Part shown: one piece after another, positions 1-64,000 of the stretch | How the letters are laid out: every line of letters begins with the position of its first letter | Position numbering within the stretch: position 1 is the stretch's first letter | Assembly (NCBI GenBank): GCA_015478665.1 | Contig: JADMII010000008.1 | Location: 1-64,000 of the forward strand | DNA length: 64,000 bases | Reading direction: 5' to 3' | Source: Dehalococcoidia bacterium | GTDB taxonomy: Bacteria; Chloroflexota; Dehalococcoidia; DSTF01; JACRBR01 | The notes under the pieces: generated by a model | Seen by the model: only the letters and a program-made list of their open reading frames with translations | Database searches by the model: none | What the model was told of the DNA's origin: nothing | Made by a program: the position numbers and the translations under genes

Positions 1-3
1 TGC

Positions 4-47
4 AGCGGACAAAGTCTCGGAACACTTAGCGGTCAAAGTCTCAGAAC
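4..47. repeat. Two tandem 20-bp repeats, possible end of an insertion sequence
   Basis: Two 20-mers at 4-23 and 28-47 differ at two positions and repeat with a 24-bp period. The shared core is CAAAGTCTC. Multiple short terminal repeats like this occur at the ends of some insertion sequences such as the IS21 family. Reading minus, a frame is open from 140 down to a stop at 33-35 and ends in the residues RRVEVLRL, which could be a transposase tail. The rest of the element would lie outside the window, so the assignment is only a possibility. Confidence 0.4.
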
Positions 48-284
48 TTCAACACGCCGCCCGGCGTGGATGTAGATGGGCAGTGATTGTGTCCGTCGAT
101 GAAGGAGTGCCAGATTCACCGCCCACGTGAGATGACGGATTCACTGACCAACGACACGCCGCCCGCGAGGACCATGCGCGCCCGCCGCCCGGCCTTCAAC
201 CGGCTTGGCCCCGATGCCGGCGGCCGCTTCGTCGCGCCCATCAGGCGGACAAGCGTGGGGCGCCCGCGCGCAGCAGCGAATTGC

Positions 285-1607
285 TCAGCCGGGCGCGTGC
301 AGCGGGCGTAGGAAGTACGTCGTGCAGACTTCGTCGAGCGCGTCCGGCGTCAGCTCCGGCCGCCGCTCCTCGTATCGCGCGCCGTCGACGATCGCCTCGA
401 TCAGGTCGCGCGGATGGCAGCCGCGCAGCTCCCGCCCGTGCCGCTCGTACCACTCGCGCATGAGGTGCGTCAGCGCGTCTTCACTGTAGGCGACGTCCTG
501 CCGCTCGCACTCCCGGCGGAAGATCGCCCGATACTCGCTCGCGTCGGGATTCGGCACCTCGACCTTGTAGCGGATGCGCCGCAGGAACGCCTCATCGGCC
601 AGCCGCTCGGGCGGCAGGTTCGTCGAGAAGAGGATCAGCACGTCGAACGGGATCTCGATCGTCTGCCCGGTGTGCAGCGTCAGGTGGTCGACGCCGCCCT
701 CGAGGGCGACGATCCAGCGGTTCAGCAGCTGCACCGCCGGCATCTGCTGGCGACCGAAGTCGTCGATGATCAGGATGCCACCGTTCGCCTTCAGCTGTAG
801 CGGCGCCTCGTACACCTTCGTGTTGTCGTCGTACATCAGCTCCAGGCTGTGACGCGTCAGCTCACCGCCCGTCCAGACCACCGGCCGCCGCACGCGCACC
901 CAGCGCCGATCCGCCCGCGAGCGCAGGAAGCCGGACGCCTCGCCTTCACCCTCCCCGCTGTCCTCTTCCGGCGCCAGCACGTGCTTCGATGGGTCGAAGA
1001 CGTGGACGATCTGCCCGACCATCTCGATCGCATACGGGATCAGGATCGTGCCCTCGACCACGTCTCCCATCGCCCGCACGATCGTCGTCTTGCCGTTGCC
1101 CGAAGCGCCGTACACCAGCATCGACGTGCGCGACGCCGCCGCGCGGCCGATGCGGAGCCGCGTCTGCTCGCCCAGCACGAGCCTGTCGAGCGCCCGCTCG
1201 ACCGCCGGCCGCCGCACCTCCGCGTCGTCGATGCTCTGCGCCTCGACCTGCGCGATGTAGTCCGCGAGCCGCACCGGCGCCGGCCCGACGTAGCCGCTAC
1301 GCCCGAACGCCGCGTCCGCGCGGTCCAGCCCCTTCTGCGTCAGCGCGTACATGTAACCCGACGGCCCGGCGCCCGCCGCGCCCAGCACACTCGCCAGCGC
1401 GTCGAGCGTCAGCGCCTGCATCACCTCCTGCAGCACGGCGCCCGAGAGCTTCAGCTCGTCGGCCAGCTCCGTGCGCGTCATCCGCCCGCGGTAGAACAGC
1501 GTTTTCAGCACAAGATCGAGCAGCACCCCGCGGTCGATGCCGAGATCGGCGACGCTGACCGGTTCGGCGAGCGCCGGGCTGGTGTTCGTGTCGAGGAGCG
1601 TCGTCAT
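285..1607 (-). CDS. Winged-helix AAA+ ATPase at the end of the Tad pilus operon
   Basis: Predicted 440-residue cytoplasmic ATPase. The N-terminal ~100 residues are helix-rich and read like a winged-helix domain. The AAA+ core follows, with Walker A GASGNGKTT near residue 167, Walker B ILIIDDFG near 285, a sensor-like LFSTNLPPE stretch and an arginine-rich LRRIRYKV segment. The start ATG has a good ribosome site (GCAGGAGG) six bases upstream. It is the last gene of a run of minus-strand Tad genes, after a small membrane protein. The family role is not known to me; a regulator or remodelling factor for pilus assembly is inferred from position only. Confidence 0.75.
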   Translation of the reverse strand: MTTLLDTNTSPALAEPVSVADLGIDRGVLLDLVLKTLFYRGRMTRTELADELKLSGAVLQEVMQALTLDALASVLGAAGAGPSGYMYALTQKGLDRADAAFGRSGYVGPAPVRLADYIAQVEAQSIDDAEVRRPAVERALDRLVLGEQTRLRIGRAAASRTSMLVYGASGNGKTTIVRAMGDVVEGTILIPYAIEMVGQIVHVFDPSKHVLAPEEDSGEGEGEASGFLRSRADRRWVRVRRPVVWTGGELTRHSLELMYDDNTKVYEAPLQLKANGGILIIDDFGRQQMPAVQLLNRWIVALEGGVDHLTLHTGQTIEIPFDVLILFSTNLPPERLADEAFLRRIRYKVEVPNPDASEYRAIFRRECERQDVAYSEDALTHLMREWYERHGRELRGCHPRDLIEAIVDGARYEERRPELTPDALDEVCTTYFLRPLHAPG

Positions 1608-1728
1608 ACGCGGCCTCCTGCGGCTCTATCAGATTCGAACGCGGGGGCGGCGGCAGTCGTTGCAGCTGCGCGACCGCGTGCGCCGCAGCGTCGGAACGAC
1701 GCCCGGCGTGCGGCGGGCGCGGGCACGG

Positions 1729-1902
1729 TCAACGACGCGTCGGTGTGTCGAGCGCGACCTTGACGACGTACAGCGTCAGAACCACCCACCAGATGAGGAA
1801 GTAGTAAGCCGGCCCCAGCCAGATGGCGACAGCGAGGTACGCGAGCAAGAACGCCAGGAGAGCGTCCCAGTTGTTGCGCGCCTGCGTCAGCCAGTTCTTC
1901 AT
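1729..1902 (-). CDS. Small two-helix membrane protein, unknown function
   Basis: A 57-residue protein beginning MKNWLTQARNNWD. It has two hydrophobic stretches, about residues 14-30 and 33-50, separated by a short polar turn, and ends in a basic tail. A longer reading in the same frame starts at 2043, but its extra residues are arginine-rich and look non-coding, so the internal ATG is preferred. It lies between the J-like/FHA protein and the AAA+ ATPase in the Tad gene run. No family is recognised. The ribosome site is weak, which lowers confidence in the exact start. Confidence 0.5.
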   Translation of the reverse strand: MKNWLTQARNNWDALLAFLLAYLAVAIWLGPAYYFLIWWVVLTLYVVKVALDTPTRR

Positions 1903-2139
1903 ATGCCGATGGTAATCCACCCGTGTTCGCCACCCCAACCGCGTCCGACGGTCTCCGCGACTATCGGCGGGCGCGCGCATACTCCGCATAAGGAAACCAC
2001 GCACCGCCGCCACTCGCCCCTGACAAGCGTCCATGGTCTCCACGGGCAGATCCGGCCGCCCGAGACGTTATGTCGATTTCACCGCGCGCGCCCGCGCCTC
2101 GCGGCGGCGCCGCCGGCATGCCCGCGCCGACGCCGCAGA
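1903..2139. other. Intergenic gap without a supported gene
   Basis: This 237-bp gap separates the small membrane protein from the J-like/FHA gene. Open frames on both strands are short and arginine-rich and match no family I know. I see no clear promoter or terminator hairpin. Confidence 0.5.
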
Positions 2140-3666
2140 TCACGCCGGGCGCTCCGCTGCTTCGTCGGGAAGCGGCGCCATGCGCCCGCCGGCCGGCGCC
2201 AGCAGCCGGAAGCTCAGCGTCTGCGACCCGGTGTCGATCTCGTCACGGTCATCGAGCATGACGACCGGCAGCAGCGGCTGCTCGCCGTTTACCCGCACCG
2301 GCGCCTCCCCCAGGATGCGCAACGCGAAGCCGTCGCCGTTCGGCCAGACGCGCGCCACCTCATCGGCGCGGCCGCCGGCGGCCGGCGCGCTCGTCGCGAG
2401 CGTCACCGCCTGCTCCCCGAGCGGCACGCAGGCGCCCGCCTGCGCGCCTGCCACGATCACGAGCTCGGCGCGCGGCCGTGCCGGCGCAGCTTCTGCCTCA
2501 CCTTCGCCGCCGACGCGCGTCCTCGCTCTCCGCGGCGCATCGAAGCCGCCGAGCGACAGCAGCCTGTCGCGCGCCGCGTCGCTGGCCCGCGCCGCATCCG
2601 GCACCGACGCCCCACGTAGCCGCATGAACAGGCCACGCCGCGGCCGGGCCGCTTCTCCTGGCGCCGCCGGCTGCGCGGCACCCGCTGCCGCAGCCGCAGG
2701 CGCCGCCGGCCCGCGCTCGCCCGCCGCTGCCTTGGGCCCCGCCGCCACGATCGGTGCGGCCTCACGCCCGCTTGGACGCTCGACCGGCGCAACGGCGTCG
2801 TCGCCAGTCGCCACCGTCGCCGCAGGCGCGAGCCTCGACGGCGCTGCCGCCGCCTGCCCCGCCGGCGATGCGGCCGCTTCCGCCTCGCCGACGGCGCCAT
2901 CAACGCCGCGCGCGATCGCGTCCGCCGGCGCGACCCTCGCTGCTGCCCACTGCGCCGGGCGAATGATCGTGTCGCGCGCCGCCGGTTGAGCGACGTTCGC
3001 CGGCAGATCGCCGCCTGCGCTGGCGCTCCGCTCGTCGGCGGCGGCGGCGGCTCTCGTCTCCATCGCGGTGCTCGATGCGCCGGCGGCCGGCGGCGTCTCC
3101 GGCGACGCGCCCGCCTGCGCTGCGGCCGGCGCGCGACCGCGCGTGGCGAGCTTCTGGTCGTACTGTGCGCGCAGTTCCCGATCCGATAGCGTCCGGTGCG
3201 CTTCATCGAGCAGGCCGCGCAAGAACGCATCCTCGGCGCTCTGCGACCCTGGCGACCGCGTCAACGCCCGGTAGGCGAGCTCGATCACCTGCGCGTCGGC
3301 GTCGCAGTCGACGCGCAACAGGTGGTACAGGTCGCGATGATCCGACTGCAGCTTCATCTCGGCGAGGAACGGCACGGCGACGAGCGGCCGCCGCACCGAG
3401 ACGTGCGGCGGCTTGATCGCGTCGAGGCCATTCTCCGCGTCGTACGCAGCGCGCCTGCCGGCATCGCTCAGCAGGCGATAGGCATCGTTCAGTTCGGCGA
3501 TGCGCGCGGAGGCGTCAGGCGACGACGCCAGCGCCGCCTTCGCCCGCTCGATCAGCGCCCAGTAGACGTCGCTCACGAACTGACGCGACGCGCTCGGGTG
3601 GAGCTGTAACGTCCTGTACGGATCCGACGGCCGCAATCCCTGCGTCTGGAGCATCTTCTCGTTCAC
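2140..3666 (-). CDS. Large protein with two J-like domains and a C-terminal FHA-like domain
   Basis: Predicted 508 residues. Two segments look like DnaJ J-domains: residues ~15-80, ending LLSDAGRRAAYD, and ~110-175, ending TLSDRELRAQYD. Neither has the HPD tripeptide needed to stimulate DnaK, so they are probably protein-binding folds. A long Ala/Pro-rich linker (~180-380) leads to a C-terminal ~100 residues resembling an FHA domain, a phosphothreonine-binding fold. The GTG start lies 7 bases after the tadC stop; an ATG four codons later is an alternative. Linkage to Tad genes suggests a scaffold for pilus assembly or its control, which is inference. Confidence 0.65.
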   Translation of the reverse strand: MNEKMLQTQGLRPSDPYRTLQLHPSASRQFVSDVYWALIERAKAALASSPDASARIAELNDAYRLLSDAGRRAAYDAENGLDAIKPPHVSVRRPLVAVPFLAEMKLQSDHRDLYHLLRVDCDADAQVIELAYRALTRSPGSQSAEDAFLRGLLDEAHRTLSDRELRAQYDQKLATRGRAPAAAQAGASPETPPAAGASSTAMETRAAAAADERSASAGGDLPANVAQPAARDTIIRPAQWAAARVAPADAIARGVDGAVGEAEAAASPAGQAAAAPSRLAPAATVATGDDAVAPVERPSGREAAPIVAAGPKAAAGERGPAAPAAAAAGAAQPAAPGEAARPRRGLFMRLRGASVPDAARASDAARDRLLSLGGFDAPRRARTRVGGEGEAEAAPARPRAELVIVAGAQAGACVPLGEQAVTLATSAPAAGGRADEVARVWPNGDGFALRILGEAPVRVNGEQPLLPVVMLDDRDEIDTGSQTLSFRLLAPAGGRMAPLPDEAAERPA

Positions 3667-3673
3667 CCTCTGC

Positions 3674-4573
3674 TCATCGTGTGAGCACCTGATAGGCGTT
3701 GATCACGATCGGCCCGAGGATCACCACGAACAGCGACGGCATCACGAAGAACACCAGCGGGAACACCATCTTCGGCGCCGCCTGCCGCGCCACCTGCTCT
3801 GCCCGCTGCCGGCGCCGCGTCCGCAGCTGCCGCGACTGCGTCCGCAGCACCTGCCCGACGCTCGTCCCCAGCGTCTCCGCCTGGATGATCGAGTTCACGA
3901 AGACGTTCACGTCCGGCAGGTCGATGCGCTCCGCCATCCCGCTCAGCGCCTCGCGCCGCGTCTGCCCCAGTGCCTTCTCGCGCAGCATGCGCGCGACCTC
4001 TTCGCCGACCGGGCCCCGCTGGCGCTCGGCGACGCGCTGGAACGCGAAGTCCAGGCTCAGCCCCGCCTCGACGCACGTCGTCAGCAGGTCCATGCTGTCC
4101 GGCAGCGCCCTCCAAAACGTCGTCTGTCGGTTCTTCGCGCGCCGCCGCAGCAGCATCATCGGCGCCAGCAGACCGAGCAGCGCCACCGCCGGCACGAGCA
4201 GCAGCGTCCTGCCCGATGGCGCCCCGCCTGACTTCGCCCACAACAGCAGGAAGATCGCCGCCGGCAGCCCCGTGCTCAGCACGAGCACGATGCTCATGAA
4301 CGTCCCCAAACTCATGCTGCTGTCCGAGATCAGCAACCACTTGCGCGACCGCGCGACCAGCGAGGTCGGCATGATCTGCAGCACCCGCCTCGTGAAGCCG
4401 TGCACCGCCGGGAACATCACCCGCTGCGTGAACGGGTCATCCTGCTCCGCCAACGCCCGCCGTTCGTTCGTCAGTGTCTGGATCCGGTCCTCCATCTGGC
4501 TGCGGCTGCGCGCGTACCAGGCGATGAACATCACCAGGGCGCCGAACACGAGGACTGCCGATGTGAATGCCAT
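3674..4573 (-). CDS. tadC: Tad pilus inner-membrane platform protein TadC
   Basis: A 299-residue type II secretion F-family membrane protein. It has an N-terminal membrane segment (~5-20), paired hydrophobic segments near 90-145, the cytoplasmic F domain (~150-265) with WRALPDSMDLLTTCVEAGL, and a C-terminal membrane segment near 270-292. In Tad systems TadB and TadC together form the platform on which Flp pilin is assembled. The length is usual. The start has a good AAGGGA ribosome site and lies 9 bases after the tadB stop, so the two are co-transcribed. Confidence 0.9.
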   Translation of the reverse strand: MAFTSAVLVFGALVMFIAWYARSRSQMEDRIQTLTNERRALAEQDDPFTQRVMFPAVHGFTRRVLQIMPTSLVARSRKWLLISDSSMSLGTFMSIVLVLSTGLPAAIFLLLWAKSGGAPSGRTLLLVPAVALLGLLAPMMLLRRRAKNRQTTFWRALPDSMDLLTTCVEAGLSLDFAFQRVAERQRGPVGEEVARMLREKALGQTRREALSGMAERIDLPDVNVFVNSIIQAETLGTSVGQVLRTQSRQLRTRRRQRAEQVARQAAPKMVFPLVFFVMPSLFVVILGPIVINAYQVLTR

Positions 4574-4582
4574 GCTGTTCCC

Positions 4583-5551
4583 TTAGATATCGACGTCCAG
4601 GATCTTCCGGATCGTGATGTACCCCAGCACCTGACCCGCCGCCGCGCCCGTGATCAACACAAGGCCGATGTTCGTCGTGAACAGCAGCTTCGTCTGGCCC
4701 CAGTTGAACAGCGCGAACACGCCCAGGATCGCCGTCGGCCAGATCGTCAGGATCGTGCCCGAGAAGCGCTGCTGCGACGTCATCGTCTTCACTTCGCCCG
4801 TCAGCCGCTCCCGCTCCCGCATCGTCTCCCCGACGATCTCGAGGATCTCCGCCAGGTTGCCGCCGCTCTGCCGCTGGATCATGATCGCCGTCACGACAAG
4901 ATTCATGTCCTCCGAGTCGGCGCGCTCCAGCATCGCGTACAGCGCTTCCTCGACCGATGCGCCGACGTTCAGGTCGACGATCACCCGCGTGAACTCCTCG
5001 GCGATCGGCGCCTCCATCTGCTCGGCGACCATGCTCAGCCCGTGCTGGAAGGCGAACCCCGCCTTGAGCCCGTTCGATATCAGCACCACCGCTTCCGGCA
5101 GCTGCTTCGCGATGCGCTCCACGCGCCGCTTCCGCAGGAACGCCAGCCAGTACGCCGGCAGCATGAACGCCATGTACCCGCACAGCAGCCCCACCAGGAA
5201 GGCGATCGGACTCCGTCCGAGCACCGCGATCAGCAGGAACGCCAGCACCGCGAACATCAGCCGGCCAAGCAGGTACTCGCCCACCCGCAGCTTCAGCCCG
5301 GCCTGCGAGATCTCCCGCTCCCAGCGCGCCGACCGCGGGCTGTCTTCGAGCAGGCGCCGCAGCAGTGGGATGCTCGACGGCGACCGCCGCATCACCTCCG
5401 TCGACCGCAGGGCCGTCTGCGTCACCGGCCGGTCCGCCAGCTCGCGGATACGCGCCGCCACCGGCTCCATCGCACTGCGCCGCACCGCCAGCAGCCCCAG
5501 CATGGCGATGGCGCCGCCCGAAGCGACCGCGGCCAGCAGCTCGACGATCAT
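4583..5551 (-). CDS. tadB: Tad pilus inner-membrane platform protein TadB
   Basis: A 322-residue F-family membrane protein and partner of TadC. Membrane segments are visible at the N-terminus (~1-22), around 95-140, and at the C-terminus (~262-310). The cytoplasmic F domain holds LPEAVVLISNGLKAGFAFQ, the typical conserved stretch. Its ATG overlaps the tadA stop as ATGA, pointing to translational coupling with the motor ATPase. It acts in the cytoplasmic membrane, coupling ATP hydrolysis by TadA to pilin polymerisation. Confidence 0.92.
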   Translation of the reverse strand: MIVELLAAVASGGAIAMLGLLAVRRSAMEPVAARIRELADRPVTQTALRSTEVMRRSPSSIPLLRRLLEDSPRSARWEREISQAGLKLRVGEYLLGRLMFAVLAFLLIAVLGRSPIAFLVGLLCGYMAFMLPAYWLAFLRKRRVERIAKQLPEAVVLISNGLKAGFAFQHGLSMVAEQMEAPIAEEFTRVIVDLNVGASVEEALYAMLERADSEDMNLVVTAIMIQRQSGGNLAEILEIVGETMRERERLTGEVKTMTSQQRFSGTILTIWPTAILGVFALFNWGQTKLLFTTNIGLVLITGAAAGQVLGYITIRKILDVDI

Positions 5552-6888
5552 ATGCGCCTCCCGCTGAAGGCCGGCGACCGCAGCCCCATATCGAGCACGA
5601 CGCCGTTGCGCGCGAACTCGTCGATGAACGTCGGCACGATGCCCGTCGGCTCCAGATGCCCCACCACGCGCCCATCCGCGTCCATGCGCTCCTGCTGGAA
5701 GACGAAGAGATCCTGCGTCGTCACCGTGTCACCCTCGCGGCCCGTGATCTCCGTGATGTGCGTCACCCGCCGCTTCCCGTCCGGGAACCGCGCGATCTGC
5801 ACGATGATGTGCAGCGCCGCCGCGATCTGCTCGCGGATCGCCCGCACCGGCAGGTCGAAGCCCGCCATCAGCACCATGTTCTCGATGCGGATCAGCGCGT
5901 CGCGCGGCGAATTCGCGTGGACCGTCGTCAGCGAACCCTCGTGGCCCGTGTTCATCGCCGTCAGCATGTCGAACGCCTCCGCACCGCGCACCTCGCCGAC
6001 GATGATCCGGTCCGGCCGCATGCGCAGCGCGTTCCGCACGAGGTCCCGCTGCGTCACCTCGTTCCGCCCTTCGATGTTCGCCGGCCGCGCCTCCATCGCG
6101 ATGACGTGCGACTGCTGCAGCATCATCTCGATCGGGTCCTCGATGCTGATCACCCGCTCCGCGTTCGAAATGTAGTTCGAGAGCGCGTTCAGCAGCGTCG
6201 TCTTGCCGGTGCCCGTGCCGCCGCTGATCATCACGTTCAGACGGCCCGATACGCACGCTTCCAGGAACGTCGCGATCGGCTCCGTCAGCGTGCCGTTGCC
6301 GACGAGGTCCGGCATCTTGTACTTCTCGCGACGGAACTTCCGGATCGTCACCGTCGGGCTGCGCGGGACCAGCGGCGGGATGACGATGTTCACGCGCGAG
6401 CCGTCCGGCAGGCGTGCGTCCACGTACGGCGACGACTCATCGACCCGCCGCCCCAGCGGCGCGATGATCCGCTCGATGATCCGCATGATGTGGCCGTTGT
6501 CCCGGAACCGCAGCGGCGACAGGAAGATGATGCCGTCGCGCTCGAAGAAGATCTCTTCCGGCGCGTTCACCATCACTTCCGATACGCTGTCGTCGTCGAT
6601 CAGCGGCTGCACCGGCCCGAAGCCCACCGCCTCGTCGATCACCCGGCGGATCACGTGCTCGCGGTCGTCGCCCAGAAGCGATGGGAACTGCTGCGTCACC
6701 AGCTGCCGCGCTGCCAGCTTCACCGCTTCCCGCGCCCGCTCGGCGTCCAGCTTCTCGACGGCGCTCAGATCCATCTCCTGCAGCATCCTCTGATGGACCG
6801 CGTGCACCGCATCGAACCACTCACCGTCGCCGGCCGAGACGTCGAAGTGCGTGCGTGTCGTCGTTTCCCAGCGTGTGTCCGTCGCCAT
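5548..6888 (-). CDS. tadA: Tad pilus motor ATPase TadA/CpaF
   Basis: Predicted 446-residue secretion ATPase of the CpaF family that powers Flp pilus assembly. The N-terminal ~150 residues form the usual helical domain; the core has Walker A GGTGTGKTTLLNAL, an acidic ISIEDP box, Walker B RIIVGEVRG and the His-box region TGHEGSLTTVHAN. A longer frame opens at 7044, but those 52 extra residues are arginine-rich and cover hairpin repeats. The ATG at 6888 has GAGGGA just upstream, so it is chosen. The stop overlaps the tadB start. Confidence 0.93.
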   Translation of the reverse strand: MATDTRWETTTRTHFDVSAGDGEWFDAVHAVHQRMLQEMDLSAVEKLDAERAREAVKLAARQLVTQQFPSLLGDDREHVIRRVIDEAVGFGPVQPLIDDDSVSEVMVNAPEEIFFERDGIIFLSPLRFRDNGHIMRIIERIIAPLGRRVDESSPYVDARLPDGSRVNIVIPPLVPRSPTVTIRKFRREKYKMPDLVGNGTLTEPIATFLEACVSGRLNVMISGGTGTGKTTLLNALSNYISNAERVISIEDPIEMMLQQSHVIAMEARPANIEGRNEVTQRDLVRNALRMRPDRIIVGEVRGAEAFDMLTAMNTGHEGSLTTVHANSPRDALIRIENMVLMAGFDLPVRAIREQIAAALHIIVQIARFPDGKRRVTHITEITGREGDTVTTQDLFVFQQERMDADGRVVGHLEPTGIVPTFIDEFARNGVVLDMGLRSPAFSGRRI

Positions 6889-6955
6889 CGCTCTGTCCCT
6901 CACCCCCGCGAAGCCTCTCCCACAACCGGCGAGGGGAGACGTGGTCCCCCTACCT

Positions 6956-7064
6956 CTCAGCCGCCGCTCCAACAGCCGTCGCTGTTTGCGCTTCGCCGTT
7001 TGCCATCGTCCCCATCGCCATCGCGGCGCCTCAGCCCGCTCCAACAGCCCGTGCTGTTTGCGCT
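6956..7064. repeat. Two hairpin-forming direct repeats between tadZ and tadA
   Basis: Copies at 6956-6992 and 7030-7064 share a 27-bp block with few mismatches, flanked by CTCAG on the same side. Each contains AACAGC, four bases, then GCTGTT, so each transcript copy can fold into a 6-bp stem. They lie in the 190-bp gap inside the Tad operon and could be RNA-processing or partial-termination elements that set the ratio of upstream to downstream products. Confidence 0.6.
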
Positions 7065-7078
7065 CGGCGCAGGGGACG

Positions 7079-8305
7079 TCACGGCGCTTCCGTCGCCGCA
7101 GCCGGCGCCCCGGTCGGCCGCCACTTGAACCCCCCCAGCACCTTCCGCCCGCTATCGACGTGCCCGCCTGCGACCACCGTCGCCAGGTCGATCAGGCTCT
7201 TCGCCGCCGATGACTGCGGCGCCGTGATCACGATCGGCTGTCCCAGGTGCGTTCCCTGCCGCACCCGCTTGTCGTACGGGATGCTCCAGAAGAGCTCCCG
7301 TCGCAGCGCGTCCTGCAGGATCGAAGGCCGGATCACGTCGTCCGGCGAGATCGCGTTCATGACGATCCGGATCCGCTCCTGGGAGTAGTTCAGGTGGCCC
7401 AGCGCCCGGAACGCGTGGATGCTGTCGTTCACGCTCGCGAACTCCGACGTGGTCACCCACAGGATCATCGTCGCCATGTCCACCGCCAGTTCCGCCAGCT
7501 CGTTCAGCATCCCCGACGTGTCCAGCACCACCTTGTCGTACGCCGTCGCCAACAGCTCGATCACCCGCCGCACCTGCTCCGGCGCCAGCGACCGCCACTC
7601 CAGCACGCTGCACCCCGCCAGCACGTCCAGCTCCGACAGCGCGTGCCGCGCCACGTACCGGCTGATGTCATCCCGATCGATCTGGTCCGCGTCCCGCGCC
7701 ATGTCGGCGATCGTCCGCTCCGGCTTCACATCCAGCATGCCGGCGATGTCGCCGAAGCCGTTGTCGAGGTCGACGATGCACACCGACGAGCTCTCGAGCC
7801 GCGCCAGCGCCACCGCCAGGTTCGAGCTGATCGTGCTCTTGCCGACACCGCCCTTCGCGCCGAACACCGTGATGATCGTCCCCGCCGTCGGCGCCGCCGG
7901 CAGCTGCCCCAGCTGCCGCAGCTTCTTCTTCTCCTCCGCCTCCAGCGCCGCCAGCACCGATGCCTTCAGCGGCCCCGCCCGCAGCGGCTTCGTCAGGAAG
8001 TCGCGCGCTCCCGCCATCATCGCCTTGCGGATCGTCTCGATGTCCTTCGAGTCCGAGTAGACGATGATCGGCGTGTCCGGCAGCAGGCTCTGCAGCGACT
8101 CCGCCGTCTGCAGCGGCCGTTCCAGCGGCTCGCCGACGCCGATCAGCACCACCTCCGGCCGCAGCTCCGACGCCGCGCTCACCGCCTCCATGCCGTAGCC
8201 GCACTCGCCGGCCAGCGTCAGCCCGGACGCCTTCACCGCCTGCTTCGTCTCGAACCGCGCCTGCACGTCGCCGTCGACGATCAGCGCTGCCGGTGTCTTC
8301 GCCAC
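7079..8305 (-). CDS. tadZ: TadZ/CpaE-type pilus localisation ATPase
   Basis: Predicted 408 residues in two parts. Residues 1-125 resemble a response-regulator receiver: it keeps the LTKPL lysine but has VVLIGVGEP where the phospho-accepting Asp should be, so it is a pseudo-receiver. Residues ~140-375 are a ParA/MinD-type ATPase with the deviant Walker A AKGGVGKST and the partner CIVDLDNGFGD. In Tad systems this protein places the assembly machine in the cell. The GTG start follows a good GGAGGG site, 36 bases after cpaB. Confidence 0.9.
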   Translation of the reverse strand: MAKTPAALIVDGDVQARFETKQAVKASGLTLAGECGYGMEAVSAASELRPEVVLIGVGEPLERPLQTAESLQSLLPDTPIIVYSDSKDIETIRKAMMAGARDFLTKPLRAGPLKASVLAALEAEEKKKLRQLGQLPAAPTAGTIITVFGAKGGVGKSTISSNLAVALARLESSSVCIVDLDNGFGDIAGMLDVKPERTIADMARDADQIDRDDISRYVARHALSELDVLAGCSVLEWRSLAPEQVRRVIELLATAYDKVVLDTSGMLNELAELAVDMATMILWVTTSEFASVNDSIHAFRALGHLNYSQERIRIVMNAISPDDVIRPSILQDALRRELFWSIPYDKRVRQGTHLGQPIVITAPQSSAAKSLIDLATVVAGGHVDSGRKVLGGFKWRPTGAPAAATEAP

Positions 8306-8341
8306 GTTCCCTCCCAGGGATCCTCTGCGCTGTGCCCGTCG

Positions 8342-9193
8342 CTACTGGATGTTCGCCGGCAGCGTCACGATGTTCTTCGGGTCGAGCGGCGTCGCCGTGT
8401 CCCCCGGCGCCCGCAGCGAGAGGTAGATCTTGTAGCCGTCCGCCGCCACCGCCAACTGCTGCGCCTGCTGCGGGTCGACCGACAGCACCGCCACCTTCGC
8501 GTCCGTCTGCGTGTCCTGCGGGTTCGGGTTCGTCGACAGCGAGCCGTCCGACGTCGCCGACGTGATCGGCTTGCCGTTCGCGTCCAGGCGCGCCGTCGGC
8601 TTCAGCGTTACGTTCTCCACCGCCAGCACCTCGATGTTCTGCAGCAGCGTGATACTCGCCGGGAAGTCCTTCTCCTGCGTCCCGCTCGTCGTCGTCTGCG
8701 GCAGCGACTGCTTGCCCACGGCGATCACGTCGACCCGGTCGCCCGCCACCAGCAGCTGGTTGGCGCTGGTCGTCGAGCTGATCGCCACGGCGAACGCCCG
8801 CTTGCCCGCCGGGATGATGTACGACGGCGACGTCTTCGCATCGGCGCCGCCCACCAGCTTCGCCGACGACAGCTGCTCGCCCTTCGCGATCGGGTACACC
8901 GTCGTCAGCCCGATGGTCGTCTTGCGGTCCGTCAGCACGCCGGCGATCGCGTTCGAGCTGGCGACGGTCGTCGTCGTCAGCAGGTCATCGGTGATCTTCG
9001 TGCCGGCCTTGATGTCCACCGCCGCCGTCACCACCGTCATGTCGCCCGCCGCCGCCTTCGATGTCGAGCCGGCGCCCGAGCTGCGGCTCAGCGCGACGAA
9101 GATCAGCACGGCCGCCAGCGCCGCCAGCGCGATCGCCCCGTACAGGATCAGCCGATTCGTGCGTTCCGGGGTCCGTGAGAGTGTGCGTGCCAT
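8342..9193 (-). CDS. cpaB: Flp pilus assembly protein CpaB/RcpC
   Basis: A 283-residue protein with a short cytoplasmic N-terminus, one membrane segment (~14-36), an SAF-type domain (~50-115) containing DIKAGTKITDDLL, and a C-terminal RcpC-like region. It would sit outside the membrane and may contact the cell wall; in some diderms it works with the CpaC secretin, which is absent here. The ATG has AGGAG nine bases upstream. It follows the tadG-like gene by 13 bases. Confidence 0.88.
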   Translation of the reverse strand: MARTLSRTPERTNRLILYGAIALAALAAVLIFVALSRSSGAGSTSKAAAGDMTVVTAAVDIKAGTKITDDLLTTTTVASSNAIAGVLTDRKTTIGLTTVYPIAKGEQLSSAKLVGGADAKTSPSYIIPAGKRAFAVAISSTTSANQLLVAGDRVDVIAVGKQSLPQTTTSGTQEKDFPASITLLQNIEVLAVENVTLKPTARLDANGKPITSATSDGSLSTNPNPQDTQTDAKVAVLSVDPQQAQQLAVAADGYKIYLSLRAPGDTATPLDPKNIVTLPANIQ

Positions 9194-9206
9194 GTCTTGC
9201 AGACTC

Positions 9207-10493
9207 CTATCTCACCAGGAAAATGGAAAGGGATCCACCCTTCTGCGGCGGCTGTGGCACACCGCCTCCATCCTGAAATACCGCCTTCACGAATATCCCT
9301 TCGATCCCGGAATTCGAGCTGTCGGCGCATTGATCATCGATCGGGCCGGTGGCATTGCCGTCCTTGTCAAGCTTCACGCAGCCGAATACGTAGAAGGTCG
9401 CGAATCCCGCGATTGTTACCGATTGCTTGCACGGGCATGGCTCGCCGATGATCAGGTGGAAGATTCGCGGACTGATCTTGCCGTTGCTGCACGTATTCGG
9501 GATGAGCGTCTGCGCGTCGCCGTTTGGGCCACTCGTCGCCCAATTCTGCCCCGGCGCGCCGCCTCCTGCCACCGAGAACGCCTCGGTGAAATCGTCGATG
9601 CCCGCGCGGGAGAGCGGCGTCGTGAACGGCGGGATGCTCCCCTTCGGATCACGGAACGCCGAGTCGCAGAACCCTTCGCCCGCCGTGGTCACCGAGCCAA
9701 ACGTACAGCCGCCGGCGAAGCGACAATTGAGCCCGCCTGTGTTCTGCGCCGTATTATTTCCCTGGGCAATGTTCACGGGATCTCCAATGGAACAGAACGC
9801 CTGGCTCCCGGTAGCGATCTGCTCTTCAAGAGTGTTCTTATTCTGTTTTGTGCACCCACTCGAACCATCTGCCAGACTGAGGTTTCCACGGCTTCCGTTC
9901 TGCTGCGGCTGGCTGGCAGTCTTGAATACGCATGTGACGCCAATCGCCGGTTGGCCGTTGGTCTGAAAGCACGGATCCGACGGCGACCCCGGTGCGGTGT
10001 AATACGGGTCGGCGCCCTGATAGCTGGAGGGCTGCCCTACGCAGGCTACAGCGATCGCCTGCGCGTCGATGCCCGCTACTCCGAACACCCGGGAAAACAG
10101 AGCCGGCGCCGGCCGGTCGATTTTCACCTGGATGGACGGCACGCCGGCCACGGGCGCCCCGCCATTGATGTACTTGCCTGTGCAGGAAGAACTGGCCGTA
10201 AAACTCGTGTTCGGGTTGCTCGTGACCGCCAGATTGGCGATAGCCCACTGCCGTGCCTGAGCTGCTGCGCCTGCCGTATCTGACGTGTCTGCCAGGTAGC
10301 GGAGCGCCCCCGCGCGCGCGGCCGCGTCGGCGTCCTTTTGCGACACGCGCCGCTTGCCGAGCCACAGGCCCTGGTCGATCGCGAATGCGCCCATGCCAAG
10401 GATCACGGTAAAGATCGCGATCCAGAGCACCAACACCTGTCCGCGTTCGCCGATCGCAGTGTGGGCGCGCCGTCGATCTGTGGTTCTCAGCAC
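9207..10493 (-). CDS. TadG-like pilus-associated membrane protein
   Basis: Predicted 428 residues. The N-terminus has the prepilin-like sequence ERGQVLVLWIAIF followed by a hydrophobic helix (~17-40), as in TadE/TadG minor pilin-like proteins. The rest is extracytoplasmic, rich in Gly, Ser and Asn, and has many cysteines, for example GEPCPCKQS, suggesting disulfides. A longer frame starts at 10589, but the GTG at 10493 overlaps the stop of the upstream tadE-like gene and gives a sensible N-terminus. The C-terminal region is not like a family I can name. Confidence 0.75.
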   Translation of the reverse strand: MLRTTDRRRAHTAIGERGQVLVLWIAIFTVILGMGAFAIDQGLWLGKRRVSQKDADAAARAGALRYLADTSDTAGAAAQARQWAIANLAVTSNPNTSFTASSSCTGKYINGGAPVAGVPSIQVKIDRPAPALFSRVFGVAGIDAQAIAVACVGQPSSYQGADPYYTAPGSPSDPCFQTNGQPAIGVTCVFKTASQPQQNGSRGNLSLADGSSGCTKQNKNTLEEQIATGSQAFCSIGDPVNIAQGNNTAQNTGGLNCRFAGGCTFGSVTTAGEGFCDSAFRDPKGSIPPFTTPLSRAGIDDFTEAFSVAGGGAPGQNWATSGPNGDAQTLIPNTCSNGKISPRIFHLIIGEPCPCKQSVTIAGFATFYVFGCVKLDKDGNATGPIDDQCADSSNSGIEGIFVKAVFQDGGGVPQPPQKGGSLSIFLVR

Positions 10494-10960
10494 GAGGTAC
10501 CCTGCCCTACAACGGCCGGGCTGCCGATCGATTGCTCGAGCCGCTGAACTGCGCACACCTTGATGTCCCAGTTCCCTCCACCCGCCCAATTTGGCAGCGG
10601 CGTCAGGAACTGGTCGCGGTACCGGATGTTGACCCGCACAGATGATCCGCTCTGCCCCGGCGTTTCACCATTTGGCCCCGGCACCCATTCGACGCAGATG
10701 TCCCTGGTTGACGTACTCGAGCAGCTCGTCACCCCTGACCAACTGAGCTGCGACTGCTGCTCGGCTCTCGAAACGATGTCCGCCCTGGGGGCCCCGACCG
10801 CCGCGAGCCGCGCAGCCTCTTTCGCCGCGTTGTTCATGTCGTTGTACCGGCCGAACAGGAGCCCACCGTCGATGACGGCGAAGAGCAGCACGGCGAAGAT
10901 CGGGAAGATCACCGCAAATTCGACCAGACCCTGCCCACGCTCACGCCGGCGCCAACTCAT
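10487..10960 (-). CDS. TadE-like minor pilin
   Basis: Predicted 157 residues. It starts MSWRRRERGQGLVEFAVIF, the classic TadE N-terminus: a basic head, a Gly before the predicted cut, Glu at +5 and an aromatic at +6, then a hydrophobic helix. The C-terminal ~100 residues would be extracytoplasmic with a few cysteines. The ATG at 10960 has GGAG upstream; upstream residues in the longer frame overlap flp in another frame and are not real. It lies between flp and the tadG-like gene. No prepilin peptidase gene is visible in the window. Confidence 0.85.
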   Translation of the reverse strand: MSWRRRERGQGLVEFAVIFPIFAVLLFAVIDGGLLFGRYNDMNNAAKEAARLAAVGAPRADIVSRAEQQSQLSWSGVTSCSSTSTRDICVEWVPGPNGETPGQSGSSVRVNIRYRDQFLTPLPNWAGGGNWDIKVCAVQRLEQSIGSPAVVGQGTSC

Positions 10961-11007
10961 GGTACTCCGGCGGGGGCGGTTCTCGGCCGCCCCCGCCTTT
11001 CCTGATT

Positions 11008-11253
11008 CTACTTGCAGTTCGTCGTGTCGAACGTGACGCATGCCCCGATCTTGTCCGCCATCTGGTGGAACACACCGGTGCTGCCTCCCAGCGGCGCCGC
11101 AAGGAACGCGACGAGCGCGAGGATGCCGATGCCGCCGATCAAGACCGCGTACTCGACCAGATCCTGGCCGCGCTCGTCCGCGAGCCGGCTCGTGACCACA
11201 CTGCGAAGCGCGGATGCCCACGCCGCCGCACCGAGCAACATGTTGTTGACCAC
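11008..11253 (-). CDS. flp: Flp-type major pilin precursor
   Basis: An 81-residue Flp pilin. The leader ends DERG and is followed by QDLVEYAVLIGGIGILALV: Glu at +5 and Tyr at +6 after the predicted prepilin-peptidase cut, then the hydrophobic helix. The start is GTG with GGAGGG eight bases upstream; the in-frame ATG four codons later lacks that spacing. Two cysteines near the C-terminus may form a disulfide. It is the first gene of the Tad operon, so it should be the most abundant product. It is preceded by a very long leader. Confidence 0.92.
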   Translation of the reverse strand: MVNNMLLGAAAWASALRSVVTSRLADERGQDLVEYAVLIGGIGILALVAFLAAPLGGSTGVFHQMADKIGACVTFDTTNCK

Positions 11254-11786
11254 TGGACGTACCCTCCTATCTGAGTTGGACTGACGAAACCCCACCCCGG
11301 GTGGGGTCAATCCCGACCTCTGCAGACGGTGTGCGAGCCCGCTCGCTCGCTTCTTCATGCGTCCCCGGCTCACCCCCTGTTCTGGAGCGGGGCGGGAACG
11401 CGACGGCGTCATCGGCAGCCGGCCACCCACTTCGGGCCTGCACCGATGGCTTCGTCCTGCACCTGTGCGGTAGGCTGCATACGCACAGGCGCGCGCGCCG
11501 CTCCTGTCCCGGTCCGGTGCCTGCTGCTCCGCCACGAGACGTGCAGGCGCCGGGCCTTCTTCTCTCACCACAGTCGTCCGGGAAACCGCCGCGTCGGGAG
11601 GCGACGCCACAGGCACAGCGGGGCGCAGTCCACAGGACTCTGCCGGGTCGCTGCATCACTGCGGCGCGCACCGGGCGCCGCGGAATCCCCATGTCACGAG
11701 TAATGCGGGGCTCGTCCCCCAGAGCCCGGCGCCACCCCTTCGGCCGGCCTCACGCCCTGTATCCGGCGTCGAACGCCGGGAGGGCA
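11254..11786 (-). promoter_or_regulatory. Long structured 5' leader of the Tad operon
   Basis: No supported gene lies in these ~530 bases. If the promoter at 11793-11821 is used, they form the flp leader. Stems visible in the RNA include a 7-bp hairpin at 11764-11780 at the very 5' end, an 8-bp stem 11462-11469 with 11482-11489, and a perfect 19-bp palindrome at 11289-11307 (arm ACCCCACCC) shortly before the ribosome site. Open frames on either strand are short and compositionally poor. I do not recognise a known riboswitch; cyclic-di-GMP class I signatures are not evident. Confidence 0.45.
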
Positions 11787-11792
11787 ACTGCG

Positions 11793-11821
11793 ACGATAGC
11801 ACCGACGTTATGGCGTGTCAA
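11793..11821 (-). promoter_or_regulatory. Promoter of the Tad/Flp operon
   Basis: Reading minus, a perfect TTGACA at 11821-11816 is followed by a 17-bp spacer and TATCGT at 11798-11793. Expected transcription start is near 11786. It points toward flp and is the best sigma-70-type promoter in this part of the window. Confidence 0.75.
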
Positions 11822-11824
11822 CGC

Positions 11825-11857
11825 GTTCTGTTGACATTGCGATGTTCCGTTGACATT
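11825..11857. promoter_or_regulatory. Two 14-bp direct repeats just upstream of the Tad promoter, likely operator
   Basis: GTTCTGTTGACATT at 11825-11838 and GTTCCGTTGACATT at 11844-11857 differ at one base and are spaced 19 bp apart. They lie directly behind the -35 box of the Tad promoter, where an activator would bind. No regulator gene is adjacent. Confidence 0.6.
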
Positions 11858-11952
11858 CCATCGCCATGCGAGCGTCGTATCGAGCTGTGTTCCCGCCTCC
11901 TCGTCGCACACAGAAACCAACGTCCCTCGTGGCCCGTCGTTGCAGCCGGCTG

Positions 11953-12750
11953 TCAAACAGCCTGCGCCTCCCTCTGCACGGCTCCCGGCTCCGGCGCTCC
12001 GTCCCGGGCGGCGCCGATCCGCCAGCGACGCACCCGGGGTAGCGCCGACAGCCGCACCATCACGTACGCCAGCGCCAACCCGCCGATCGCGTCCACGAGG
12101 TAGTGTTCGCCGGTATAGACCGACATGAAGATCGTCAGCAGCGTGTACGCCGCGAAGACGTACGCCAGCCGGCGCATCCGCTTCGACCAGAGCCACATCG
12201 CCTGCACCGCCGGCACCGCGACGTGCAGGCTCGGGAACGCGGCGAACGGGTTCGGGTCAGGCGTCGTCCGGCCGAGCGGGGAATGCTCGATGACGCGGGT
12301 GACCGGCAGTGCCATCCACGGCGGCGCGGCCGGAACCAGGACGAAAAAGAGGACGGCCACGAAGAGAATGCCGGAGCGCGCCACCGCGTAGCTCACGATG
12401 TCGTCCCAACGCCAGAGGATCACATACAACGTGAGCGCGCCTGGCACGTAGAACCATGACGTGTGCATCTCGACCATCAGAAGCGCGAACCAACCGTGCG
12501 TCCCGTACGGGAACGCAGCCTGCAGACGCTCGGTCGGAGTTATGCCCGACCCGAGCAGACGGTCGATGTCAGTGAGAACGGCGGTCTGCTTTGGAAAGCC
12601 TGCGGCAAGAGCAGCATCACGGAATGCGAAGGCGATCGCATCCACGACGAGGAAGAGGACAGCGGCGACGAATTCGCGCCGCCGTGTGTGCCGGCGTCGC
12701 TGGAGCCATCGGCGCGTCGCCGGAAACGTCAACGTCCGTGGGATCTGCAT
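11953..12750 (-). CDS. PAP2-superfamily membrane phosphatase/transferase
   Basis: Predicted 265-residue polytopic membrane protein. It carries the PAP2 signatures AFPSLHVAVP and TGEHYLVDAIGG, with the catalytic histidines and final Asp of the acid-phosphatase fold; the context is most like the inositol-phosphorylceramide-synthase branch. It would act on a lipid phosphate or transfer a lipid head group at the outer face of the membrane. The start ATG at 12750 has an AGGA site; one three codons earlier at 12759 is possible. A much longer reading of this frame runs antisense through the acyl-CoA synthetase and is not real. Substrate unknown. Confidence 0.8.
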   Translation of the reverse strand: MQIPRTLTFPATRRWLQRRRHTRRREFVAAVLFLVVDAIAFAFRDAALAAGFPKQTAVLTDIDRLLGSGITPTERLQAAFPYGTHGWFALLMVEMHTSWFYVPGALTLYVILWRWDDIVSYAVARSGILFVAVLFFVLVPAAPPWMALPVTRVIEHSPLGRTTPDPNPFAAFPSLHVAVPAVQAMWLWSKRMRRLAYVFAAYTLLTIFMSVYTGEHYLVDAIGGLALAYVMVRLSALPRVRRWRIGAARDGAPEPGAVQREAQAV

Positions 12751-13083
12751 CGCCAGCATCCTACAACCGGAGAACGCCGCCAGCGCGCGCCGCGTGTCAA
12801 CCACCGCCCCATCTCCACCGTCGTCCCACCTCCCACCCTCCGATCGCGACCTGCGCGGTCCGTCCTCCGGGTCCCGGCAGAACATGGTGCATCTGTACGT
12901 TCCGCCGCCGGCGCCCTCCGCACTACCATCGGAATGATCCCGCGTCGGGAGTTGACAGAACGTTTGTACGCTCCGCCCACGCCGCCCGCTATACTGCAGC
13001 CGCGAAGCTGCCTGTTCCATGCCAACCGGACGGCTCGCCGGCAGAGCCAGGAGAGGCCCCGCAGGCCCTGGAGAGCGCGACCC
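12751..13083. promoter_or_regulatory. Divergent promoter region between PAP2 and acyl-CoA synthetase genes
   Basis: This 333-bp gap holds no supported gene. A TATACT -10 box lies at 12990-12995 on the plus strand with a poor -35 (TTGTAC at 12964-12969, 20-bp spacer); a TTGACA at 12952-12957 is too far away to pair with it. The start codon at 13084 has GGAGAG eight bases upstream. Confidence 0.5.
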
Positions 13084-15021
13084 ATGGTCCTCAGCAGACT
13101 CCGCATCCCCACCGCCAGCGGTGACCCCGACGGCGAAGACGCATCGACCGCCGACGACGGCTCGCCGCTCACCTTCCCGGCGCTCCTCGAGCAGGCGCGC
13201 CGCGCATGGGGCGACAAGACCGCCTTCCAGCAGAAGCTGCACCGCGACTGGGTACGCTACTCCCACCACGACGTCTACGCCGAGTCCTACGACCTCGCCG
13301 CCGGCCTCGTCGCCCTCGGCGTCAAGCACGGCGACCGCGTCGCGCTCGTCCTCGAGAACAGCATCGAATGGGTCTGCGCCTACTACGCGATCGTCCTCGC
13401 CGGCGGCGTCGCCGTGCCCCTCTACTACGAGCTCAAGCCCTGCGAGATCGAGGCCATGGTCGCGCACACCGATGCGCGGATCGTCATCGCCTCGGCGAAG
13501 GTGCTGCCGAAGCTCGAACCGCTCGCCGCCCGCCTGTCGACGGTCGTCGTCGTCGGGCCCGCCGCGGCCGGCGCATCCGCGGACGGCGTGCCCCCCGACC
13601 TGCGACGCACGCCGCAGCCCGCCTACCTCACTCTGGACCAGCTGGCTCGGCACGCCGACGAATCGGCCTGGCGCGAGCTGCGCGGGCGAGCGATCGCGCC
13701 CGATGACCTCGCCTCGATCGTCTTCACCTCCGGCACCACCGGCGGCATGAAGGGCGTCATGCTCAGCCACCGCAACTTCCTCGCCAACTGCCGCTCGATC
13801 CGCCGCTCGATCCCCTTCGGCGAGCGCGACCGCCTGATCGTCGTGCTGCCGATGCACCACGCCTTCCCCTTCACCATTACCGCCGTCGTCGCGCCGGCCG
13901 TCGGCGGCGAGGTGACGTTCGAGAACGACCTGCGCCGCATCCGCGACCGCATGGCCGAGGTCCAGCCGACGCTCTTCACCGGCGTCCCCGCCCTCTTCGA
14001 GCTGATGTACCGGAACGTCGTCCAGAAGATCGAAGCCGAGGGCCGCCTCGAGACGTTCGAGCGCGGCTTGCGCATCTGCGAGGCGACGAAGCAGCGCACG
14101 GGGATCAACATCGGCCGCATCGTCTTCCGCGAGCTGCACAAGCGCCTCGGCGGCCGCCTGCGCTTCATGATCAGCGGCGGCGCCGCACTCAACCCGCAGA
14201 CGACGCGCGACTTCGCCCGCATCGGCATCCCCATCCTCCAGGGCTGGGGCCTCACCGAGTCCGCGCCGGTGCTCAGCGTCCAGCGCTGGAACCCCCGCAA
14301 GTTCTATATGTCGAACTACTACGAGGAACACGTCGGCACCGTCGGTCCGCCGCTCGATGGCATCGAGATCGGCACCATCGACGTGCCCGAGAAAGAGCTC
14401 TACGTCCACCTGCACGGCGAGGGCGAACTCGTCGCCCGCGGCGAGAACATCTCGCCCGGCTACTGGCAGTCCGAAGACGCGACGCGCGCCCAAAAGGTCG
14501 GCGACTGGCTGCGCACCGGCGACGTCGGCCATGTCGACGACGAGGGCAACATCTGGATCACCGGCCGCAGCAAGTACGTCATCGTGCTCGATTCCGGCGA
14601 GAAGGTGCACCCGGACGAGGTCGAGGGGAAGATCGCCGGCAACGAGCTGATCGAAGACGTCGTGGTGATCGCCCGGAAACTGCGCGGCAAGGTGCAGGTG
14701 TGGGCCGTCGTCTTCCCCAACCGCGATGCCGTCCTCGCCCGCACGGCCGGGCGCCAGCCGAGCGAACCCGAGATGCGCGGCCTGATCAGGGCGGCGATCG
14801 AGGCGAGCGAGGACGACCTCGCCGGCTACAAGCGCATCAGCGACTTCCTGCTGACCGATGCGCCGCTCCCGAAGACCGCCCTGCGCAAGGTCGCGCGCGG
14901 CCAGATCGCCGAGAGCTACACCTTCGACCCCCGTCGCTGGACGGAATCGTGGCGCGCGCTCCAGGCCGCCGAAGCCGCGGCGGCCGCCGCCGGCAGCGAC
15001 GAGATGCCGGCGTCCGCGTAG
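13084..15021 (+). CDS. Long-chain fatty acid--CoA ligase (AMP-forming)
   Basis: Predicted 645-residue AMP-binding enzyme activating fatty acids to acyl-CoA with ATP. Visible motifs are FTSGTTGGMKGVMLSH (P-loop-like, residues ~217-232), GWGLTESAPV, and RTGDVGHVDDEGNIWITGR with the catalytic-hinge region. A C-terminal lysine in LPKTALRKVARG matches the adenylation lysine. The frame opens earlier at 12463, but that extension is arginine-rich and covers the promoter; the ATG at 13084 has a GGAGAG site. It is monocistronic, ending at a bidirectional terminator shared with hppA. The last ~15 residues are Ala-rich. Confidence 0.9.
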   Translation: MVLSRLRIPTASGDPDGEDASTADDGSPLTFPALLEQARRAWGDKTAFQQKLHRDWVRYSHHDVYAESYDLAAGLVALGVKHGDRVALVLENSIEWVCAYYAIVLAGGVAVPLYYELKPCEIEAMVAHTDARIVIASAKVLPKLEPLAARLSTVVVVGPAAAGASADGVPPDLRRTPQPAYLTLDQLARHADESAWRELRGRAIAPDDLASIVFTSGTTGGMKGVMLSHRNFLANCRSIRRSIPFGERDRLIVVLPMHHAFPFTITAVVAPAVGGEVTFENDLRRIRDRMAEVQPTLFTGVPALFELMYRNVVQKIEAEGRLETFERGLRICEATKQRTGINIGRIVFRELHKRLGGRLRFMISGGAALNPQTTRDFARIGIPILQGWGLTESAPVLSVQRWNPRKFYMSNYYEEHVGTVGPPLDGIEIGTIDVPEKELYVHLHGEGELVARGENISPGYWQSEDATRAQKVGDWLRTGDVGHVDDEGNIWITGRSKYVIVLDSGEKVHPDEVEGKIAGNELIEDVVVIARKLRGKVQVWAVVFPNRDAVLARTAGRQPSEPEMRGLIRAAIEASEDDLAGYKRISDFLLTDAPLPKTALRKVARGQIAESYTFDPRRWTESWRALQAAEAAAAAAGSDEMPASA

Positions 15022-15070
15022 GCACGCGCCGCCGCCGCGGCTCCCCGCGTCGTCCTCGCCCGCACAGGAA

Positions 15071-15097
15071 GAAGGGCCGGCGTCCCGCCGGCCCTTC
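15071..15097. terminator. Bidirectional terminator between convergent genes
   Basis: A perfect 12-bp GC-rich stem (15071-15082 with 15086-15097, arm GAAGGGCCGGCG) with a 3-base loop lies between the convergent ends of the acyl-CoA synthetase and hppA. Its strength and position fit termination in both directions, though no long T run follows. Confidence 0.8.
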
Positions 15098-15121
15098 CTG
15101 CAATCTCGATCTGCGGTCGCC

Positions 15122-17521
15122 CTAGCGGGTGATGAAGAGCGGCGCCAGCACCAGCGTGATCGTCGCCAGCAGCTTGATCAGCACGTGCAGCGATGGCCCG
15201 GCCGTGTCCTTGAACGGGTCACCCACCGTGTCGCCGACGACCGCCGCCTTGTGCGCCTCGCTGCCCTTCCCGAGCACCTTCAGCTCGCCGCCGGCGCCGT
15301 TGCCGCCAACGAGCGTCGCCGTCGCCGCGCCGCCGCCGGACGTCGGGCCTGCTGCGATCGCTTCCGGCACCGGCAATTCCTTCAGGCCGCCGGACTCGAT
15401 GAACTTCTTGGCGTTGTCCCAGGCGCCGCCGCCGTTGTTCAGCACCGTCGCCATCAGGATGCCGCCGATCGTGCCGATGATGAGCACGCCCGTCACCGCC
15501 AGCCACCCCGATGCATTCGCGATCGTGCACTGGCCGGCGACCGTCGCGACGCACGACGAGGAGTTCAGGCTGAAGCCCGCCGGCAGCGGGACCACCACGC
15601 TCTCGCTCCGCGCAAACCGGAAGATCAGGCCAACCGCCACCGGCAGCCCGACCGCCAGGACGCCCGGGAGGATCATCTCGCGCAGCGCCGCCCGCGCCGT
15701 GATATCGACAGCTGCGGCATAGTCCGGACGTGACGTGCCGGCCATGATCCCCGGGTCCGCCCGGAACTGCCGCCGCACCTCTTCGATGATCTTGCCGCCG
15801 GCGTTGCCGACCGCCCGAATCGCCAGCGAGCTGAACAGGAACACCAGCATCACGCCCAGCAGGCCGCCGACGAAGACGTCGACCTTCGACAGGTCGATCG
15901 GCAGCTGGCTCGTCGGGGGAAGCCGCAGCGTCTCCTTGATCTTGTCGAGGAAGGCCGAGAACAGCAGGAACGCCGCCAGCCCGGCGGAGGCCACAGCGTA
16001 GCCCTTCGTCAGCGCCTTCGTCGTGTTGCCGACGGCGTCGAGCTTGTCGGTGATCGCGCGCGCGTGCTCCGGCGCGCCCGACATCTCCGTGATGCCGCCC
16101 GCGTTGTCCGTGATCGGCCCGAACGTGTCCATGCTCAGGATGTACGCCGCCGACATCAGCATCGCCATCGTCGCCACCGCCGTGCCGTAGATGCCGGAGG
16201 TGAAGCCCGGGATCGCCGGACCGAGGTCCGCCTGGGAGCCCAGCGAGAACGACACGACCAGCGCGACGCCGATGGCGATCGCCGTCAGCGCCGTCGTCTC
16301 GAAGCCGACGGCCGTGCCGATGATGATGTTCGTCGCCGGCCCCGTCCGCGACGCGTTGGCGATCTCCTGCACCGGCCGCCACGAGCCCGACGTGTAGTAC
16401 TGCGTGATGTACACGAAGGCGATGCCCGTCAGCAGTCCCACCAGCCCGCAGCCGAAGAACCAGTACCAGACGTCGCCCAGCATCACGTACGTGGTGATAA
16501 AGAGCCCGACGACGCACAACGCCGTCACGACGTAAAACCCGTAGTTCAACGGCGTCATCGGGTCCTGCTTGCTCTCCGGGTCCGCGTCGGCGAAGAACGG
16601 CACCGACGTCAGCCCGACGATCGTCGCGATGATGCCGAACGACCGGAGCACCAGCGGGAACATGATCCACTCGATCTTTCCCGTCACCTGGAAGATGGCG
16701 ATGCCGAGGATCATCGCGCCGATGTTCTCCGCCGACATCGACTCGAACAGGTCCGCGCCACGGCCGGCGCAGTCGCCGACGTTGTCACCCACAAGGTCCG
16801 CGACGACGGCCGCGTTCCGGGGGTCGTCCTCCGGGATGCCGGCCTCCACCTTGCCGACGAGGTCGGCGCCGACGTCCGCCGCCTTCGTGTAGATGCCGCC
16901 GCCCAGCTGCGCGAAGAGCGCGACGAAGCTGGCGCCGAACGCGAACCCGACGATCAGGAACGGCGCGATCTGCGGCGGGTTGCCAAGCACGCGGCTGTAG
17001 ACGAGGAAGATGCCCGACACGCCCAGCAGGTTCAGTGCGACCACCAGGAAGCCCGAGACCGCGCCGCCCCGCAGCGAGACCGTGATCGCGTCCTTCAGGC
17101 TCTTCTGCGCCGCCGCCGCCGTCCGCAGGTTCGAGCGGACAGCGATGAACATGCCGATGTAGCCGGCGAGCCCCGAGCAGGCGGCGCCCACGAGGAAGGC
17201 GATGCTGGTCAGCAAGCCCTCCTGCCAGCGCGAGACGACGATCTCCCCGAAGTTGATCGTCGTGCCGTCGAACGAGAGCGTCCGCACGCCCTCGGACACG
17301 CCGGCGACGATGAACCCGAGCACGACCGCCGTGATCACCGCCATCGCCGCGATGGTCTTGTACTGGCGCGAGAGAAAGGCCATCGCGCCCTCGAAGATCA
17401 TCCCCGCAATCTCTTGCATCGCCGGAGTGCCGGTGTCGCGCGAGAGCACGTCGCGCGCCAGCCACAGGGCGAACAGCGCGGCCGCGATCCCCGTGACCGG
17501 TACCAACCAAACGAGTTCCAT
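15122..17521 (-). CDS. hppA: K+-independent-type membrane H+-translocating pyrophosphatase
   Basis: Predicted 799 residues with about 16 membrane segments. It hydrolyses pyrophosphate to pump protons. Catalytic motifs include YTKAADVGADLVGKVEAG and DNVGDCAGRGADLFES. The K+-sensitivity site reads GNTTKALTKGYA, with Lys and Thr where K+-dependent enzymes have Ala and Gly/Ala, which by family knowledge predicts K+-independent proton pumping. The ATG at 17521 has GGGAGGAGAG upstream; the 24 residues before it in the frame are not protein-like. A promoter lies at 17612-17640 and a possible attenuator hairpin in the leader. Confidence 0.95.
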   Translation of the reverse strand: MELVWLVPVTGIAAALFALWLARDVLSRDTGTPAMQEIAGMIFEGAMAFLSRQYKTIAAMAVITAVVLGFIVAGVSEGVRTLSFDGTTINFGEIVVSRWQEGLLTSIAFLVGAACSGLAGYIGMFIAVRSNLRTAAAAQKSLKDAITVSLRGGAVSGFLVVALNLLGVSGIFLVYSRVLGNPPQIAPFLIVGFAFGASFVALFAQLGGGIYTKAADVGADLVGKVEAGIPEDDPRNAAVVADLVGDNVGDCAGRGADLFESMSAENIGAMILGIAIFQVTGKIEWIMFPLVLRSFGIIATIVGLTSVPFFADADPESKQDPMTPLNYGFYVVTALCVVGLFITTYVMLGDVWYWFFGCGLVGLLTGIAFVYITQYYTSGSWRPVQEIANASRTGPATNIIIGTAVGFETTALTAIAIGVALVVSFSLGSQADLGPAIPGFTSGIYGTAVATMAMLMSAAYILSMDTFGPITDNAGGITEMSGAPEHARAITDKLDAVGNTTKALTKGYAVASAGLAAFLLFSAFLDKIKETLRLPPTSQLPIDLSKVDVFVGGLLGVMLVFLFSSLAIRAVGNAGGKIIEEVRRQFRADPGIMAGTSRPDYAAAVDITARAALREMILPGVLAVGLPVAVGLIFRFARSESVVVPLPAGFSLNSSSCVATVAGQCTIANASGWLAVTGVLIIGTIGGILMATVLNNGGGAWDNAKKFIESGGLKELPVPEAIAAGPTSGGGAATATLVGGNGAGGELKVLGKGSEAHKAAVVGDTVGDPFKDTAGPSLHVLIKLLATITLVLAPLFITR

Positions 17522-17574
17522 CGCTCTCCTCCCGCTCGCCGGAGGCCGGCGACCGTCGATCGTGGCGGACACAC

Positions 17575-17597
17575 AAAAGGAGGCGCACCGCACCTCC
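17575..17597 (-). terminator. Possible attenuator hairpin in the hppA leader
   Basis: In the minus-strand RNA, an 8-bp stem (17597-17590 with 17586-17579, one U-G pair) with a 3-base loop is followed by UUUUGUGU. It lies between the hppA promoter and the start codon, so it could stop transcription before the gene. The U run is short. Confidence 0.45.
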
Positions 17598-17611
17598 GTA
17601 TAAGCGCCGAG

Positions 17612-17640
17612 AGTCTATCGCGGGAGTTTCCCACGATCAA
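17612..17640 (-). promoter_or_regulatory. hppA promoter
   Basis: Reading minus, TTGATC at 17640-17635, a 17-bp spacer and TAGACT at 17617-17612. Expected start of transcription is near 17605, giving an ~84-nt leader. Confidence 0.7.
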
Positions 17641-17749
17641 GCGCATGCAGGCGCATTTCAGATTCAGCGGGCGCGTCCTGAAGCGCTGCCACGCGGCCGC
17701 CGTTCAGCGGTTCTATCCGCCGCCGCGCGGCCACCGCGCCGCGCGTGCC

Positions 17750-17755
17750 TATACT
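17750..17755 (+). promoter_or_regulatory. -10 box of a probably leaderless cca transcript
   Basis: TATACT ends five bases before the GTG start at 17761. With the usual 6-7 base distance the transcript would begin at the start codon itself. There is no ribosome site, which fits leaderless translation. Confidence 0.6.
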
Positions 17756-17760
17756 GGATC

Positions 17761-19062
17761 GTGAGCAGCGCATCCGTCGATCCCGTCCGCATCTCGCGCG
17801 CCCTGCGCTGCCGCCTGCCCGACAGCATCGCTGACACCGTTGATGCGCTCGTCGACGCCGCCGCGGCCGCCAAGACCGCACTCTACGTCACCGGCGGCAG
17901 CGTCCGCGATGTCATCCTCGACCGGCTGCTCATCGACCTCGACCTCGTCGTCGAAGGCGACGCCGAGGCGCTGCTGCGCGCGGCGCTGCCGCGTACGCGC
18001 GTCACCGCCCATGCGCGCTTCGGCACCGCCACCGCCGTCGTCGCCGGCGTGCGCATCGACCTGGCGACCGCCCGCTCGGAGACCTACGCGCGGCCGGGCG
18101 CGCTGCCCGCGACGAGGCCCACCACCGTCGCCGCCGACCTCCTGCGGCGCGACTTCGCCTGCAACGCCGTCGCCGTCCGCCTCGGCAGCCGGCCGGCGTT
18201 GCTCGACCCCGCCGGCGGCCTCGCCGACATCGCCGCCATGCACATCCGCGTCCTCCACGAGCGCTCGTTCACCGACGACCCGACGCGCATCTTCCGCGCC
18301 TTCCGCTACGCCGCGCGGCTCGACTTCACCGTCGAGCCGCTGACGGCCTCGCTGCTCACGTCGAGCCTGCCCTGCATCGCGGAAGTGGGCGGCGAGCGGC
18401 TGCGCCGAGAGCTCGAGTTGATGCTCTCCGACGCGCCGCCCGGCGCCGCCCTCGAGGCCGCGCATACCGCCGGCGCCCTGCAGGTGCTGCACCCCGCCCT
18501 CCACTGGAGCCGGGCGAAGAGCGAGTCCTATGCCGCGGCGTCGCTGCTCTCTCCCAAGGAGCGGCCGGCGTACGGCTTCGCGCTGATGGCCTCCGGCGCC
18601 AGCGAGCAGCAGGCCCAGGCCATCGCCCGCCGCCTGCGCCTCAAGCGCGATGAGGCGGCCGCCGTGACCGCCGTCGCCTCCCTCCGCTCCGCCAGCGAGT
18701 TGCTGCGCCGCCTGGACGTCAAGCCGTCCGGCGCCGTCGTGCTGCTCGACCGCTACCCCGCCCCCGCCATCGCCGCCTATGCGCGCACCACCGGCAACAC
18801 GATTGCTCGCGACATCATGTTTCGTTACCTTGGAGAGTGGCGCACGACGCGCCCCATGCTCAGCGGCCGCGACCTCATCGAGATGGGCGTCCCCGCCGGA
18901 CCCCAGGTGCAGCGCGGCCTGCAGTTGGTTCGCGCCGCCCGCCTCGACGGCTGGGCCCGCGACCGCGACGACGAGCGCGCGCTCGTGCTGCGCTTCGCCA
19001 GGAGCATCCGGGATTCCAGCACGATGCATGCCGACGTGGAGTTTGACCCTGGTGGCGAGTGA
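17761..19062 (+). CDS. cca: CCA-adding enzyme / poly(A) polymerase family nucleotidyltransferase
   Basis: Predicted 433 residues, class II tRNA nucleotidyltransferase family, which adds or repairs the tRNA 3' CCA end. The N-terminal domain has VTGGSVRDVILDR and the catalytic pair LLIDLDLVVEGDA, then RRDFACNAVAVRL and DPTRIFRAFRYAARL, which make up the nucleotide-binding core. The rest is helical. Whether it adds CCA, only A, or CC cannot be settled here; the one tRNA in the window already encodes CCA, so repair is plausible. Start is GTG directly after a -10 box. The stop overlaps the next small gene. Confidence 0.88.
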   Translation: MSSASVDPVRISRALRCRLPDSIADTVDALVDAAAAAKTALYVTGGSVRDVILDRLLIDLDLVVEGDAEALLRAALPRTRVTAHARFGTATAVVAGVRIDLATARSETYARPGALPATRPTTVAADLLRRDFACNAVAVRLGSRPALLDPAGGLADIAAMHIRVLHERSFTDDPTRIFRAFRYAARLDFTVEPLTASLLTSSLPCIAEVGGERLRRELELMLSDAPPGAALEAAHTAGALQVLHPALHWSRAKSESYAAASLLSPKERPAYGFALMASGASEQQAQAIARRLRLKRDEAAAVTAVASLRSASELLRRLDVKPSGAVVLLDRYPAPAIAAYARTTGNTIARDIMFRYLGEWRTTRPMLSGRDLIEMGVPAGPQVQRGLQLVRAARLDGWARDRDDERALVLRFARSIRDSSTMHADVEFDPGGE

Positions 19063-19369
19063 AGGCGCGTCGGTTCCTGACACCTGCCTCGTCTGCGGCG
19101 AGGCGGCACCAGACGGCGCCTCCGCCCGGTGCAACTGGTGCGACGGACGCTTCCACCTCAACCAGCGCAACGACGTCGCGGGCAAGGACTGTGGTCAGGT
19201 GTGGATCGATGAGCAGTACATGGCCCTGCGCTTCGCCTGCAACGCCTGCCTCTCGCGCGACGGCATGCCGGCCGCGGCGCCATCGGGCGCCGACGGCCTC
19301 CGCGAGGTGCGCCCGCACCGGGCGAGCCACCGCCCTGCCTCCCGGCGTCACTACAGGCGCCGGGCCTGA
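19052..19369 (+). CDS. Small treble-clef/RING-like zinc-finger protein, unknown function
   Basis: Predicted 105 residues. Cysteine pairs CLVC, CNWC and CNAC plus an intervening His (RFHLNQRN) and DCGQ give a cross-brace zinc pattern like PHD/RING-type fingers over residues ~12-67. The C-terminal ~35 residues are basic and probably disordered. The GTG start has GGAG ten bases upstream and overlaps the end of cca; an ATG at 19028 is an alternative. The operon-like overlap suggests coupling to cca. No family name can be given with confidence. Confidence 0.55.
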   Translation: MASEGASVPDTCLVCGEAAPDGASARCNWCDGRFHLNQRNDVAGKDCGQVWIDEQYMALRFACNACLSRDGMPAAAPSGADGLREVRPHRASHRPASRRHYRRRA

Positions 19370-19417
19370 ACCGATGGCCCGGCGCGGCGGGCAACGCCGG
19401 CGCGAGGAGAGAGGTTG

Positions 19418-19792
19418 ATGGCGAGCAAGACCGTCCTCCGTCCGAAGCGGACGACCCGCAGCCGACGGCGCGCTGTCCGCCACCGCGGGACGGCCGCGGA
19501 GGCCGCAAGCGCCCGGCCGAACCTGCCGCACTGGAAGTGGCGCACGTTCCCGGTATTCGCCGCCTTCGTCGCGGGCCTGCTGCTCGACAGCATGGTCAAC
19601 CCGCCGGCTTCCGGGCTCGGGACGGCGCTTCGGGTGATCGGCCTGCTGGGCGCCGGCTACGTCCTGGCGCACATGATCGTGGTGAACGTGATCGTCGCCG
19701 GGCGCATCCGGGCCCGCGACAAGGCCCTCGCCGCCGGCGAGGACCCAGACGTCGAGTGGGTCGACGAGGTCGTCCACCCCGACGAGCGATAG
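19418..19792 (+). CDS. Small membrane protein, unknown function
   Basis: Predicted 124 residues: a strongly basic N-terminal ~40 residues, two membrane segments (~46-65 and ~70-98), and an acidic C-terminal tail containing DPDVEWVDEV. The ribosome site GAGGAGAGAGG precedes the ATG. It follows the zinc-finger gene by 48 bases and may be in the same transcript as cca. No family is recognised. Confidence 0.65.
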   Translation: MASKTVLRPKRTTRSRRRAVRHRGTAAEAASARPNLPHWKWRTFPVFAAFVAGLLLDSMVNPPASGLGTALRVIGLLGAGYVLAHMIVVNVIVAGRIRARDKALAAGEDPDVEWVDEVVHPDER

Positions 19793-19925
19793 CGGCCGGC
19801 CTGCGACCGCCCCGCGTCACAACGGCGCCCACGTTCACCCAACGGTCGGCGGCGATGAGCCTTGCGGCTACCGCCCGACCTCTCGCCACCCAACCAGCGT
19901 CCCAGCCACGTCCAGCAGCGAGATC

Positions 19926-20000
19926 TGGTACCCCCGACAGGACTCGAACCTGTGCTTCCAGCTCCGGAGGCTGGCGCTCTATCCACTGAGCTACGGGGGC
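19926..20000 (-). tRNA. tRNA-Arg (anticodon CCG)
   Basis: A 75-base cloverleaf including encoded CCA. The anticodon loop CTCCGGA gives CCG, reading the Arg codon CGG. The acceptor stem GCCCCCG pairs with CGGGGGU (first pair G-U), and the T loop GGTTCGAGTCC is standard. Discriminator base is A. CGG is expected to be a well-used codon at this GC content. Confidence 0.95.
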
Positions 20001-20008
20001 GCGCCCTG

Positions 20009-20014
20009 AGTATA
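20009..20014 (-). promoter_or_regulatory. -10 box of the tRNA-Arg gene
   Basis: Reading minus, TATACT lies nine bases before the mature tRNA 5' end, so the primary transcript would have almost no 5' extension. A clear -35 is not seen. Confidence 0.55.
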
Positions 20015-20048
20015 CGGCGCGGCCGGCCCCGCCCAAAGTCCGCCCAGC

Positions 20049-20142
20049 CCGCTGCAACCGGCTTCGCGCCACATGGCAGCCGCGATCTGCGCGCGGCGTG
20101 GGGGCGCCGGCCGCTGCAACCGGCTTCGCGCCACACGGCAGC
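20049..20142. repeat. Two 32-bp direct repeats between tRNA-Arg and the cyclophilin gene
   Basis: Copies at 20049-20080 and 20111-20142 differ at one base and are 62 bp apart. Both begin with CCGCTGC and end with GGCAGC, so each can form a short stem. They lie just behind the tRNA promoter. They may be a dispersed repeat of the genome or a local duplication. Confidence 0.7.
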
Positions 20143-20180
20143 GGCGGTCGCGCCGCTTTCGGGCGTCCGGAGCGTGATGC

Positions 20181-20186
20181 TATGAT
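20181..20186 (+). promoter_or_regulatory. -10 box of the cyclophilin gene
   Basis: TATGAT with a weak -35 (TTCGGG, 17-bp spacer). Expected start near 20193 gives a ~33-nt leader with GGAGAGAGA before the ATG. Confidence 0.5.
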
Positions 20187-20225
20187 GACTGCATCGCCCC
20201 GACCGTTGCGGAGAGAGAATCGCAC

Positions 20226-21044
20226 ATGCCACGAAAGAGACTCGTCGTACAGCGCAAGCGCCGGCAGAAGTCATACGGCGCCGGCGACTCGGCTGCGCCG
20301 CTCGACCTCAAGCCCAAGGGCGCCTTCCGCTTCTTTCACAACTACAAGCTCTTCGCCATCATCGGCGCCATCATCATGGTCGGCAGCTTCGGCTTCGGCG
20401 CCTTCCTCAACAACAACGGCTCGCGGGACAACAGCATCCGCGGCACGGGCGTCGTCCGGACGACGCCCGAAGCCGGCGCGACGAGCACGACCGGCGCCTC
20501 GTCGAACGTCAAGCAGTACACCGCCGCGCCGCCGATGACGATCGATCCCAGCAAGACGTACACCGCCATCATCAAGACCGACAAGGGCGATCTCACGGTG
20601 CAACTGCTCGCCAGGGACGCGCCCGAGGCGGTGAACAACTTCGTCTTCCTTGCGAAGGACCGCTACTACGACGGCAACACGTTCTTCCGCGTCATCGCCG
20701 ACGCGCAGGGAAAGGTGCAGTTCGTCCAGGCAGGCGACCCGACCGGCAACGGCACCGGCGGCCCCGGCTACACGCTCCCCTTCTCCGCGCCGTCGAACCT
20801 GTTCGACTCCACCGCGGGCGTGCTCGCCATGGCGCGGCCCGATAGCGCCAACCAGCCCAATAACGGCAGCCAGTTCTTCATCACCACGGCGAAGCTGCCG
20901 ACGTTCGACGGCAAGTGGACCGCCTTCGGGAAGGTCACCCAGGGCCTCGACATCCTGACGAAGCTCCAGCCGCGCAACCCGGTCACACAGCAGAACCCGC
21001 CGCCCGGCGCCCGCATCACGGGCATCCAGATCCTCACGTCGTAA
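20226..21044 (+). CDS. Membrane-anchored cyclophilin-type peptidyl-prolyl isomerase
   Basis: Predicted 272 residues. A basic N-terminus (~1-38) is followed by one membrane segment (~43-60), a low-complexity linker, and a cyclophilin domain (~105-270). Active-site motifs are present: TFFRVI, GNGTGGPGY, and GSQFFIT with the conserved Phe. It would catalyse proline isomerisation of exported proteins on the outer face of the membrane. It is monocistronic and ends before a strong bidirectional terminator. Confidence 0.9.
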   Translation: MPRKRLVVQRKRRQKSYGAGDSAAPLDLKPKGAFRFFHNYKLFAIIGAIIMVGSFGFGAFLNNNGSRDNSIRGTGVVRTTPEAGATSTTGASSNVKQYTAAPPMTIDPSKTYTAIIKTDKGDLTVQLLARDAPEAVNNFVFLAKDRYYDGNTFFRVIADAQGKVQFVQAGDPTGNGTGGPGYTLPFSAPSNLFDSTAGVLAMARPDSANQPNNGSQFFITTAKLPTFDGKWTAFGKVTQGLDILTKLQPRNPVTQQNPPPGARITGIQILTS

Positions 21045-21165
21045 CACACCGCCGCGGGCTTGGAAGTAGAGGGTCTGCCGACGTGCGCATCGACCCTGAC
21101 GTCTCAGGCCCGCCACCCGCACCCTCCACTGCCCGGAGCGGCGGCGCACCTCCATCGCCTGGACA

Positions 21166-21199
21166 GCAGAAGGCCGCCGATTGCTCGGCGGCCTTCTGC
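21166..21199. terminator. Bidirectional terminator between cyclophilin and zinc-ribbon genes
   Basis: A perfect 15-bp stem (21166-21180 with 21185-21199) with loop TTGC. It serves the plus-strand cyclophilin gene and the convergent minus-strand riboswitch-controlled gene. Confidence 0.85.
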
Positions 21200-21232
21200 C
21201 GTTGGAGGAGGAGGCTGTTCCTGGAAAGCGTC

Positions 21233-21547
21233 TTAGTTGCGGCCGGCCCTCCGCTTCGCGACGTACTCGTCGCAACTGCCCGCCGCGTGGCTGATCCGCG
21301 CCACCTCGAAGTCCGTCGCACACCTGTTGCAGAGGCGGATGCCGTCGTACTCCACGGAGCCGATGCGCCCCCGCGACTCGCCGCAGCCCTGGCAGGCAAT
21401 CTGCAGCGCCGCATCCATGCCGCGCTCCTGATCCTCTTCGGCCAGGAGCTTCATCGCCTCGGTGATCGCTTCGAATTGTCCCTTCGTGACCCCCTTGTAG
21501 ACGTGCCTCCGGCTGTAGTCGATCGCCAAGTCGACCTCCGCGAACAT
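21233..21547 (-). CDS. Zinc-ribbon protein controlled by a c-di-AMP riboswitch
   Basis: Predicted 104 residues. The N-terminal half (~1-48) is mostly helical and charged; the second half has ACQGCGES and LCNRCATDF, two CxxC pairs 17 residues apart that form a zinc-ribbon. It looks cytoplasmic. The frame is open up to a GTG at 21601, but that lies inside the riboswitch expression platform, before an intrinsic terminator, so the ATG at 21547 is chosen. I know no function for it. Control by c-di-AMP suggests a role in envelope, osmotic or potassium homeostasis, as for other ydaO-regulated genes; this is inference. Confidence 0.7.
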   Translation of the reverse strand: MFAEVDLAIDYSRRHVYKGVTKGQFEAITEAMKLLAEEDQERGMDAALQIACQGCGESRGRIGSVEYDGIRLCNRCATDFEVARISHAAGSCDEYVAKRRAGRN

Positions 21548-21561
21548 CGGTACCAGCGAGA

Positions 21562-21594
21562 TCAAAATCGGCCGAAGGCGCACACCTTCGACCG
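21562..21594 (-). terminator. Intrinsic terminator of the riboswitch expression platform
   Basis: In the minus-strand RNA, GGUCGAAGG (21593-21585) pairs with CCUUCGGCC (21578-21570) around a 6-base loop and is followed by GAUUUUGAUC. It lies 15 bases before the ATG and directly after the aptamer, as expected for a transcription-terminating switch. Confidence 0.75.
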
Positions 21595-21611
21595 GTCTCA
21601 CCCTCCTCGTT

Positions 21612-21730
21612 ATGCCTGCGGGGTTAGCTGTCGGGTTCGGCTCGAAGGAGTTCGCCTACGCACAGGTCGTGCGATTCACCCCGGGTCCGTTCGGTTCCCC
21701 CGCCTCGCCCTGACGGACGAGCTCGGCTCT
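21612..21730 (-). promoter_or_regulatory. ydaO/yuaA-type c-di-AMP riboswitch aptamer
   Basis: Reading minus, the conserved blocks of the ydaO aptamer appear in order: GGGGGAACC, GGGGTGAATC, GTAGGC, CCGAACCCGACAGCTAACC and CGCAGGC. These match the family consensus, including the near-invariant CCCGACAGCTAAC block. Variable hairpins sit between them, e.g. CTCGTCC with GGGCGAG and GCAC..GTGC. Family knowledge: binding of c-di-AMP usually turns expression off by favouring a terminator, and such a terminator follows at 21562-21594. The enzyme making c-di-AMP (CdaA) is encoded at 52953-53819. Confidence 0.88.
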
Positions 21731-21746
21731 ATTCAGTTGTGTCTTC

Positions 21747-21775
21747 AGGCTACGCCGTCGCGCCCAGGAAGTCAA
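21747..21775 (-). promoter_or_regulatory. Promoter of the riboswitch-controlled transcript
   Basis: Reading minus, TTGACT at 21775-21770, a 17-bp spacer, TAGCCT at 21752-21747. The expected start near 21740 leaves the whole aptamer in the transcript and gives the zinc-ribbon gene its own unit, separate from the GH36 gene ending at 21827. Confidence 0.7.
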
Positions 21776-21826
21776 TCGACAAACCGCGTATTGACGGCAC
21801 GATCCCGACAAATTCCGGCCCGCGCG

Positions 21827-24193
21827 TCAGCGCTCGCGAGCGCTGGCGTCAGCCTCGAAGCGTACTTCCATCAGCGTCTCCTGATCGACCGTTATGTCGA
21901 CGCAACAGACCTCAGCGTCCCCCGTCAGCGCCAGCTCCCTGCCGTCCGCCCGCACGTCCCGCGGCCGCCGCCCCGCGCACGCCACGTACACACGACGGCG
22001 CGCCCGCCCCGCCGGGAGCAACCGCAACCGCAGCACTCCGGCCGTCTCATCGTACGCCGAAGACGCGACATCGAGCGTCCCCATGCCGATATGCGCCGTC
22101 GTCGCCACCAGCGACGGCACGTCGCCCGGCGGCGACAGCGCCACCACGCGGCAGCCGTGCGGAGCGACGAGCGCGAACGACAGCCGTCCTTCCACGACGC
22201 CGAGCGAGCGCTCCTCCCAGAGTTCGACCGTCTGCCAGCGACCCTCGGGCAACGCCACATCGAGGTCAGCCGCCTCGTCGCTCATGTTGAAGAGCCCTAC
22301 GATCCGCTGCGGCGCCGCGGCTCCTTCCGGCGTCAGCTCGAGGTGCCCCGGCAGGTCCGTCGACATCAAGTCGCAAACCGTCGCCGCGCGCGGCAGCACC
22401 GGCAGCAGCATCGAGATCATCTCGAGCCGCTCCTCCGGGACGCGCTCGAGGTCGTCGCTCGAGAGCATCATGCCGCCCGTCAGGCCGATCACACTCGCCA
22501 GCGTGCGCGTCTCGTCGAGCGACAGCTTCGTCCGGTCGCTGCGGACGAGCAGGCAGTCCGGGTCGTTCGCCCAGAGCCGGCCGTGCATCCACGACCGGTT
22601 CAGCGTGTTGCGGATCGATGTCTCGGCGCTCAGCGCGTCGTCCGGCCGCCGCTCCCGAGGCCGCGGCGCGCTGCGCTCCTCGTGCGTCAGCAGGCGCCAG
22701 AACGGCGCCACGTCGAGGCCGATGCGGTTGCCGTCGAACACCCCCACCGACGGCGCCATCAGCGAGCCGCAGCCGAGGATGAAGCGCCCGTCGCCGGCGC
22801 CCCGCCGCACGGCGTCGAGGGCCGCGCGGTAGGCGCCGACGCGCGTCGCCCGCACATCGTGGCGCCGGCCGGCGACCGCCGCGGCGAACAGGAAATCAAT
22901 CTTGACATAGTCGTACCCCCAGCCCTCGCAGATCTGCCGGAAGAGCTGCGTCAGCCACGCCCGCGCCTCCGGGTGCGAGCCGTCCAGCGCGAAGTTGCGC
23001 CGCTGCCAGTTCTTCATCGCCAGCGCCGGCTCGCCAAGCTCGTCGCGCACCAGCCAATCGGCATGCTCCGCGAACAGCCGCGAGGTCTCGGCGACCAGGA
23101 ACGGCGCCAGCCAGATGCCCGGCGTGTAGCCCGCGCTCCGGATCTCCGACGCCAGCCACTGCATGCCGTGCGGGAACTTCTCGTTCACCTGCAGCCAGTC
23201 GCCGACGTCGGCCTGGTAGCCGTCATCGATCTGCACCGTTTCCACCGGCAGCTCGCGCCGGTGCCGCTCGAGGAAGCGCAGGTTGCGGACGACGTCCTCC
23301 TCCGTGACGTCCTGGTAGAAGTAGTACCAGGAGCACCAGCCGGCCGGCGCCCGCTGCGGCACGCGCGCCCCCATCAGCCGCCCCAGCACGTCGCCGTAGC
23401 GCCCAAGCTGCTCGTGCGGCGTCCCGACGAGGTCGATGGCGACCCGCTCGGACCAGAGCGTCTCGCCGGGCGCCAGAGCGATGCCGTCGGCGAGGCACCG
23501 CGCCGCCATCGACCGCGCCGGCGCATCGACGGCGATCTGCGTCAGCAGCGTACGCGCCGTCGCCGCGCCGGCGAGCATCGAGCGCCCGGACGCCGGGTCA
23601 TACAGGACGCCCACATCGTCTGACGCGAAGCGCCCGGCGCCCTCCGCCGGCGGCTCCGGCGCCAGCACCGGTGGCGCGCTGCGCAGGTCGACGGCGCCGC
23701 CGCCGAGCGACATCGTCGGCGACCACGACTGCCAGCCGTGCCGGTAGATGCGCCAATCCGGCGGTGTCGCGCCGAGCTGGAGCCGCCCGCGCCCGTCCGC
23801 CGTCTCGAACACGTGCAGTGCGTCGAGCCGCAGCCCCGCAGCGGCATCGCGGGTAACGCCGAGCCGCATCAGGCAGGACGGATGCTCGTCGTACAGCACC
23901 AGCTCGCGGCGCAGCGTCACGCCGCGCCGCGGCAGGCGGGCGATCAGCGTCAGCAGACGCCCCCGGCCGAGCGCGTCCTCGTACGGCCGCGCGTCGTAGT
24001 CGCAGCGCCCGAAGGCGATCGGCGCCTCGCCGCGCGGCTGCACCGACGCCAGCGCGCGCTCCGTCGGCCGGAACGCGCCGTCGAGCGCCAGCGGCGACAG
24101 CGACCCGTCGTCGAGCCGCGTCTCGACGCGCAGCCAGCGGTTCTGCAGCCATGGCCCGTTCCGCCCGAGCCCCGACGACACCGGCTCCGCCAT
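21827..24193 (-). CDS. GH36-family alpha-galactosidase-like glycosidase
   Basis: Predicted 788 residues. An N-terminal beta-rich domain is followed by the catalytic barrel: WCSWYYFYQDV, VQIDDGYQ, PGIWLAPF, then YVKIDFL, whose Asp is the expected nucleophile, and a downstream Asp in NRIGLDVAPFW that fits the acid/base. No signal peptide is seen, so it would act in the cytoplasm on alpha-galactosides. The ATG overlaps the DUF421 stop (TGATG) without its own ribosome site, so translation is probably coupled. Exact sugar specificity cannot be told from sequence. Confidence 0.85.
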   Translation of the reverse strand: MAEPVSSGLGRNGPWLQNRWLRVETRLDDGSLSPLALDGAFRPTERALASVQPRGEAPIAFGRCDYDARPYEDALGRGRLLTLIARLPRRGVTLRRELVLYDEHPSCLMRLGVTRDAAAGLRLDALHVFETADGRGRLQLGATPPDWRIYRHGWQSWSPTMSLGGGAVDLRSAPPVLAPEPPAEGAGRFASDDVGVLYDPASGRSMLAGAATARTLLTQIAVDAPARSMAARCLADGIALAPGETLWSERVAIDLVGTPHEQLGRYGDVLGRLMGARVPQRAPAGWCSWYYFYQDVTEEDVVRNLRFLERHRRELPVETVQIDDGYQADVGDWLQVNEKFPHGMQWLASEIRSAGYTPGIWLAPFLVAETSRLFAEHADWLVRDELGEPALAMKNWQRRNFALDGSHPEARAWLTQLFRQICEGWGYDYVKIDFLFAAAVAGRRHDVRATRVGAYRAALDAVRRGAGDGRFILGCGSLMAPSVGVFDGNRIGLDVAPFWRLLTHEERSAPRPRERRPDDALSAETSIRNTLNRSWMHGRLWANDPDCLLVRSDRTKLSLDETRTLASVIGLTGGMMLSSDDLERVPEERLEMISMLLPVLPRAATVCDLMSTDLPGHLELTPEGAAAPQRIVGLFNMSDEAADLDVALPEGRWQTVELWEERSLGVVEGRLSFALVAPHGCRVVALSPPGDVPSLVATTAHIGMGTLDVASSAYDETAGVLRLRLLPAGRARRRVYVACAGRRPRDVRADGRELALTGDAEVCCVDITVDQETLMEVRFEADASARER

Positions 24194-24723
24194 CAGTTGC
24201 CGCCCGGCCGCACGGCGCGCACCCGGTGCCGCGTCCGCACCGTCCCCTGGCCCGTCGGCACGATGCTGATCGTGCCGTCGATCTCGAGCACCGCCATCTG
24301 CACCTGCTGCAGGTTCTCGAACCCATGCTCGCGGATCGCCTGCACCACCAACTCCTCCGACAGCCCCGCCGCAACGACGTGCCGCTCGATCAGGCGGCCG
24401 TCATTCACCAGCAGGATCGGCTGCCCCTGAATGATCCGGCGAAAGCGCGGGATGCGGTCCACCGCGCGCGACAGCACCTGATCCGTCGTCAGCAGCGCCG
24501 CCGCCGCCACGAGCCCCCCGAAGATCGTCGAGTCCGTGCCCACCATCGCGTTCTGCACGGCGTTCGCGATGAGGAGGATCAGCACGAGGTCGAACGGCGT
24601 CATCTGCCCGAGCTGCCGGCGGCCCATCACCCGGATCAGGAGGACGATCACGACGTAGACGATGACGCTGCGGGCGACGATCTCCGCGAACGGCGCGTGC
24701 AGCCCGAAGACCGCGGCGATCAC
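24193..24723 (-). CDS. DUF421/YetF-like membrane protein
   Basis: Predicted 176 residues with three membrane segments in the first ~80 residues, including RVMGRRQLGQMTPFDLVL, the family signature, and a soluble C-terminal domain with GQPILLVNDGRLIERHV. Members of this family are linked to stress and spore envelope in Bacillus, but the biochemical role is unknown. The GTG start follows the GNAT stop by 6 bases. Confidence 0.88.
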   Translation of the reverse strand: MIAAVFGLHAPFAEIVARSVIVYVVIVLLIRVMGRRQLGQMTPFDLVLILLIANAVQNAMVGTDSTIFGGLVAAAALLTTDQVLSRAVDRIPRFRRIIQGQPILLVNDGRLIERHVVAAGLSEELVVQAIREHGFENLQQVQMAVLEIDGTISIVPTGQGTVRTRHRVRAVRPGGN

Positions 24724-24729
24724 GATGGC

Positions 24730-25638
24730 CTACCGCCAGTCGCCGAACTTGATCATCGTCGTCTGCGCTTGCTTCGCCAGCCGCTCGATGACCCGGTCGT
24801 CGACCGGACGCTCGTAGTCACGACCGGCCTGCGTCTGCCGGAACCCGAGCTCCCGGTACATGCGGATCGCCCCGCCGTTCGTCTGTTCTGTCGTCAGGCC
24901 GACCTCCTCCGCACCCGCCGCGAACAGCCGCTTCAGCGCGCGCGCCACCAGCCCGCTGCCGATGCCCTCGCGCCGCCGCGACTCCGAAACGGCTAGGTCG
25001 TGGATGTAACCGTACTCCCGGTCCGGCAAGCCGTACGAGCAGTAGCCCGCTACCTCGCCCTTGCTCGTCGCGACGAGCACCCGCCGATCGCCGTCGAGCA
25101 GCTCGGCCCGCAGCGCCTCCTCCGGCTTCGGCATGTCGGGGAACGCCGCCCGGTCGATGCGCGCGATCGCCCGCACGTCCGCCGGCGTCGCCTCGCGGAA
25201 GCGGACGCCCGCCTGCGCGGCGACCTTCGGCGCGCCCTCGCGAGCGATATCGAACTGCAGCCACTCACGCTTCGGCCGGAACAGCAGGCGCTTCAGCACC
25301 GGCTCGACGCGCGGCCGCGACGGGCTGTGCGAGAGTCGGAAGCGCACCGTGTCGGCGCCGCGCGCCCGCCGCAGCTTCGGCAGCAGCGCCTCCAGCATCG
25401 ACGGAAACAACTCCGTGAAGGCGCGGTCGCTCTCGTACGAATACGCCAGCTTCGCCGCTCCGCCCCGCTGCGCCAGCAGGATGTTCGTCCCGCGCCGCAC
25501 GATCAGCTCCGGGTGCTCCTGCCGGGCGCGGTCGAGATCACGGCGGAAGTACAGCGCGTGCAACGCCTGCGCCGCCATCTCGTCGTAGAGCGAGCGGACA
25601 GCCGGCTGATCGAGGCGACGCAATGAACGCAGCGGCAT
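24730..25638 (-). CDS. GNAT-family N-acetyltransferase with an N-terminal extension
   Basis: Predicted 302 residues. The C-terminal GNAT domain (~145-285) has the acetyl-CoA loop SRRREGIGSGLVARAL and a downstream MYRELGFR. The N-terminal ~140 residues form a second, more diverged domain that may be a degenerate GNAT copy. The frame continues upstream to 26211, antisense within dapF, but the ATG at 25638 overlaps the dapF stop (TGATG), so it is chosen. Substrate is unknown; the neighbours hint at amino-acid or cell-wall chemistry, weakly. Confidence 0.8.
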   Translation of the reverse strand: MPLRSLRRLDQPAVRSLYDEMAAQALHALYFRRDLDRARQEHPELIVRRGTNILLAQRGGAAKLAYSYESDRAFTELFPSMLEALLPKLRRARGADTVRFRLSHSPSRPRVEPVLKRLLFRPKREWLQFDIAREGAPKVAAQAGVRFREATPADVRAIARIDRAAFPDMPKPEEALRAELLDGDRRVLVATSKGEVAGYCSYGLPDREYGYIHDLAVSESRRREGIGSGLVARALKRLFAAGAEEVGLTTEQTNGGAIRMYRELGFRQTQAGRDYERPVDDRVIERLAKQAQTTMIKFGDWR

Positions 25639-26477
25639 CAGTCCGGCCACGTCCCGGTGAACACGTCTTCGACCGGTCCCGTCAGGATCACGTCTCCCTC
25701 TCCGTCCCACTCCAGCTGCAGCACGCCGCCCGGCACCCGCAGCTCCAGCGCATCTCCCACCATGCCCAGCAGCCGGCCGGCGACGATCGTCGCCGAGGCG
25801 CCGGAGCCGCACGAGAGCGTCTCGCCGACGCCGCGCTCCCACACCCGCATCTCCGCCGTCCCCGCGCCGGTCAGCCGCACGACCTCGAAGTTCGTCCGGT
25901 TGGGGAAGAGCGTGTGATGCTCGACCAGCGGGCCCAGCGTCTGCAGCGGAAACGCCGCCACCGGCGCATCCTGGAAATGCACGGCGTGCGGGTTGCCCAT
26001 CGATACCGGCGTGACGGCCAGCGTGCGGCCATCGACCGCCAGAGGCACGTCGCGGAGCGGCGCCGCCGCCTCGACGGCGATCGGGATGTCCCGCGGCTCC
26101 AGGCGCGGCGCGCCCATCCGCTCGCGCACGTCCGTCACGCGCCCGCCCGACGTCGTCACCCGCACGCGCATCACCCCGGCGCCCGTCTCCACGTCGAGCT
26201 CGTCGTTGCACGGCGCCACCAGCCCGCCATCGACCGCGAACTTCACCAGACAGCGCATGCCGTTGCCCGACATCTCCGCCTCCGAGCCGTCGGCGTTGAA
26301 GATCCGCATCCCCACATCCGCGCGCTCCGACGCCACGGCGAGGATCAGTCCGTCGCCGCCGACGCCGAAGTGCCGGTCGCAGACCGCGCGCGCCGCCGCC
26401 GCCCAGTCGCGGTCCAGCCTTCGTCCGTCCACGACGACGAAATCGTTGCCCGTTCCATGCAGCTTCGTGAACTCCAT
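25638..26477 (-). CDS. dapF: Diaminopimelate epimerase, with Ser at one catalytic Cys
   Basis: Predicted 279 residues, the usual DapF length. It converts LL- to meso-diaminopimelate for lysine and peptidoglycan. Start FTKLHGTGNDFVVVDG and ETLSCGSGASA, with the second catalytic Cys, are typical. At the first site the usual MCGNG reads MSGNGMRC: Ser (codon TCG) replaces the expected cysteine. Some annotated relatives may share this, but a standard two-base mechanism would be affected. The ATG at 26477 is chosen over the longer arginine-rich frame. It lies between a WecA-type gene and the GNAT gene. Confidence 0.85.
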   Translation of the reverse strand: MEFTKLHGTGNDFVVVDGRRLDRDWAAAARAVCDRHFGVGGDGLILAVASERADVGMRIFNADGSEAEMSGNGMRCLVKFAVDGGLVAPCNDELDVETGAGVMRVRVTTSGGRVTDVRERMGAPRLEPRDIPIAVEAAAPLRDVPLAVDGRTLAVTPVSMGNPHAVHFQDAPVAAFPLQTLGPLVEHHTLFPNRTNFEVVRLTGAGTAEMRVWERGVGETLSCGSGASATIVAGRLLGMVGDALELRVPGGVLQLEWDGEGDVILTGPVEDVFTGTWPD

Positions 26478-26550
26478 GCGGAATGAGGATAGCGCATCAC
26501 GCCGCCTCCGACGCAGCCGCCCGCACGGCGGGATCGATCGCGCGTCGATC

Positions 26551-27666
26551 TCAGCCCGGTCGGCGGACGCCGCCGGCAAGCGCGTACAGCCGCTGACGCA
26601 GCCAGACGATGCTGTGGCTGTTCCACAGCGTGACGATGTAGCCGAGCCGCAGCAGCGTCAACGCCACCGTCGCCAGCACCGCCGCGAACACCGCCGCCTC
26701 CACCCACGTGTTACCGATGTAGTGGATGACGATCGCCCCGGCCGAGAACAGCACCGCCAGCGCGTAGGCGATCGCCACCAGCCCGCGCGGTCCCGCGCCC
26801 GCCTGCTCCAGCCGGCTGTGGATGTGGTCGCCGTCACCGATCATCGGATGCCGACGCTCCAGCGAGCGGCGCACCGTCGCCAGCGCCAAGTCCATGATCG
26901 GGAAGCCGAGCGCGACGACGGGGACGGCGATGAACACCTCGTTCGTCGGGCCCGTGGCGGCCCGGATCGAGAGGGTCCCGATGATGAAGCCGACCACGTA
27001 CGCCCCCGAATCACCGATGTACATCGAAGCCGGCGGCAGGTTGAACGGCAGGAAGCCGAGGCCCGCTCCCGCCAGCGCGACGAGCAGCAGCGCCACCGTC
27101 GGGTGCGCCGAGTGCGCGCCGATCTGCGCCATCGTCGCCGCGGCGAGCACCGCCACCCCCAGCGACACGCCGTCGCGGCCGTCGATGAAGTTGAAGGCGT
27201 TCGTGCAGGCGTAGATCCACAGCACCGTGACCACCACCCCGAAGCTGCCGAAGTGCAGGCTCGGCCCCCAAGGGAGCCCCACGTCATCGATCTTGTACCC
27301 CGCCAGGTACACCGCGACGCCCGCCGCCAGGAAGACCAGCGTCCGCGAGTACGGACTCGTCAGCCGGATGTCATCGACGAAGCCGACGAGGAAGACGAGC
27401 GCCGCCGCCGCGAGAAAGCCCAAAAAGCTCCCCGACTTCGGCGTGAAGAGCTCGCTCGCGTGCGGCGATAGCGCCGACGCGATGAACGGCGTCAGCGCGA
27501 ACGTCGAGAGGAAGATCACGCCGCCCCAGCGCGGCCGCTCGCTGATGCCCCGCACGTGGAACAGCGCGTGGTAGCGCTCCGAGCGCGACACCACCTGCAG
27601 GACCAGCGTCAGCACGACCGCCAGTGCGAGCGAGAGGGCGAGCGTCAGCAGATAGATGTCGAGCAT
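26551..27666 (-). CDS. WecA/MraY-family undecaprenyl-phosphate sugar-phosphate transferase
   Basis: Predicted 371 residues with about ten membrane segments. It would move a sugar-phosphate from a UDP-sugar to undecaprenyl phosphate to begin a cell-surface glycan. Motifs: GFVDDI after segment 3, NAFNFIDGRDG, MYIGDSGAYVVG and the HIHSRL histidine box near residue 283. The last motif places it nearer WecA/TagO than MraY. It heads the minus-strand run wecA-type, dapF, GNAT, DUF421, GH36. Start ATG has GAGG nine bases upstream. Confidence 0.88.
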   Translation of the reverse strand: MLDIYLLTLALSLALAVVLTLVLQVVSRSERYHALFHVRGISERPRWGGVIFLSTFALTPFIASALSPHASELFTPKSGSFLGFLAAAALVFLVGFVDDIRLTSPYSRTLVFLAAGVAVYLAGYKIDDVGLPWGPSLHFGSFGVVVTVLWIYACTNAFNFIDGRDGVSLGVAVLAAATMAQIGAHSAHPTVALLLVALAGAGLGFLPFNLPPASMYIGDSGAYVVGFIIGTLSIRAATGPTNEVFIAVPVVALGFPIMDLALATVRRSLERRHPMIGDGDHIHSRLEQAGAGPRGLVAIAYALAVLFSAGAIVIHYIGNTWVEAAVFAAVLATVALTLLRLGYIVTLWNSHSIVWLRQRLYALAGGVRRPG

Positions 27667-27873
27667 GGCGGGTGGCCTCGGAATTCGTCCCTACTCTAGC
27701 ACCACGATCCGCGCCGTGCCTACCAGCATCTTCCTCGCATCGTTATGTCGCGCCCGCCTGCCTCGCCCGTGGAACCGGAGGGAGTACTGCCCTCCGCATC
27801 TCCACGTCGCCGTCGCCATTCCGCCGCGGCGACGTTCGCGTCCAGTACACTCCCCGCGTCTGGAGGGACGCGC

Positions 27874-28794
27874 GTGCCGCAGCACTTCTTCATCGCCGGC
27901 GTCGATATCGGCGCCACGAACGTCCGCGTCGCCATCGCCAACAGCGACGGCGGGATCGAGGCGCGTCGCCTGATGCCCTTCCCCGGCGGCCCGCCGGAGC
28001 AGCTGCTCGAGCGCATCGGCCGCACGCTCGACGACCTCGCGCGCGGCGTCTGGGTGGGCGCGCGCGCCGCCGCCATCGGCGTCGTCGTGCCCGGCGCCGT
28101 CGACCCCGCCGCCGGCGCCGTCTCCACCGCCGCCAACCTGCCCGGCTGGGGCGACGTGCCGGTCGAAGCACTGCTCGGCCGGCCGCGCGGCGTGCCGGTC
28201 GCGACGGAAAACGACGCCAACGCCGCCGCCATCGGCGAGCGCTGGCTGGGCGCAGCGAAGGGCATCGACGACTTCGTCTTCATCGCTATGGGCACCGGCA
28301 TCGGCGCCGGCGTCGTCGTTGACGGCCGCCTGCACCGCGGCGGCCACTTCCTCGCCGGCGAGGTCGCCTTCTTCCCGATGTCGCCCGCCCAGCTCGAACA
28401 GCCCGGCTGGGGCCATTGCTTCGAAGCGGACGTCGGCGGCCGGGCGATGGCGGCCAAGGCCGTCGAGCTGCTCGGCGACCACGCGACCGTCGGCGAGCTG
28501 TTCGATGCCGCCTATCGCGGTCGCGAGACGGCCGCCGCTTGGCTGCACAGCGTCCAGCGCGAGCTCGCCATGGCGGTCGTATCGATCGCCGCGCTCCTCG
28601 ACCCGCAGATGGTCGTCTTCGGCGGCGGCGTCGTGCGCGCCCAGGGCGAGCGCCTGCTCGGCCCGGTGCGCGACGCGGCGCTACGCTGCCTGCCTGCCCG
28701 GCCGCGCATCGTCGCATCGCAGCTCGGCGACGACGCCCAGCTGATCGGCGCCATCCGCATCGCGCTCGACCGCATCGAAGGACGGCCCCAATGA
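27874..28794 (+). CDS. ROK-family sugar kinase-like protein lacking the usual zinc motif
   Basis: Predicted 306 residues. ATP-grip motifs DIGATNVRVAI and GTGIGAGVVVDG are present, and ENDANAAAIGE carries the catalytic Asp. ROK kinases normally follow with a GH..CxCGxxGCxE zinc site; here that stretch reads AGEVAFFPMSPAQ and GWGHCFEADV, so zinc binding is probably lost. It is likely a glucokinase-like enzyme. GTG start with GGAGGG six bases before it; an ATG at 27745 opens the frame earlier but the residues there are not protein-like. It overlaps the next gene (ATGA). Confidence 0.82.
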   Translation: MPQHFFIAGVDIGATNVRVAIANSDGGIEARRLMPFPGGPPEQLLERIGRTLDDLARGVWVGARAAAIGVVVPGAVDPAAGAVSTAANLPGWGDVPVEALLGRPRGVPVATENDANAAAIGERWLGAAKGIDDFVFIAMGTGIGAGVVVDGRLHRGGHFLAGEVAFFPMSPAQLEQPGWGHCFEADVGGRAMAAKAVELLGDHATVGELFDAAYRGRETAAAWLHSVQRELAMAVVSIAALLDPQMVVFGGGVVRAQGERLLGPVRDAALRCLPARPRIVASQLGDDAQLIGAIRIALDRIEGRPQ

Positions 28795-29396
28795 GCGACC
28801 GCACGCCAGACGATGATCCGGTCGCCGCCGTGGCGGCGACGCCCCCTCCCGGCGACGAGCGGCCCGCCCCGGATGCCTACTTCATGCGCATCGCCCTCGC
28901 CGTGCGCGCGCGTGCGAGCTGCACCGGGCGGCGCGTCGGCGCCATCATCGTCCGCGAGAGCCGCATCCTCAGCACCGGCTACAACGGCACGCCGGCGAAG
29001 ATGCGCAACTGCGCCGACGGCGGCTGCCGCCGCTGCGCCCACCCGGAGGCGTACGCTCCCGGCGAGGGATACGACGTCTGCATCTGCGTGCACGCCGAGC
29101 AAAACGCGCTGCTCGCCGCCGCCCGCTTCGGCGTCGCCGTCGCCGGCTGCACCATCTACACGACGCTGCAGCCCTGCTTCGGCTGCCTCAAGGAGCTGCT
29201 GCAGGCCGACGTGCGCGAGGTGTGCTACCTCCAGCCGTGGCAGTCGCGCTTCGCCGACGTCTATGCGTCGCTCATCGACCGCCTCGGACGGGCGAACTTC
29301 CGCTGCGTCGTCGCCGAGGACGCGGACGCGCGCTGGGCGCTCGGCCGGGCGGGCACGGCGGGAGGAGAGCGCGCGCTCGGGCACGAGGTTCTGTAG
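28791..29396 (+). CDS. dCMP/ComEB-type deaminase
   Basis: Predicted 201 residues. Zinc-dependent cytidine/deoxycytidylate deaminase fold: CVHAEQNALLAA supplies the zinc His and catalytic Glu, and LQPCFGCLKELL the two zinc Cys. An extra Cys/His cluster, GGCRRCAHPEAY, matches the second zinc site of dCMP deaminases. It would make dUMP from dCMP for dTMP synthesis. The ATG overlaps the ROK stop. A short ~28-residue acidic N-terminus precedes the domain. Confidence 0.88.
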   Translation: MSDRTPDDDPVAAVAATPPPGDERPAPDAYFMRIALAVRARASCTGRRVGAIIVRESRILSTGYNGTPAKMRNCADGGCRRCAHPEAYAPGEGYDVCICVHAEQNALLAAARFGVAVAGCTIYTTLQPCFGCLKELLQADVREVCYLQPWQSRFADVYASLIDRLGRANFRCVVAEDADARWALGRAGTAGGERALGHEVL

Positions 29397-29764
29397 TCCT
29401 TCGCGACGACCCCGCACAGGCCGCGGACACGCTCGAACCTCCCACGCAGTGCGGCGCTGCCTCGTGGTCAGGATGTCGCGACCGCGACACACGATGGCGA
29501 GGAGGCCGCCCCGCGCCAAGGGCGCGCGCCGCCGCCGCGATCATCAACCGGCCCGCCGCACGCTGCGCGAAGGCTACGGCGGTCGCATCGTCACCACGCT
29601 TCGTATCGGGCGACGAGCAGCGTAGAACGCCGCCCGGGCTCCAGGCTCCCTCTCCGCGCCGCGGAGACGTTCCGGGCGAGAGGCCGTTCGACCGACTCCC
29701 CAGCGCCCGCTGCGGTGGCATCGCGCCGTTGGCGCAGCGCCGGCGGATACCGGAAGATGTCCGA
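29397..29764. other. Intergenic stretch without a supported gene
   Basis: About 370 bases between the deaminase and epimerase genes. Open frames here are short, proline- and arginine-rich and overlap each other. I see no clear terminator, promoter or RNA structure beyond incidental GC-rich stems. Confidence 0.5.
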
Positions 29765-30715
29765 ATGAAGCTCGGCTGCAGCTCGTGGTCCTACCACGCC
29801 GCCTTCCGCGCCGGCCGCATCGACCTCCGCGAGTGGCTCCGCCGCTGCGCCGAAGAGATGGAGTTCGACGGCGTCGAGCTCGCCGACGTTCACTTCCCGA
29901 CGACCGACCCCGCCTACCTGCGCGAGCTCAAGAAGCTCTGCATCGACCTCCAGTTGACGATCGCCGGCGTCGCCGTCACCAACGACTTCGCCTCGCCCGA
30001 GACCCGCGCCGGGGAGTGCGCCAAGGTGCGGCAATGGTGCGACGTCGCCGCCCTGCTCGGCGCGCCGGTCGTGCGCGTCTTCGCCGGCTGGGCGCAGGCC
30101 GCCCCCATGCCGGCGGCGGCGCCCGACCCCGGCCGCATCGTCGGCCTCTTCCGGCGCGTCTTCGGTCCGCCGCAGCGCGACGTACGCCGCACGTGGTCGG
30201 ACCTCGCGTGGGCGCTCCGCGAGAGCGCGACGCATGGCGCCGAGCGAGGCGTCGCGCTCGCCCTGCAGAACAGTCAGCGCGCCGGCGTCGTGCGCACGGC
30301 GCAGGAGCTCGACCAGTGCCTGCGCGACGTCGGCTCGCCCTGGCTGCGCGTCTGCCTCGACCCGGCCGACCTGCCCCACCGCGCCGGCATCGACGCCGTG
30401 CTCCGGAAGACGGTGCAGACGCATGCACGCGTCCATGACGTCCAGGACGACGGCAGCGACGCCGCGGTCCACTGGCCCGAAGTCCTCCGCCTGCTGCGCC
30501 TTGCCGGCTACCGCGGCTTCGTGCTGCTCGACTACGACGGCGACGAGGACCCCGAGACCGCGGTGCCGCGCAGCGCCCGCTACCTGCGCGCCATCCTGCA
30601 GACGCTCGCCCGCCGCGAGCTCCTCACCGCGCCCGACGCGACGATCAGCACGAACGGCTTCAGCTCGGCCAATGGCGCCAGGGATCCGGCGGTGGAAGCG
30701 ACGCCGGCGCCGTGA
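29765..30715 (+). CDS. Sugar phosphate isomerase/epimerase (AP-endonuclease-2-like TIM barrel)
   Basis: Predicted 316 residues. It starts MKLGCSSWSYHAAF and shows the barrel pattern of the family: FDGVELADVHFP, GAPVVRVFAG, ALALQNSQRAG, LRVCLDPADLP, ARVHDVQDD and GFVLLDYDGDED with candidate metal ligands. Enzymes of this type isomerise sugars such as inositol derivatives or xylose; substrate is not evident. GGAAG eight bases before the ATG supports the start. The stop overlaps the HAD gene (GTGA). Confidence 0.85.
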   Translation: MKLGCSSWSYHAAFRAGRIDLREWLRRCAEEMEFDGVELADVHFPTTDPAYLRELKKLCIDLQLTIAGVAVTNDFASPETRAGECAKVRQWCDVAALLGAPVVRVFAGWAQAAPMPAAAPDPGRIVGLFRRVFGPPQRDVRRTWSDLAWALRESATHGAERGVALALQNSQRAGVVRTAQELDQCLRDVGSPWLRVCLDPADLPHRAGIDAVLRKTVQTHARVHDVQDDGSDAAVHWPEVLRLLRLAGYRGFVLLDYDGDEDPETAVPRSARYLRAILQTLARRELLTAPDATISTNGFSSANGARDPAVEATPAP

Positions 30716-31518
30716 TCCGCGCCGTCATCTTCGACCTCGGCCACACACTCTGGGACATCGGCCCGGGCGACGGCCGCGCCCTCGCCGCCGCCTACGCGGC
30801 CCTGCAGCGCACGCTCGCCGCCCGCCTCGGCCGCGACGACCTGCCGGAGGCGGCCGCCATCCAGGAAGCCGTGCGCCTGGCCTTGCAGGCGTCGCGAGAA
30901 GACTACTTCCTCGACGCATCCGGCCAGCTCGACCAGCCGCCCTCGTACGCCTGGGTCGACCGCGGCTGCCGCTCGCTCGGGCTCGCGCTCGACGCAGCCC
31001 TGCTGCGCGAGCTGACGCCGCCGCTCTTCGCCACCGAGATCGACCATCTTCTCTGCGGCGACGGCACCGTCGAGGCCCTGCGCGCGCTCGACGCCCGCGG
31101 CCTTCGCCTCGGCTGCATCACCAACACCCTCGCCGATAGCGCCGCCATCCGCGCCATGCTGCGCCGGTTCGACATCGAGGCGCTGATGCGCAGCGTCGTC
31201 GTCTCCGCCGACGAGGGCTGGCGCAAGCCGCATCGGTCGCTGTTCGAGAAGGCTCTGCGCGAGCTCGACGTCGCGGCCGCGGACGCCATCTTCGTCGGCG
31301 ACAGCCCGCTGCAGGACGTGGGCGGCGCGAAGGCCTGCGGTATGCACGCTGTGCTCACGCAGCAGTACGTCGCCCGTCCGCACGAGGGCCACAGGCCGCC
31401 GCCCGACGCGATCATCGCCCACCTGCGCGAGCTGCCCGCCATCATCGACCGCCTCGACGCCGCCGCGCCACCAGCCGCCACTCTCCAGCGCAATGGGGCG
31501 GGGCCGGGGGAGGGATAA
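30712..31518 (+). CDS. HAD-superfamily hydrolase
   Basis: Predicted 268 residues. Motif I reads AVIFDLGHTLWD: the nucleophile Asp is present but the residue two later is Gly rather than the usual acid/base Asp. Motif II TNT, motif III Lys in WRKPHRS, and motif IV IFVGDSPLQDVGGAK are present, with a helical cap between. Probably a small-molecule phosphatase or dehalogenase-like enzyme. GTG start overlaps the preceding stop. The C-terminus runs into a GC-rich repeat. Confidence 0.85.
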   Translation: MIRAVIFDLGHTLWDIGPGDGRALAAAYAALQRTLAARLGRDDLPEAAAIQEAVRLALQASREDYFLDASGQLDQPPSYAWVDRGCRSLGLALDAALLRELTPPLFATEIDHLLCGDGTVEALRALDARGLRLGCITNTLADSAAIRAMLRRFDIEALMRSVVVSADEGWRKPHRSLFEKALRELDVAAADAIFVGDSPLQDVGGAKACGMHAVLTQQYVARPHEGHRPPPDAIIAHLRELPAIIDRLDAAAPPAATLQRNGAGPGEG

Positions 31519-31519
31519 C

Positions 31520-31540
31520 CCCTCTCCCTGTGGGAGAGGG
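31520..31540. terminator. Bidirectional hairpin after the HAD gene
   Basis: CCCTCTCCC, loop TGT, GGGAGAGGG: a 9-bp perfect stem between convergent genes. It forms part of a GC-rich element whose flank resembles that at 34005-34072. No T run follows, so termination strength is uncertain. Confidence 0.6.
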
Positions 31541-31574
31541 CGCGGCGGTACGGGCCGCGGCTGGGGGCCACGTA

Positions 31575-32756
31575 TTACCCGCGCAGGCGCTCGCCCGACG
31601 CGCGCGCGAGCGGATTGATGGTTCGCACCGTGTTCGCCCGCGCCTGCTCCTCGCGTTCGCGCTTCGCCTGTCGGATATCCGACATCGCGCCGTCCAGCAG
31701 GTCCTTCGCCGAGGCGCCGTCCTCCGGAAAGCAGACGATCGCCACAGACGCCTTCAGGGGCTCCGGCGCGCCGTCCTGCCCGAACACCGATACCTGCGAG
31801 AGACTGGCGAGCAGCCGCGTCGTCACCGAGACCGCCGCCGCCCGGTTCGTCTCCGGTAGCAGCACCGCGTACTCGTCGTCGCCCAGTCGCGCCACGATCT
31901 CCGGCGGCGACACCGCCTCGGCGAGGCTCACCGCCGCGCTTCGCAACAGGCGGTCGCCCATCGACTGCCCGTACTGCGCGTTGAACTGAGCGAAGTCATC
32001 GAGGTCGAGCACGACCAGCGAGAGCGCCCGCGCGTAGCGGCCGCAGCGCACGAGCTCGTTCTCGATCGCCTCGGAGATATAGCGCCGGTTGTACACCCAC
32101 GTCACCGGGTCGATGTCGTTGAAGCGCGCTGTATCCTCCTGCGTCGCGATGTCCCGCAGCGACAGCGTGAAGTGACCGACCAGCAGCTCGACGATCTCCG
32201 CATCGATCTCCGTCTTCGTGAACCCAAACACGACGATCCCGTAGGCCTCGCCCTCGACGAGCATCGGCACGAAGGCGAACTTCTTGCAGCCGAGCTTCTC
32301 CTCCGCCGCCATCGCCACGTCCTCTGCGATCAGGCCATCCCAGAACTCCACCATCGATGACCGCGTCTGCACCTCGCCCCGCTCGATCACCTGACGACGG
32401 AAATGGTTCATCGGCAGGTCGAGCTCGCAGACCGTGAGGTCCTCCTGGTACGCGTCCATCGCCCGCTCCAGGTGCGGCTCGACGAGCCCTTCCAGCGGCG
32501 ACGCGCTCAGCACGTCGCGCTTCTTGTCCAGCACCATCGGATAGACGAACGTCGCCTCGGTTACGGCCGGCGCCTTCTCGACGAACGCACCCACCATCTC
32601 GTTAATGCTGCCGGCGCTGTGCAGGAACAGCGTCAGGATGACGAGGTCGAACAGGCGGCCCTCGCGCCCCTCCGGCCGCGCCGCGTCGAGGTCGTCGAAC
32701 AGGCGCTCGTCGTCGGCCGCGGCTTCTTCCGCCTTCCGACTCTTCAGCCAGCGCAT
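31575..32756 (-). CDS. Degenerate GGDEF-domain protein with a GAF-like sensor region
   Basis: Predicted 393 residues. Residues ~35-210 look like a GAF-type sensory domain; ~225-370 form a GGDEF domain with DLDDFAQFNAQYGQ and GDRLLR, but the signature is RLGDDEY instead of GGDEF. Activity as a diguanylate cyclase is therefore doubtful; it may bind nucleotide or act as a regulator. No membrane segment. The ATG overlaps the stop of the repeat protein gene (TGATG), suggesting coupled expression and shared function. Confidence 0.8.
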   Translation of the reverse strand: MRWLKSRKAEEAAADDERLFDDLDAARPEGREGRLFDLVILTLFLHSAGSINEMVGAFVEKAPAVTEATFVYPMVLDKKRDVLSASPLEGLVEPHLERAMDAYQEDLTVCELDLPMNHFRRQVIERGEVQTRSSMVEFWDGLIAEDVAMAAEEKLGCKKFAFVPMLVEGEAYGIVVFGFTKTEIDAEIVELLVGHFTLSLRDIATQEDTARFNDIDPVTWVYNRRYISEAIENELVRCGRYARALSLVVLDLDDFAQFNAQYGQSMGDRLLRSAAVSLAEAVSPPEIVARLGDDEYAVLLPETNRAAAVSVTTRLLASLSQVSVFGQDGAPEPLKASVAIVCFPEDGASAKDLLDGAMSDIRQAKREREEQARANTVRTINPLARASGERLRG

Positions 32757-33814
32757 CAGTCCTCCGCCAACTTCACGACCAGAGTCCGCTCGTTGTGCGT
32801 CTCGACCGTCGCTCTCCGCGACATCGCTCGCCCGACGGCGCGTTCCAGCAGCGACGGGTCGAGGTCGTTTACCGTCTCCAGCGACACGATGGCGACGCCG
32901 TTGTTGTAGCTGAGCAGCGACATGTCGCGGACGCCGTCCATCCCCAGCAGCGCCCGATGCAGCGGCACCAGGTCGACGCCGCGGCGCTTGTCTTCCACCG
33001 TGATCCGATAGCTGCGCGGCAGCAGGTCGAAGCCGCGGCGCGTCTCGACTGCGGCGGCCGGCGGCGGCATCGCCGTCTCGTCGCTCATCGGCGGCGCCGC
33101 GCCCGCGCGTTCGTCGTCCGGCGCCGCGTCGCGGAAGATCACCGGCCGCGGCGGCGCCCCGAACGCCATCTGCGGCAGCGGCGTCGGCGCATCCTCCCAG
33201 TCGTCATCCTCTGCAGCCGGCGCCACTGGCGGGGACGACGACATCGCCGCCGGCGCCGCGGCCGCCGTGCGTTCGAGGCGCGCCAGGATCTGCCGAAGGA
33301 GCACCGTCGCCGCGTCGAGCCCGCGCTCGATCCGCGCCAGCGCGTCCAGCCAGCCCTCCGCCGCAGGCTCTGCGACGGCCAGCGCGGCTGCCGCGCCGCC
33401 ATGCTCGCGTGGCGCGAAGACGAGCGGCGCCCGCGCGACGTCGCGTTCGTCAGCCGCGACGCCCGCGCCGTCGCGGAACTGTCCTGGCGGTGCCGGCGCC
33501 TCCTGCTCGCGTGCGAGGCGCGCCGCTTCCACCCGCCGGATCGTCGCCTCGATTGCGCTCTCCTCGGGTGCCCTCGCCGCCACGGCATCGTCCGGCGCGG
33601 TCCCGCCGGCCTCGCCTGCCGCAGTTCCGGCGGAACGCTCGACCGCGTCCTCCTCGCCTGCCACAGCTACGGCGGAACGCTCGATTGGCAAGCGAGCGCT
33701 GGCGGCCGCCGGCGCCTCGCTGTCCGCCGTCGCCGCGTCCCGGGCCGCCTGCGCCTCCGCGACCCGCCGGATCGTCGCCTCGATCATGCTCTCGTCGACG
33801 GTGCTGTCGTCCAT
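32756..33814 (-). CDS. Protein with duplicated helical motif and a conserved-looking C-terminal domain
   Basis: Predicted 352 residues. Two near-identical segments, IEATIRRVAEAQAARDA near residue 12 and IEATIRRVEAARLAREQ near 90, point to an internal duplication. A low-complexity Ala/Pro stretch links them to a C-terminal domain of ~90 residues (from FDLLPRSYRITVEDKRR on) that looks folded. No family is recognised. It is paired with a degenerate GGDEF gene, so a c-di-nucleotide-related scaffold is a guess. GAGGGA ribosome site supports the start. Confidence 0.6.
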   Translation of the reverse strand: MDDSTVDESMIEATIRRVAEAQAARDAATADSEAPAAASARLPIERSAVAVAGEEDAVERSAGTAAGEAGGTAPDDAVAARAPEESAIEATIRRVEAARLAREQEAPAPPGQFRDGAGVAADERDVARAPLVFAPREHGGAAAALAVAEPAAEGWLDALARIERGLDAATVLLRQILARLERTAAAAPAAMSSSPPVAPAAEDDDWEDAPTPLPQMAFGAPPRPVIFRDAAPDDERAGAAPPMSDETAMPPPAAAVETRRGFDLLPRSYRITVEDKRRGVDLVPLHRALLGMDGVRDMSLLSYNNGVAIVSLETVNDLDPSLLERAVGRAMSRRATVETHNERTLVVKLAED

Positions 33815-34004
33815 GCGCGTCCCTCGGTCCCTCGCGTTGTCGCGCGGGTCGTACCTGCTGCTTCGCTGCGAGAGCATCCCCCGTCACGGCGCGTCGCCAT
33901 GCCTCACCTATAGTCTTCGGCAGTAGATGACGTGCGCTCCACCGTCCACCAGCCCTCTTCCACCGCCGCCGACCGCGTATAGATGCGTATGCGATCATCG
34001 GCTA

Positions 34005-34137
34005 AGGCCCGGGCCGGGGGCCGCGGGAGAACGCTCCCCTCCACCGCAGTGGGCGGGGGCCGGGGGAGCGTTACCCCGTCGTCCCTCCCCCGCCCCGTGG
34101 CGGACGGGCCGGGGGTGTGAGGGCCTACCCCCGCCTC
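34005..34137. repeat. GC-rich nested inverted repeat upstream of aroQ
   Basis: AACGCTCCCC at 34030-34039 pairs with GGGGAGCGTT at 34063-34072, enclosing an inner CCAC/GTGG hairpin. GGGCGGGG and CCGGGGGAG words here recur near 31494-31512, after the HAD gene. The gap 33815-34154 otherwise holds no gene. Confidence 0.6.
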
Positions 34138-34140
34138 CGT

Positions 34141-34146
34141 TACAAT
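34141..34146 (+). promoter_or_regulatory. -10 box of a probably leaderless aroQ transcript
   Basis: TACAAT is followed by eight bases and the ATG at 34155. The expected transcription start is 1-2 bases before the ATG. No -35 consensus and no ribosome site are seen. Confidence 0.55.
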
Positions 34147-34154
34147 GGGCGGCG

Positions 34155-34595
34155 ATGCGCATCCTGCTCGTCAACGGGCCCAACCTCAACACGCTCGGCG
34201 CCCGCGAGCCCGAGATCTACGGCACCACCACGCTCGCCCAGATCGAGGCGGCCGTGCGCGCCCGGGCGGCAGAGTTCCAGGCCGACGTGCGGGCCCTCCA
34301 GTCGAACAGCGAAGGCGCCATCGTCGACTGGCTGCAACAGGAGCAGGCGGATGGCGACGGGCTCGTCATCAACGCCGGCGCCCTCGCGCACTACGGCATC
34401 GCCTTGCGCGATGCCGTAGCCGCCTGCGGCCTGCCGGCCGTCGAGGTGCACATCTCGAACGTCTGGCGACGGGAGGAGTTCCGGCACGCGTCGCTGCTCT
34501 CCCCCGTCGTCAGCGGCGCCATCGTCGGCCTCGGCGCGCACGGCTACGTGCTCGCCGTCGAAGCGCTCGCCCGCATCATCCAGGGCGCCGAGTGA
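34155..34595 (+). CDS. aroQ: Type II 3-dehydroquinate dehydratase
   Basis: Predicted 146 residues, normal for the dodecameric type II enzyme of the shikimate pathway. MRILLVNGPNLNTLGAREP and IYGTTTL are the family N-terminus; the catalytic Tyr lies in EIYG, HYGIALRDA carries a conserved His and VEVHISNVWRREEFR the catalytic His region. The start follows a TACAAT box, so the mRNA is probably leaderless. The next gene begins 110 bases downstream on the same strand. Confidence 0.93.
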   Translation: MRILLVNGPNLNTLGAREPEIYGTTTLAQIEAAVRARAAEFQADVRALQSNSEGAIVDWLQQEQADGDGLVINAGALAHYGIALRDAVAACGLPAVEVHISNVWRREEFRHASLLSPVVSGAIVGLGAHGYVLAVEALARIIQGAE

Positions 34596-34705
34596 CACCG
34601 CCGCCCCACCGGCCGGCGTTGCGGCGGCGCCACAGCAGCGGCCCCGGCATGGCGGCCGGGGCAGCCCAGACCGTCGCCCGGGCGGCGGACCGGACAGGGG
34701 GCATC

Positions 34706-35791
34706 ATGGACCAGCGACTCGCACGCCTGCGCCACGCGCTCGCCGCGCACGAGCTCGACGCCGCGCTCATCTCGAACGGCAACAACCGCCGCTACCTGAG
34801 CGGGTTCACCGGCTCCGCCGGCTACCTGCTGATCAGCCACGACGACGCCGTCATCGCCACGGACTTCCGTTACTACGAGCAGAGCGGCCAGCAGGCGCCC
34901 GGCTTCCGCCTCCACAAGACCGTCGGCGGGTTCGATGCGTGGCTGCTGCCGCTCTTCGCCGGCCTTGGCGGCAAGAAGGTCGCCTTCGAAGCGAACGACA
35001 TTACCGTCGCCACGCATCAGGCGCTGAAGAAGGCGCTCGCGACGCTGCCCGAGGGCGAACGCCCGAACCTCGTGCCCACGCCCAACCTCGTCGAGTCGCT
35101 CCGCCTGTTCAAGGAGCCGGCGGAGATCGCCGCTCTGCAGGCGGCGACGGACCTCGGCGACGCCGCCTTCACCAGCGTGGCCGAGCGCGTCGAGCCGGGA
35201 TGGACCGAACGCCAAGTCGCGTGGGAGATCGAGAAGTACATCCGCGAGCATGGCGGCGACGGGCTCTCGTTCGACACCATCGTCGCCGGCGGTCCGTGGG
35301 GCGCCATGCCCCACGCCTACCCGCGCGACCGCGAGCTCGTATCCGGCGAGGGCGTCGTTATCGACATGGGGTGCGACGTCGGCGGCTACATGTCCGACCT
35401 CACCCGCACGATCTTCCTCGGCAAGCCCGACGATCAGTTCAGGAAGGTCTACGACATCGTCCTCACCGCGCAGCTCAGCGCCGAGGAGATGGTCCAGCCC
35501 GGCATGACCGGCGAAGAGTGCCACATGATCGCCCACAACGTCATCGAGGCCGCGGGCTACGGCGAGACCTTCGGGCACGGCCTCGGCCACGGCATCGGCC
35601 TCGAGGTGCACGAAGCGCCGCGCGTCGCCCGCACATCCACCGACGAGCTGAAGGACGGCATGGTGTTCACCGTCGAGCCCGGGATCTACATCACCGGCTG
35701 GGGCGGCGTCCGCATCGAGGACATGGTCGTCCTCGAAGGCGGCAAGGCGCGCGTCATGAGCCAGGCGCCGAAACTGCGGTTCGTCGGGTAG
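34706..35791 (+). CDS. Xaa-Pro aminopeptidase (M24B)
   Basis: Predicted 361 residues. N-terminal creatinase-like domain (~1-130) followed by the pita-bread metallopeptidase domain. Metal ligands are visible as VIDMGCD (Asp), SDLTRT (Asp), GHGLGHGIGLE (His), TVEPGIY (Glu) and RIEDMV (Glu). It removes N-terminal residues next to proline. The ATG has AGGGGG upstream; the longer frame from 34145 is antisense-like shadow of aroQ. A TAGAAT box near its stop may serve efp. Confidence 0.9.
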   Translation: MDQRLARLRHALAAHELDAALISNGNNRRYLSGFTGSAGYLLISHDDAVIATDFRYYEQSGQQAPGFRLHKTVGGFDAWLLPLFAGLGGKKVAFEANDITVATHQALKKALATLPEGERPNLVPTPNLVESLRLFKEPAEIAALQAATDLGDAAFTSVAERVEPGWTERQVAWEIEKYIREHGGDGLSFDTIVAGGPWGAMPHAYPRDRELVSGEGVVIDMGCDVGGYMSDLTRTIFLGKPDDQFRKVYDIVLTAQLSAEEMVQPGMTGEECHMIAHNVIEAAGYGETFGHGLGHGIGLEVHEAPRVARTSTDELKDGMVFTVEPGIYITGWGGVRIEDMVVLEGGKARVMSQAPKLRFVG

Positions 35792-35984
35792 AATCGAAGG
35801 CGAACGGCGGCGCGCCGTCCTCGCTGCGAAGGGCGACGCTGGCCGCCGGCGCGAGAGCCGCTGCCTCGTAGATCACACACAAGTGGGGACACGAACTGCT
35901 CGGGCGCGCGGCGGCGACTCGGTGACGCGCGCCCTCACCGAACATCGTGCGCACGAACGACGACCTGCAGGAGGACCGACCGGA

Positions 35985-36542
35985 ATGATTTCCACCGGAG
36001 ACATGAAGCGCGGCGCCACCATCGAGCTCGATGGCCGCGTCTACCAGGTGATGGAGTTCGCGCACATCAAAATGGGCCGCGGCTCGGCGCAGATGCGCAT
36101 GAAGCTGCGCGACGTCCGCCGCGGCGACATCATCGAGCGCACCTTCCAGGCTGGCGAGAAGTGGCCCCGCGTCCGCGTCGAGCGCGTCGCCATGCAGTAC
36201 AGCTACGCCGATGGCGACATCTTCTACTTCATGAACACGGAGACCTTCGACCAGGTGCCGCTCACACGCGACCAGGTCGGCGAGGCGATGAACTTCCTCG
36301 CCGAGAACGGCGCCTGCGACGTCCTCTTCCTCGGCGACGAGCCGATCGGCATCGAGCTGCCCGCTTCCGTCGTGCTCAAGGTCGCACGGAGCGACCCCGG
36401 CATGAAGGGGGACACCGCGACCGGGGCCACCAAGCCGGCGACGATGGAGACCGGCCTCGTCGTCAACGTGCCGCTGTTCGTGAACGAGGGCGACCGGCTC
36501 CAGATCAACACCAGCACCGGCGAGTACCAGGCGCGGGCGTAG
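35985..36542 (+). CDS. efp: Elongation factor P with Arg at the loop tip
   Basis: Predicted 185 residues, standard length. EF-P helps ribosomes pass polyproline stretches. The KOW-like N domain begins MISTGDMKRGATIEL; the tip loop reads HIKMGRGSAQ, with Arg where E. coli has modified Lys and Met-Gly in place of the Pro-Gly. EarP-type rhamnosylation needs Arg, but no earP gene is seen here. GCAGGAGG supports the start. It is followed 6 bases later by xseA. Confidence 0.93.
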   Translation: MISTGDMKRGATIELDGRVYQVMEFAHIKMGRGSAQMRMKLRDVRRGDIIERTFQAGEKWPRVRVERVAMQYSYADGDIFYFMNTETFDQVPLTRDQVGEAMNFLAENGACDVLFLGDEPIGIELPASVVLKVARSDPGMKGDTATGATKPATMETGLVVNVPLFVNEGDRLQINTSTGEYQARA

Positions 36543-36548
36543 CCGAAG

Positions 36549-37829
36549 GTGCAGCAGGTCTACGCGGTCCACGAGTTGACGACCTACCTGCGCGAGCTCG
36601 TCGAAAGCGACGCGCGGCTCGGCGACCTCTGGGTCGCCGGCGAGTGCTCGAACGTCAGCCGACCCGCGTCCGGCCACGTCTACTTCACCCTCAAGGACGC
36701 GCGCGGCCAACTCCGCGCCGTGTTCTTCCAGGCCCGCTTCCCGCGCGCCCGCAGCACCACCTCGCGCGAGATCGAGAACGGGCGCGCCGTCGTCGTCCAC
36801 GGCCGCACCGGCTTCTACGAACCGCGCGGCGACCTCCAGATCCTCGTCGACTTCGTCCAGCCCGAGGGCGCCGGACTGCTGCAGATGGAGTTCGAGCGGC
36901 TGAAGGCCCGCCTCGACGCCGAGGGCCTCTTCGACGAGACGCGCAAGCGGCCGCTGCCCCGTTTTCCCCGCCGCATCGGCGTCGTCACCTCCGCCAGCGG
37001 CGCCGTCTTCCACGATATCTGCCAGGTGCTCGGGCGGCGCTGGCCGCTGGCCGAAGTCGTGCTCGCGCCCACGCCCGTCCAGGGCCCCGACGCGGTCGCC
37101 GGCATCGCCGGCGCGCTGCAGCAGCTGAATCGTCGCCGCGGCGTCGACGTCGTCATCGTCGCCCGCGGCGGCGGCTCGCTCGAAGAGCTGGCCGCGTTCA
37201 ACAGCGAGCACGTCGCGCGCGCCATCTTCGCCAGCGAGCCGCCCGTCGTCTCGGCCGTCGGGCACGAGACCGACGTCACCATCGCCGACTACGTCGCCGA
37301 CCGACGCGCGCCGACGCCGTCGGCCGCGGCGGAGATCGTCGCCCCGGACCGCCTCGATGTCACCGTGCGGCTCGGCATCGCCGCCGGCACGATGGAATCG
37401 CTGCTTCGCCGCCGGCTTGCGCACGGGCGCGACGACCTGCGGCGCCAGGTGCGTCGCATCGAAGGCCGCGCGCCGGCGGTCGACCGCGAGCGCCAGCGCG
37501 TCGACGAGCTGACGCGGCAGGCGCTACGCGCCATCGAGGGCCGCACGCGGCAGGCGGCGCAGGGCGTCGGCGGCTGCGTCTGGCGGCTGCGCGCGCTGGA
37601 CCCGTTCGCCACGCTCGCGCGCGGCTACGCCATCGTCCAGCGCGGTACCGCCGTGCTGTCGAGCGTCAACGAAGCCGCGCCGGGCGAGGCCATCCGCGTG
37701 CGCCTCAAGGACGGCGCCTTCGCCGCCCACGTCGACGGCGGCCCCGGGAGCGTACAGCGACGCCGGCTGAAGCGCCGCGTGCCCGAAGCGCAGGCGCCGC
37801 TGTTTATGATGCCGGAGGAGCGTGCCTAG
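36549..37829 (+). CDS. xseA: Exodeoxyribonuclease VII large subunit
   Basis: Predicted 426 residues. The N-terminal OB fold has VAGECSNVSRPASGHVYFTL; the catalytic domain has RIGVVTSASGAVFHDI, IVARGGGSLEELAAFN and AVGHETDVTIADYVADRRAPTPS split over the usual positions. The C-terminal third is coiled coil, followed by the tail that binds XseB. GTG start six bases after efp. It degrades single-stranded DNA with XseB, encoded next. Confidence 0.93.
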   Translation: MQQVYAVHELTTYLRELVESDARLGDLWVAGECSNVSRPASGHVYFTLKDARGQLRAVFFQARFPRARSTTSREIENGRAVVVHGRTGFYEPRGDLQILVDFVQPEGAGLLQMEFERLKARLDAEGLFDETRKRPLPRFPRRIGVVTSASGAVFHDICQVLGRRWPLAEVVLAPTPVQGPDAVAGIAGALQQLNRRRGVDVVIVARGGGSLEELAAFNSEHVARAIFASEPPVVSAVGHETDVTIADYVADRRAPTPSAAAEIVAPDRLDVTVRLGIAAGTMESLLRRRLAHGRDDLRRQVRRIEGRAPAVDRERQRVDELTRQALRAIEGRTRQAAQGVGGCVWRLRALDPFATLARGYAIVQRGTAVLSSVNEAAPGEAIRVRLKDGAFAAHVDGGPGSVQRRRLKRRVPEAQAPLFMMPEERA

Positions 37830-37963
37830 GCGGACGCGCGGCAGCCGGTGACGCCAGGGCATCGCCGGCAGGCGGGGCCACGGTCATCTTCCGCGGATCG
37901 GAACCGCGAGCGAGACGAAGCGGGACAGCCCGGCAACTGGCCGCGGGGCAGGCGGGGAGCAGC

Positions 37964-38260
37964 ATGGCCGACAAGCACGACGACCAGACCTTCGAGCAGC
38001 TGTACGCCCACCTCGAAGAGCGCGTCGCCAGGCTCGAACAGGGTGGCCTCTCGCTCGATGACGCGATCGCCGTGTACGAGGAAGGCATGACGCTGGCGCG
38101 CCAGTGCCAGGAGCAGCTCGACACCGCGGAGCTGAAGATCACGAGGCTCAAGGAATCGTTCACGGCCCCTCCCGGCGACGACGCAGCGCAGCACGAGCCG
38201 CCCGACGAGGTCGAGTATGTGGAAGAGGCGCCGCTCGACGACGACGACGCCTTCCCATGA
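37964..38260 (+). CDS. xseB: Exodeoxyribonuclease VII small subunit
   Basis: Predicted 98 residues. The core TFEQLYAHLEERVARLEQG and LSLDDAIAVYEEGMTLA is the typical XseB helical hairpin. It has an acidic C-terminal extension of ~30 residues (EYVEEAPLDDDD) beyond the usual length. GGGGAGC precedes the ATG. It is separated from xseA by 134 bases. Confidence 0.9.
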   Translation: MADKHDDQTFEQLYAHLEERVARLEQGGLSLDDAIAVYEEGMTLARQCQEQLDTAELKITRLKESFTAPPGDDAAQHEPPDEVEYVEEAPLDDDDAFP

Positions 38261-38345
38261 AGAGCCGCCGATCCCGCGTCGCAGCCGGCGCGCGCAGCGG
38301 CTGAGGACGCTCGTCTGCACATCAGTGGGTTGCGCGCGGCGCTGG

Positions 38346-38351
38346 TACAAT
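38346..38351 (+). promoter_or_regulatory. -10 box upstream of the formyltransferase-like gene
   Basis: TACAAT, expected transcription start near 38358, ~38 bases before the GTG start. A -35 with good spacing is not evident. Confidence 0.4.
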
Positions 38352-38395
38352 CGATCGTCGGCGCACAGCGATGGCGGTGCGGGATCGGGGGCTGC

Positions 38396-39223
38396 GTGCT
38401 GCGTATCGGCTGGTTCGCGACGGGACGCGGCGAGGGATCGCAGAAGCTGCTGCGCGCTGCCGTCGATGCGATCCGCGACCGCACGCTCGATGCGCAGATC
38501 AGCGTCGTCTTCTCCAACCGCGATCCAGGGCAGTTCCCCATCACCGACGTCTTCTTCGACCAGGTGCGCGCGTATGGCATTCCGCTCGTCACACTGTCCG
38601 ACCGCACGTTTCGGCGCGAGCACGGCGGCGAGGTCGCCCGGGCGGGCGAGCCGCTACCCGCGTGGCGCGAAGCATACGACCGCTCGGTGGCGGAACTGAT
38701 CGCGCCGTATCCGTTCGACCTCGGGGTGCTCGCCGGATACATGCTGATCACGACCGCGCCGCTCTACGAGGCGCATCCGCTGCTCAACCTCCATCCAAGC
38801 GGTCCCGGGCAACCGGCCGGCACCTGGCAGGACGTGACATGGCAGCTCATCGAGCAGCGTGCGGACCACGGCGGCGTCCGCATTCACCTCGTGACGGGCG
38901 CACTCGATGCCGGTGCCATCGTCACCTACTGCACCTACCCGCTCCGCGGCAGCGGCATCGATGTCCTCTGGGGCGACGCCCGCCAGCGCTCGACGGCCGA
39001 GCTGCGCGAACGCGAAGGCGAAGACAATGCGCTCTTCCAGGAGATCCGGCGCCGAGGCAGCGCCCGAGAGCTCCCGCTGATCGTCGAGACGCTGCGGGGG
39101 TTCGCCGACGGCAGGCTACGGCTCGATGACGGCCACGTGATGGCTGGCGACACCCGCATCGTCGGTGGCTACGACCTGACGCCGGAAATCGAGCGGTCGC
39201 TGGCGGATGCTGCCGTCACCTGA
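38396..39223 (+). CDS. Formyltransferase-like protein of the PurN family
   Basis: Predicted 275 residues. The formyltransferase fold is suggested by LRIGWFATGRGEGSQKLL, LNLHPSGPGQPAGTWQDV (the catalytic HPS-type loop) and GALDAGAIVTYC. True PurN has NxHPSLLP; here the loop is altered, and the C-terminus is longer. It is likely a formyl- or methylglycinamide-type transferase with an unknown substrate. The GTG at 38396 has GGGG six bases upstream; a 22-residue extension to 38330 is possible. Confidence 0.7.
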   Translation: MLRIGWFATGRGEGSQKLLRAAVDAIRDRTLDAQISVVFSNRDPGQFPITDVFFDQVRAYGIPLVTLSDRTFRREHGGEVARAGEPLPAWREAYDRSVAELIAPYPFDLGVLAGYMLITTAPLYEAHPLLNLHPSGPGQPAGTWQDVTWQLIEQRADHGGVRIHLVTGALDAGAIVTYCTYPLRGSGIDVLWGDARQRSTAELREREGEDNALFQEIRRRGSARELPLIVETLRGFADGRLRLDDGHVMAGDTRIVGGYDLTPEIERSLADAAVT

Positions 39224-39231
39224 GAAGTCAA

Positions 39232-39260
39232 TTGACGCGTTATGGGGACCGCGGTACGAT
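39232..39260 (+). promoter_or_regulatory. Promoter of the zinc-ribbon gene, probably leaderless
   Basis: TTGACG at 39232-39237, a 17-bp spacer, TACGAT at 39255-39260. The ATG lies nine bases after the -10 box, so the transcript begins about three bases before it. Confidence 0.7.
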
Positions 39261-39269
39261 AGCCCGGCC

Positions 39270-39623
39270 ATGAGCAGCCCGTTTTGCGCCGAATGCTCTT
39301 TCGTGCTCGACGGCGGCGACAATTTCTGCCGGCGCTGCGGCACTGCCACCAGCGCGCGCCTGCCGGCCGTGCGCGGTCAGCTGTCGGCGACGATCTGGCA
39401 GCCGCGCGTCCCCCGGCTGGTGAAGGGCGCCGCCGTCATGGCGGCGGGGACCTTCGGGCAGTACGTGATGCGACGGGTGATCACGAACGCGCTCACCGGC
39501 GGCCGGCGGCGGCCATCGCCCAGCGCTGCCCGGCGCGACGCGAACGACGGCATGCTCGACGAAGCGCAGATTATCACCGAGACGGTGATGATGCGCCGCG
39601 TGCGGATCAGGCGCCAGGCCTGA
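39270..39623 (+). CDS. Zinc-ribbon protein with a hydrophobic segment
   Basis: Predicted 117 residues. The first 25 residues hold a double CxxC zinc ribbon, FCAECSFVLDGGDNFCRRCG. Around residues 50-70 a moderately hydrophobic stretch (KGAAVMAAGTFGQYVM) may touch the membrane. The rest is basic. Such short zinc-ribbon membrane proteins are common and mostly uncharacterised. The promoter fixes the start at 39270 rather than at 39207. Confidence 0.65.
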   Translation: MSSPFCAECSFVLDGGDNFCRRCGTATSARLPAVRGQLSATIWQPRVPRLVKGAAVMAAGTFGQYVMRRVITNALTGGRRRPSPSAARRDANDGMLDEAQIITETVMMRRVRIRRQA

Positions 39624-39699
39624 CCGCGACGCCTCAGGCCGCGGCGTAATGCGGCCCCGGGCGCGCCCCCCGGGTGGGGTTCAGCAGGACGTCCGCCCC

Positions 39700-41682
39700 G
39701 TGAAGCGTTATCTGCTCGCCGTGCTCGCGTCGGGCGCGCTGGCCGCTCTGTCGCTGTTCATGCAGGGCGACCGGGCAGCGGCCTACGACTACGTGACCAA
39801 CGGTGGCTTCGAGGATGGCACAACCGGCTGGCGGTCCGCCGGCGGCACGATGCAGGTCGTCGACGCGACGACCGTCGTCCCGGCGGAGGGCGCGCGCGCA
39901 GGCTACTTCACGCTCGCGTCCAGCCGCGGCATCCTGCGCCAAGCGTCCGTGATGGCGCCGCCGGGTGACTACGCGCTCGCGCTGTCGGTCCGCAGCAGCA
40001 GCGCGAGCGTTCGCGTCACGGCGAGTATCGCGACGAGCGACGCGAGCGGCGCGGCGACCAGCGCGTACGAGATAGCGCCTGACAGCTGGACACCGATCGC
40101 GCTTTCGATCACGCTCAGCCAGGGAACCTGGATCGGCGTCGCCATCGAGTTCGTGGGCGCTCCTGGCGACGGGGTGTACGTCGATGCGGTGCACCTCGAC
40201 GGCGTCGACCCGAGCACCGTTCCCACCTCGACATCGACGCCTGCGCCCAGCGCGTCGCCGGCGCCGACCGGCACGCGCACGGCCACGCCGACCCGCACAG
40301 CCACGCAGACACGCACGCCAACGGCCACCCGCACCGCCACTCCGGCCGGCACCGGCACGCCGTCGCCCATGCTCGCGCCGCTTCTCGGCAGCCTGCAGAA
40401 CGGTGGCTTCGAGCAGCTGGCGCCGGACGGCGCGATCGTCGCGTGGAATCAGGTCGGCGGCTCCCTCGCCCCGGCAACCGCGCCCGTACACGGCGGCTGG
40501 CGCGCGGCACGGCTCGAAAGCACGACCGCTTCGACCAAGTGGATGTACCAGGCAGTCGCGGTCACACCGGGGACGTCGTACGCATTCACCGCCTGGGTGC
40601 TGGACAACGATCCGGCTGTGGCAGCGGCGTTCCTGCGCATCTCGTGGTACGCGAGCGACGACGGCAGCGGCGGCGCACTCGCCAGCGCCGATAGCACCGG
40701 GCGCCTGACGAGCGCCGATACCGCATACCGACAGCTGACCTCCGGCACCATCGCCGCGCCGTCGACGGCCCGCAGCGCGCGGCTGCGCGTGCTGCTGGCG
40801 CCGGCGTCCGACGCGGCGGCGGCGATCTACGTCGACGACGCATCATTCGTGGAACTCAGCCCATCCGATGCAACGGGCGCCGTCAACGTCGCCGCCGGCG
40901 ATATTCCGGCCGCGCAGGCCGGCGCTGCGGCCTCGCTGCCTGGGCGACGTCCCGCGGGCGGCTCCACGCCCGGTCCGGCGAAGCCGGCGTCGGCGCCGCT
41001 GTCTGGCGCCCGCGTCGTCATCAACGAGGTGCTCTACGACGCAGCCACGAGCGGCCCCGACGCGGCGAACGAGTGGATCGAGCTCTACAACGCGGGCGAC
41101 GTCGCGCAGGACGTGAGCGGCTGGACGCTGGCGGACAACGCGGCTGCGGAGCGCATACCCGACCTCGTCGTGCCGCCTCGCGGCTACGCGGTCCTCGCTG
41201 CATCGGAGAGCTTCCTGAAAACGTATCCCGCGTACCGCGGCGCGCTGGCGACGGCGGGCGGGCGCATCGGCAATTCACTCGGGAACAACGGCGACCGCCT
41301 GACGCTTCGGGACGGCTCCGGCCGAACCCTCGACGCGATCTCGTGGGGCGCCGATACGTCGGTGATGAAGCCATCTATCGCCGATGTGCCGGCGGGGCAC
41401 TCGATCGAGCGCCGCACGCCCGGCGTCGATACCGACGAGGCCGGCGACTTCACAGACAACCGGCGTCCGTCGCCGGGCGGGCCATACGTGGTCGAAGCGG
41501 CCACGTCGCAGCAGCAAGGCGCGCCCGCCGCGGCACCGGTGAAGGTGCTCTCCCAGGGCGGCGCCGGCGTGTCGAGCTGGCTGCCGTGGCTGGCTCTGGG
41601 CAGCGCCATCACGCTCGCCGCCGGCGCCCTCACGTTCCGCTTCGGACCGGCGCTTCGGAGCCGGCTGTCCGGTCCGCCGTGA
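39700..41682 (+). CDS. Surface protein with two carbohydrate-binding-like domains and a lamin-tail domain
   Basis: Predicted 660 residues. Signal peptide ~1-29 (KRYLLAVLASG, then AAAYDY). Two beta-sandwich domains start with the same NGGFE motif (~33 and ~230), like CBM4/9 modules, linked by a Thr/Pro-rich stretch (~168-225). A lamin-tail domain follows (~440-580): VVINEVLYDA, NEWIELYNAGD, SGWTLADNA. A C-terminal membrane segment (~627-647) with basic tail anchors it. GTG start with AGGA upstream. Role likely in adhesion or polymer binding outside the cell; the stop overlaps the next start. Confidence 0.82.
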   Translation: MKRYLLAVLASGALAALSLFMQGDRAAAYDYVTNGGFEDGTTGWRSAGGTMQVVDATTVVPAEGARAGYFTLASSRGILRQASVMAPPGDYALALSVRSSSASVRVTASIATSDASGAATSAYEIAPDSWTPIALSITLSQGTWIGVAIEFVGAPGDGVYVDAVHLDGVDPSTVPTSTSTPAPSASPAPTGTRTATPTRTATQTRTPTATRTATPAGTGTPSPMLAPLLGSLQNGGFEQLAPDGAIVAWNQVGGSLAPATAPVHGGWRAARLESTTASTKWMYQAVAVTPGTSYAFTAWVLDNDPAVAAAFLRISWYASDDGSGGALASADSTGRLTSADTAYRQLTSGTIAAPSTARSARLRVLLAPASDAAAAIYVDDASFVELSPSDATGAVNVAAGDIPAAQAGAAASLPGRRPAGGSTPGPAKPASAPLSGARVVINEVLYDAATSGPDAANEWIELYNAGDVAQDVSGWTLADNAAAERIPDLVVPPRGYAVLAASESFLKTYPAYRGALATAGGRIGNSLGNNGDRLTLRDGSGRTLDAISWGADTSVMKPSIADVPAGHSIERRTPGVDTDEAGDFTDNRRPSPGGPYVVEAATSQQQGAPAAAPVKVLSQGGAGVSSWLPWLALGSAITLAAGALTFRFGPALRSRLSGPP

Positions 41683-42431
41683 CCGAAAGGCTGCAGAAGA
41701 TCCTTGCGCGCGCCGGCCACGGCTCGCGGCGTGGCGTCGAAGCGCTGATCAGCGACGGGCGCGTGCGCGTCAACGGCCAGCCGGCGACGCTCGGCATGCA
41801 GGCCGATGTGGCAGTTGACGTCATCGAGCTGGATGGCGTGCCGGTGCACGCGGACGCGCCCGCGGTCTACCTGGCGATGAACAAGCCGAGCGGCTTCGTG
41901 ACGACAGCGCGCGACCCGCAGCATCGGCACACGGTGATGCAGTTGCTGCCGGACGACCTGCCGCCGCACGTCTTCCCGATCGGCCGGCTCGACCGCGACA
42001 CTGAGGGGCTGCTGCTCTTCACGAACGACGGCGAGTTCGCGCATCGGATGGCCCACCCGCGGTTCGAAGTCGAGAAGGAGTACGCGGCACTCGTCGTCGG
42101 AGCGCCCGGCCGCGCGGCGTTCGCGGCGCTCGCTGCCGGTGTGGAGCTCGACGGGAAGCGGACGGCGCCGGCGCACGTCGAACCAGCGGCGCCTCCAGCC
42201 GGACACGAGTCTCGCGAGGGGCACGTCTGGCTGCGGCTGGCGATCCACGAGGGGCGGAAGCGCCAGGTGCGGCGCATGTGCGCAGCGGTCGGGCTTCCCG
42301 TGCGGACACTGGTTCGCACGCGCGTCGATGGCATCGAGCTGGCGCGTCTGCGGCGCGGGACGACGCGCGCGCTTTCTACCGACGAGGTTCGGCGGCTTCG
42401 ACGACTCGTCGGATTGGCCGAGCAGCGATGA
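41679..42431 (+). CDS. rluB: RluB/RsuA-family pseudouridine synthase
   Basis: Predicted 250 residues. N-terminal S4 RNA-binding domain (LQKILARAGHGSRRGVEALI) and catalytic domain with GRLDRDTEGLLLFTNDG, whose Asp is the catalytic residue, and HEGRKRQVRRMCAAVG. It modifies uridine in rRNA; RluB rather than RsuA is a best guess. GTG start overlaps the preceding stop. It overlaps cmk (ATGA). Confidence 0.88.
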   Translation: MTERLQKILARAGHGSRRGVEALISDGRVRVNGQPATLGMQADVAVDVIELDGVPVHADAPAVYLAMNKPSGFVTTARDPQHRHTVMQLLPDDLPPHVFPIGRLDRDTEGLLLFTNDGEFAHRMAHPRFEVEKEYAALVVGAPGRAAFAALAAGVELDGKRTAPAHVEPAAPPAGHESREGHVWLRLAIHEGRKRQVRRMCAAVGLPVRTLVRTRVDGIELARLRRGTTRALSTDEVRRLRRLVGLAEQR

Positions 42432-43183
42432 CGCGCGCGCACGGCGCCGCAGAGGCGGGTAGGATCAGATCGGAAGAGGAGGCGGGGATCGGCACGGAAT
42501 CGCCTGGCAGCGTGCGCGCCTCGACGATCGCCATCGACGGACCGGCGGCGTCCGGCAAGAGTGCCGTCGGCGCGCTCGTCGCGGCGCGGCTCGGCTATCG
42601 CTTCCTCGATACCGGCGCGATGTATCGGGCGGTGACGTGGGCGGCGCTCGACCGCGATATCGACGTCCGCGATGCCGGCGCGGTGGCAGCGCTCACGACG
42701 TCGCTCCGCATCGACGTGCGGCTGGGCGAAGGGGCCGCGATCGAGCCGACGGGCGTCGTCATCGACGGCGTCGACGTGACGGCGTGCCTGCGCGACCCCG
42801 ACGTGGAGGCGAACGTCTCGCTCGTCTCGCGCGTGGCGGAGGTGCGGCGCACGCTCGTCGCCATCCAGCGCGCTCTGGCGGCGAGCGGGCGCATCGCGAT
42901 GGCGGGCAGGGACATCGGCAGCGTTGTGCTCACTGATGCCGACCTGAAGGTATACCTCGACGCGTCGCGAGAGGTGCGGGCGCGGAGGCGCGCCGACCAA
43001 CTGCGGGCGGCGGGCGAACAGGCGGACGTGCCGGCGATCCTCGCCGACCTCGAGCGCCGGGATGGCATCGACAGCAGCCGCGCCGTATCGCCGTTGACGG
43101 CCGCGCGCGGGGCTGTGATGATCGATACGGACGATCTCACCATCGACCAGGTGGTCGAGCGCATTCTGGAGGCAGCGGCATGA
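42428..43183 (+). CDS. cmk: Cytidylate kinase
   Basis: Predicted 251 residues; the domain begins at ~34 with IAIDGPAASGKSAVGALVA (P-loop), then FLDTGAMYRAVTWAAL and AGRDIGSVVLTDADLKVYLDAS split across the usual motifs. It makes CDP from CMP. The ATG at 42428 overlaps the rluB stop, but the first ~30 residues are not conserved; a GTG at 42511 would give the family N-terminus. Order rluB-cmk-plsC is common in bacteria. Confidence 0.9.
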   Translation: MTRAHGAAEAGRIRSEEEAGIGTESPGSVRASTIAIDGPAASGKSAVGALVAARLGYRFLDTGAMYRAVTWAALDRDIDVRDAGAVAALTTSLRIDVRLGEGAAIEPTGVVIDGVDVTACLRDPDVEANVSLVSRVAEVRRTLVAIQRALAASGRIAMAGRDIGSVVLTDADLKVYLDASREVRARRRADQLRAAGEQADVPAILADLERRDGIDSSRAVSPLTAARGAVMIDTDDLTIDQVVERILEAAA

Positions 43184-43881
43184 TCTGGCGCATCGCGCCC
43201 ATCTCGTACTGGGGCGTCGTGTGGTTCATCCGCTTCTGCCTCTTCCTCTACGTCAAAGGCCCGACGGTGCAGGGCCGCGCGAACATCCCGCGCGCCGGCG
43301 GCGCCATCCTGGTGTCGAACCACCTGAACAACGCCGATCCCTGCGTCATCCCGGGCGTCAGCCCGAGGCGCATCACCATCATGGCGAAGAAGGAGATGTT
43401 TCGCTGGCCGATCATCAGCCTGGTGTTCCGCTTTATCGGCGCCTTCCCGGTCGACCGGCATGCGGCGGACTTGGCGGCGCTGCGCACGGCGACCAGCGTC
43501 GTGAACGACGGTCAACTGCTGCTGATGTTCCCGGAGGGGACACGCAGCAAGGATCGCCAGCTGCACCGCGGCTTCCCCGGGACGTCGCTCGTCGCGTACC
43601 GCACCGGGGCGCCGATCGTCCCGATCGCCATCACGGGCACCGAGCACGTGCCGTGGCCGTGGGTGTTCGTGCGGCCGTTCATCGGCCCGAAGGTCACCGT
43701 GACGATCGGCAAGGCCTTCTACCCGCCAGCGGCGGATCGCATCACGTCGAAGGCGGCGCAGTCGGCGACGGACGAGATCATGCTGCACATCGCCGAGCTG
43801 CTGCCGCCGTCCTACCAGGGCGAGTATCGCGAGGCCGTAGCAGCGCGACGCCACGACCCTCCGGCCGCCGAGCGCGCGTAG
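43180..43881 (+). CDS. plsC: 1-acyl-sn-glycerol-3-phosphate acyltransferase
   Basis: Predicted 233 residues, membrane-associated. Motif I is SNHLNNADP (NHx4D: here NHLNNAD) and motif III FPEGTRSKDR; motif II VDRHAADLA is in place. It acylates lysophosphatidic acid in phospholipid synthesis. The ATG overlaps the cmk stop. Confidence 0.9.
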   Translation: MIWRIAPISYWGVVWFIRFCLFLYVKGPTVQGRANIPRAGGAILVSNHLNNADPCVIPGVSPRRITIMAKKEMFRWPIISLVFRFIGAFPVDRHAADLAALRTATSVVNDGQLLLMFPEGTRSKDRQLHRGFPGTSLVAYRTGAPIVPIAITGTEHVPWPWVFVRPFIGPKVTVTIGKAFYPPAADRITSKAAQSATDEIMLHIAELLPPSYQGEYREAVAARRHDPPAAERA

Positions 43882-43912
43882 GCGCTCGACGATCCGCGCG
43901 AAACCGCCGCAC

Positions 43913-44494
43913 CTACTGGATAGCGAGCAACTCGACGTCGAAGATCAGCGTTGCGTTCGGCGGGATCTGCGGCGGGTAGCCCCGCGCGTCGTAGGCCAGG
44001 TTGCCGGGGACGATCAGCCGGCGCTTGCCGCCGACCTTCATCGTCGAGAGCCCCTCGGTCCAGCCCGGGATGACACCGTTGAGCGGGAACGTGGCCGGCT
44101 GGCCGCGGTCGACCGAGCTGTCGAACTTGGTGCCGTCCGTCAACCAGCCGGTGTAGTTCACCGTCACCTGCTGCGTCGGCGAGGGCGAGGCGCCGGTGCC
44201 GACCTTCTCGTCGATGTAGCGGAGGCCGCTGGCCGTCGTCTGGATCTGCCCCTGCAGCGGCGGGATGCCCGGGGCGTTGCCGTCGCTGACCGCCGGCGCC
44301 GAGCCGGTGGCGCCCGGCGTCGCTGCGGACGGCGGCGCGGTCGTCGGCACGACAGCCGTGCCGGCGCGAGCGGCGCCGACGTTGCCGGCGGGCCCGGTGG
44401 CGTTCGCGTTCGAGTTGGTGCTGTTGCTGCTTCCGCCGCCGCAGGCTGCCATCAGTGCGGCGGCGGCGAGCAAGCCGAATCCCATGTACTTCAT
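43913..44494 (-). CDS. FKBP-type peptidyl-prolyl isomerase lipoprotein
   Basis: Predicted 193 residues. Signal peptide with lipobox LMAAC at residue ~18, so it is a lipoprotein. A Ser/Thr/Pro linker leads to the FKBP domain (~85-193) with [30 protein letters not shown] and [13 protein letters not shown]. It folds secreted proteins outside the membrane. GAGGAGAGGG supports the ATG; the longer frame is arginine-rich. Confidence 0.9.
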
Positions 44495-44739
44495 AGCCCT
44501 CTCCTCGCTGGGTGCCGGAGTATTGTGCTGGCTGCGGCGTGCCGGCGCAACAAGCGCGAAGTCGCGCGCGGGTACTGATCGGACGGGCGCCGACGCGGAC
44601 GTCCCGGCATGCCGGTCGCCGCGAGGGCCCGCTGCGACGCGATCGGCGAGCAGCGACGGCAACGCGGACGCGCTCGTACGCGACGCTCGTTTCGCCCATA
44701 ATGAACGCCTCACGATGGAGCGCCGCCGGGACCTCGCAC

Positions 44740-45501
44740 ATGCACGCGAACGCCTCGCTCGATGACATCACTGCATTCCTCGATGACCTGCTCGAGGCGC
44801 CCCGGTACGCAGCCTCGGAGCCGGACGCCAACGGGCTGCTGTACCGCGCCGGCCCGGGCGTGACGAAGATCGCCGTCGCGGTGAACACGTCGATCACGGC
44901 GATCGTCGGGGCGGCGAAGGCCGGCGCTCAGCTGCTGGTCGTGCATCACCCGCCGTGGGCGGAGGTCGACCGCAGCCTCCGCAACGAGAAGCTCCGGGCG
45001 CTGGAGGGCGCCGGCGTCTCGCTGTACGCCGCGCACGCCTCGCTCGACTGTGCGCCGAAGGTCGGCAACGGCTGGGCGCTGGCGGCGCTGCTCGGCGTGC
45101 GCATCGATGCGACGTTCGGTGAGTTCCACGGCGGCCAAGCGGGCGTCGCCGGCAGCTGCGATGGCACGTACGCGGAGCTGATCGCGCGCGCGTCGAAGGA
45201 GCTGCGGGTGCAGGTGGAGGCGTACCAGCACGCGGCGGCGTTCGGGCGGGTGGCGATCGTCACGGGCGCGGGCGGCAACACCGGCGATGTGGAGGAAGCG
45301 CATGCGCTCGGCTGCGACACCTACATTACCGGCGAAGGCAGCATCTTCACGCGCCTCTTCGCGAAGGAGACGGCGATGAACCTGGTCTTCGGCACGCATC
45401 AGGCGACGGAGGCGCCGGGGATCAAGGCACTCGGTCAACGCCTGAGCGACGAGGCGCAGATCCCGTGGGAGTTCATCGACGAGTCGTCGGACGTGTTTTG
45501 A
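44740..45501 (+). CDS. Nif3-like dinuclear metal-centre protein
   Basis: Predicted 253 residues of the NIF3/YqfO family. Metal-binding motifs are present: [21 protein letters not shown], and YITGEGS / [15 protein letters not shown]. Function in the family is unclear; it may be a GTP-cyclohydrolase-like or metal-homeostasis protein. An upstream ATG at 44701 falls inside a CATAAT -10 box, so the later ATG is preferred. Confidence 0.87.
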
Positions 45502-45514
45502 GCGCCGCCCGCCA

Positions 45515-46975
45515 TCAGGCGCCGGCGCGAACCATGTGCACGCAGTCATCGAAGCGCAGGCCATCGACGCGGCCGGTAGCGTCACGCGTGAGCACGACGC
45601 GCGGGCGCTCGCCGTTCGTCTGCGGCAGCTCGTACAGCTCGCCGCCACCGCGCAGCGGCTGCAGGCGCAGGCCGGCCTTCCAGGCGCCGCGGCGCGAGCG
45701 CAGCACGAGCGCATCGCCTTCCCGATAGAGCTCGATGCGGCCGACGCGCGTCACGGGCCGGAAGTTCGTCAGCCGGCCGGGGGGACACTCGAAGATGCCC
45801 GGAGCGGTTTCGAGCACGGACGGGTCGACGGGCGGCGGCGCTTCATCGGCAGGCGCAGCCACGTCGAAGATGGCGCGTGCGACAGCGTTGAAGACGGGCG
45901 CCGGCTCGTCGAGCATGATGTTCATGTGCTGGACCACGGCGACGTTGTCTTCCGGCACAACCATCACGTTGCTGTTCCAGCCGCCGAAGTAGGCGCCGCC
46001 GTGCCCGAAGGTCTGCCGGCCGAAGCGCGGCGCGCGCACGAACGCCAGCCCCCAGCTGACGAGGCGGTCGTCCGGGCACCACTGCGGCGCCACCATCGCA
46101 TCGAAGGTCGCCGGCTGCACGATGCCGGCGCCGCGGCGGAGGAGCGCCGAGGCGTAGCGCGCCATATCCGGGATGTTCGACTGGACGCCGCCGGCAGCGT
46201 TCATGCCCTCATGGAACTCGAGGGTGAACTTGCCGCGGATGTTCAGCCCATCGATGGTCGGCTCATCGGGCACGGGAATGCCGGCGCGCTCGAGCTGTGC
46301 GCGCGTGTCGTCGCTCGGCGCGCGGTGGTAGCCCGTCGCGAGGCTCTCGCTCGGCTGGCCGAGGATGTCCGTCGCGGCCATGCCGAGCGGGCCGAAGATG
46401 CGGCGCTCGAGCACTTCCTGGAGCGACGCATCCTCGGCGCGCACGAGGATCTCGCCGAGCAGGGCGAAGCCGTGGTTCGCGTACGCCCACTTCGTGCCGG
46501 CGGGGGCATCGACGACGACGCCATCGGGATACATCGAGGCGAACGGGCCCGGCGGCATGCGGACGTCCGGGTCCGGGTTGACGTAGTTGCGCAGCGACTC
46601 CAGCGTCGGTGCCTCGCCGATGCCGGACGTATGCGTGAGCAGGTGGCGGACGCGCATCTCCTCGGCTGGCCCGCGAAAGGCGATCTCCGGCAGGTGACTG
46701 CGGACAAGGTCGTCGAGACGCAGTCGTCCTTCGTCGACGAGCGCCATCACGGAGAGCCCGACCATCGTCTTCGTGATCGAGGCGATGCGCTGGCGATGCA
46801 GCGGCGTCATCGGCGCGCGCGCCTCGATGTCGGCGAAGCCCGCGCAGCCGCTGTAGACCACCTCATCGCCGATGACGACGGCGACATTGATGCCGGGAAC
46901 CCGCTGCTCAGCGACCGCGCGTTCAAGCGCATCCGCCGTGCGTCGCTCTGCGCGCGCGTCCCAGATGAAGGCCAT
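45515..46975 (-). CDS. Serine beta-lactamase-like hydrolase
   Basis: Predicted 486 residues, class C/penicillin-binding-protein-like fold. SITKTM holds the Ser-x-x-Lys, WAYANHGFALLG the Tyr-x-Asn and FGHGGAYFGG the third motif. No signal peptide is visible, so a cytoplasmic esterase or D-aminopeptidase is more likely than resistance. The C-terminal ~110 residues are an additional beta domain. The ATG at 46975 has GGGAGG upstream. Confidence 0.87.
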   Translation of the reverse strand: MAFIWDARAERRTADALERAVAEQRVPGINVAVVIGDEVVYSGCAGFADIEARAPMTPLHRQRIASITKTMVGLSVMALVDEGRLRLDDLVRSHLPEIAFRGPAEEMRVRHLLTHTSGIGEAPTLESLRNYVNPDPDVRMPPGPFASMYPDGVVVDAPAGTKWAYANHGFALLGEILVRAEDASLQEVLERRIFGPLGMAATDILGQPSESLATGYHRAPSDDTRAQLERAGIPVPDEPTIDGLNIRGKFTLEFHEGMNAAGGVQSNIPDMARYASALLRRGAGIVQPATFDAMVAPQWCPDDRLVSWGLAFVRAPRFGRQTFGHGGAYFGGWNSNVMVVPEDNVAVVQHMNIMLDEPAPVFNAVARAIFDVAAPADEAPPPVDPSVLETAPGIFECPPGRLTNFRPVTRVGRIELYREGDALVLRSRRGAWKAGLRLQPLRGGGELYELPQTNGERPRVVLTRDATGRVDGLRFDDCVHMVRAGA

Positions 46976-47059
46976 CGCGGCACCTCCCGGAACCTGCAGT
47001 AATCGCACAGAGTAGACTACATGCCGTCCGCCGTCAGTGCGACAACGTGTCGACGGACG

Positions 47060-47065
47060 TACGAT
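47060..47065 (+). promoter_or_regulatory. -10 box of a probably leaderless FAD oxidoreductase gene
   Basis: TACGAT with nine bases to the ATG at 47075, the same spacing as at 39255-39270. The expected start is about three bases before the ATG. The GGGGGG before the ATG lies at the transcript start and could serve as neither leader nor a full ribosome site. Confidence 0.5.
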
Positions 47066-47074
47066 CGGGGGGCC

Positions 47075-48400
47075 ATGCCGGACGTCATCAGCCTGCCGCA
47101 GCAACAAGTGCCCGTCGTCGCCTCGTGCGACGTCCTGGTGGTCGGCGGCGGCGCTGCCGGCATCTCGGCGGCGATCGCCGCCGCGCGGCAGGGCGCCGAC
47201 GTCGTGCTGGTCGAGCGCTACGGCTATCTCGGCGGGCTCGCGTCGGGCGGCCTCATCGTACTGCTGCTGACGCTCGACGACGGCGACGGGCGCCAGGTGG
47301 TGGCCGGGCAGTGCCAGGAACTCGTCGAGCGGCTCGCGGCGCGCGGCGCCTGCTTCTATCCGCCGGCCGGCGAGTGGGGCGCGCGCGATGAAGGGCTGAT
47401 CGCGGGGTATCGACGCTGGGGGCTGGTCTGGGGGTCAGGGCCCCATCGCGTGCGCTACTCCGTCGCGTACGACCCGGAGGAGCTCAAGTACGTCGCGACT
47501 ACCTGGGTCGGCGAGGCCGGTGTGCGGCTGATGCTGCATCGCTGGGCGAGCGACGTCGTGTTCGAGCTCGAGCGCCCGCACGGGCGGCCGGCGGGCCGTC
47601 TTTCGCACGTCGTCTTCACGTCGAAGGCCGGCCGGCAGGCGGTGCGGGCGGCGCAGGTGATCGACGCCAGCGGCGACGGCGACATCTTCGCGCTCGCCGG
47701 CGAAGCCTACGACAGCGAACGGGTGCATCCGTGGCTCTGGTTCCGGATGGCGGGCGTGCGCGCGCCGGATGAGCGAGCGTCAGAAGCGTCGAGCCACGGC
47801 GATCGAGATGCGTTCGCCTTCCGCACGCTGAATCCGGGCCAGGCGCTGCTGCCCTGGGGCGCCGCGGAGCGCATCGCCCGCCGCATCGACGCGACGGACC
47901 CGGACGACCTGACGTTCGCCGAGGTCGAGTGCCGGCGAATGGTGATGGACGAGGTCGACCGCCTGCGCGCGCAGGCGCCGGGATTCGAGCAGGCGTACCT
48001 GACCGACGTCGCCCTGACGCTGGGCATCACGGAGTCGCGGCGGCTGCGCGGCGCGCACGTGCTGGCCCGCGAGGAGGTGGACCACGTGTTCCCGGACGCC
48101 ATCGCCAGCACCGGCCACTGGACGAAGTACGGCGCGGTGTACCACATCCCGTACCGCAGCCTGCTGCCGCTGCGCGCATCGAACCTGCTGGCCGCCGGCC
48201 GTTGCATCAGCGTCGACCATCGCGTGCACCACGCGACGAAGGAGATCCCGGCCTGCTTCGCGACGGGAGAGGCCGCGGGGATCGCCGCCGCGCAGGCGCT
48301 GCGGTCGGGGCGCGCGGTGCAGGACATCGACGTGCCGGCGCTGCAGTCGGCGTTGCGCCGGGCCGGCGCCTGGCTGCCGGATCTGACATGCGGCGAATAG
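47075..48400 (+). CDS. FAD-dependent oxidoreductase
   Basis: Predicted 441 residues. N-terminal Rossmann fold VLVVGGGAAGISAAIAAARQ and VERYGYLGGLASGG (FAD_oxidored family), a later GDGDIFALAG and C-terminal LLAAGRCISVDH with HHATKEIPACFATGEAAG. Substrate unknown; the family includes ring- or polyol-oxidising enzymes. The upstream ATG at 47021 lies before the promoter box and is rejected. No signal peptide. Confidence 0.87.
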   Translation: MPDVISLPQQQVPVVASCDVLVVGGGAAGISAAIAAARQGADVVLVERYGYLGGLASGGLIVLLLTLDDGDGRQVVAGQCQELVERLAARGACFYPPAGEWGARDEGLIAGYRRWGLVWGSGPHRVRYSVAYDPEELKYVATTWVGEAGVRLMLHRWASDVVFELERPHGRPAGRLSHVVFTSKAGRQAVRAAQVIDASGDGDIFALAGEAYDSERVHPWLWFRMAGVRAPDERASEASSHGDRDAFAFRTLNPGQALLPWGAAERIARRIDATDPDDLTFAEVECRRMVMDEVDRLRAQAPGFEQAYLTDVALTLGITESRRLRGAHVLAREEVDHVFPDAIASTGHWTKYGAVYHIPYRSLLPLRASNLLAAGRCISVDHRVHHATKEIPACFATGEAAGIAAAQALRSGRAVQDIDVPALQSALRRAGAWLPDLTCGE

Positions 48401-48556
48401 AGCGAGAGCCGCGGCGGGGAAGGCGGCGGGCGGGCGTCGATGTAGCCGGCGACTGGAGCGTGGGCGTCCTCGGCCGCATGCATCGTGGAACGGCGACGCG
48501 CCGGCCGATCGGGCGGTGCAGCGCATTGCGCGGGTGCGCGTTCGGGAGGTGGTGAG

Positions 48557-48590
48557 ATGAACGAGCTGGCGCCGCCGCGTGGAGGCTGAG
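48557..48590 (+). other. Short upstream frame overlapping the RNase H start
   Basis: GGGAGGTGGTGAG precedes an ATG that opens a 10-codon frame ending in TGA inside the first codons of the RNase H frame. The coordinates give the extent of the overlap. It may be a leader peptide, a coupled start, or the sign of a one-base error in the assembly. Confidence 0.35.
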
Positions 48591-49082
48591 GCGGGCGGTC
48601 GGAGGCAGATCGTGATCCATACGGACGGCGCCTGTCTCGGCAATCCCGGGCCGGGCGGCTACGGCGTCGTGCTGCAGTACGGCGCGCATCGGCGTGAGCT
48701 GTCCGGCGGATTCCGTCGCACGACGAACAACCGCATGGAGCTGATGGCGGTGATCGAGGGGCTGCGTGCGCTGAAGGAGCCCTGTGACGTGACGCTGTAC
48801 AGCGACTCGCAGTACGTGGTGCGGGCGATGACGGAGGGCTGGGCGCGGCGCTGGCGCGCGAACGGCTGGCGCCGCGACCGGACGACCAAGGCCTCGAACC
48901 CCGACCTCTGGGAGGAGCTGCTGCGGCTGACCGAGGTGCACAACGTCGAGTTTCGCTGGGTGCGCGGGCATGCCGGCAACCGCGAGAACGAGCGCTGCGA
49001 CGAGCTGGCCGTGGCGGCTGCGGAGGGCCGCGAGCTGGCCGTCGACGCCGGCTACGAGGCGACCGCAGGCCCGCTTCGGTAG
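48579..49082 (+). CDS. rnhA: Ribonuclease HI
   Basis: Predicted 167 residues. [33 protein letters not shown] and NERCDELA supply the catalytic Asp, Glu, Asp, Asp. It removes RNA from RNA-DNA hybrids. The GTG at 48579 keeps the first beta strand; a GTG at 48612 has a better GGAGG site but would clip it. A short frame with a strong ribosome site overlaps the start. Confidence 0.93.
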
Positions 49083-49374
49083 TCCATCCATCCCGGCGGA
49101 CGCCCCAAACGCCCCGCGTCCGGCGACCTTCACCGGTCGCAGTCGCCAGTCACCCGGCAACCGATCCCCAGTCACCAGTCACCCGTCACCCAGTCGCCGC
49201 TCACCCACTCCCCAGCTCTCCGATCAGTAACGGCGGTGTTGCCTCGACCGCCGCCGACACTGCGACCCGCTCGCAATTGCCGGCGGAGTCGCATCGAAGG
49301 GTTCAGGCCGCGAGCCGGCGTTGGTACCGTCGAAGAGGCGGCGCTCGCGCTGGCCGCCGGAGGAGGCGGCGTTC
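49083..49374. repeat. Low-complexity CAGTCACC-rich stretch downstream of rnhA
   Basis: The word CAGTCACC and near copies recur between ~49140 and 49214. The remainder of this ~290-bp gap has no supported gene. Similar words occur near 62566-62590. Confidence 0.55.
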
Positions 49375-49635
49375 ATGTGGTGGTGGCTCTGGATCATCTG
49401 GCTCTTCATCCTGTTCTGGCTCGTGCTGCTGCCGTTCGGCTGGGGCTACCGACGCTGGGGCCGGCCCGTGTATCGATACCATCGCGGCCACTACCACCGG
49501 GTCGACGACATCGACCCCGCGTATCAGGATGAGCCCTACGACGCGACGGACACCGGCTGGGCGTGGTGGAGCGCGATCATCTGGCTGGTCTTGATCGCGC
49601 TGATCGTCTGGCTGATCGTCGCGATCTGGATCTGA
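49375..49635 (+). CDS. Small tryptophan-rich membrane protein
   Basis: Predicted 86 residues. Two membrane segments rich in Trp and Ile (~2-22, ~62-84) flank a basic, Tyr/His/Arg-rich loop (~23-50) and an acidic stretch. GGAGGAGG ten bases before the ATG. No family is recognised; it could be a small SHOCT-like or stress membrane protein, but no motif proves this. Confidence 0.6.
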   Translation: MWWWLWIIWLFILFWLVLLPFGWGYRRWGRPVYRYHRGHYHRVDDIDPAYQDEPYDATDTGWAWWSAIIWLVLIALIVWLIVAIWI

Positions 49636-49755
49636 TCTCGCCGCGGCGGGCAGCCTGCACCCCCGGCGAGCCGTGAGCAATACAGCGTCGGGCGGCGGAT
49701 GCCCGTGATGTTGGATGTTCGAGGCCTGCAGGCAGGCGGCGCGTGAAGGCTGACC

Positions 49756-50292
49756 TCAGTTGGGCTGCAGCCAGATGCGACCGACGGTGAATTCGGCCGT
49801 GCCACCGGCCTTCGAATCCAGGTAGAGCTTGCTCGCCGTGGCGATCTGCACGCGCACGCGCAGCGGATTCGAGACGAAGGGCTGCACGCTGCTGTCCGGC
49901 AGCGCGCGGTCGCACGGCAGTTCGGCGTAGAAGACAGCAGTCGTCGTGGTGATCGTCATCAGCCCGGCGCTGCAGGCGATCGACGTGAGCTTCGGCGTGG
50001 CCGCGTCGGTGCTGGCGGGGTCGCCGTACTGCGCGGCGGCGCGCAGCTGTTGTGCCTGCGCCGGCACGCCGGCGGGGCGCGGTCGCGGGTCGGGCGTCGT
50101 GGTGGCAGCGACAACGGTCGCCGTCCCCAGGCTGTCCGTTCGGGGAACGGGCTTCGGCGATGAGCCGGAGCAGGCGACGAAGAGGACCGCGGCGCCGGCG
50201 GCGCAGAGTGCGAGCGTCGGGGCGCGGCGGCGCGGCGCAGGGAAGCGGTGCGAACCGATCATGTCCTCCAGCCCCGTCTCCTCGCGGCGCAT
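49756..50292 (-). CDS. Small lipoprotein, unknown function
   Basis: Predicted 178 residues. Signal peptide and lipobox FVACSG place the mature protein on the outer face of the membrane. A Thr/Pro-rich spacer follows, then a beta-like domain (~90-178). A start ten codons later (50262) would give a cleaner signal peptide, but its GGAGG is only two bases away. It follows der by 43 bases and may share its transcript. Confidence 0.65.
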   Translation of the reverse strand: MRREETGLEDMIGSHRFPAPRRRAPTLALCAAGAAVLFVACSGSSPKPVPRTDSLGTATVVAATTTPDPRPRPAGVPAQAQQLRAAAQYGDPASTDAATPKLTSIACSAGLMTITTTTAVFYAELPCDRALPDSSVQPFVSNPLRVRVQIATASKLYLDSKAGGTAEFTVGRIWLQPN

Positions 50293-50335
50293 GGTAGCGC
50301 ATCGGGCGCAGCGCTTCCGGCCGAGGCCGCGCGCA

Positions 50336-51694
50336 TCATCCGGTCGTCCGGTGGCGCTCCGCCTGCTCGTCGCCGCGGCCGCGGAAGATCAGCCGGAGCG
50401 CCGTGCCCGCGAAGCCGAAATTGCGACGGATGACGTTCTCCATGTAGCGGCGATAGCCGAAGTGGGCGCGTGACGGGTCGTTCATGAAGAAGACGAACGT
50501 CGGCGGCTTGACCTCCGCCTGCGTCACGTACAGCAGCTTCAGGCGGCCGGCCTTCGCGGGCGCCGGTGGCGGCTTCTCGGCGACGGCGCGGCGAATCGCC
50601 TGATTGAGCGCGCCCGTATCGATGCGCCGCTGCCGCTCGTCTCCGACGCGCACCGCCTCCTCGAGCAGCGGCGTAATGCCCGTGGCCTCGGCGGCGGAGG
50701 TGAAGCGAATCGAGGCCCAGGGCGCGAACTTGAGCTTCCAGCGAAGGCGTCGCTCGAAGTCCTCCTGCGTCCACTCGCCGTCGCGGACGAGGTCCCACTT
50801 GTTCGCGACGATGATGACTCCGGTGAAGGCGTCCAGCGCGTAGCCGACGACGTGCGCGTCCTGCGCCGTAAAGCCCTCGGCGAGGTCGAAGACGCAGAGC
50901 GCGATGCCGGCGCGCTCCAGCGCACGTCGGGCGCGCAGCGTCGAGTGCTTCTCGACGCCCGCCTCGATGCTACCGCGGCGGCGCAGGCCGGCCGTGTCCA
51001 AAAGCACGAGGTCGCGGCCTTCGAAGGCGAAGGGCGTATCGATGACGTCGCGCGTCGTGCCGGGGACGTCGCTGACGATCACGCGCTGCTCGCCGAGAAC
51101 GGCGTTGAGCAGCGCTGACTTGCCGACGTTCGGCCGCCCGACGATCGCCAGCCGCAGCCCGTCGGGCGCCTCAGGCGCCTCCGCGGCTGATGGCAGCGTG
51201 TCGACGATCGAGTCCAGCACGTCGGCGACACCGAGTCCGTGGTTCGCGCTGACGGCGATGGGCTCGCCGAGGCCGAGACGGTAGAACTGCACGGCCGCGT
51301 CCTGCCGTTCGCGGTTCTCCGCCTTGTTCGCGAGCAGCAGCAGCGGCTTGTTCGTGCGGCGGAGCAGATCCGCGACCTCGTCATCGGCGGCGGTGGCGCC
51401 GTCCTTCGCATCGACGACGAAGAGGATCATGTCGGCTTCGCGCAGCGCGTACTCCACCTGCGCGCGGACGAGCGGCGTGTAGGTGCCGGGCACGTCCGGC
51501 TCGAGGCCGCCGGTATCGACGAGCCGGAACTCGCGGTCGCGCCATGCCGCCTCGCCGTAGATGCGGTCGCGCGTCGTGCCGGGCAGATCCTCAACGAGCG
51601 CCGGGCGACCGCCGACGATGCGGTTGAAGAGCGCCGACTTGCCGACGTTCGGGCGCCCGACGATGGCGACGACGGGCGGCCGGCCGCCCGTCAT
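50336..51694 (-). CDS. der: Ribosome biogenesis GTPase Der
   Basis: Predicted 452 residues. Two GTPase domains are visible: AIVGRPNVGKSALFNRIVG with DLPGTTRDR and DTGGLE, and AIVGRPNVGKSALLNAVLG with DVPGTTRD and DTAGLRRRG, plus the NKWD specificity motif in domain 2 and NKAE in domain 1. The C-terminal KH-like domain has FVFFMNDPSRAHFGYRRYM. It matures the 50S subunit. The ATG overlaps the cdaR stop. Confidence 0.95.
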   Translation of the reverse strand: MTGGRPPVVAIVGRPNVGKSALFNRIVGGRPALVEDLPGTTRDRIYGEAAWRDREFRLVDTGGLEPDVPGTYTPLVRAQVEYALREADMILFVVDAKDGATAADDEVADLLRRTNKPLLLLANKAENRERQDAAVQFYRLGLGEPIAVSANHGLGVADVLDSIVDTLPSAAEAPEAPDGLRLAIVGRPNVGKSALLNAVLGEQRVIVSDVPGTTRDVIDTPFAFEGRDLVLLDTAGLRRRGSIEAGVEKHSTLRARRALERAGIALCVFDLAEGFTAQDAHVVGYALDAFTGVIIVANKWDLVRDGEWTQEDFERRLRWKLKFAPWASIRFTSAAEATGITPLLEEAVRVGDERQRRIDTGALNQAIRRAVAEKPPPAPAKAGRLKLLYVTQAEVKPPTFVFFMNDPSRAHFGYRRYMENVIRRNFGFAGTALRLIFRGRGDEQAERHRTTG

Positions 51695-52956
51695 TGCCGC
51701 CGGGCCAGGGCGATGCCCAGCTGGCCGGGGTCGGTGCGCACCACCTTCGTGCCCGGCGGCGCCTGGATGGTGATCGGCAGGCTGTGCAGCCCGGGGCCAA
51801 GGTCTTTGGCATCGACCGTGACGACGATCGACTCCGGCGCGATCGCCTGCAGCGTGGGCACGTCGCCGCTGAGCGTGACGACGACGGCCTGCTGCGCGAG
51901 TATCGCCGCGAGGCCATCGCCGACGTTCCGGACCTGCGGCACGACGTTGTAGGACTGCTCGCCCTTCGCCGGGCTGATCGCGACGCGCACATTGACCTTG
52001 ACGGCGCCCTGCAGCTGCACGCCGTCCGGCAGTTTCAGCGCCACCTGCCGCACGACGTCCGCGCGCTGATCGGCGACGGAAATCTGTTCCGTCGCGATGC
52101 CCCGGACGGCGTCAATCGACTGCAGCTTGTCGGCGGCTCCCGTCAACGTGACGAGCGGCGGGTCGATGCTGATCGCGGTCACGTTGTAGCCGGCCGCCGG
52201 CGCGCCGACGATGTCCGGCGTGACGACGAAGGCGCTGGTGAACGCCTTCTGGTCGATCGTCACCTTGACGCGCGCCTTGTCCGGGTTGAGGGTGACACGG
52301 CTGATCTCGCCGCCGCGCGCGTCACGCGGCTTGAGGGCGACCGTGTCGTCGAAGTCCACGCGGAGGCCGGTGAGGTTGACCTCGGCGACGGCGGAGTCGA
52401 CGAGGGCGACGAGGCTCTGGGGCCCGGTGACCGTCACCGTCTGCGGGTCCAGCGACTGGGCGCCGGCGCCGAAGCCGAGTTGCGGCGAGCCGACGAGCGA
52501 CGTCTTGACGGGCACCTCCTTCGTGCGCACGTCCTCGATCGTGACGTCGACGCGCGCCGGGGAGACGTCGGTGACGTTGACGCTGCCCTTCGAAGAGGTG
52601 ACGTCGACGGCGACGTTCGTCGTCCCCCGGTCCAGGCCGCCGAGATTCACCGTCGCCTCGAAGTTATTCGGCTGCAGTTGGCTGATCTGGTTTTTCGGGG
52701 CGGAGATCTGGATTCGCACGGTCGTCGCCGAGGCATTGGCGACGGCGAAGTTGTTCGGCACGTTGACGAACTGCACCGGAATGGCGCTGTTGAACGTCTC
52801 GACCTGCTGCGGGTTCTCGCGCTCCGTGACGTACAGCCACAGCGTCAGCGCGAGTGCCACCGACAGCACGGCGAGGCTGAGGTTGCCGGCGACGGCGAGC
52901 GCGCCGCCGCGAAGCAGATAGGCGATGGCGCGCGGCAACCGGCGTAGCGTGCTCAT
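51691..52956 (-). CDS. cdaR: YbbR/CdaR-type regulator of c-di-AMP synthase
   Basis: Predicted 421 residues. One N-terminal membrane segment (~24-43), then about four YbbR-type beta repeats outside the membrane, with recurring phrases such as VTVTGPQSLV and VTLTGAADKL. In Firmicutes CdaR modulates CdaA. Order argF-cdaA-cdaR-der places it directly after cdaA, with ATGA overlap. Confidence 0.88.
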   Translation of the reverse strand: MSTLRRLPRAIAYLLRGGALAVAGNLSLAVLSVALALTLWLYVTERENPQQVETFNSAIPVQFVNVPNNFAVANASATTVRIQISAPKNQISQLQPNNFEATVNLGGLDRGTTNVAVDVTSSKGSVNVTDVSPARVDVTIEDVRTKEVPVKTSLVGSPQLGFGAGAQSLDPQTVTVTGPQSLVALVDSAVAEVNLTGLRVDFDDTVALKPRDARGGEISRVTLNPDKARVKVTIDQKAFTSAFVVTPDIVGAPAAGYNVTAISIDPPLVTLTGAADKLQSIDAVRGIATEQISVADQRADVVRQVALKLPDGVQLQGAVKVNVRVAISPAKGEQSYNVVPQVRNVGDGLAAILAQQAVVVTLSGDVPTLQAIAPESIVVTVDAKDLGPGLHSLPITIQAPPGTKVVRTDPGQLGIALARRQ

Positions 52957-53819
52957 CGGACGTCCGCCTCCTCCGCCTCGGGCTCCGACATGGCGCGCGG
53001 CGCCGGCCGCGCCGTCGGTGCCGGCGGTGGCGTCCTGCCGTTCGTCTGCAGGTGCAGCAGCGTCTCGAGCAGCGAACGCAGACGCGCGTCATCGAGGCGC
53101 ATGTACATGCGGCCATCCGCGGCGAGCGAGATGCGGCCGGTCTCCTCGGACACGACGAGCGAGACGGCGTCCGTGCGCTCCGTGATGCCGAGGCCGGCGC
53201 GGTGCCGCGTGCCGAGCTCGCCGGGCGGCGAGTTCTCGGACAGCGGCAGCGTGCAGCCGGCGGCGATGACGCGGTTGCCGCGCAGGACGATCGCCCCGTC
53301 GTGCAGCGGCGAGTTGGGGTAGAAGATGCCCTCGATCAGCTCGGGCGAGGCGATGGCATCGACGGCGATGCCGGTTTCGACGTAGTCCTGCAGGCCGGTG
53401 TCGCGTTCGAGCACGATGAGCGCGCCGAACTTGCGGCGCGCCATGTCGTTCGCGGCGGCGCTGATCGCTTCCAGCGTCTCCTGCGAGCCGGCGTTGCCGC
53501 CGAACGCCAGCGCACCCGTGCGGCCGACGCGCTCCAGCGCGCGGCGAATCTCCGGCTGGAAGATGATCGGCAGGGCGATCAGCAGGCCGGTGAAGGAGTT
53601 GCGGATGAGGTAGTTGAGGACGCGCAGGTCGAAGACGCGGCCGAGCGCGAAGGCGGCGAGCAGCAGGATGAAAACGCCGCGCATGACGGACATCGCCGTC
53701 GTGCCTCGCAGCAGCATCAGCAGCCAGAAGAAGAGCAGCGAGATGATCGCGACATCCAGCCCGGACGTCGGGCCGAATTGCTGGAAGTTGTTGCGCAGGC
53801 TATCGAAGAGACTGGTCAC
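52953..53819 (-). CDS. cdaA: Diadenylate cyclase CdaA
   Basis: Predicted 288 residues. Three N-terminal membrane segments (~20-80) precede the DAC domain (~95-250): FYPNSPLHDGAIVLRG has the DGA motif and LGTRHRAGLGI the RHR motif. It joins two ATP into c-di-AMP at the membrane. GTG start six bases after argF. A c-di-AMP riboswitch is in the same window at 21612-21730. An acidic/proline-rich tail ends the protein. Confidence 0.93.
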   Translation of the reverse strand: MTSLFDSLRNNFQQFGPTSGLDVAIISLLFFWLLMLLRGTTAMSVMRGVFILLLAAFALGRVFDLRVLNYLIRNSFTGLLIALPIIFQPEIRRALERVGRTGALAFGGNAGSQETLEAISAAANDMARRKFGALIVLERDTGLQDYVETGIAVDAIASPELIEGIFYPNSPLHDGAIVLRGNRVIAAGCTLPLSENSPPGELGTRHRAGLGITERTDAVSLVVSEETGRISLAADGRMYMRLDDARLRSLLETLLHLQTNGRTPPPAPTARPAPRAMSEPEAEEADVR

Positions 53820-53825
53820 GGGCGG

Positions 53826-54752
53826 TTACAGTGCGGTCTCGCTCGCGACGAGCGCCAGGATCGCCTTCTGGGCATGCAGCCGGTTCTCCGCCTGGTCGAA
53901 GACGACCGACTGTCCGCCCTCGATCACGTCTTCGGTGACTTCGTCGCCCCGATGCGCCGGCAGGTCGTGCATGAAGATGGCCGTCGGCTTCGCCCGCGCC
54001 ATCAGCTCCGCGCTCACCGTGTAGCCGGCGAAGGCCTCCTTCCGCTCCGCGTACGAATCCTCCTGTCCCATGCTCGTCCAGACGTCGGTGTAGACGACGT
54101 CGGCGCCCGCGACCGCTTCCGCCGGCGAGGCGCAGACGTCGATGCGGCCGCCGTTCTCGCTCGCCAGCCGGTCGACGAGCCGCAGGGTGCCCTCGGGCAG
54201 GCTGTAGCCCGCGGGCGAGGCGAGCGCCAGGCTGACGCCGGCGAGCGCCGCCGCCTCGGCGAGCGACGCGGCGACGTTGAAGCCGTCGCCGACGTAGGCG
54301 AGGCGGACGCCGCGCAGCGTGCCACAGTGCTCGAGCACGGTCAGCAGGTCGGCAAGCGCCTGGCAGGGGTGCTCTTCGTCGGAGAGGGCGTTGATCACGG
54401 GTACGCCGGCGTGCCGGGCGAGCTCGAGGAGCGTCTGGTGCTCGTAGGTGCGGGCGGCGATGACATCGACGTACCGCGCGAGCACGCGGGCGACATCGGC
54501 GACGGGCTCGCGCTGGCCGAGGCCGACCTCCGCCTGGCTGAGGTAGACGGCGTGGCCGCCGAGCTCCTGCATGGCGACGTCGAAGCTGACGCGGGTGCGC
54601 AGGGATGGCTTCTCGAACACCATCGCCAGGGTCTTGCCGGCGAGCAGGCTGGCGCCGCCGCCATCCCGCTTCAGGCTCAACGCCGTCTGCAGGATGCGCT
54701 CCAACTCGTCCGGGCTGAGGTCGGCGATGGAGAGCAGGTCGCGGCCGAACAC
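53826..54752 (-). CDS. argF: Ornithine carbamoyltransferase-family enzyme with HDLP motif
   Basis: Predicted 308 residues, usual length. SLRTRVSFDVAMQELGGHA (carbamoyl-phosphate loop), HEHPCQALADLL-like DEEHPCQALADLL and DVWTSMGQE are typical. The ornithine motif, normally MHCLPAHRG, reads MHDLPAHRG (codon GAC). GTG start with GGAGG six bases upstream and TATACT at 54778-54783 fix the start; the long frame to 55166 is antisense to fabD. It heads the cdaA-cdaR-der run. Confidence 0.88.
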   Translation of the reverse strand: MFGRDLLSIADLSPDELERILQTALSLKRDGGGASLLAGKTLAMVFEKPSLRTRVSFDVAMQELGGHAVYLSQAEVGLGQREPVADVARVLARYVDVIAARTYEHQTLLELARHAGVPVINALSDEEHPCQALADLLTVLEHCGTLRGVRLAYVGDGFNVAASLAEAAALAGVSLALASPAGYSLPEGTLRLVDRLASENGGRIDVCASPAEAVAGADVVYTDVWTSMGQEDSYAERKEAFAGYTVSAELMARAKPTAIFMHDLPAHRGDEVTEDVIEGGQSVVFDQAENRLHAQKAILALVASETAL

Positions 54753-54777
54753 GTCAATCCTCCGAAGGTGCGCGGGC

Positions 54778-54783
54778 AGTATA
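54778..54783 (-). promoter_or_regulatory. -10 box of the argF-cdaA-cdaR-der operon
   Basis: TATACT reading minus, expected start near 54771 and ~19-nt leader. No clear -35. Confidence 0.5.
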
Positions 54784-54873
54784 TCGCGAAGCTGGTCATC
54801 GTCCGTGCGTGAAGCCTCATCGGGCTGGCCGTGCAGCGCCATCGAGAGCCGTCTGGCGCCCTTGCGGTTGTGG

Positions 54874-54879
54874 TATACT
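54874..54879 (+). promoter_or_regulatory. -10 box of fabD
   Basis: TATACT, divergent to the argF promoter. Expected start near 54886, nine bases before the ATG at 54895. Confidence 0.5.
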
Positions 54880-54894
54880 CGCGGCACGGAGCAG

Positions 54895-55992
54895 ATGCGC
54901 CGAAATGGTGCCGCCCCCGCCCCGCCGCGACGTGCTGCGGCCGGGCCGCGCCCGGCGCGTGCACAGATGGCTGATCCCACCCCACGGCGCGAGCGGAGCC
55001 TCGCGCTGATCTTCCCCGGCCAAGGTTCGCAACACAGCGGCATGGGCCGCGCCGTCGCCGAGCGCTCGCCCGGCGCCCGCGAGGTCTTCGCGCAGGCCGG
55101 CGAGATCCTCAAGCTCGACGTCGCGCGCCTCGTCATGGAGGGCTCCGAGAAGGACCTCGCCCGCACAACGACGACGCAGCCGGCGATCCTCGCTGTCAGC
55201 TGGGCGTACTACACCTATCTCCGCGAGTTGGCGGCGGAGCGCGGACGCCGGGTGCGGCCGTCGCTCGTCTCGGGTCACAGTTTCGGGCAGTTCTCGGCGT
55301 CGGCAGCGGCAGACGCACTGAGCTTCGCCGACGCCCTGAAGCTCGTGAAGGAGCGCGGCCGGATCATGGCGAAGTGGTCGAAGCGCCGGCCCGGCGGCAT
55401 GGCGTCCGTGATCGGCGTCACCGACGACGACGTGCGCGACGTCTGCACGCAGGTGTCGCCCGACGGCGACGTCGGCGTCGCGGCGATCAACGCGCCGGGG
55501 CAGACCGTGATCTCCGGCACGCTGGCGGCGCTCGCCCGCGCCGTCGAGTCGGTGCGGGAGCGCGGCGCCCGCGTCGTGCAGCTGCCGATCTCCGTCCCCG
55601 GACACTTCCCGAAGATGTCCGAGGCGCGCGAGGAGATGCGCAAGTTCATCGACGGCATCGAATTCCGGGACCCGAAGCAGCCCGTCGTCTCGAGCCTCAC
55701 GGGCCGCCTGCTGACGACGGCCGAAGACGTGCGCCAGGAGCTGACGGACCAGATGACGGGCGCCATCAACTGGATGCGCGCCTTCCTCGAAATGCGCAAG
55801 GCGGGCGTCTCCAGTTTCCTCGAGCTGGGGCCGGGACACGTGCTCGCCAACATCTGCAAGCGGGTCGACCGAGACGCCGAGATGATCGACATCTTCGACG
55901 AGTCACAGTGGCGCGAGCTGATCCTGAGCGGCCCGGCGGTCGACGCCGCCGCGCCTGAAACGACGCCGCCGGTCGTCACGTCTTCGTCGTGA
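54895..55992 (+). CDS. fabD: Malonyl-CoA:ACP transacylase
   Basis: Predicted 365 residues. LALIFPGQGSQHSGMG, SLVSGHSFGQFSA with the catalytic Ser, and ISVPGHFPKMSEA with a conserved His are present. It loads malonyl onto ACP for fatty acid synthesis. The first 24 residues (Ala/Pro/Arg-rich) may be untranslated; an ATG at 54967 gives a more usual length but lacks a ribosome site. It overlaps fabF. Confidence 0.88.
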   Translation: MRRNGAAPAPPRRAAAGPRPARAQMADPTPRRERSLALIFPGQGSQHSGMGRAVAERSPGAREVFAQAGEILKLDVARLVMEGSEKDLARTTTTQPAILAVSWAYYTYLRELAAERGRRVRPSLVSGHSFGQFSASAAADALSFADALKLVKERGRIMAKWSKRRPGGMASVIGVTDDDVRDVCTQVSPDGDVGVAAINAPGQTVISGTLAALARAVESVRERGARVVQLPISVPGHFPKMSEAREEMRKFIDGIEFRDPKQPVVSSLTGRLLTTAEDVRQELTDQMTGAINWMRAFLEMRKAGVSSFLELGPGHVLANICKRVDRDAEMIDIFDESQWRELILSGPAVDAAAPETTPPVVTSSS

Positions 55993-57275
55993 GCGGAACG
56001 CGAGCGCAACGCCCCGAGCATCTCCCGAACCGGCGCGTCGTCGTCACCGGCCTCGGCGCCGTCTGCCCGCTGGGGAACAGCGCGCGCGACGCCTGGGCGG
56101 CGATGACCGAGGGACGCTCGGGCATCGGCCCGCTGACGCAGTTCGACACGAGCGGCTTCGAGGTGCGCATCGGCGGCGAGGTGCGCGACTTCCACCCCGA
56201 AGAGGCGATCCCGACGAAAGAGCTGCGCCGCATGGACCGCCACGCGCAGTTCGCCGTCGTCGCAGCGCTTGAGGCCGTCGCCGACGCCGGGCTGATCATC
56301 GACGACGCCAATCGCGACGACGTCGGCGTCATCTTCGGCTCCGCGGGCGGCGGGTACGAATGGTTCCTCGACCAGAGCGCGACATACCTGAAGGCCGGGT
56401 ACCGGCGTGTCAGCCCCTTCATGATCAGCAACATGCTCCCGGACGCCGCGTCCGGCCACATCGCCATCACGCTCGGCGCCTGCGGTCCGAACATGGGCGT
56501 CGTCAGCGCCTGCTCGACCGGCACCGGCGCGATCGGCGAGGCGTGGGAGACCGTGCGCCGCGGCGACGCGGAGGCGATCATCACCGGCGGCGCGGACAAC
56601 GCGCTGCTGCCGTCGCTGCTCGCCGGCTTCCACGCGCTGCGGGCGCTGGCGAACGACGAGGAGCACCCGGAGCGGGCGAACAAGCCCTTCGACGCGCGCC
56701 GCGACGGCTTCGTCGTCGGCCAGGGCGCCGGCGCGCTCGTGCTCGAGAGCCTCGAACACGCGCAGGCGCGCGGCGCGGAGATCCGGGCGGAGGTGATCGG
56801 CTACGCGACGAGCAACGACGCCTACGACATGGTGGCGGCGCACGAGAGCGGCCGCGCCTCCGCGCAGGCGATGCTGCGGGCGATGCGGAAGGCGGGCATC
56901 GCGCCCGAAGAGGTGGGCTACATCAACGCCCACGGCACGGGCACGCCGCTCAATGACCGCGTCGAGACGGCGGCGATCAAGACGGCCTTCGGCGAGCACG
57001 CGTATCATCTGGCGGTGAGCTCGACGAAGTCGATGCACGGCCACCTGATGGGGGGCGCCGGCGCGCTGGAGGCGATCGCGGCGGTGCAGGCGGTGAGAAC
57101 CGGCGTCCTGCCGCCGACGATCAACTACGAGGTGCCCGACCCCGAATGCGACCTCGACTACGTCCCGAACGTCGCGCGCCACATCGATTTGCGGGTGGCG
57201 CTCTCGAATTCCGTGGGCCTCGGCGGCCACAACGCATGCCTGCTGGTGCGCCGATGGGAGGGCGCGGCGGGCTGA
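55989..57275 (+). CDS. fabF: 3-oxoacyl-ACP synthase II
   Basis: Predicted 428 residues. Cys-His-His triad: VSACSTGTGAIG, NAHGTGTPLND, and SMHGHLMGGAGALEA. It elongates acyl-ACP by condensation. GTG start overlaps the fabD stop (GTGA). No acpP or fabH in this window. An Hsp20-like stretch begins just after its stop. Confidence 0.93.
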   Translation: MSGTRAQRPEHLPNRRVVVTGLGAVCPLGNSARDAWAAMTEGRSGIGPLTQFDTSGFEVRIGGEVRDFHPEEAIPTKELRRMDRHAQFAVVAALEAVADAGLIIDDANRDDVGVIFGSAGGGYEWFLDQSATYLKAGYRRVSPFMISNMLPDAASGHIAITLGACGPNMGVVSACSTGTGAIGEAWETVRRGDAEAIITGGADNALLPSLLAGFHALRALANDEEHPERANKPFDARRDGFVVGQGAGALVLESLEHAQARGAEIRAEVIGYATSNDAYDMVAAHESGRASAQAMLRAMRKAGIAPEEVGYINAHGTGTPLNDRVETAAIKTAFGEHAYHLAVSSTKSMHGHLMGGAGALEAIAAVQAVRTGVLPPTINYEVPDPECDLDYVPNVARHIDLRVALSNSVGLGGHNACLLVRRWEGAAG

Positions 57276-57285
57276 GGGCGCATCG

Positions 57286-57538
57286 TGTGGATGCCGGCCG
57301 ATGCCGCGCCGAGCGATCTCCGGGAGTCGATGTCGGGCGCGTCGTGCGCCTGCGCGATCCCGTCGATGGGCCGACGGCGAACGTCACCTACAACAACGGC
57401 GTCGTCGTGATCTCGCTGTCATGCGCGGAGCGGGCGATGCCGGCGAAGCTCTCGCTGGACGTCGTCTCGGCGATCCAGGGCGAGCGTGCGGGGAGCTTCG
57501 GGCACCCCGTGCGGTCTGCAGGCGACGGCCTGACCTGA
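57286..57538 (+). pseudogene. Possible truncated Hsp20 (alpha-crystallin) remnant
   Basis: A frame from ~57328 to 57538 reads VGRVVRLRDPVDGP, then ANVTYNNGVVVISL, a phrasing typical of the C-terminal half of an Hsp20 alpha-crystallin domain. The N-terminal half is missing from this frame; another frame just upstream has WMPADAAPSDLRES, similar to an Hsp20 start. Together they look like a gene with an internal deletion or frame change. The alternative is a short real protein starting at 57254 inside fabF. Confidence 0.4.
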
Positions 57539-57586
57539 CGCCGATCGTCGCGGCGCGGCAGGGAGATGCCGCGGCTCGGGCGCCGG

Positions 57587-57895
57587 TCAGTCGACGCCCG
57601 TGTCGCCGCGGCGAACGCCGCTGCCGGGCTTCGGCGTATCGTGGTAATCCGCCTCCGTCGCCTGCTTGCGGTCCTGGTCCACGGACTCCATATAGCGCTG
57701 GCTGGCCTCGTCCCAGATCTTCGTCGATGGTTCGGTCGCGAGGCCCTTGTGCGCCGGCGGCTGCTTCTTCGCCGGCAACTCCTCGCGGTCGGCCGGCGCC
57801 GGCGGACGCGCCTTCTCGCCGTCCTGCGGCACAACGTGGGCGCGCGGGCCGATGTCCTCGTAGGTGTCCTGTTCGTCGTCGTGGATGCGTTCCAT
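57587..57895 (-). CDS. Small hydrophilic protein divergent from glnII
   Basis: Predicted 102 residues, highly charged, Pro/Asp/Glu/Lys-rich, probably disordered; no hydrophobic core. GAGGAGAG precedes the ATG by eight bases, which selects this start over an upstream one at 58066. It shares an intergenic region with glnII, where GTAAC direct repeats lie. No family is recognised; nitrogen regulation would be inference. Confidence 0.6.
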   Translation of the reverse strand: MERIHDDEQDTYEDIGPRAHVVPQDGEKARPPAPADREELPAKKQPPAHKGLATEPSTKIWDEASQRYMESVDQDRKQATEADYHDTPKPGSGVRRGDTGVD

Positions 57896-57933
57896 AGCGG
57901 TCTCTCCTCGCGATCTACCGTAGCCGGCGACGC

Positions 57934-57949
57934 GTAACGCGAACGTAAC
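57934..57949. promoter_or_regulatory. GTAAC-n6-GTAAC direct repeat, GlnR-box-like
   Basis: GTAAC, six bases, GTAAC. The 11-bp period matches binding of OmpR-family regulators, and the GTnAC half-site matches the GlnR box of Actinobacteria. It lies between the small charged gene and glnII, about 45 bp upstream of the predicted glnII transcript start. Confidence 0.5.
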
Positions 57950-57995
57950 GCCGGATCGCCCCCGCTTGCGTCTTCGTCGTGATACACAAGAGGTC

Positions 57996-58052
57996 GGGAC
58001 GCCTCCGCAGCCGTGGACGTGCTCACGAGAGTCCGTATGGCGGTTGCGTCCC
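57996..58052 (+). promoter_or_regulatory. Structured 5' leader of glnII
   Basis: An outer stem GGGACGC (57996-58002) with GCGTCCC (58046-58052) encloses GCCGU/AUGGC (58010-58014 with 58037-58041) and GGAC/GUCC (58015-58018 with 58031-58034). A GATACA -10-like box at 57981-57986 would start transcription near 57993. The known glnA glutamine-aptamer consensus is not evident. Confidence 0.5.
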
Positions 58053-58101
58053 CCGTAGCACACCACCCAGCCGCCGCAGGCGCAGCATGAAGGAAGGTCG
58101 C

Positions 58102-59223
58102 ATGAGCGCTCAGTATCGGGCCGAGTACATCTGGATCGACGGGACGAAGCCGACCGCCAAGCTGCGGTCGAAGACGAAGATCGTGGCGGCGGGGCAGCAG
58201 CCGCCGATCTGGGGGTTCGACGGGTCGAGCACGAACCAGGCGCCGGGCAAGAACTCGGACTGCGTGCTGAAGCCGGTCTTCGTTTGCCCGGATCCGCTGC
58301 GCGGCGGCGAGAACAAGCTGGTGTTGTGCGAAGTCCTGCTGACGGACATGACGCCGCACGCCACGAACACCCGTGCGGCGTGCGCCGAGACAGCGACGAA
58401 GTACAAGAGGCACGACACCTGGTTCGGCATCGAACAGGAGTACACGTTCTTCGACGGGACGAAGCCGCTGGGCTGGCCCGACAACGGCTTCCCGGCGCCG
58501 CAGGGTGGCTACTACTGCGGCGTCGGCGCCGACGAGGTGTTCGGGCGCGAGATCGTCGAGGCGCACACGACCGCCTGCATGACGGCCGGCCTGAGCATCG
58601 CCGGCACGAACGGGGAGGTGATGCCTGGGCAGTGGGAGTTCCAGATCGGCCCGCTCGGTCCGGTCGAGGCTTCGGATCACCTCTGGGTCGCCCGCTGGCT
58701 GCTCTACCGCATCGCCGAGGACTTCGGCGTCAGCGCGACGCTCTACCCGAAGCCGGTGCGCGGCGACTGGAACGGCGCCGGCGCCCACACGAACTTCTCG
58801 ACGAAGGAGATGCGCGCGGCGTACGAGCCGTGCGTGCAGGCGGCCGAGGCGCTGAGCAAGAAGCACAAGCTGCACATCCAGAACTATGGCCATGCCATCG
58901 AGGAGCGCCTCACCGGCCTGCACGAGACGGCGTCGATGGACACCTTCAATTACGGCGTCAGCGACCGCGGCGCCTCGGTGCGCATCCCCTGGCAGGTTGC
59001 CGTCGAGCGCAAGGGCTACATCGAAGACCGGCGGCCGAACGCCAACATGGACCCGTACATCGTGACGCGGCTGATCACCGACACCGTCTGCAGCGCCTTC
59101 GACGCGGCGGCAGGCAGCGGCCGCAACGGCAACGGCGCGGCGAAGGTGCCGGCGCGCTCCGCGGTGGTCGCCAGGGCATCGAAGAACGGCGCCGCGAAGA
59201 AGACCGCAGCGGCGCGACGGTAA
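58102..59223 (+). CDS. glnII: Glutamine synthetase type II (GlnII)
   Basis: Predicted 373 residues. This is the short, eukaryote-like type II enzyme, shown by WGFDGSSTNQAPGKNSDC, WFGIEQEYTFFDG, GEVMPGQWEFQIGP and NGAGAHTNFSTKEMR. It makes glutamine from glutamate, ATP and ammonia. AAGGAAGG just upstream favours the ATG at 58102; another at 58087 is possible. An Ala/Lys-rich tail (~350-373) extends the usual length. Confidence 0.95.
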   Translation: MSAQYRAEYIWIDGTKPTAKLRSKTKIVAAGQQPPIWGFDGSSTNQAPGKNSDCVLKPVFVCPDPLRGGENKLVLCEVLLTDMTPHATNTRAACAETATKYKRHDTWFGIEQEYTFFDGTKPLGWPDNGFPAPQGGYYCGVGADEVFGREIVEAHTTACMTAGLSIAGTNGEVMPGQWEFQIGPLGPVEASDHLWVARWLLYRIAEDFGVSATLYPKPVRGDWNGAGAHTNFSTKEMRAAYEPCVQAAEALSKKHKLHIQNYGHAIEERLTGLHETASMDTFNYGVSDRGASVRIPWQVAVERKGYIEDRRPNANMDPYIVTRLITDTVCSAFDAAAGSGRNGNGAAKVPARSAVVARASKNGAAKKTAAARR

Positions 59224-59251
59224 GGTCGCCTGCGCAACGGTCGGTGTCGCA

Positions 59252-59281
59252 CGAGGCGCGCTCGAGTTCGGGCGCGCCTCG
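59252..59281 (+). terminator. Hairpin terminator after glnII
   Basis: CGAGGCGCGC at 59252-59261 pairs perfectly with GCGCGCCTCG at 59272-59281, 28 bases after the glnII stop. No clear T run. Confidence 0.6.
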
Positions 59282-59331
59282 TCGTCGTGTGCCGAAGTGA
59301 GGAACGAAGGCACTCCGTACCGACGACGTGC

Positions 59332-59360
59332 TTGTCCCCACGCTGGCGCTCCGCTACTAT
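59332..59360 (+). promoter_or_regulatory. pyrG promoter
   Basis: TTGTCC at 59332-59337, 17-bp spacer, TACTAT at 59355-59360. Expected start near 59367 and a ~66-nt leader. Confidence 0.65.
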
Positions 59361-59432
59361 GCTTGGTGGGCGGCACTCCCCGAAGGTGTCGCCTTTGTGT
59401 TTGAGCGGGTCCCCCGCCGCCTGCTGGAGAAC

Positions 59433-61100
59433 ATGCCGAAGTACATCTTTGTGACCGGCGGCGTCGTCAGCTCCGTCGGCAAGGGCATCACCACGGCGGC
59501 GCTCGGCCGTATCCTCAAGTCCCGCGATATCTCCGTCTCCGTCCAGAAGCTCGACCCCTACCTCAACGTCGACCCCGGCACGATGTCCCCCTACCAGCAC
59601 GGCGAGGTCTTCGTCACCAGCGACGGCGCCGAGACCGACCTCGACCTCGGTCACTACGAGCGCTTCATCGACGAGGAGCTGACGAAGGCGAGCTCGGTGA
59701 CGACCGGCCAGATCTACCAGGCCGTCATCGCCAAGGAGCGCAGGGGCGAGTTCCTCGGCGGCACCATCCAGGCGATCCCGCACGTCACGAACGAGATCAA
59801 GGCGCGCGTCCGCGGCATCGCCCGCGAGACGGAGGCGCAGGTGCTGATCGTCGAGGTCGGCGGCACGGTCGGCGACATCGAGGGCCAGCCGTTCCTCGAG
59901 GCGATCCGCCAGATCCGGCGCGAGGAGCGTTCGGAGGACACGCTCTCGATCCATGTCACGTTCCTGCCGCACGTCGGGTCGACGAACGAGCTGAAGACGA
60001 AGCCGACGCAACACAGCGTCCGTGAGCTGCGCAGCGCCGGCATCCAGCCGGACATCATTCTCTGCCGCGCCGACCACGAGGTGACGGCGGAGATCCGCCG
60101 CAAGATCTCGCTCTTCTGCGACGTGCAAGAGCGGGCGGTGATCTCGCTGCCGACGATGGATAGCATCTACCAGGTGCCGATCGTCCTCCAGGACGAGAGC
60201 ATGGGCGACGTCGTCATCGAGCTGCTCGGGCTCGACGCGGCGCCGCGCGACCTCGCCGGCTGGCGGCGCATGGTCGACCGGCTGGAGAACCCGATCGGCG
60301 AGCTCACGGTGGCGGTCGTCGGCAAGTACGTCGAGCTGCACGACGCCTATCTTTCGATCAAGGAAGCGCTGATCCACGCCGGCATCGCACACCAGGTGCG
60401 CGTGCACATCCGCTGGCTGCACTCCGAGCGGCTCGAGCAGGAGCCCGCTGCGGCGCTGCTCGATGGCGCCGACGGCATCCTGGTCTGCCCGGGCTTCGGC
60501 GGCCGCGGCATCGAGGGGAAGCTCGAAGCGGCGCGATACGCGCGCGAGAACAAGATCCCATACCTGGGCGTCTGCCTCGGCCTGCAGATGATGGTGATCG
60601 AGTTCGCCCGCAACGTGCTCGGCCTGACCGGCGCCAACTCGACCGAGGTCGACCGGCAGACGCCGCACCCGGTGATCAGCCTCCTGAGCGAGCAGCAGGA
60701 GATCGAGGACTTGGGCGGGACGATGCGGCTCGGCGGCTACCGCTGCCGCCTGACGCCCGGCACGCGCGCGGCGGCGGCCTACGGCGAGGACGAGGTGACG
60801 GAGCGCCACCGCCACCGCTACGAGTTCAACAACGCCTATCGCGCGCAGCTCGAAGCGGCCGGCTTCATTTGCAGCGGCACGTCGCCCGATGGCTCGCTGG
60901 TCGAGATCGGCGAACTGGCCGACCATCCCTTCATGCTCGGCTCGCAGTTCCACCCGGAGTTCAAGTCGCGCCCGGACCGTCCGCAGCCGCTCTTCCGCGA
61001 CTTCATCGGCGCAGCGAAGCTGCACCGGTCTGGCGTCGACGCCGGCATGCTCGGCGAGCGCGAGCCGGTGCCCGCCGGCGGCATGCAGCCGCGCTCATGA
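59433..61100 (+). CDS. pyrG: CTP synthase
   Basis: Predicted 555 residues. Synthase domain: KYIFVTGGVVSSVGKGIT, KLDPYLNVDPGTMSPYQHG. Glutaminase domain: VCPGFGGRGIEGK, YLGVCLGLQMM with the catalytic Cys, and SQFHPEFKSRP with His and Glu. It makes CTP from UTP using glutamine, so it follows glnII in logic as well as in place. CTGGAG lies before the ATG. Confidence 0.96.
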   Translation: MPKYIFVTGGVVSSVGKGITTAALGRILKSRDISVSVQKLDPYLNVDPGTMSPYQHGEVFVTSDGAETDLDLGHYERFIDEELTKASSVTTGQIYQAVIAKERRGEFLGGTIQAIPHVTNEIKARVRGIARETEAQVLIVEVGGTVGDIEGQPFLEAIRQIRREERSEDTLSIHVTFLPHVGSTNELKTKPTQHSVRELRSAGIQPDIILCRADHEVTAEIRRKISLFCDVQERAVISLPTMDSIYQVPIVLQDESMGDVVIELLGLDAAPRDLAGWRRMVDRLENPIGELTVAVVGKYVELHDAYLSIKEALIHAGIAHQVRVHIRWLHSERLEQEPAAALLDGADGILVCPGFGGRGIEGKLEAARYARENKIPYLGVCLGLQMMVIEFARNVLGLTGANSTEVDRQTPHPVISLLSEQQEIEDLGGTMRLGGYRCRLTPGTRAAAAYGEDEVTERHRHRYEFNNAYRAQLEAAGFICSGTSPDGSLVEIGELADHPFMLGSQFHPEFKSRPDRPQPLFRDFIGAAKLHRSGVDAGMLGEREPVPAGGMQPRS

Positions 61101-61149
61101 ACGGCTTCCGGTTCTCGCCCCTCTCGCCGGGCTGGCGAGCTCACGTCGC

Positions 61150-61626
61150 GTGACCGTCACCGAAATCATCCGCTGGCTGCACTTCCTCTCGCTCTTCTAC
61201 ATGACGTTCGGGCTGGGAGCGCTGATGATCCCGCTCTGGCGTGGCTGGCGGGAGACCGAGATCGAGCGACAGCTGACGGCGTTTGAGGACGCGACGACGG
61301 CGCACAAGGCGGCGTTGCTGCCGGGCACGATCCTCGTCGGCGCTACCGGCGTCGCGCTGGCCGGGAACATCGGCTGGAACTTCTTCACGACCGGCTGGCT
61401 GATCGCGCTCGAAGTCATCTACCTCGTCGTGCTCTTCATCTGCATCCCGGTGCTGGGCCACTCGCTAAACCGGGTGCAGGTCGAGGCGCTGAAGTCGCGG
61501 AAGCGCCGCCAGCCGACGTCGGAGCTGCAGGAGCTGCTCAACGACAACGTGCCGATCGTCTTCAGCCTGCTGATCTTGTTCCTGATCCCGGTGATGCTGT
61601 ACTTCGCCGAATTCCGGCCATTCTGA
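61150..61626 (+). CDS. DUF2269-like integral membrane protein
   Basis: Predicted 158 residues with about four membrane segments, the first beginning IIRWLHFLSLFYMTFGLG. The pattern resembles the DUF2269 family of small membrane proteins, whose function is unknown. GTG start; the frame extends upstream antisense of nothing but pyrG sequence, so it is cut here. Start uncertain. Confidence 0.65.
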   Translation: MTVTEIIRWLHFLSLFYMTFGLGALMIPLWRGWRETEIERQLTAFEDATTAHKAALLPGTILVGATGVALAGNIGWNFFTTGWLIALEVIYLVVLFICIPVLGHSLNRVQVEALKSRKRRQPTSELQELLNDNVPIVFSLLILFLIPVMLYFAEFRPF

Positions 61627-61723
61627 TTCTGGGTGGCCCATCACTCGTTGCCGGCGACTGGTCAGGTTAGCGCTCTCACGCGGCCGACCGGCTGGGGCCC
61701 GACGATGTGGAAGGAGCCACGCG

Positions 61724-62560
61724 ATGCAACAGTTCGAGGGTAAAACGGCCGTCGTCACGGGCGCGGCGAGCGGCATCGGGCGGGCGCTGGCCGAGCGCTT
61801 CGCGGCGGCGAGGATGCGCGTGGTGCTCGCGGACATCGAGGAGGCGCCGCTGCGCGAGACCGAAGAGGCGCTGCTCGAGCGCGGCGCGGAGGCCATCGCC
61901 GTGCGCACCGACGTCCGCGCGCGGGACTCGGTCGAGGAGCTGCAGCGTCGCGCCACCGAGGCGTTCGGCAGGGTGCACGTGCTCTGCAACAACGCCGGCG
62001 TCGGCACCGGCGGGCTCTCGTGGGAGCAGTCCGACGACGACTGGCAGTGGGTGCTGGGTGTCAACCTCTGGGGCGTCATCCACGGCGTGCGGACGTTCCT
62101 GCCGGCGATGCTCGCGCACGGGGAAGAGGCGCACATCGTCAACACGGCGTCGGTCGCCGGGCTCATCGCGGGGCCGTTCCAGGGATCCTACAACGTGAGC
62201 AAGTTCGGCGTCGTCGCCCTGTCGGAGACGCTGTACTACGAGCTGCAGATGGCGCAGGCGAAGGTCGGCATCTCCGTGCTCTGCCCCGGCTTCGTCAACA
62301 CGCGGATCGTCGACTCCGGCCGCAACCGCCCGGCGGAATTCGGCGCACCCGGCGTCCAGGGCAACCCGGATGACCCGGCGGCGATAGCGATGCGCCAGAT
62401 GATCGCCGCCGGCATGACGCCGGCCGACGTGGCCGAGCGCGTGTTCGAGGCGGTCGCGGCCGGCCGGCTCTACGTGCTGCCCCACGACGACTTCGATGCC
62501 GCGATCCGCGCGCGCGTCGAGAGCGTGCTCGAACGCCGCAACCCGGGCGGGCTGACCTGA
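61724..62560 (+). CDS. Short-chain dehydrogenase/reductase
   Basis: Predicted 278 residues, classical SDR. TGAASGIGRA (cofactor loop), NNAGVG, and the Ser-Tyr-Lys triad in NTASVAGL and GSYNVSKFG. An Asp after the second strand (ADIEEA) favours NAD+. Substrate unknown. GGAAGGAG precedes the ATG. Confidence 0.9.
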   Translation: MQQFEGKTAVVTGAASGIGRALAERFAAARMRVVLADIEEAPLRETEEALLERGAEAIAVRTDVRARDSVEELQRRATEAFGRVHVLCNNAGVGTGGLSWEQSDDDWQWVLGVNLWGVIHGVRTFLPAMLAHGEEAHIVNTASVAGLIAGPFQGSYNVSKFGVVALSETLYYELQMAQAKVGISVLCPGFVNTRIVDSGRNRPAEFGAPGVQGNPDDPAAIAMRQMIAAGMTPADVAERVFEAVAAGRLYVLPHDDFDAAIRARVESVLERRNPGGLT

Positions 62561-62860
62561 GCCGGTGACTGGATGCTGGTGACCGGGGCCGGGGCCGATC
62601 GGCGCCGCCCGGTCAATGGCGGTCAGCGAAGCGGCGCGACCGGCGCCGGCGGAAGCGACCGCGCCGGGCGAGAGCGTCGCCGGCAGGGCGATGCGGCTGC
62701 GCCGGCTCGTCGCAATCGGAGCCTGTCCCCGTGCCAGGAGGGCTGCCGCACGATGACGGCTCGCCTCGGTGCGCGAGGCGCTTGACCAGCGTGCCGCCGT
62801 TGCCATACCAGCGGGGCGCGAGCGGCGGGCTTCTCATGTCCATCGCCGCCGATCAACCGA
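62561..62860. other. Intergenic stretch without a supported gene
   Basis: About 300 bases between convergent SDR and methyltransferase genes. Overlapping short frames on both strands are Arg/Pro-rich. No strong terminator hairpin was found by eye. Confidence 0.45.
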
Positions 62861-63688
62861 TCACGGGCTCGTCGCCGGCGGCCCAGCCGCCCGGCTGACA
62901 GCGGACGCGCCGTCGCTCGTCGACAGGTGGCGCCGGCGCTTGCGGGCGACGAACGCCACGCTCTTCGGCCAGACGAAGGCGCCGGCGGCGCCGGCGGCGT
63001 CGACGGCGGCGATGAGGCGCGAGCGGCCGAACGCGCGTCGCAGCCGGCGGCGCCACGACGGCGTCGCGCGCAGCCGCGCGACGGCGACGGCGATCGCCCG
63101 CTCGTAGTCCGTACGCGGCCTGGCCGGGGGGCGCAGGCGGTCGGTGAGGCAGTAGCGGAGCCAGAACAGCGAGTCGAAGAAATGTAGGTAGCGCATCGAC
63201 TCGACACGCAGGCCAGCGCGGGCGAGCCGCGAGAACAGCGTGCGCGGCGTGTAGATGCGGAGATGGCCGCCGGGTGCTTCGCGATACCCGGTGGACAGCG
63301 CGAAGTAGAGGCGCTCGGTGAAGTGCGAAGGCACCGCGCCGAGCAGGAGCGCGCCGGGAAGCATCACGCGCGCGATCTCGCGCATCGCGGCCTGGTCGTC
63401 GGGCAGGTGCTCGAGCGTCTCGGTGCAGATGACTGCGCCGATGACGCCGGCGCGAATCGGCAGATGCGCCGCATCGGCGACGATGAAGTCGACGGCCAGA
63501 CATCCCGCACGCCGACGCGCGCGAAGCAACTCCGCCGCATCGAAGTCGATGCCGATCGCCCGGCAGCCGCGTCGGGCGGCGGCGGCGGCGTGCCGGCCGT
63601 CGCCGCAGCCGACGTCGAGCACGGAGGCGCCGGCGGTGGGGAGGAGGCGTACGTCGACGCTCAGCTTGGCGCTTGTGATCTCAGGCAT
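62861..63688 (-). CDS. Class I SAM-dependent methyltransferase
   Basis: Predicted 275 residues. VLDVGCGDGRHAAAAARRG is SAM motif I, IGIDFDAAELLRARR motif II, and VICTETLEHLPDD the motif-IV region of the Methyltransf_11 type. The C-terminal ~90 residues are basic. Substrate unknown. The ATG at 63688 follows TACCCT by seven bases, another possibly leaderless start; the longer frame is arginine-rich. Confidence 0.85.
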   Translation of the reverse strand: MPEITSAKLSVDVRLLPTAGASVLDVGCGDGRHAAAAARRGCRAIGIDFDAAELLRARRRAGCLAVDFIVADAAHLPIRAGVIGAVICTETLEHLPDDQAAMREIARVMLPGALLLGAVPSHFTERLYFALSTGYREAPGGHLRIYTPRTLFSRLARAGLRVESMRYLHFFDSLFWLRYCLTDRLRPPARPRTDYERAIAVAVARLRATPSWRRRLRRAFGRSRLIAAVDAAGAAGAFVWPKSVAFVARKRRRHLSTSDGASAVSRAAGPPATSP

Positions 63689-63878
63689 GGCCGGCAGGGT
63701 ACGCGCACCGCAGGTCGAGGGGACGGGACGGAAGACGGCGCTCCCACTCCTCGCTGCGGCGGTCGGGAGGGGAGCGCGACGGACGCGAGGTGATATCGAC
63801 GACATGCAGCTTCCAGCATCGAGCTTCCAGCTTTCTCGCGACTGCTCCCGACGGACGTCGCCGGGCACACACCCACGC

Positions 63879-64000
63879 CTACGTCATCCGCATGCCGTCG
63901 AGGTGGGCGAGGTCGTTGAGGCGCCAGAGCGCGCGGCGCTCGCCGGCGGCGCGGACCGAGGTGATCGACGCGTTGAAGCAGTAAAACGGAAAGTCGCTGC
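63879..64000 (-). CDS. C-terminus of a histidine phosphatase family protein, cut by the window edge
   Basis: Partial, 39 codons visible. The frame reads PFYCFNASITSVRAAGE and WRLNDLAHLDG before the stop TAG at 63879-63881. The NASIT and LNDxAHL phrases are the typical C-terminal end of the phosphoglycerate-mutase-like histidine phosphatase family. The catalytic RHG lies outside the window. The coding direction matches the methyltransferase downstream. Confidence 0.65.
   Translation of the reverse strand, partial: SDFPFYCFNASITSVRAAGERRALWRLNDLAHLDGMRMT

Follow-up and report, generated by a model that had tools for sequence, protein, structure and literature searches.

A c-di-AMP riboswitch unit in Dehalococcoidia with a small CxxC/CxxC protein and a conserved C-rich RNA as possible outputs

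In the window, that is, the whole stretch of 64,000 nucleotides analyzed here, a c-di-AMP riboswitch with its own promoter and terminator precedes the gene of a small CxxC/CxxC protein, and this gene is followed by a C-rich RNA element whose motif is unchanged across the eight family genomes, three of which have lost the protein gene. The unit fits best among the c-di-AMP riboswitches, its output being of a new type. It is proposed to be a c-di-AMP OFF switch with two outputs, the protein and an RNA complementary to Shine-Dalgarno (anti-SD) sequences, the RNA being the only output in some genomes; this reading is given about an even chance. Retention of the riboswitch after loss of the protein gene, together with the invariance of the C-rich RNA, points to a regulatory RNA as an output. 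If this is true, numerous mRNAs of these bacteria would be under translational regulation by c-di-AMP, which would tie this messenger to post-transcriptional control and add a rare case of a riboswitch acting through an sRNA outside the B12 class. It would also place a conserved protein family of no named function within the c-di-AMP physiology of Chloroflexota.

The original prediction, made from the sequence of the locus, had named a ydaO-type aptamer, and this identity is borne out: the RF00379 match spans the entire model (1-134) and scores 90.1 bits, the gathering score being 38. That the region is a true c-di-AMP (ydaO) riboswitch is strongly supported by the match (Table 1), and the RNA may be presumed to bind this ligand. 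The predicted promoter is also present, with TTGACT at 21775-21770, a spacer of 17 nt, TAGCCT at 21752-21747 and the aptamer 8 nt further on, and a sigma70-like site is found at the equivalent position relative to the aptamer in 12/12 related units. Directly downstream of the aptamer, the terminator hairpin (CGGUCGAAGG/CCUUCGGCCG, -18.0 kcal/mol) is followed by the U-tract AUUUUGAU; the intrinsic terminator was thus correctly recognized, with a stem slightly longer than the 9 bp first given. Terminator hairpins resembling it and followed by U5 occur in G001, G002, G003 and G006 (family genomes are numbered G000, the genome of the window, to G007). They are also readable in the sequence of the other three, G004, G005 and G007; the automatic terminator search gave over-extended hairpins in G004 and G007, and shorter ones were read from the sequence.

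Table 1. Features of the riboswitch unit, listed in the direction of transcription
Feature	Position in the window	Strand	Basis
Sigma70-like promoter TTGACT-17-TAGCCT	21747..21775	-	Sequence and equivalents in related units
c-di-AMP (ydaO/yuaA) riboswitch aptamer, RF00379	21598..21738	-	90.1 bits, E 8.5e-20
Aptamer segment UCCUUCGAGCCGA, possible antiterminator strand	21637..21649	-	Duplex with terminator 5' arm
Intrinsic terminator as expression platform	21561..21594	-	Hairpin 21594-21569, then AUUUUGAU
CDS, small CxxC/CxxC protein, probably 98 aa with TTG start	21233..21529	-	Orthologue starts, 15-member alignment
C-rich anti-Shine-Dalgarno-like motif CCUCCUCCUCCAACGG	21199..21214	-	Invariant in 8/8 family genomes
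15-bp terminal hairpin, terminator-like, weak U-tract	21166..21199	-	Covariation, fold z-score

The unit would form an independent transcription unit under an OFF riboswitch. At high c-di-AMP, the aptamer would be folded and the terminator free to form, so that transcription would stop after about 180 nt; at low c-di-AMP, the aptamer part CCUUCGAGCC would base-pair with the terminator's 5' arm, letting RNA polymerase read through. The predicted duplex reaches -15.3 kcal/mol, and 2.2% of shuffled aptamers yield an equally strong one. This site ranks best, with sequence changes among the genomes, in the five genomes that have the protein gene (G000, G001, G002, G003 and G006), the pairing being only modestly above chance in G001, G003 and G006. 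It was not found in G004, G005 and G007, and one common antiterminator for every unit was rejected on this account. The antiterminator pairing fits an OFF switch by termination such as the rpfA leader of Streptomyces, which responds to c-di-AMP through premature termination (PMC10117811). A full-length aptamer, a terminator directly downstream and a promoter of its own are features that the unit shares with RF00379 systems of this kind.

The reading frame with its cysteine pairs was correctly predicted, and the length of 104 residues should probably be revised. The stop codon of the CxxC...CxxC frame lies at 21233-21235, and a start at TTG 21529 (98 aa) is favored over ATG 21547 (104 aa) because the orthologues in two genomes of the same genus (L005, L006) begin at the aligned place with GTG behind the same ribosome-binding site, GGAGG, found in the window at 21539-21535, five bases ahead of the TTG. 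Between genera, identity of the proteins has fallen to 40-50%, and the 15-member alignment keeps 11 invariant residues, the four cysteines among them. The AlphaFold2 model (pLDDT 89, pTM 0.78) is composed of one helix, a four-strand zinc-ribbon-like part and two helices; the four cysteines are what suggests zinc binding. The protein was described as uncharacterised and not a usual target, and this description stands, as no Pfam or NCBIfam model scores above its cut-off. Fold searches of PDB and BFVD with the model gave no solved or viral match at E<=0.001. ClpX-type, DksA/TraR-type and other named domains were considered and set aside, there being no significant Pfam, NCBIfam, PDB sequence or fold match. 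The CxxC...CxxC arrangement is common to the window protein, FtrD-like proteins (PF10080) and generic zinc ribbons, and PF10080 gives the best Pfam score, 25.7 bits, under its curated cut-off of 26.3; only 4/15 members match it, and membership was rejected on this score; a further difference is the missing PDB fold match at the same E threshold. A protein of no assigned family falls outside the usual c-di-AMP target classes of ion and osmolyte transport or wall turnover. The RF00379 membership of the RNA is unaffected by this, since the aptamer is not defined by the class of its target. As first proposed, the protein may be a new effector of c-di-AMP signaling.

Homologues of the protein were found by BLAST in 10 genomes among 99 relatives, and a profile search of contigs with a 4-member protein alignment matched two Chloroflexota MAGs of the same genus (REEB247, WY5.bin150). 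One BLAST match (L013 in G023) was weak and lay in a long, poorly matching frame; it was dropped as probably due to chance. In 5/5 family genomes having the gene, RF00379 immediately precedes it on the same strand, as it does one gene copy each in G041, G038 and G071, which belong to other families of the class. In the main, the expectation that homologues carry the same upstream RNA was thus confirmed, with eight protein homologues behind a riboswitch on the same strand. No RF00379 match was found at the other paralogues, seven loci in the class (L009, L012, L014-L018), nor for a related protein subfamily from a different class within the phylum. Judged from these loci, the link between riboswitch and gene is conserved across considerable distance, though not universal in the protein family. 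The family (f1) is a clade in the protein tree (98/97), and the deeper forks allow one or several origins of the link. In a subfamily without the riboswitch from another part of the phylum (L022-L027), most copies have the conserved C-terminus RDKLMPSNEPC.

At the locus in G004, G005 and G007 there is no protein gene and the C-rich RNA follows the riboswitch directly; no homologue of the protein was found elsewhere in these three genomes by BLAST or profile search. Only 55-72 nt separate the motif from the end of the aptamer; the terminator hairpin with its U-tract takes up this space, in which no shared open reading frame with a ribosome-binding site was found. These loci are otherwise intact: promoter, terminator and motif are in place, and the aptamer scores 92-104.5 bits. 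They thus have the features of a riboswitch-controlled ncRNA, namely a riboswitch with a terminator, an RNA free of reading frames and an end of its own, and the riboswitch would govern only an ncRNA of about 250-270 nt; the window unit differs in having the protein gene between riboswitch and C-rich RNA. The protein had been presented as the sole target of the riboswitch, which these three genomes do not support. Nor does it appear to be an essential output, given its absence there and the paralogues and subfamily that lack RF00379.

The genes around the unit help to separate what belongs to the riboswitch from what belongs to its neighbors. In the window, a cyclophilin gene (PF00160, 20226-21044) is convergent with the unit, and the units of G041, G038 and G071 likewise face a gene that reads as cyclophilin on its reverse strand. 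In G005 and G007, a convergent D-Ala-D-Ala carboxypeptidase-type gene replaces the cyclophilin, and the gene upstream is GH36-like as in the window. This carboxypeptidase-type gene belongs to one genus (L148 3346-4320, PF00768; L149 3560-4537), with the riboswitch unit in place. Since the 3' neighbor is swapped and the upstream gene is the same, the element moves with the riboswitch and not with the protein or the 3' neighbor, and it is mainly for this reason that the RNA is treated as an output in its own right. At the level of the order, in a genome of another family (G011), a protein-less riboswitch (L085, G011:C54:32872-33006) is followed by CCCTCCTCCTC, located in a possible hairpin loop, and by a terminator-like hairpin; the fold of this locus is not significant (z -1.6), so the case is only suggestive.

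The C-rich element itself, CAGCCUCCUCCUCCAACGG and the 15-bp hairpin at 21217-21166, lies downstream of the protein gene and before the cyclophilin, and was overlooked in the original prediction. The final terminator named there is real; it is located at 21166-21199, outside the interval 21233-21775 assigned to the unit, and is part of the conserved element that begins at about 21217. In 8/8 family genomes the element is found 3' of the same riboswitch and on the same strand. Mean pairwise identity of CCUCCUCCUCCAACGG among them is 1.0, compared with 0.2-0.34 in 10-nt bins outside the element. Such invariance is the expectation if the partner of the motif is itself invariant, as Shine-Dalgarno sequences are. 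All cells of the hairpin (100%) are paired, with two-sided changes at 5 pairs, and the 83-nt region has a fold z-score of -6.0. In predicted folds the motif is partly paired (mean unpaired probability 0.36-0.74). CCTCCTCCTCC occurs once in the window, where 0.07 occurrences are expected.

When a covariance model of the element was searched against 294 genomes of the class, the eight family copies were the best matches (75.7-86.3 bits), and the matches beyond them were led by terminator hairpins without the motif, the next-best of which scored 43.5 bits. The exact pattern has a single site in 7/8 family genomes; G000 differs by one base and has its single site in the window. An interpretation as a repeat or a general terminator was rejected on these single sites and on the generic nature of the hairpins found beyond the eight copies, and one as the 3' part of the cyclophilin gene was rejected because G005 and G007 have another convergent gene. 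The riboswitch-gene units of G041, G038 and G071 were found to be without the element, which is confined to one family of genomes. The 11-mer full complement, GTTGGAGGAGG, is found in G000 only as the opposite strand of the element, with no extended target apparent, and at few scattered sites in other genomes.

Under the proposed OFF switch, the read-through RNA would provide first the small zinc-ribbon-type protein and second a 3' RNA in which an un- or weakly structured CCUCCUCCUCCAACGG precedes the terminator hairpin. In the cell, the C-rich stretch of this RNA would most likely reduce the translation of some mRNAs by pairing with their Shine-Dalgarno sequences. A more direct version, in which the riboswitch serves a trans-acting anti-Shine-Dalgarno sRNA as such and the zinc-ribbon protein is an optional second output, is put forward tentatively, with the balance tilted somewhat against it. 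It is rather unlikely, though to be taken seriously, that the C-rich stretch acts in cis only and that the protein is the product that matters, the stretch being part of a bidirectional or Rho-assisted terminator, a stabilizer of the mRNA 3' end, or a feedback element on the GGAGG of the zinc-ribbon gene or on the purine-rich 3' tail GAGGAGG of the aptamer. The A-tract/stem/U-tract symmetry of the hairpin in several genomes and its site between convergent genes would suit such a role, as would the GAGGAG of the aptamer tail in the five genomes with the protein gene, which could pair with CUCCUC. However, not one letter of the motif changes where protein and ribosome-binding site are absent or where the convergent gene differs, the aptamer tail varies among genomes and the motif is constant, so that the two do not covary, and the ordinary terminator hairpins of the class are without the motif.

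It is improbable that the riboswitch serves the zinc-ribbon protein only, as a new c-di-AMP target, with the C-rich stretch as a leftover and the protein-less loci in decay. The riboswitch-gene pair does occur in several families, and in G041, G038 and G071 it is syntenic with cyclophilin and stands without the element, but the protein-less loci have all their parts intact, unlike decaying ones, and identity is lost in the neutral flanks and kept in the motif. An action as DNA or through the other strand, for example with GGAGGAGGAGG as a ribosome-binding site, is very improbable: the reverse complement does form a perfect string of Shine-Dalgarno type, but there is no shared start codon at a suitable distance, the exact pattern found no second copy in the genomes, and the orientation relative to the riboswitch is fixed in all eight.

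The riboswitches known for c-di-AMP act in cis on genes of ion and osmolyte handling and of wall turnover. Their known targets include transporters of K+ and amino acids, wall hydrolases and osmotic functions (PMC7266159), whereas the present unit has a small CxxC/CxxC protein outside the named families, a C-rich ncRNA, or both. No c-di-AMP riboswitch controlling an sRNA was found in the open-access literature, subscription journals being mostly outside this scope. Precedents for riboswitch control of an ncRNA come from B12 riboswitches: AspocR and Rli55 of Listeria are ncRNAs that are terminated when the ligand is present, AspocR being antisense to pocR and Rli55 sequestering EutV through its ANTAR motif (PMC8079631). 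Termination of an ncRNA by a riboswitch is common to these and to the present proposal, which differs in having an anti-SD-type motif and no antisense target. The motif has its closest likeness in the alpha-r14/NfeR1/SmelA075 sRNAs of Rhizobiales, which have three (or four) hairpins, each with an unpaired motif (PMC10746234, PMC3927594). In NfeR1, the anti-SD motif CCUCCUCCC silences ntrB by an 8-nt interaction at the translation start (PMC10746234). These sRNAs have variable stems, a final hairpin and the ultraconserved anti-SD motif CCUCCUCC; the present element also ends in a hairpin, and a motif of the CCUCCUCC type is invariant across the relatives. In contrast to them, it has one linear motif and one hairpin, lies downstream of a riboswitch and is found in Chloroflexota. 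Membership in alpha-r14/NfeR1, with its three hairpins, was rejected on this ground, and the two may work alike.

The genome of the window (2.67 Mb) contains three RF00379 riboswitches, and the targets of the other two are, as read from their sequences, of the expected osmolyte or envelope sort. The first (G000:C10:89651-89784; L001, L146) precedes a long frame apparently encoding a trehalose-6-phosphate synthase/phosphatase fusion, and the second (G000:C49:17843-17985; L003, L145) a glycosyltransferase group 2-type membrane protein. In another genome (L092, G009:C123:6893-7034), CCCTCCTCCCC follows the riboswitch terminator and precedes the start codon of a frame that reads as trehalose-6-phosphate synthase; as a C-rich stretch within the 5' leader, it could influence the ribosome-binding site in cis. 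A second, different small protein of about 68 aa with two CxxC pairs (LPRTCPRCRGSMI-ERDWYG-Y-TCL-CGYVHEAVSTPP...) is found directly behind RF00379 in many genomes of the order (L051, L052, L054, L055, L084, L086, L088, L090, L094, L097), with no obvious terminator between riboswitch and gene and no Pfam model above cut-off. At three further loci (L089, L093 and L100, in G015, G016 and G013), the riboswitch precedes a receiver-like protein (GLLITADRALARAFRRELGRC...), which is an unusual target.
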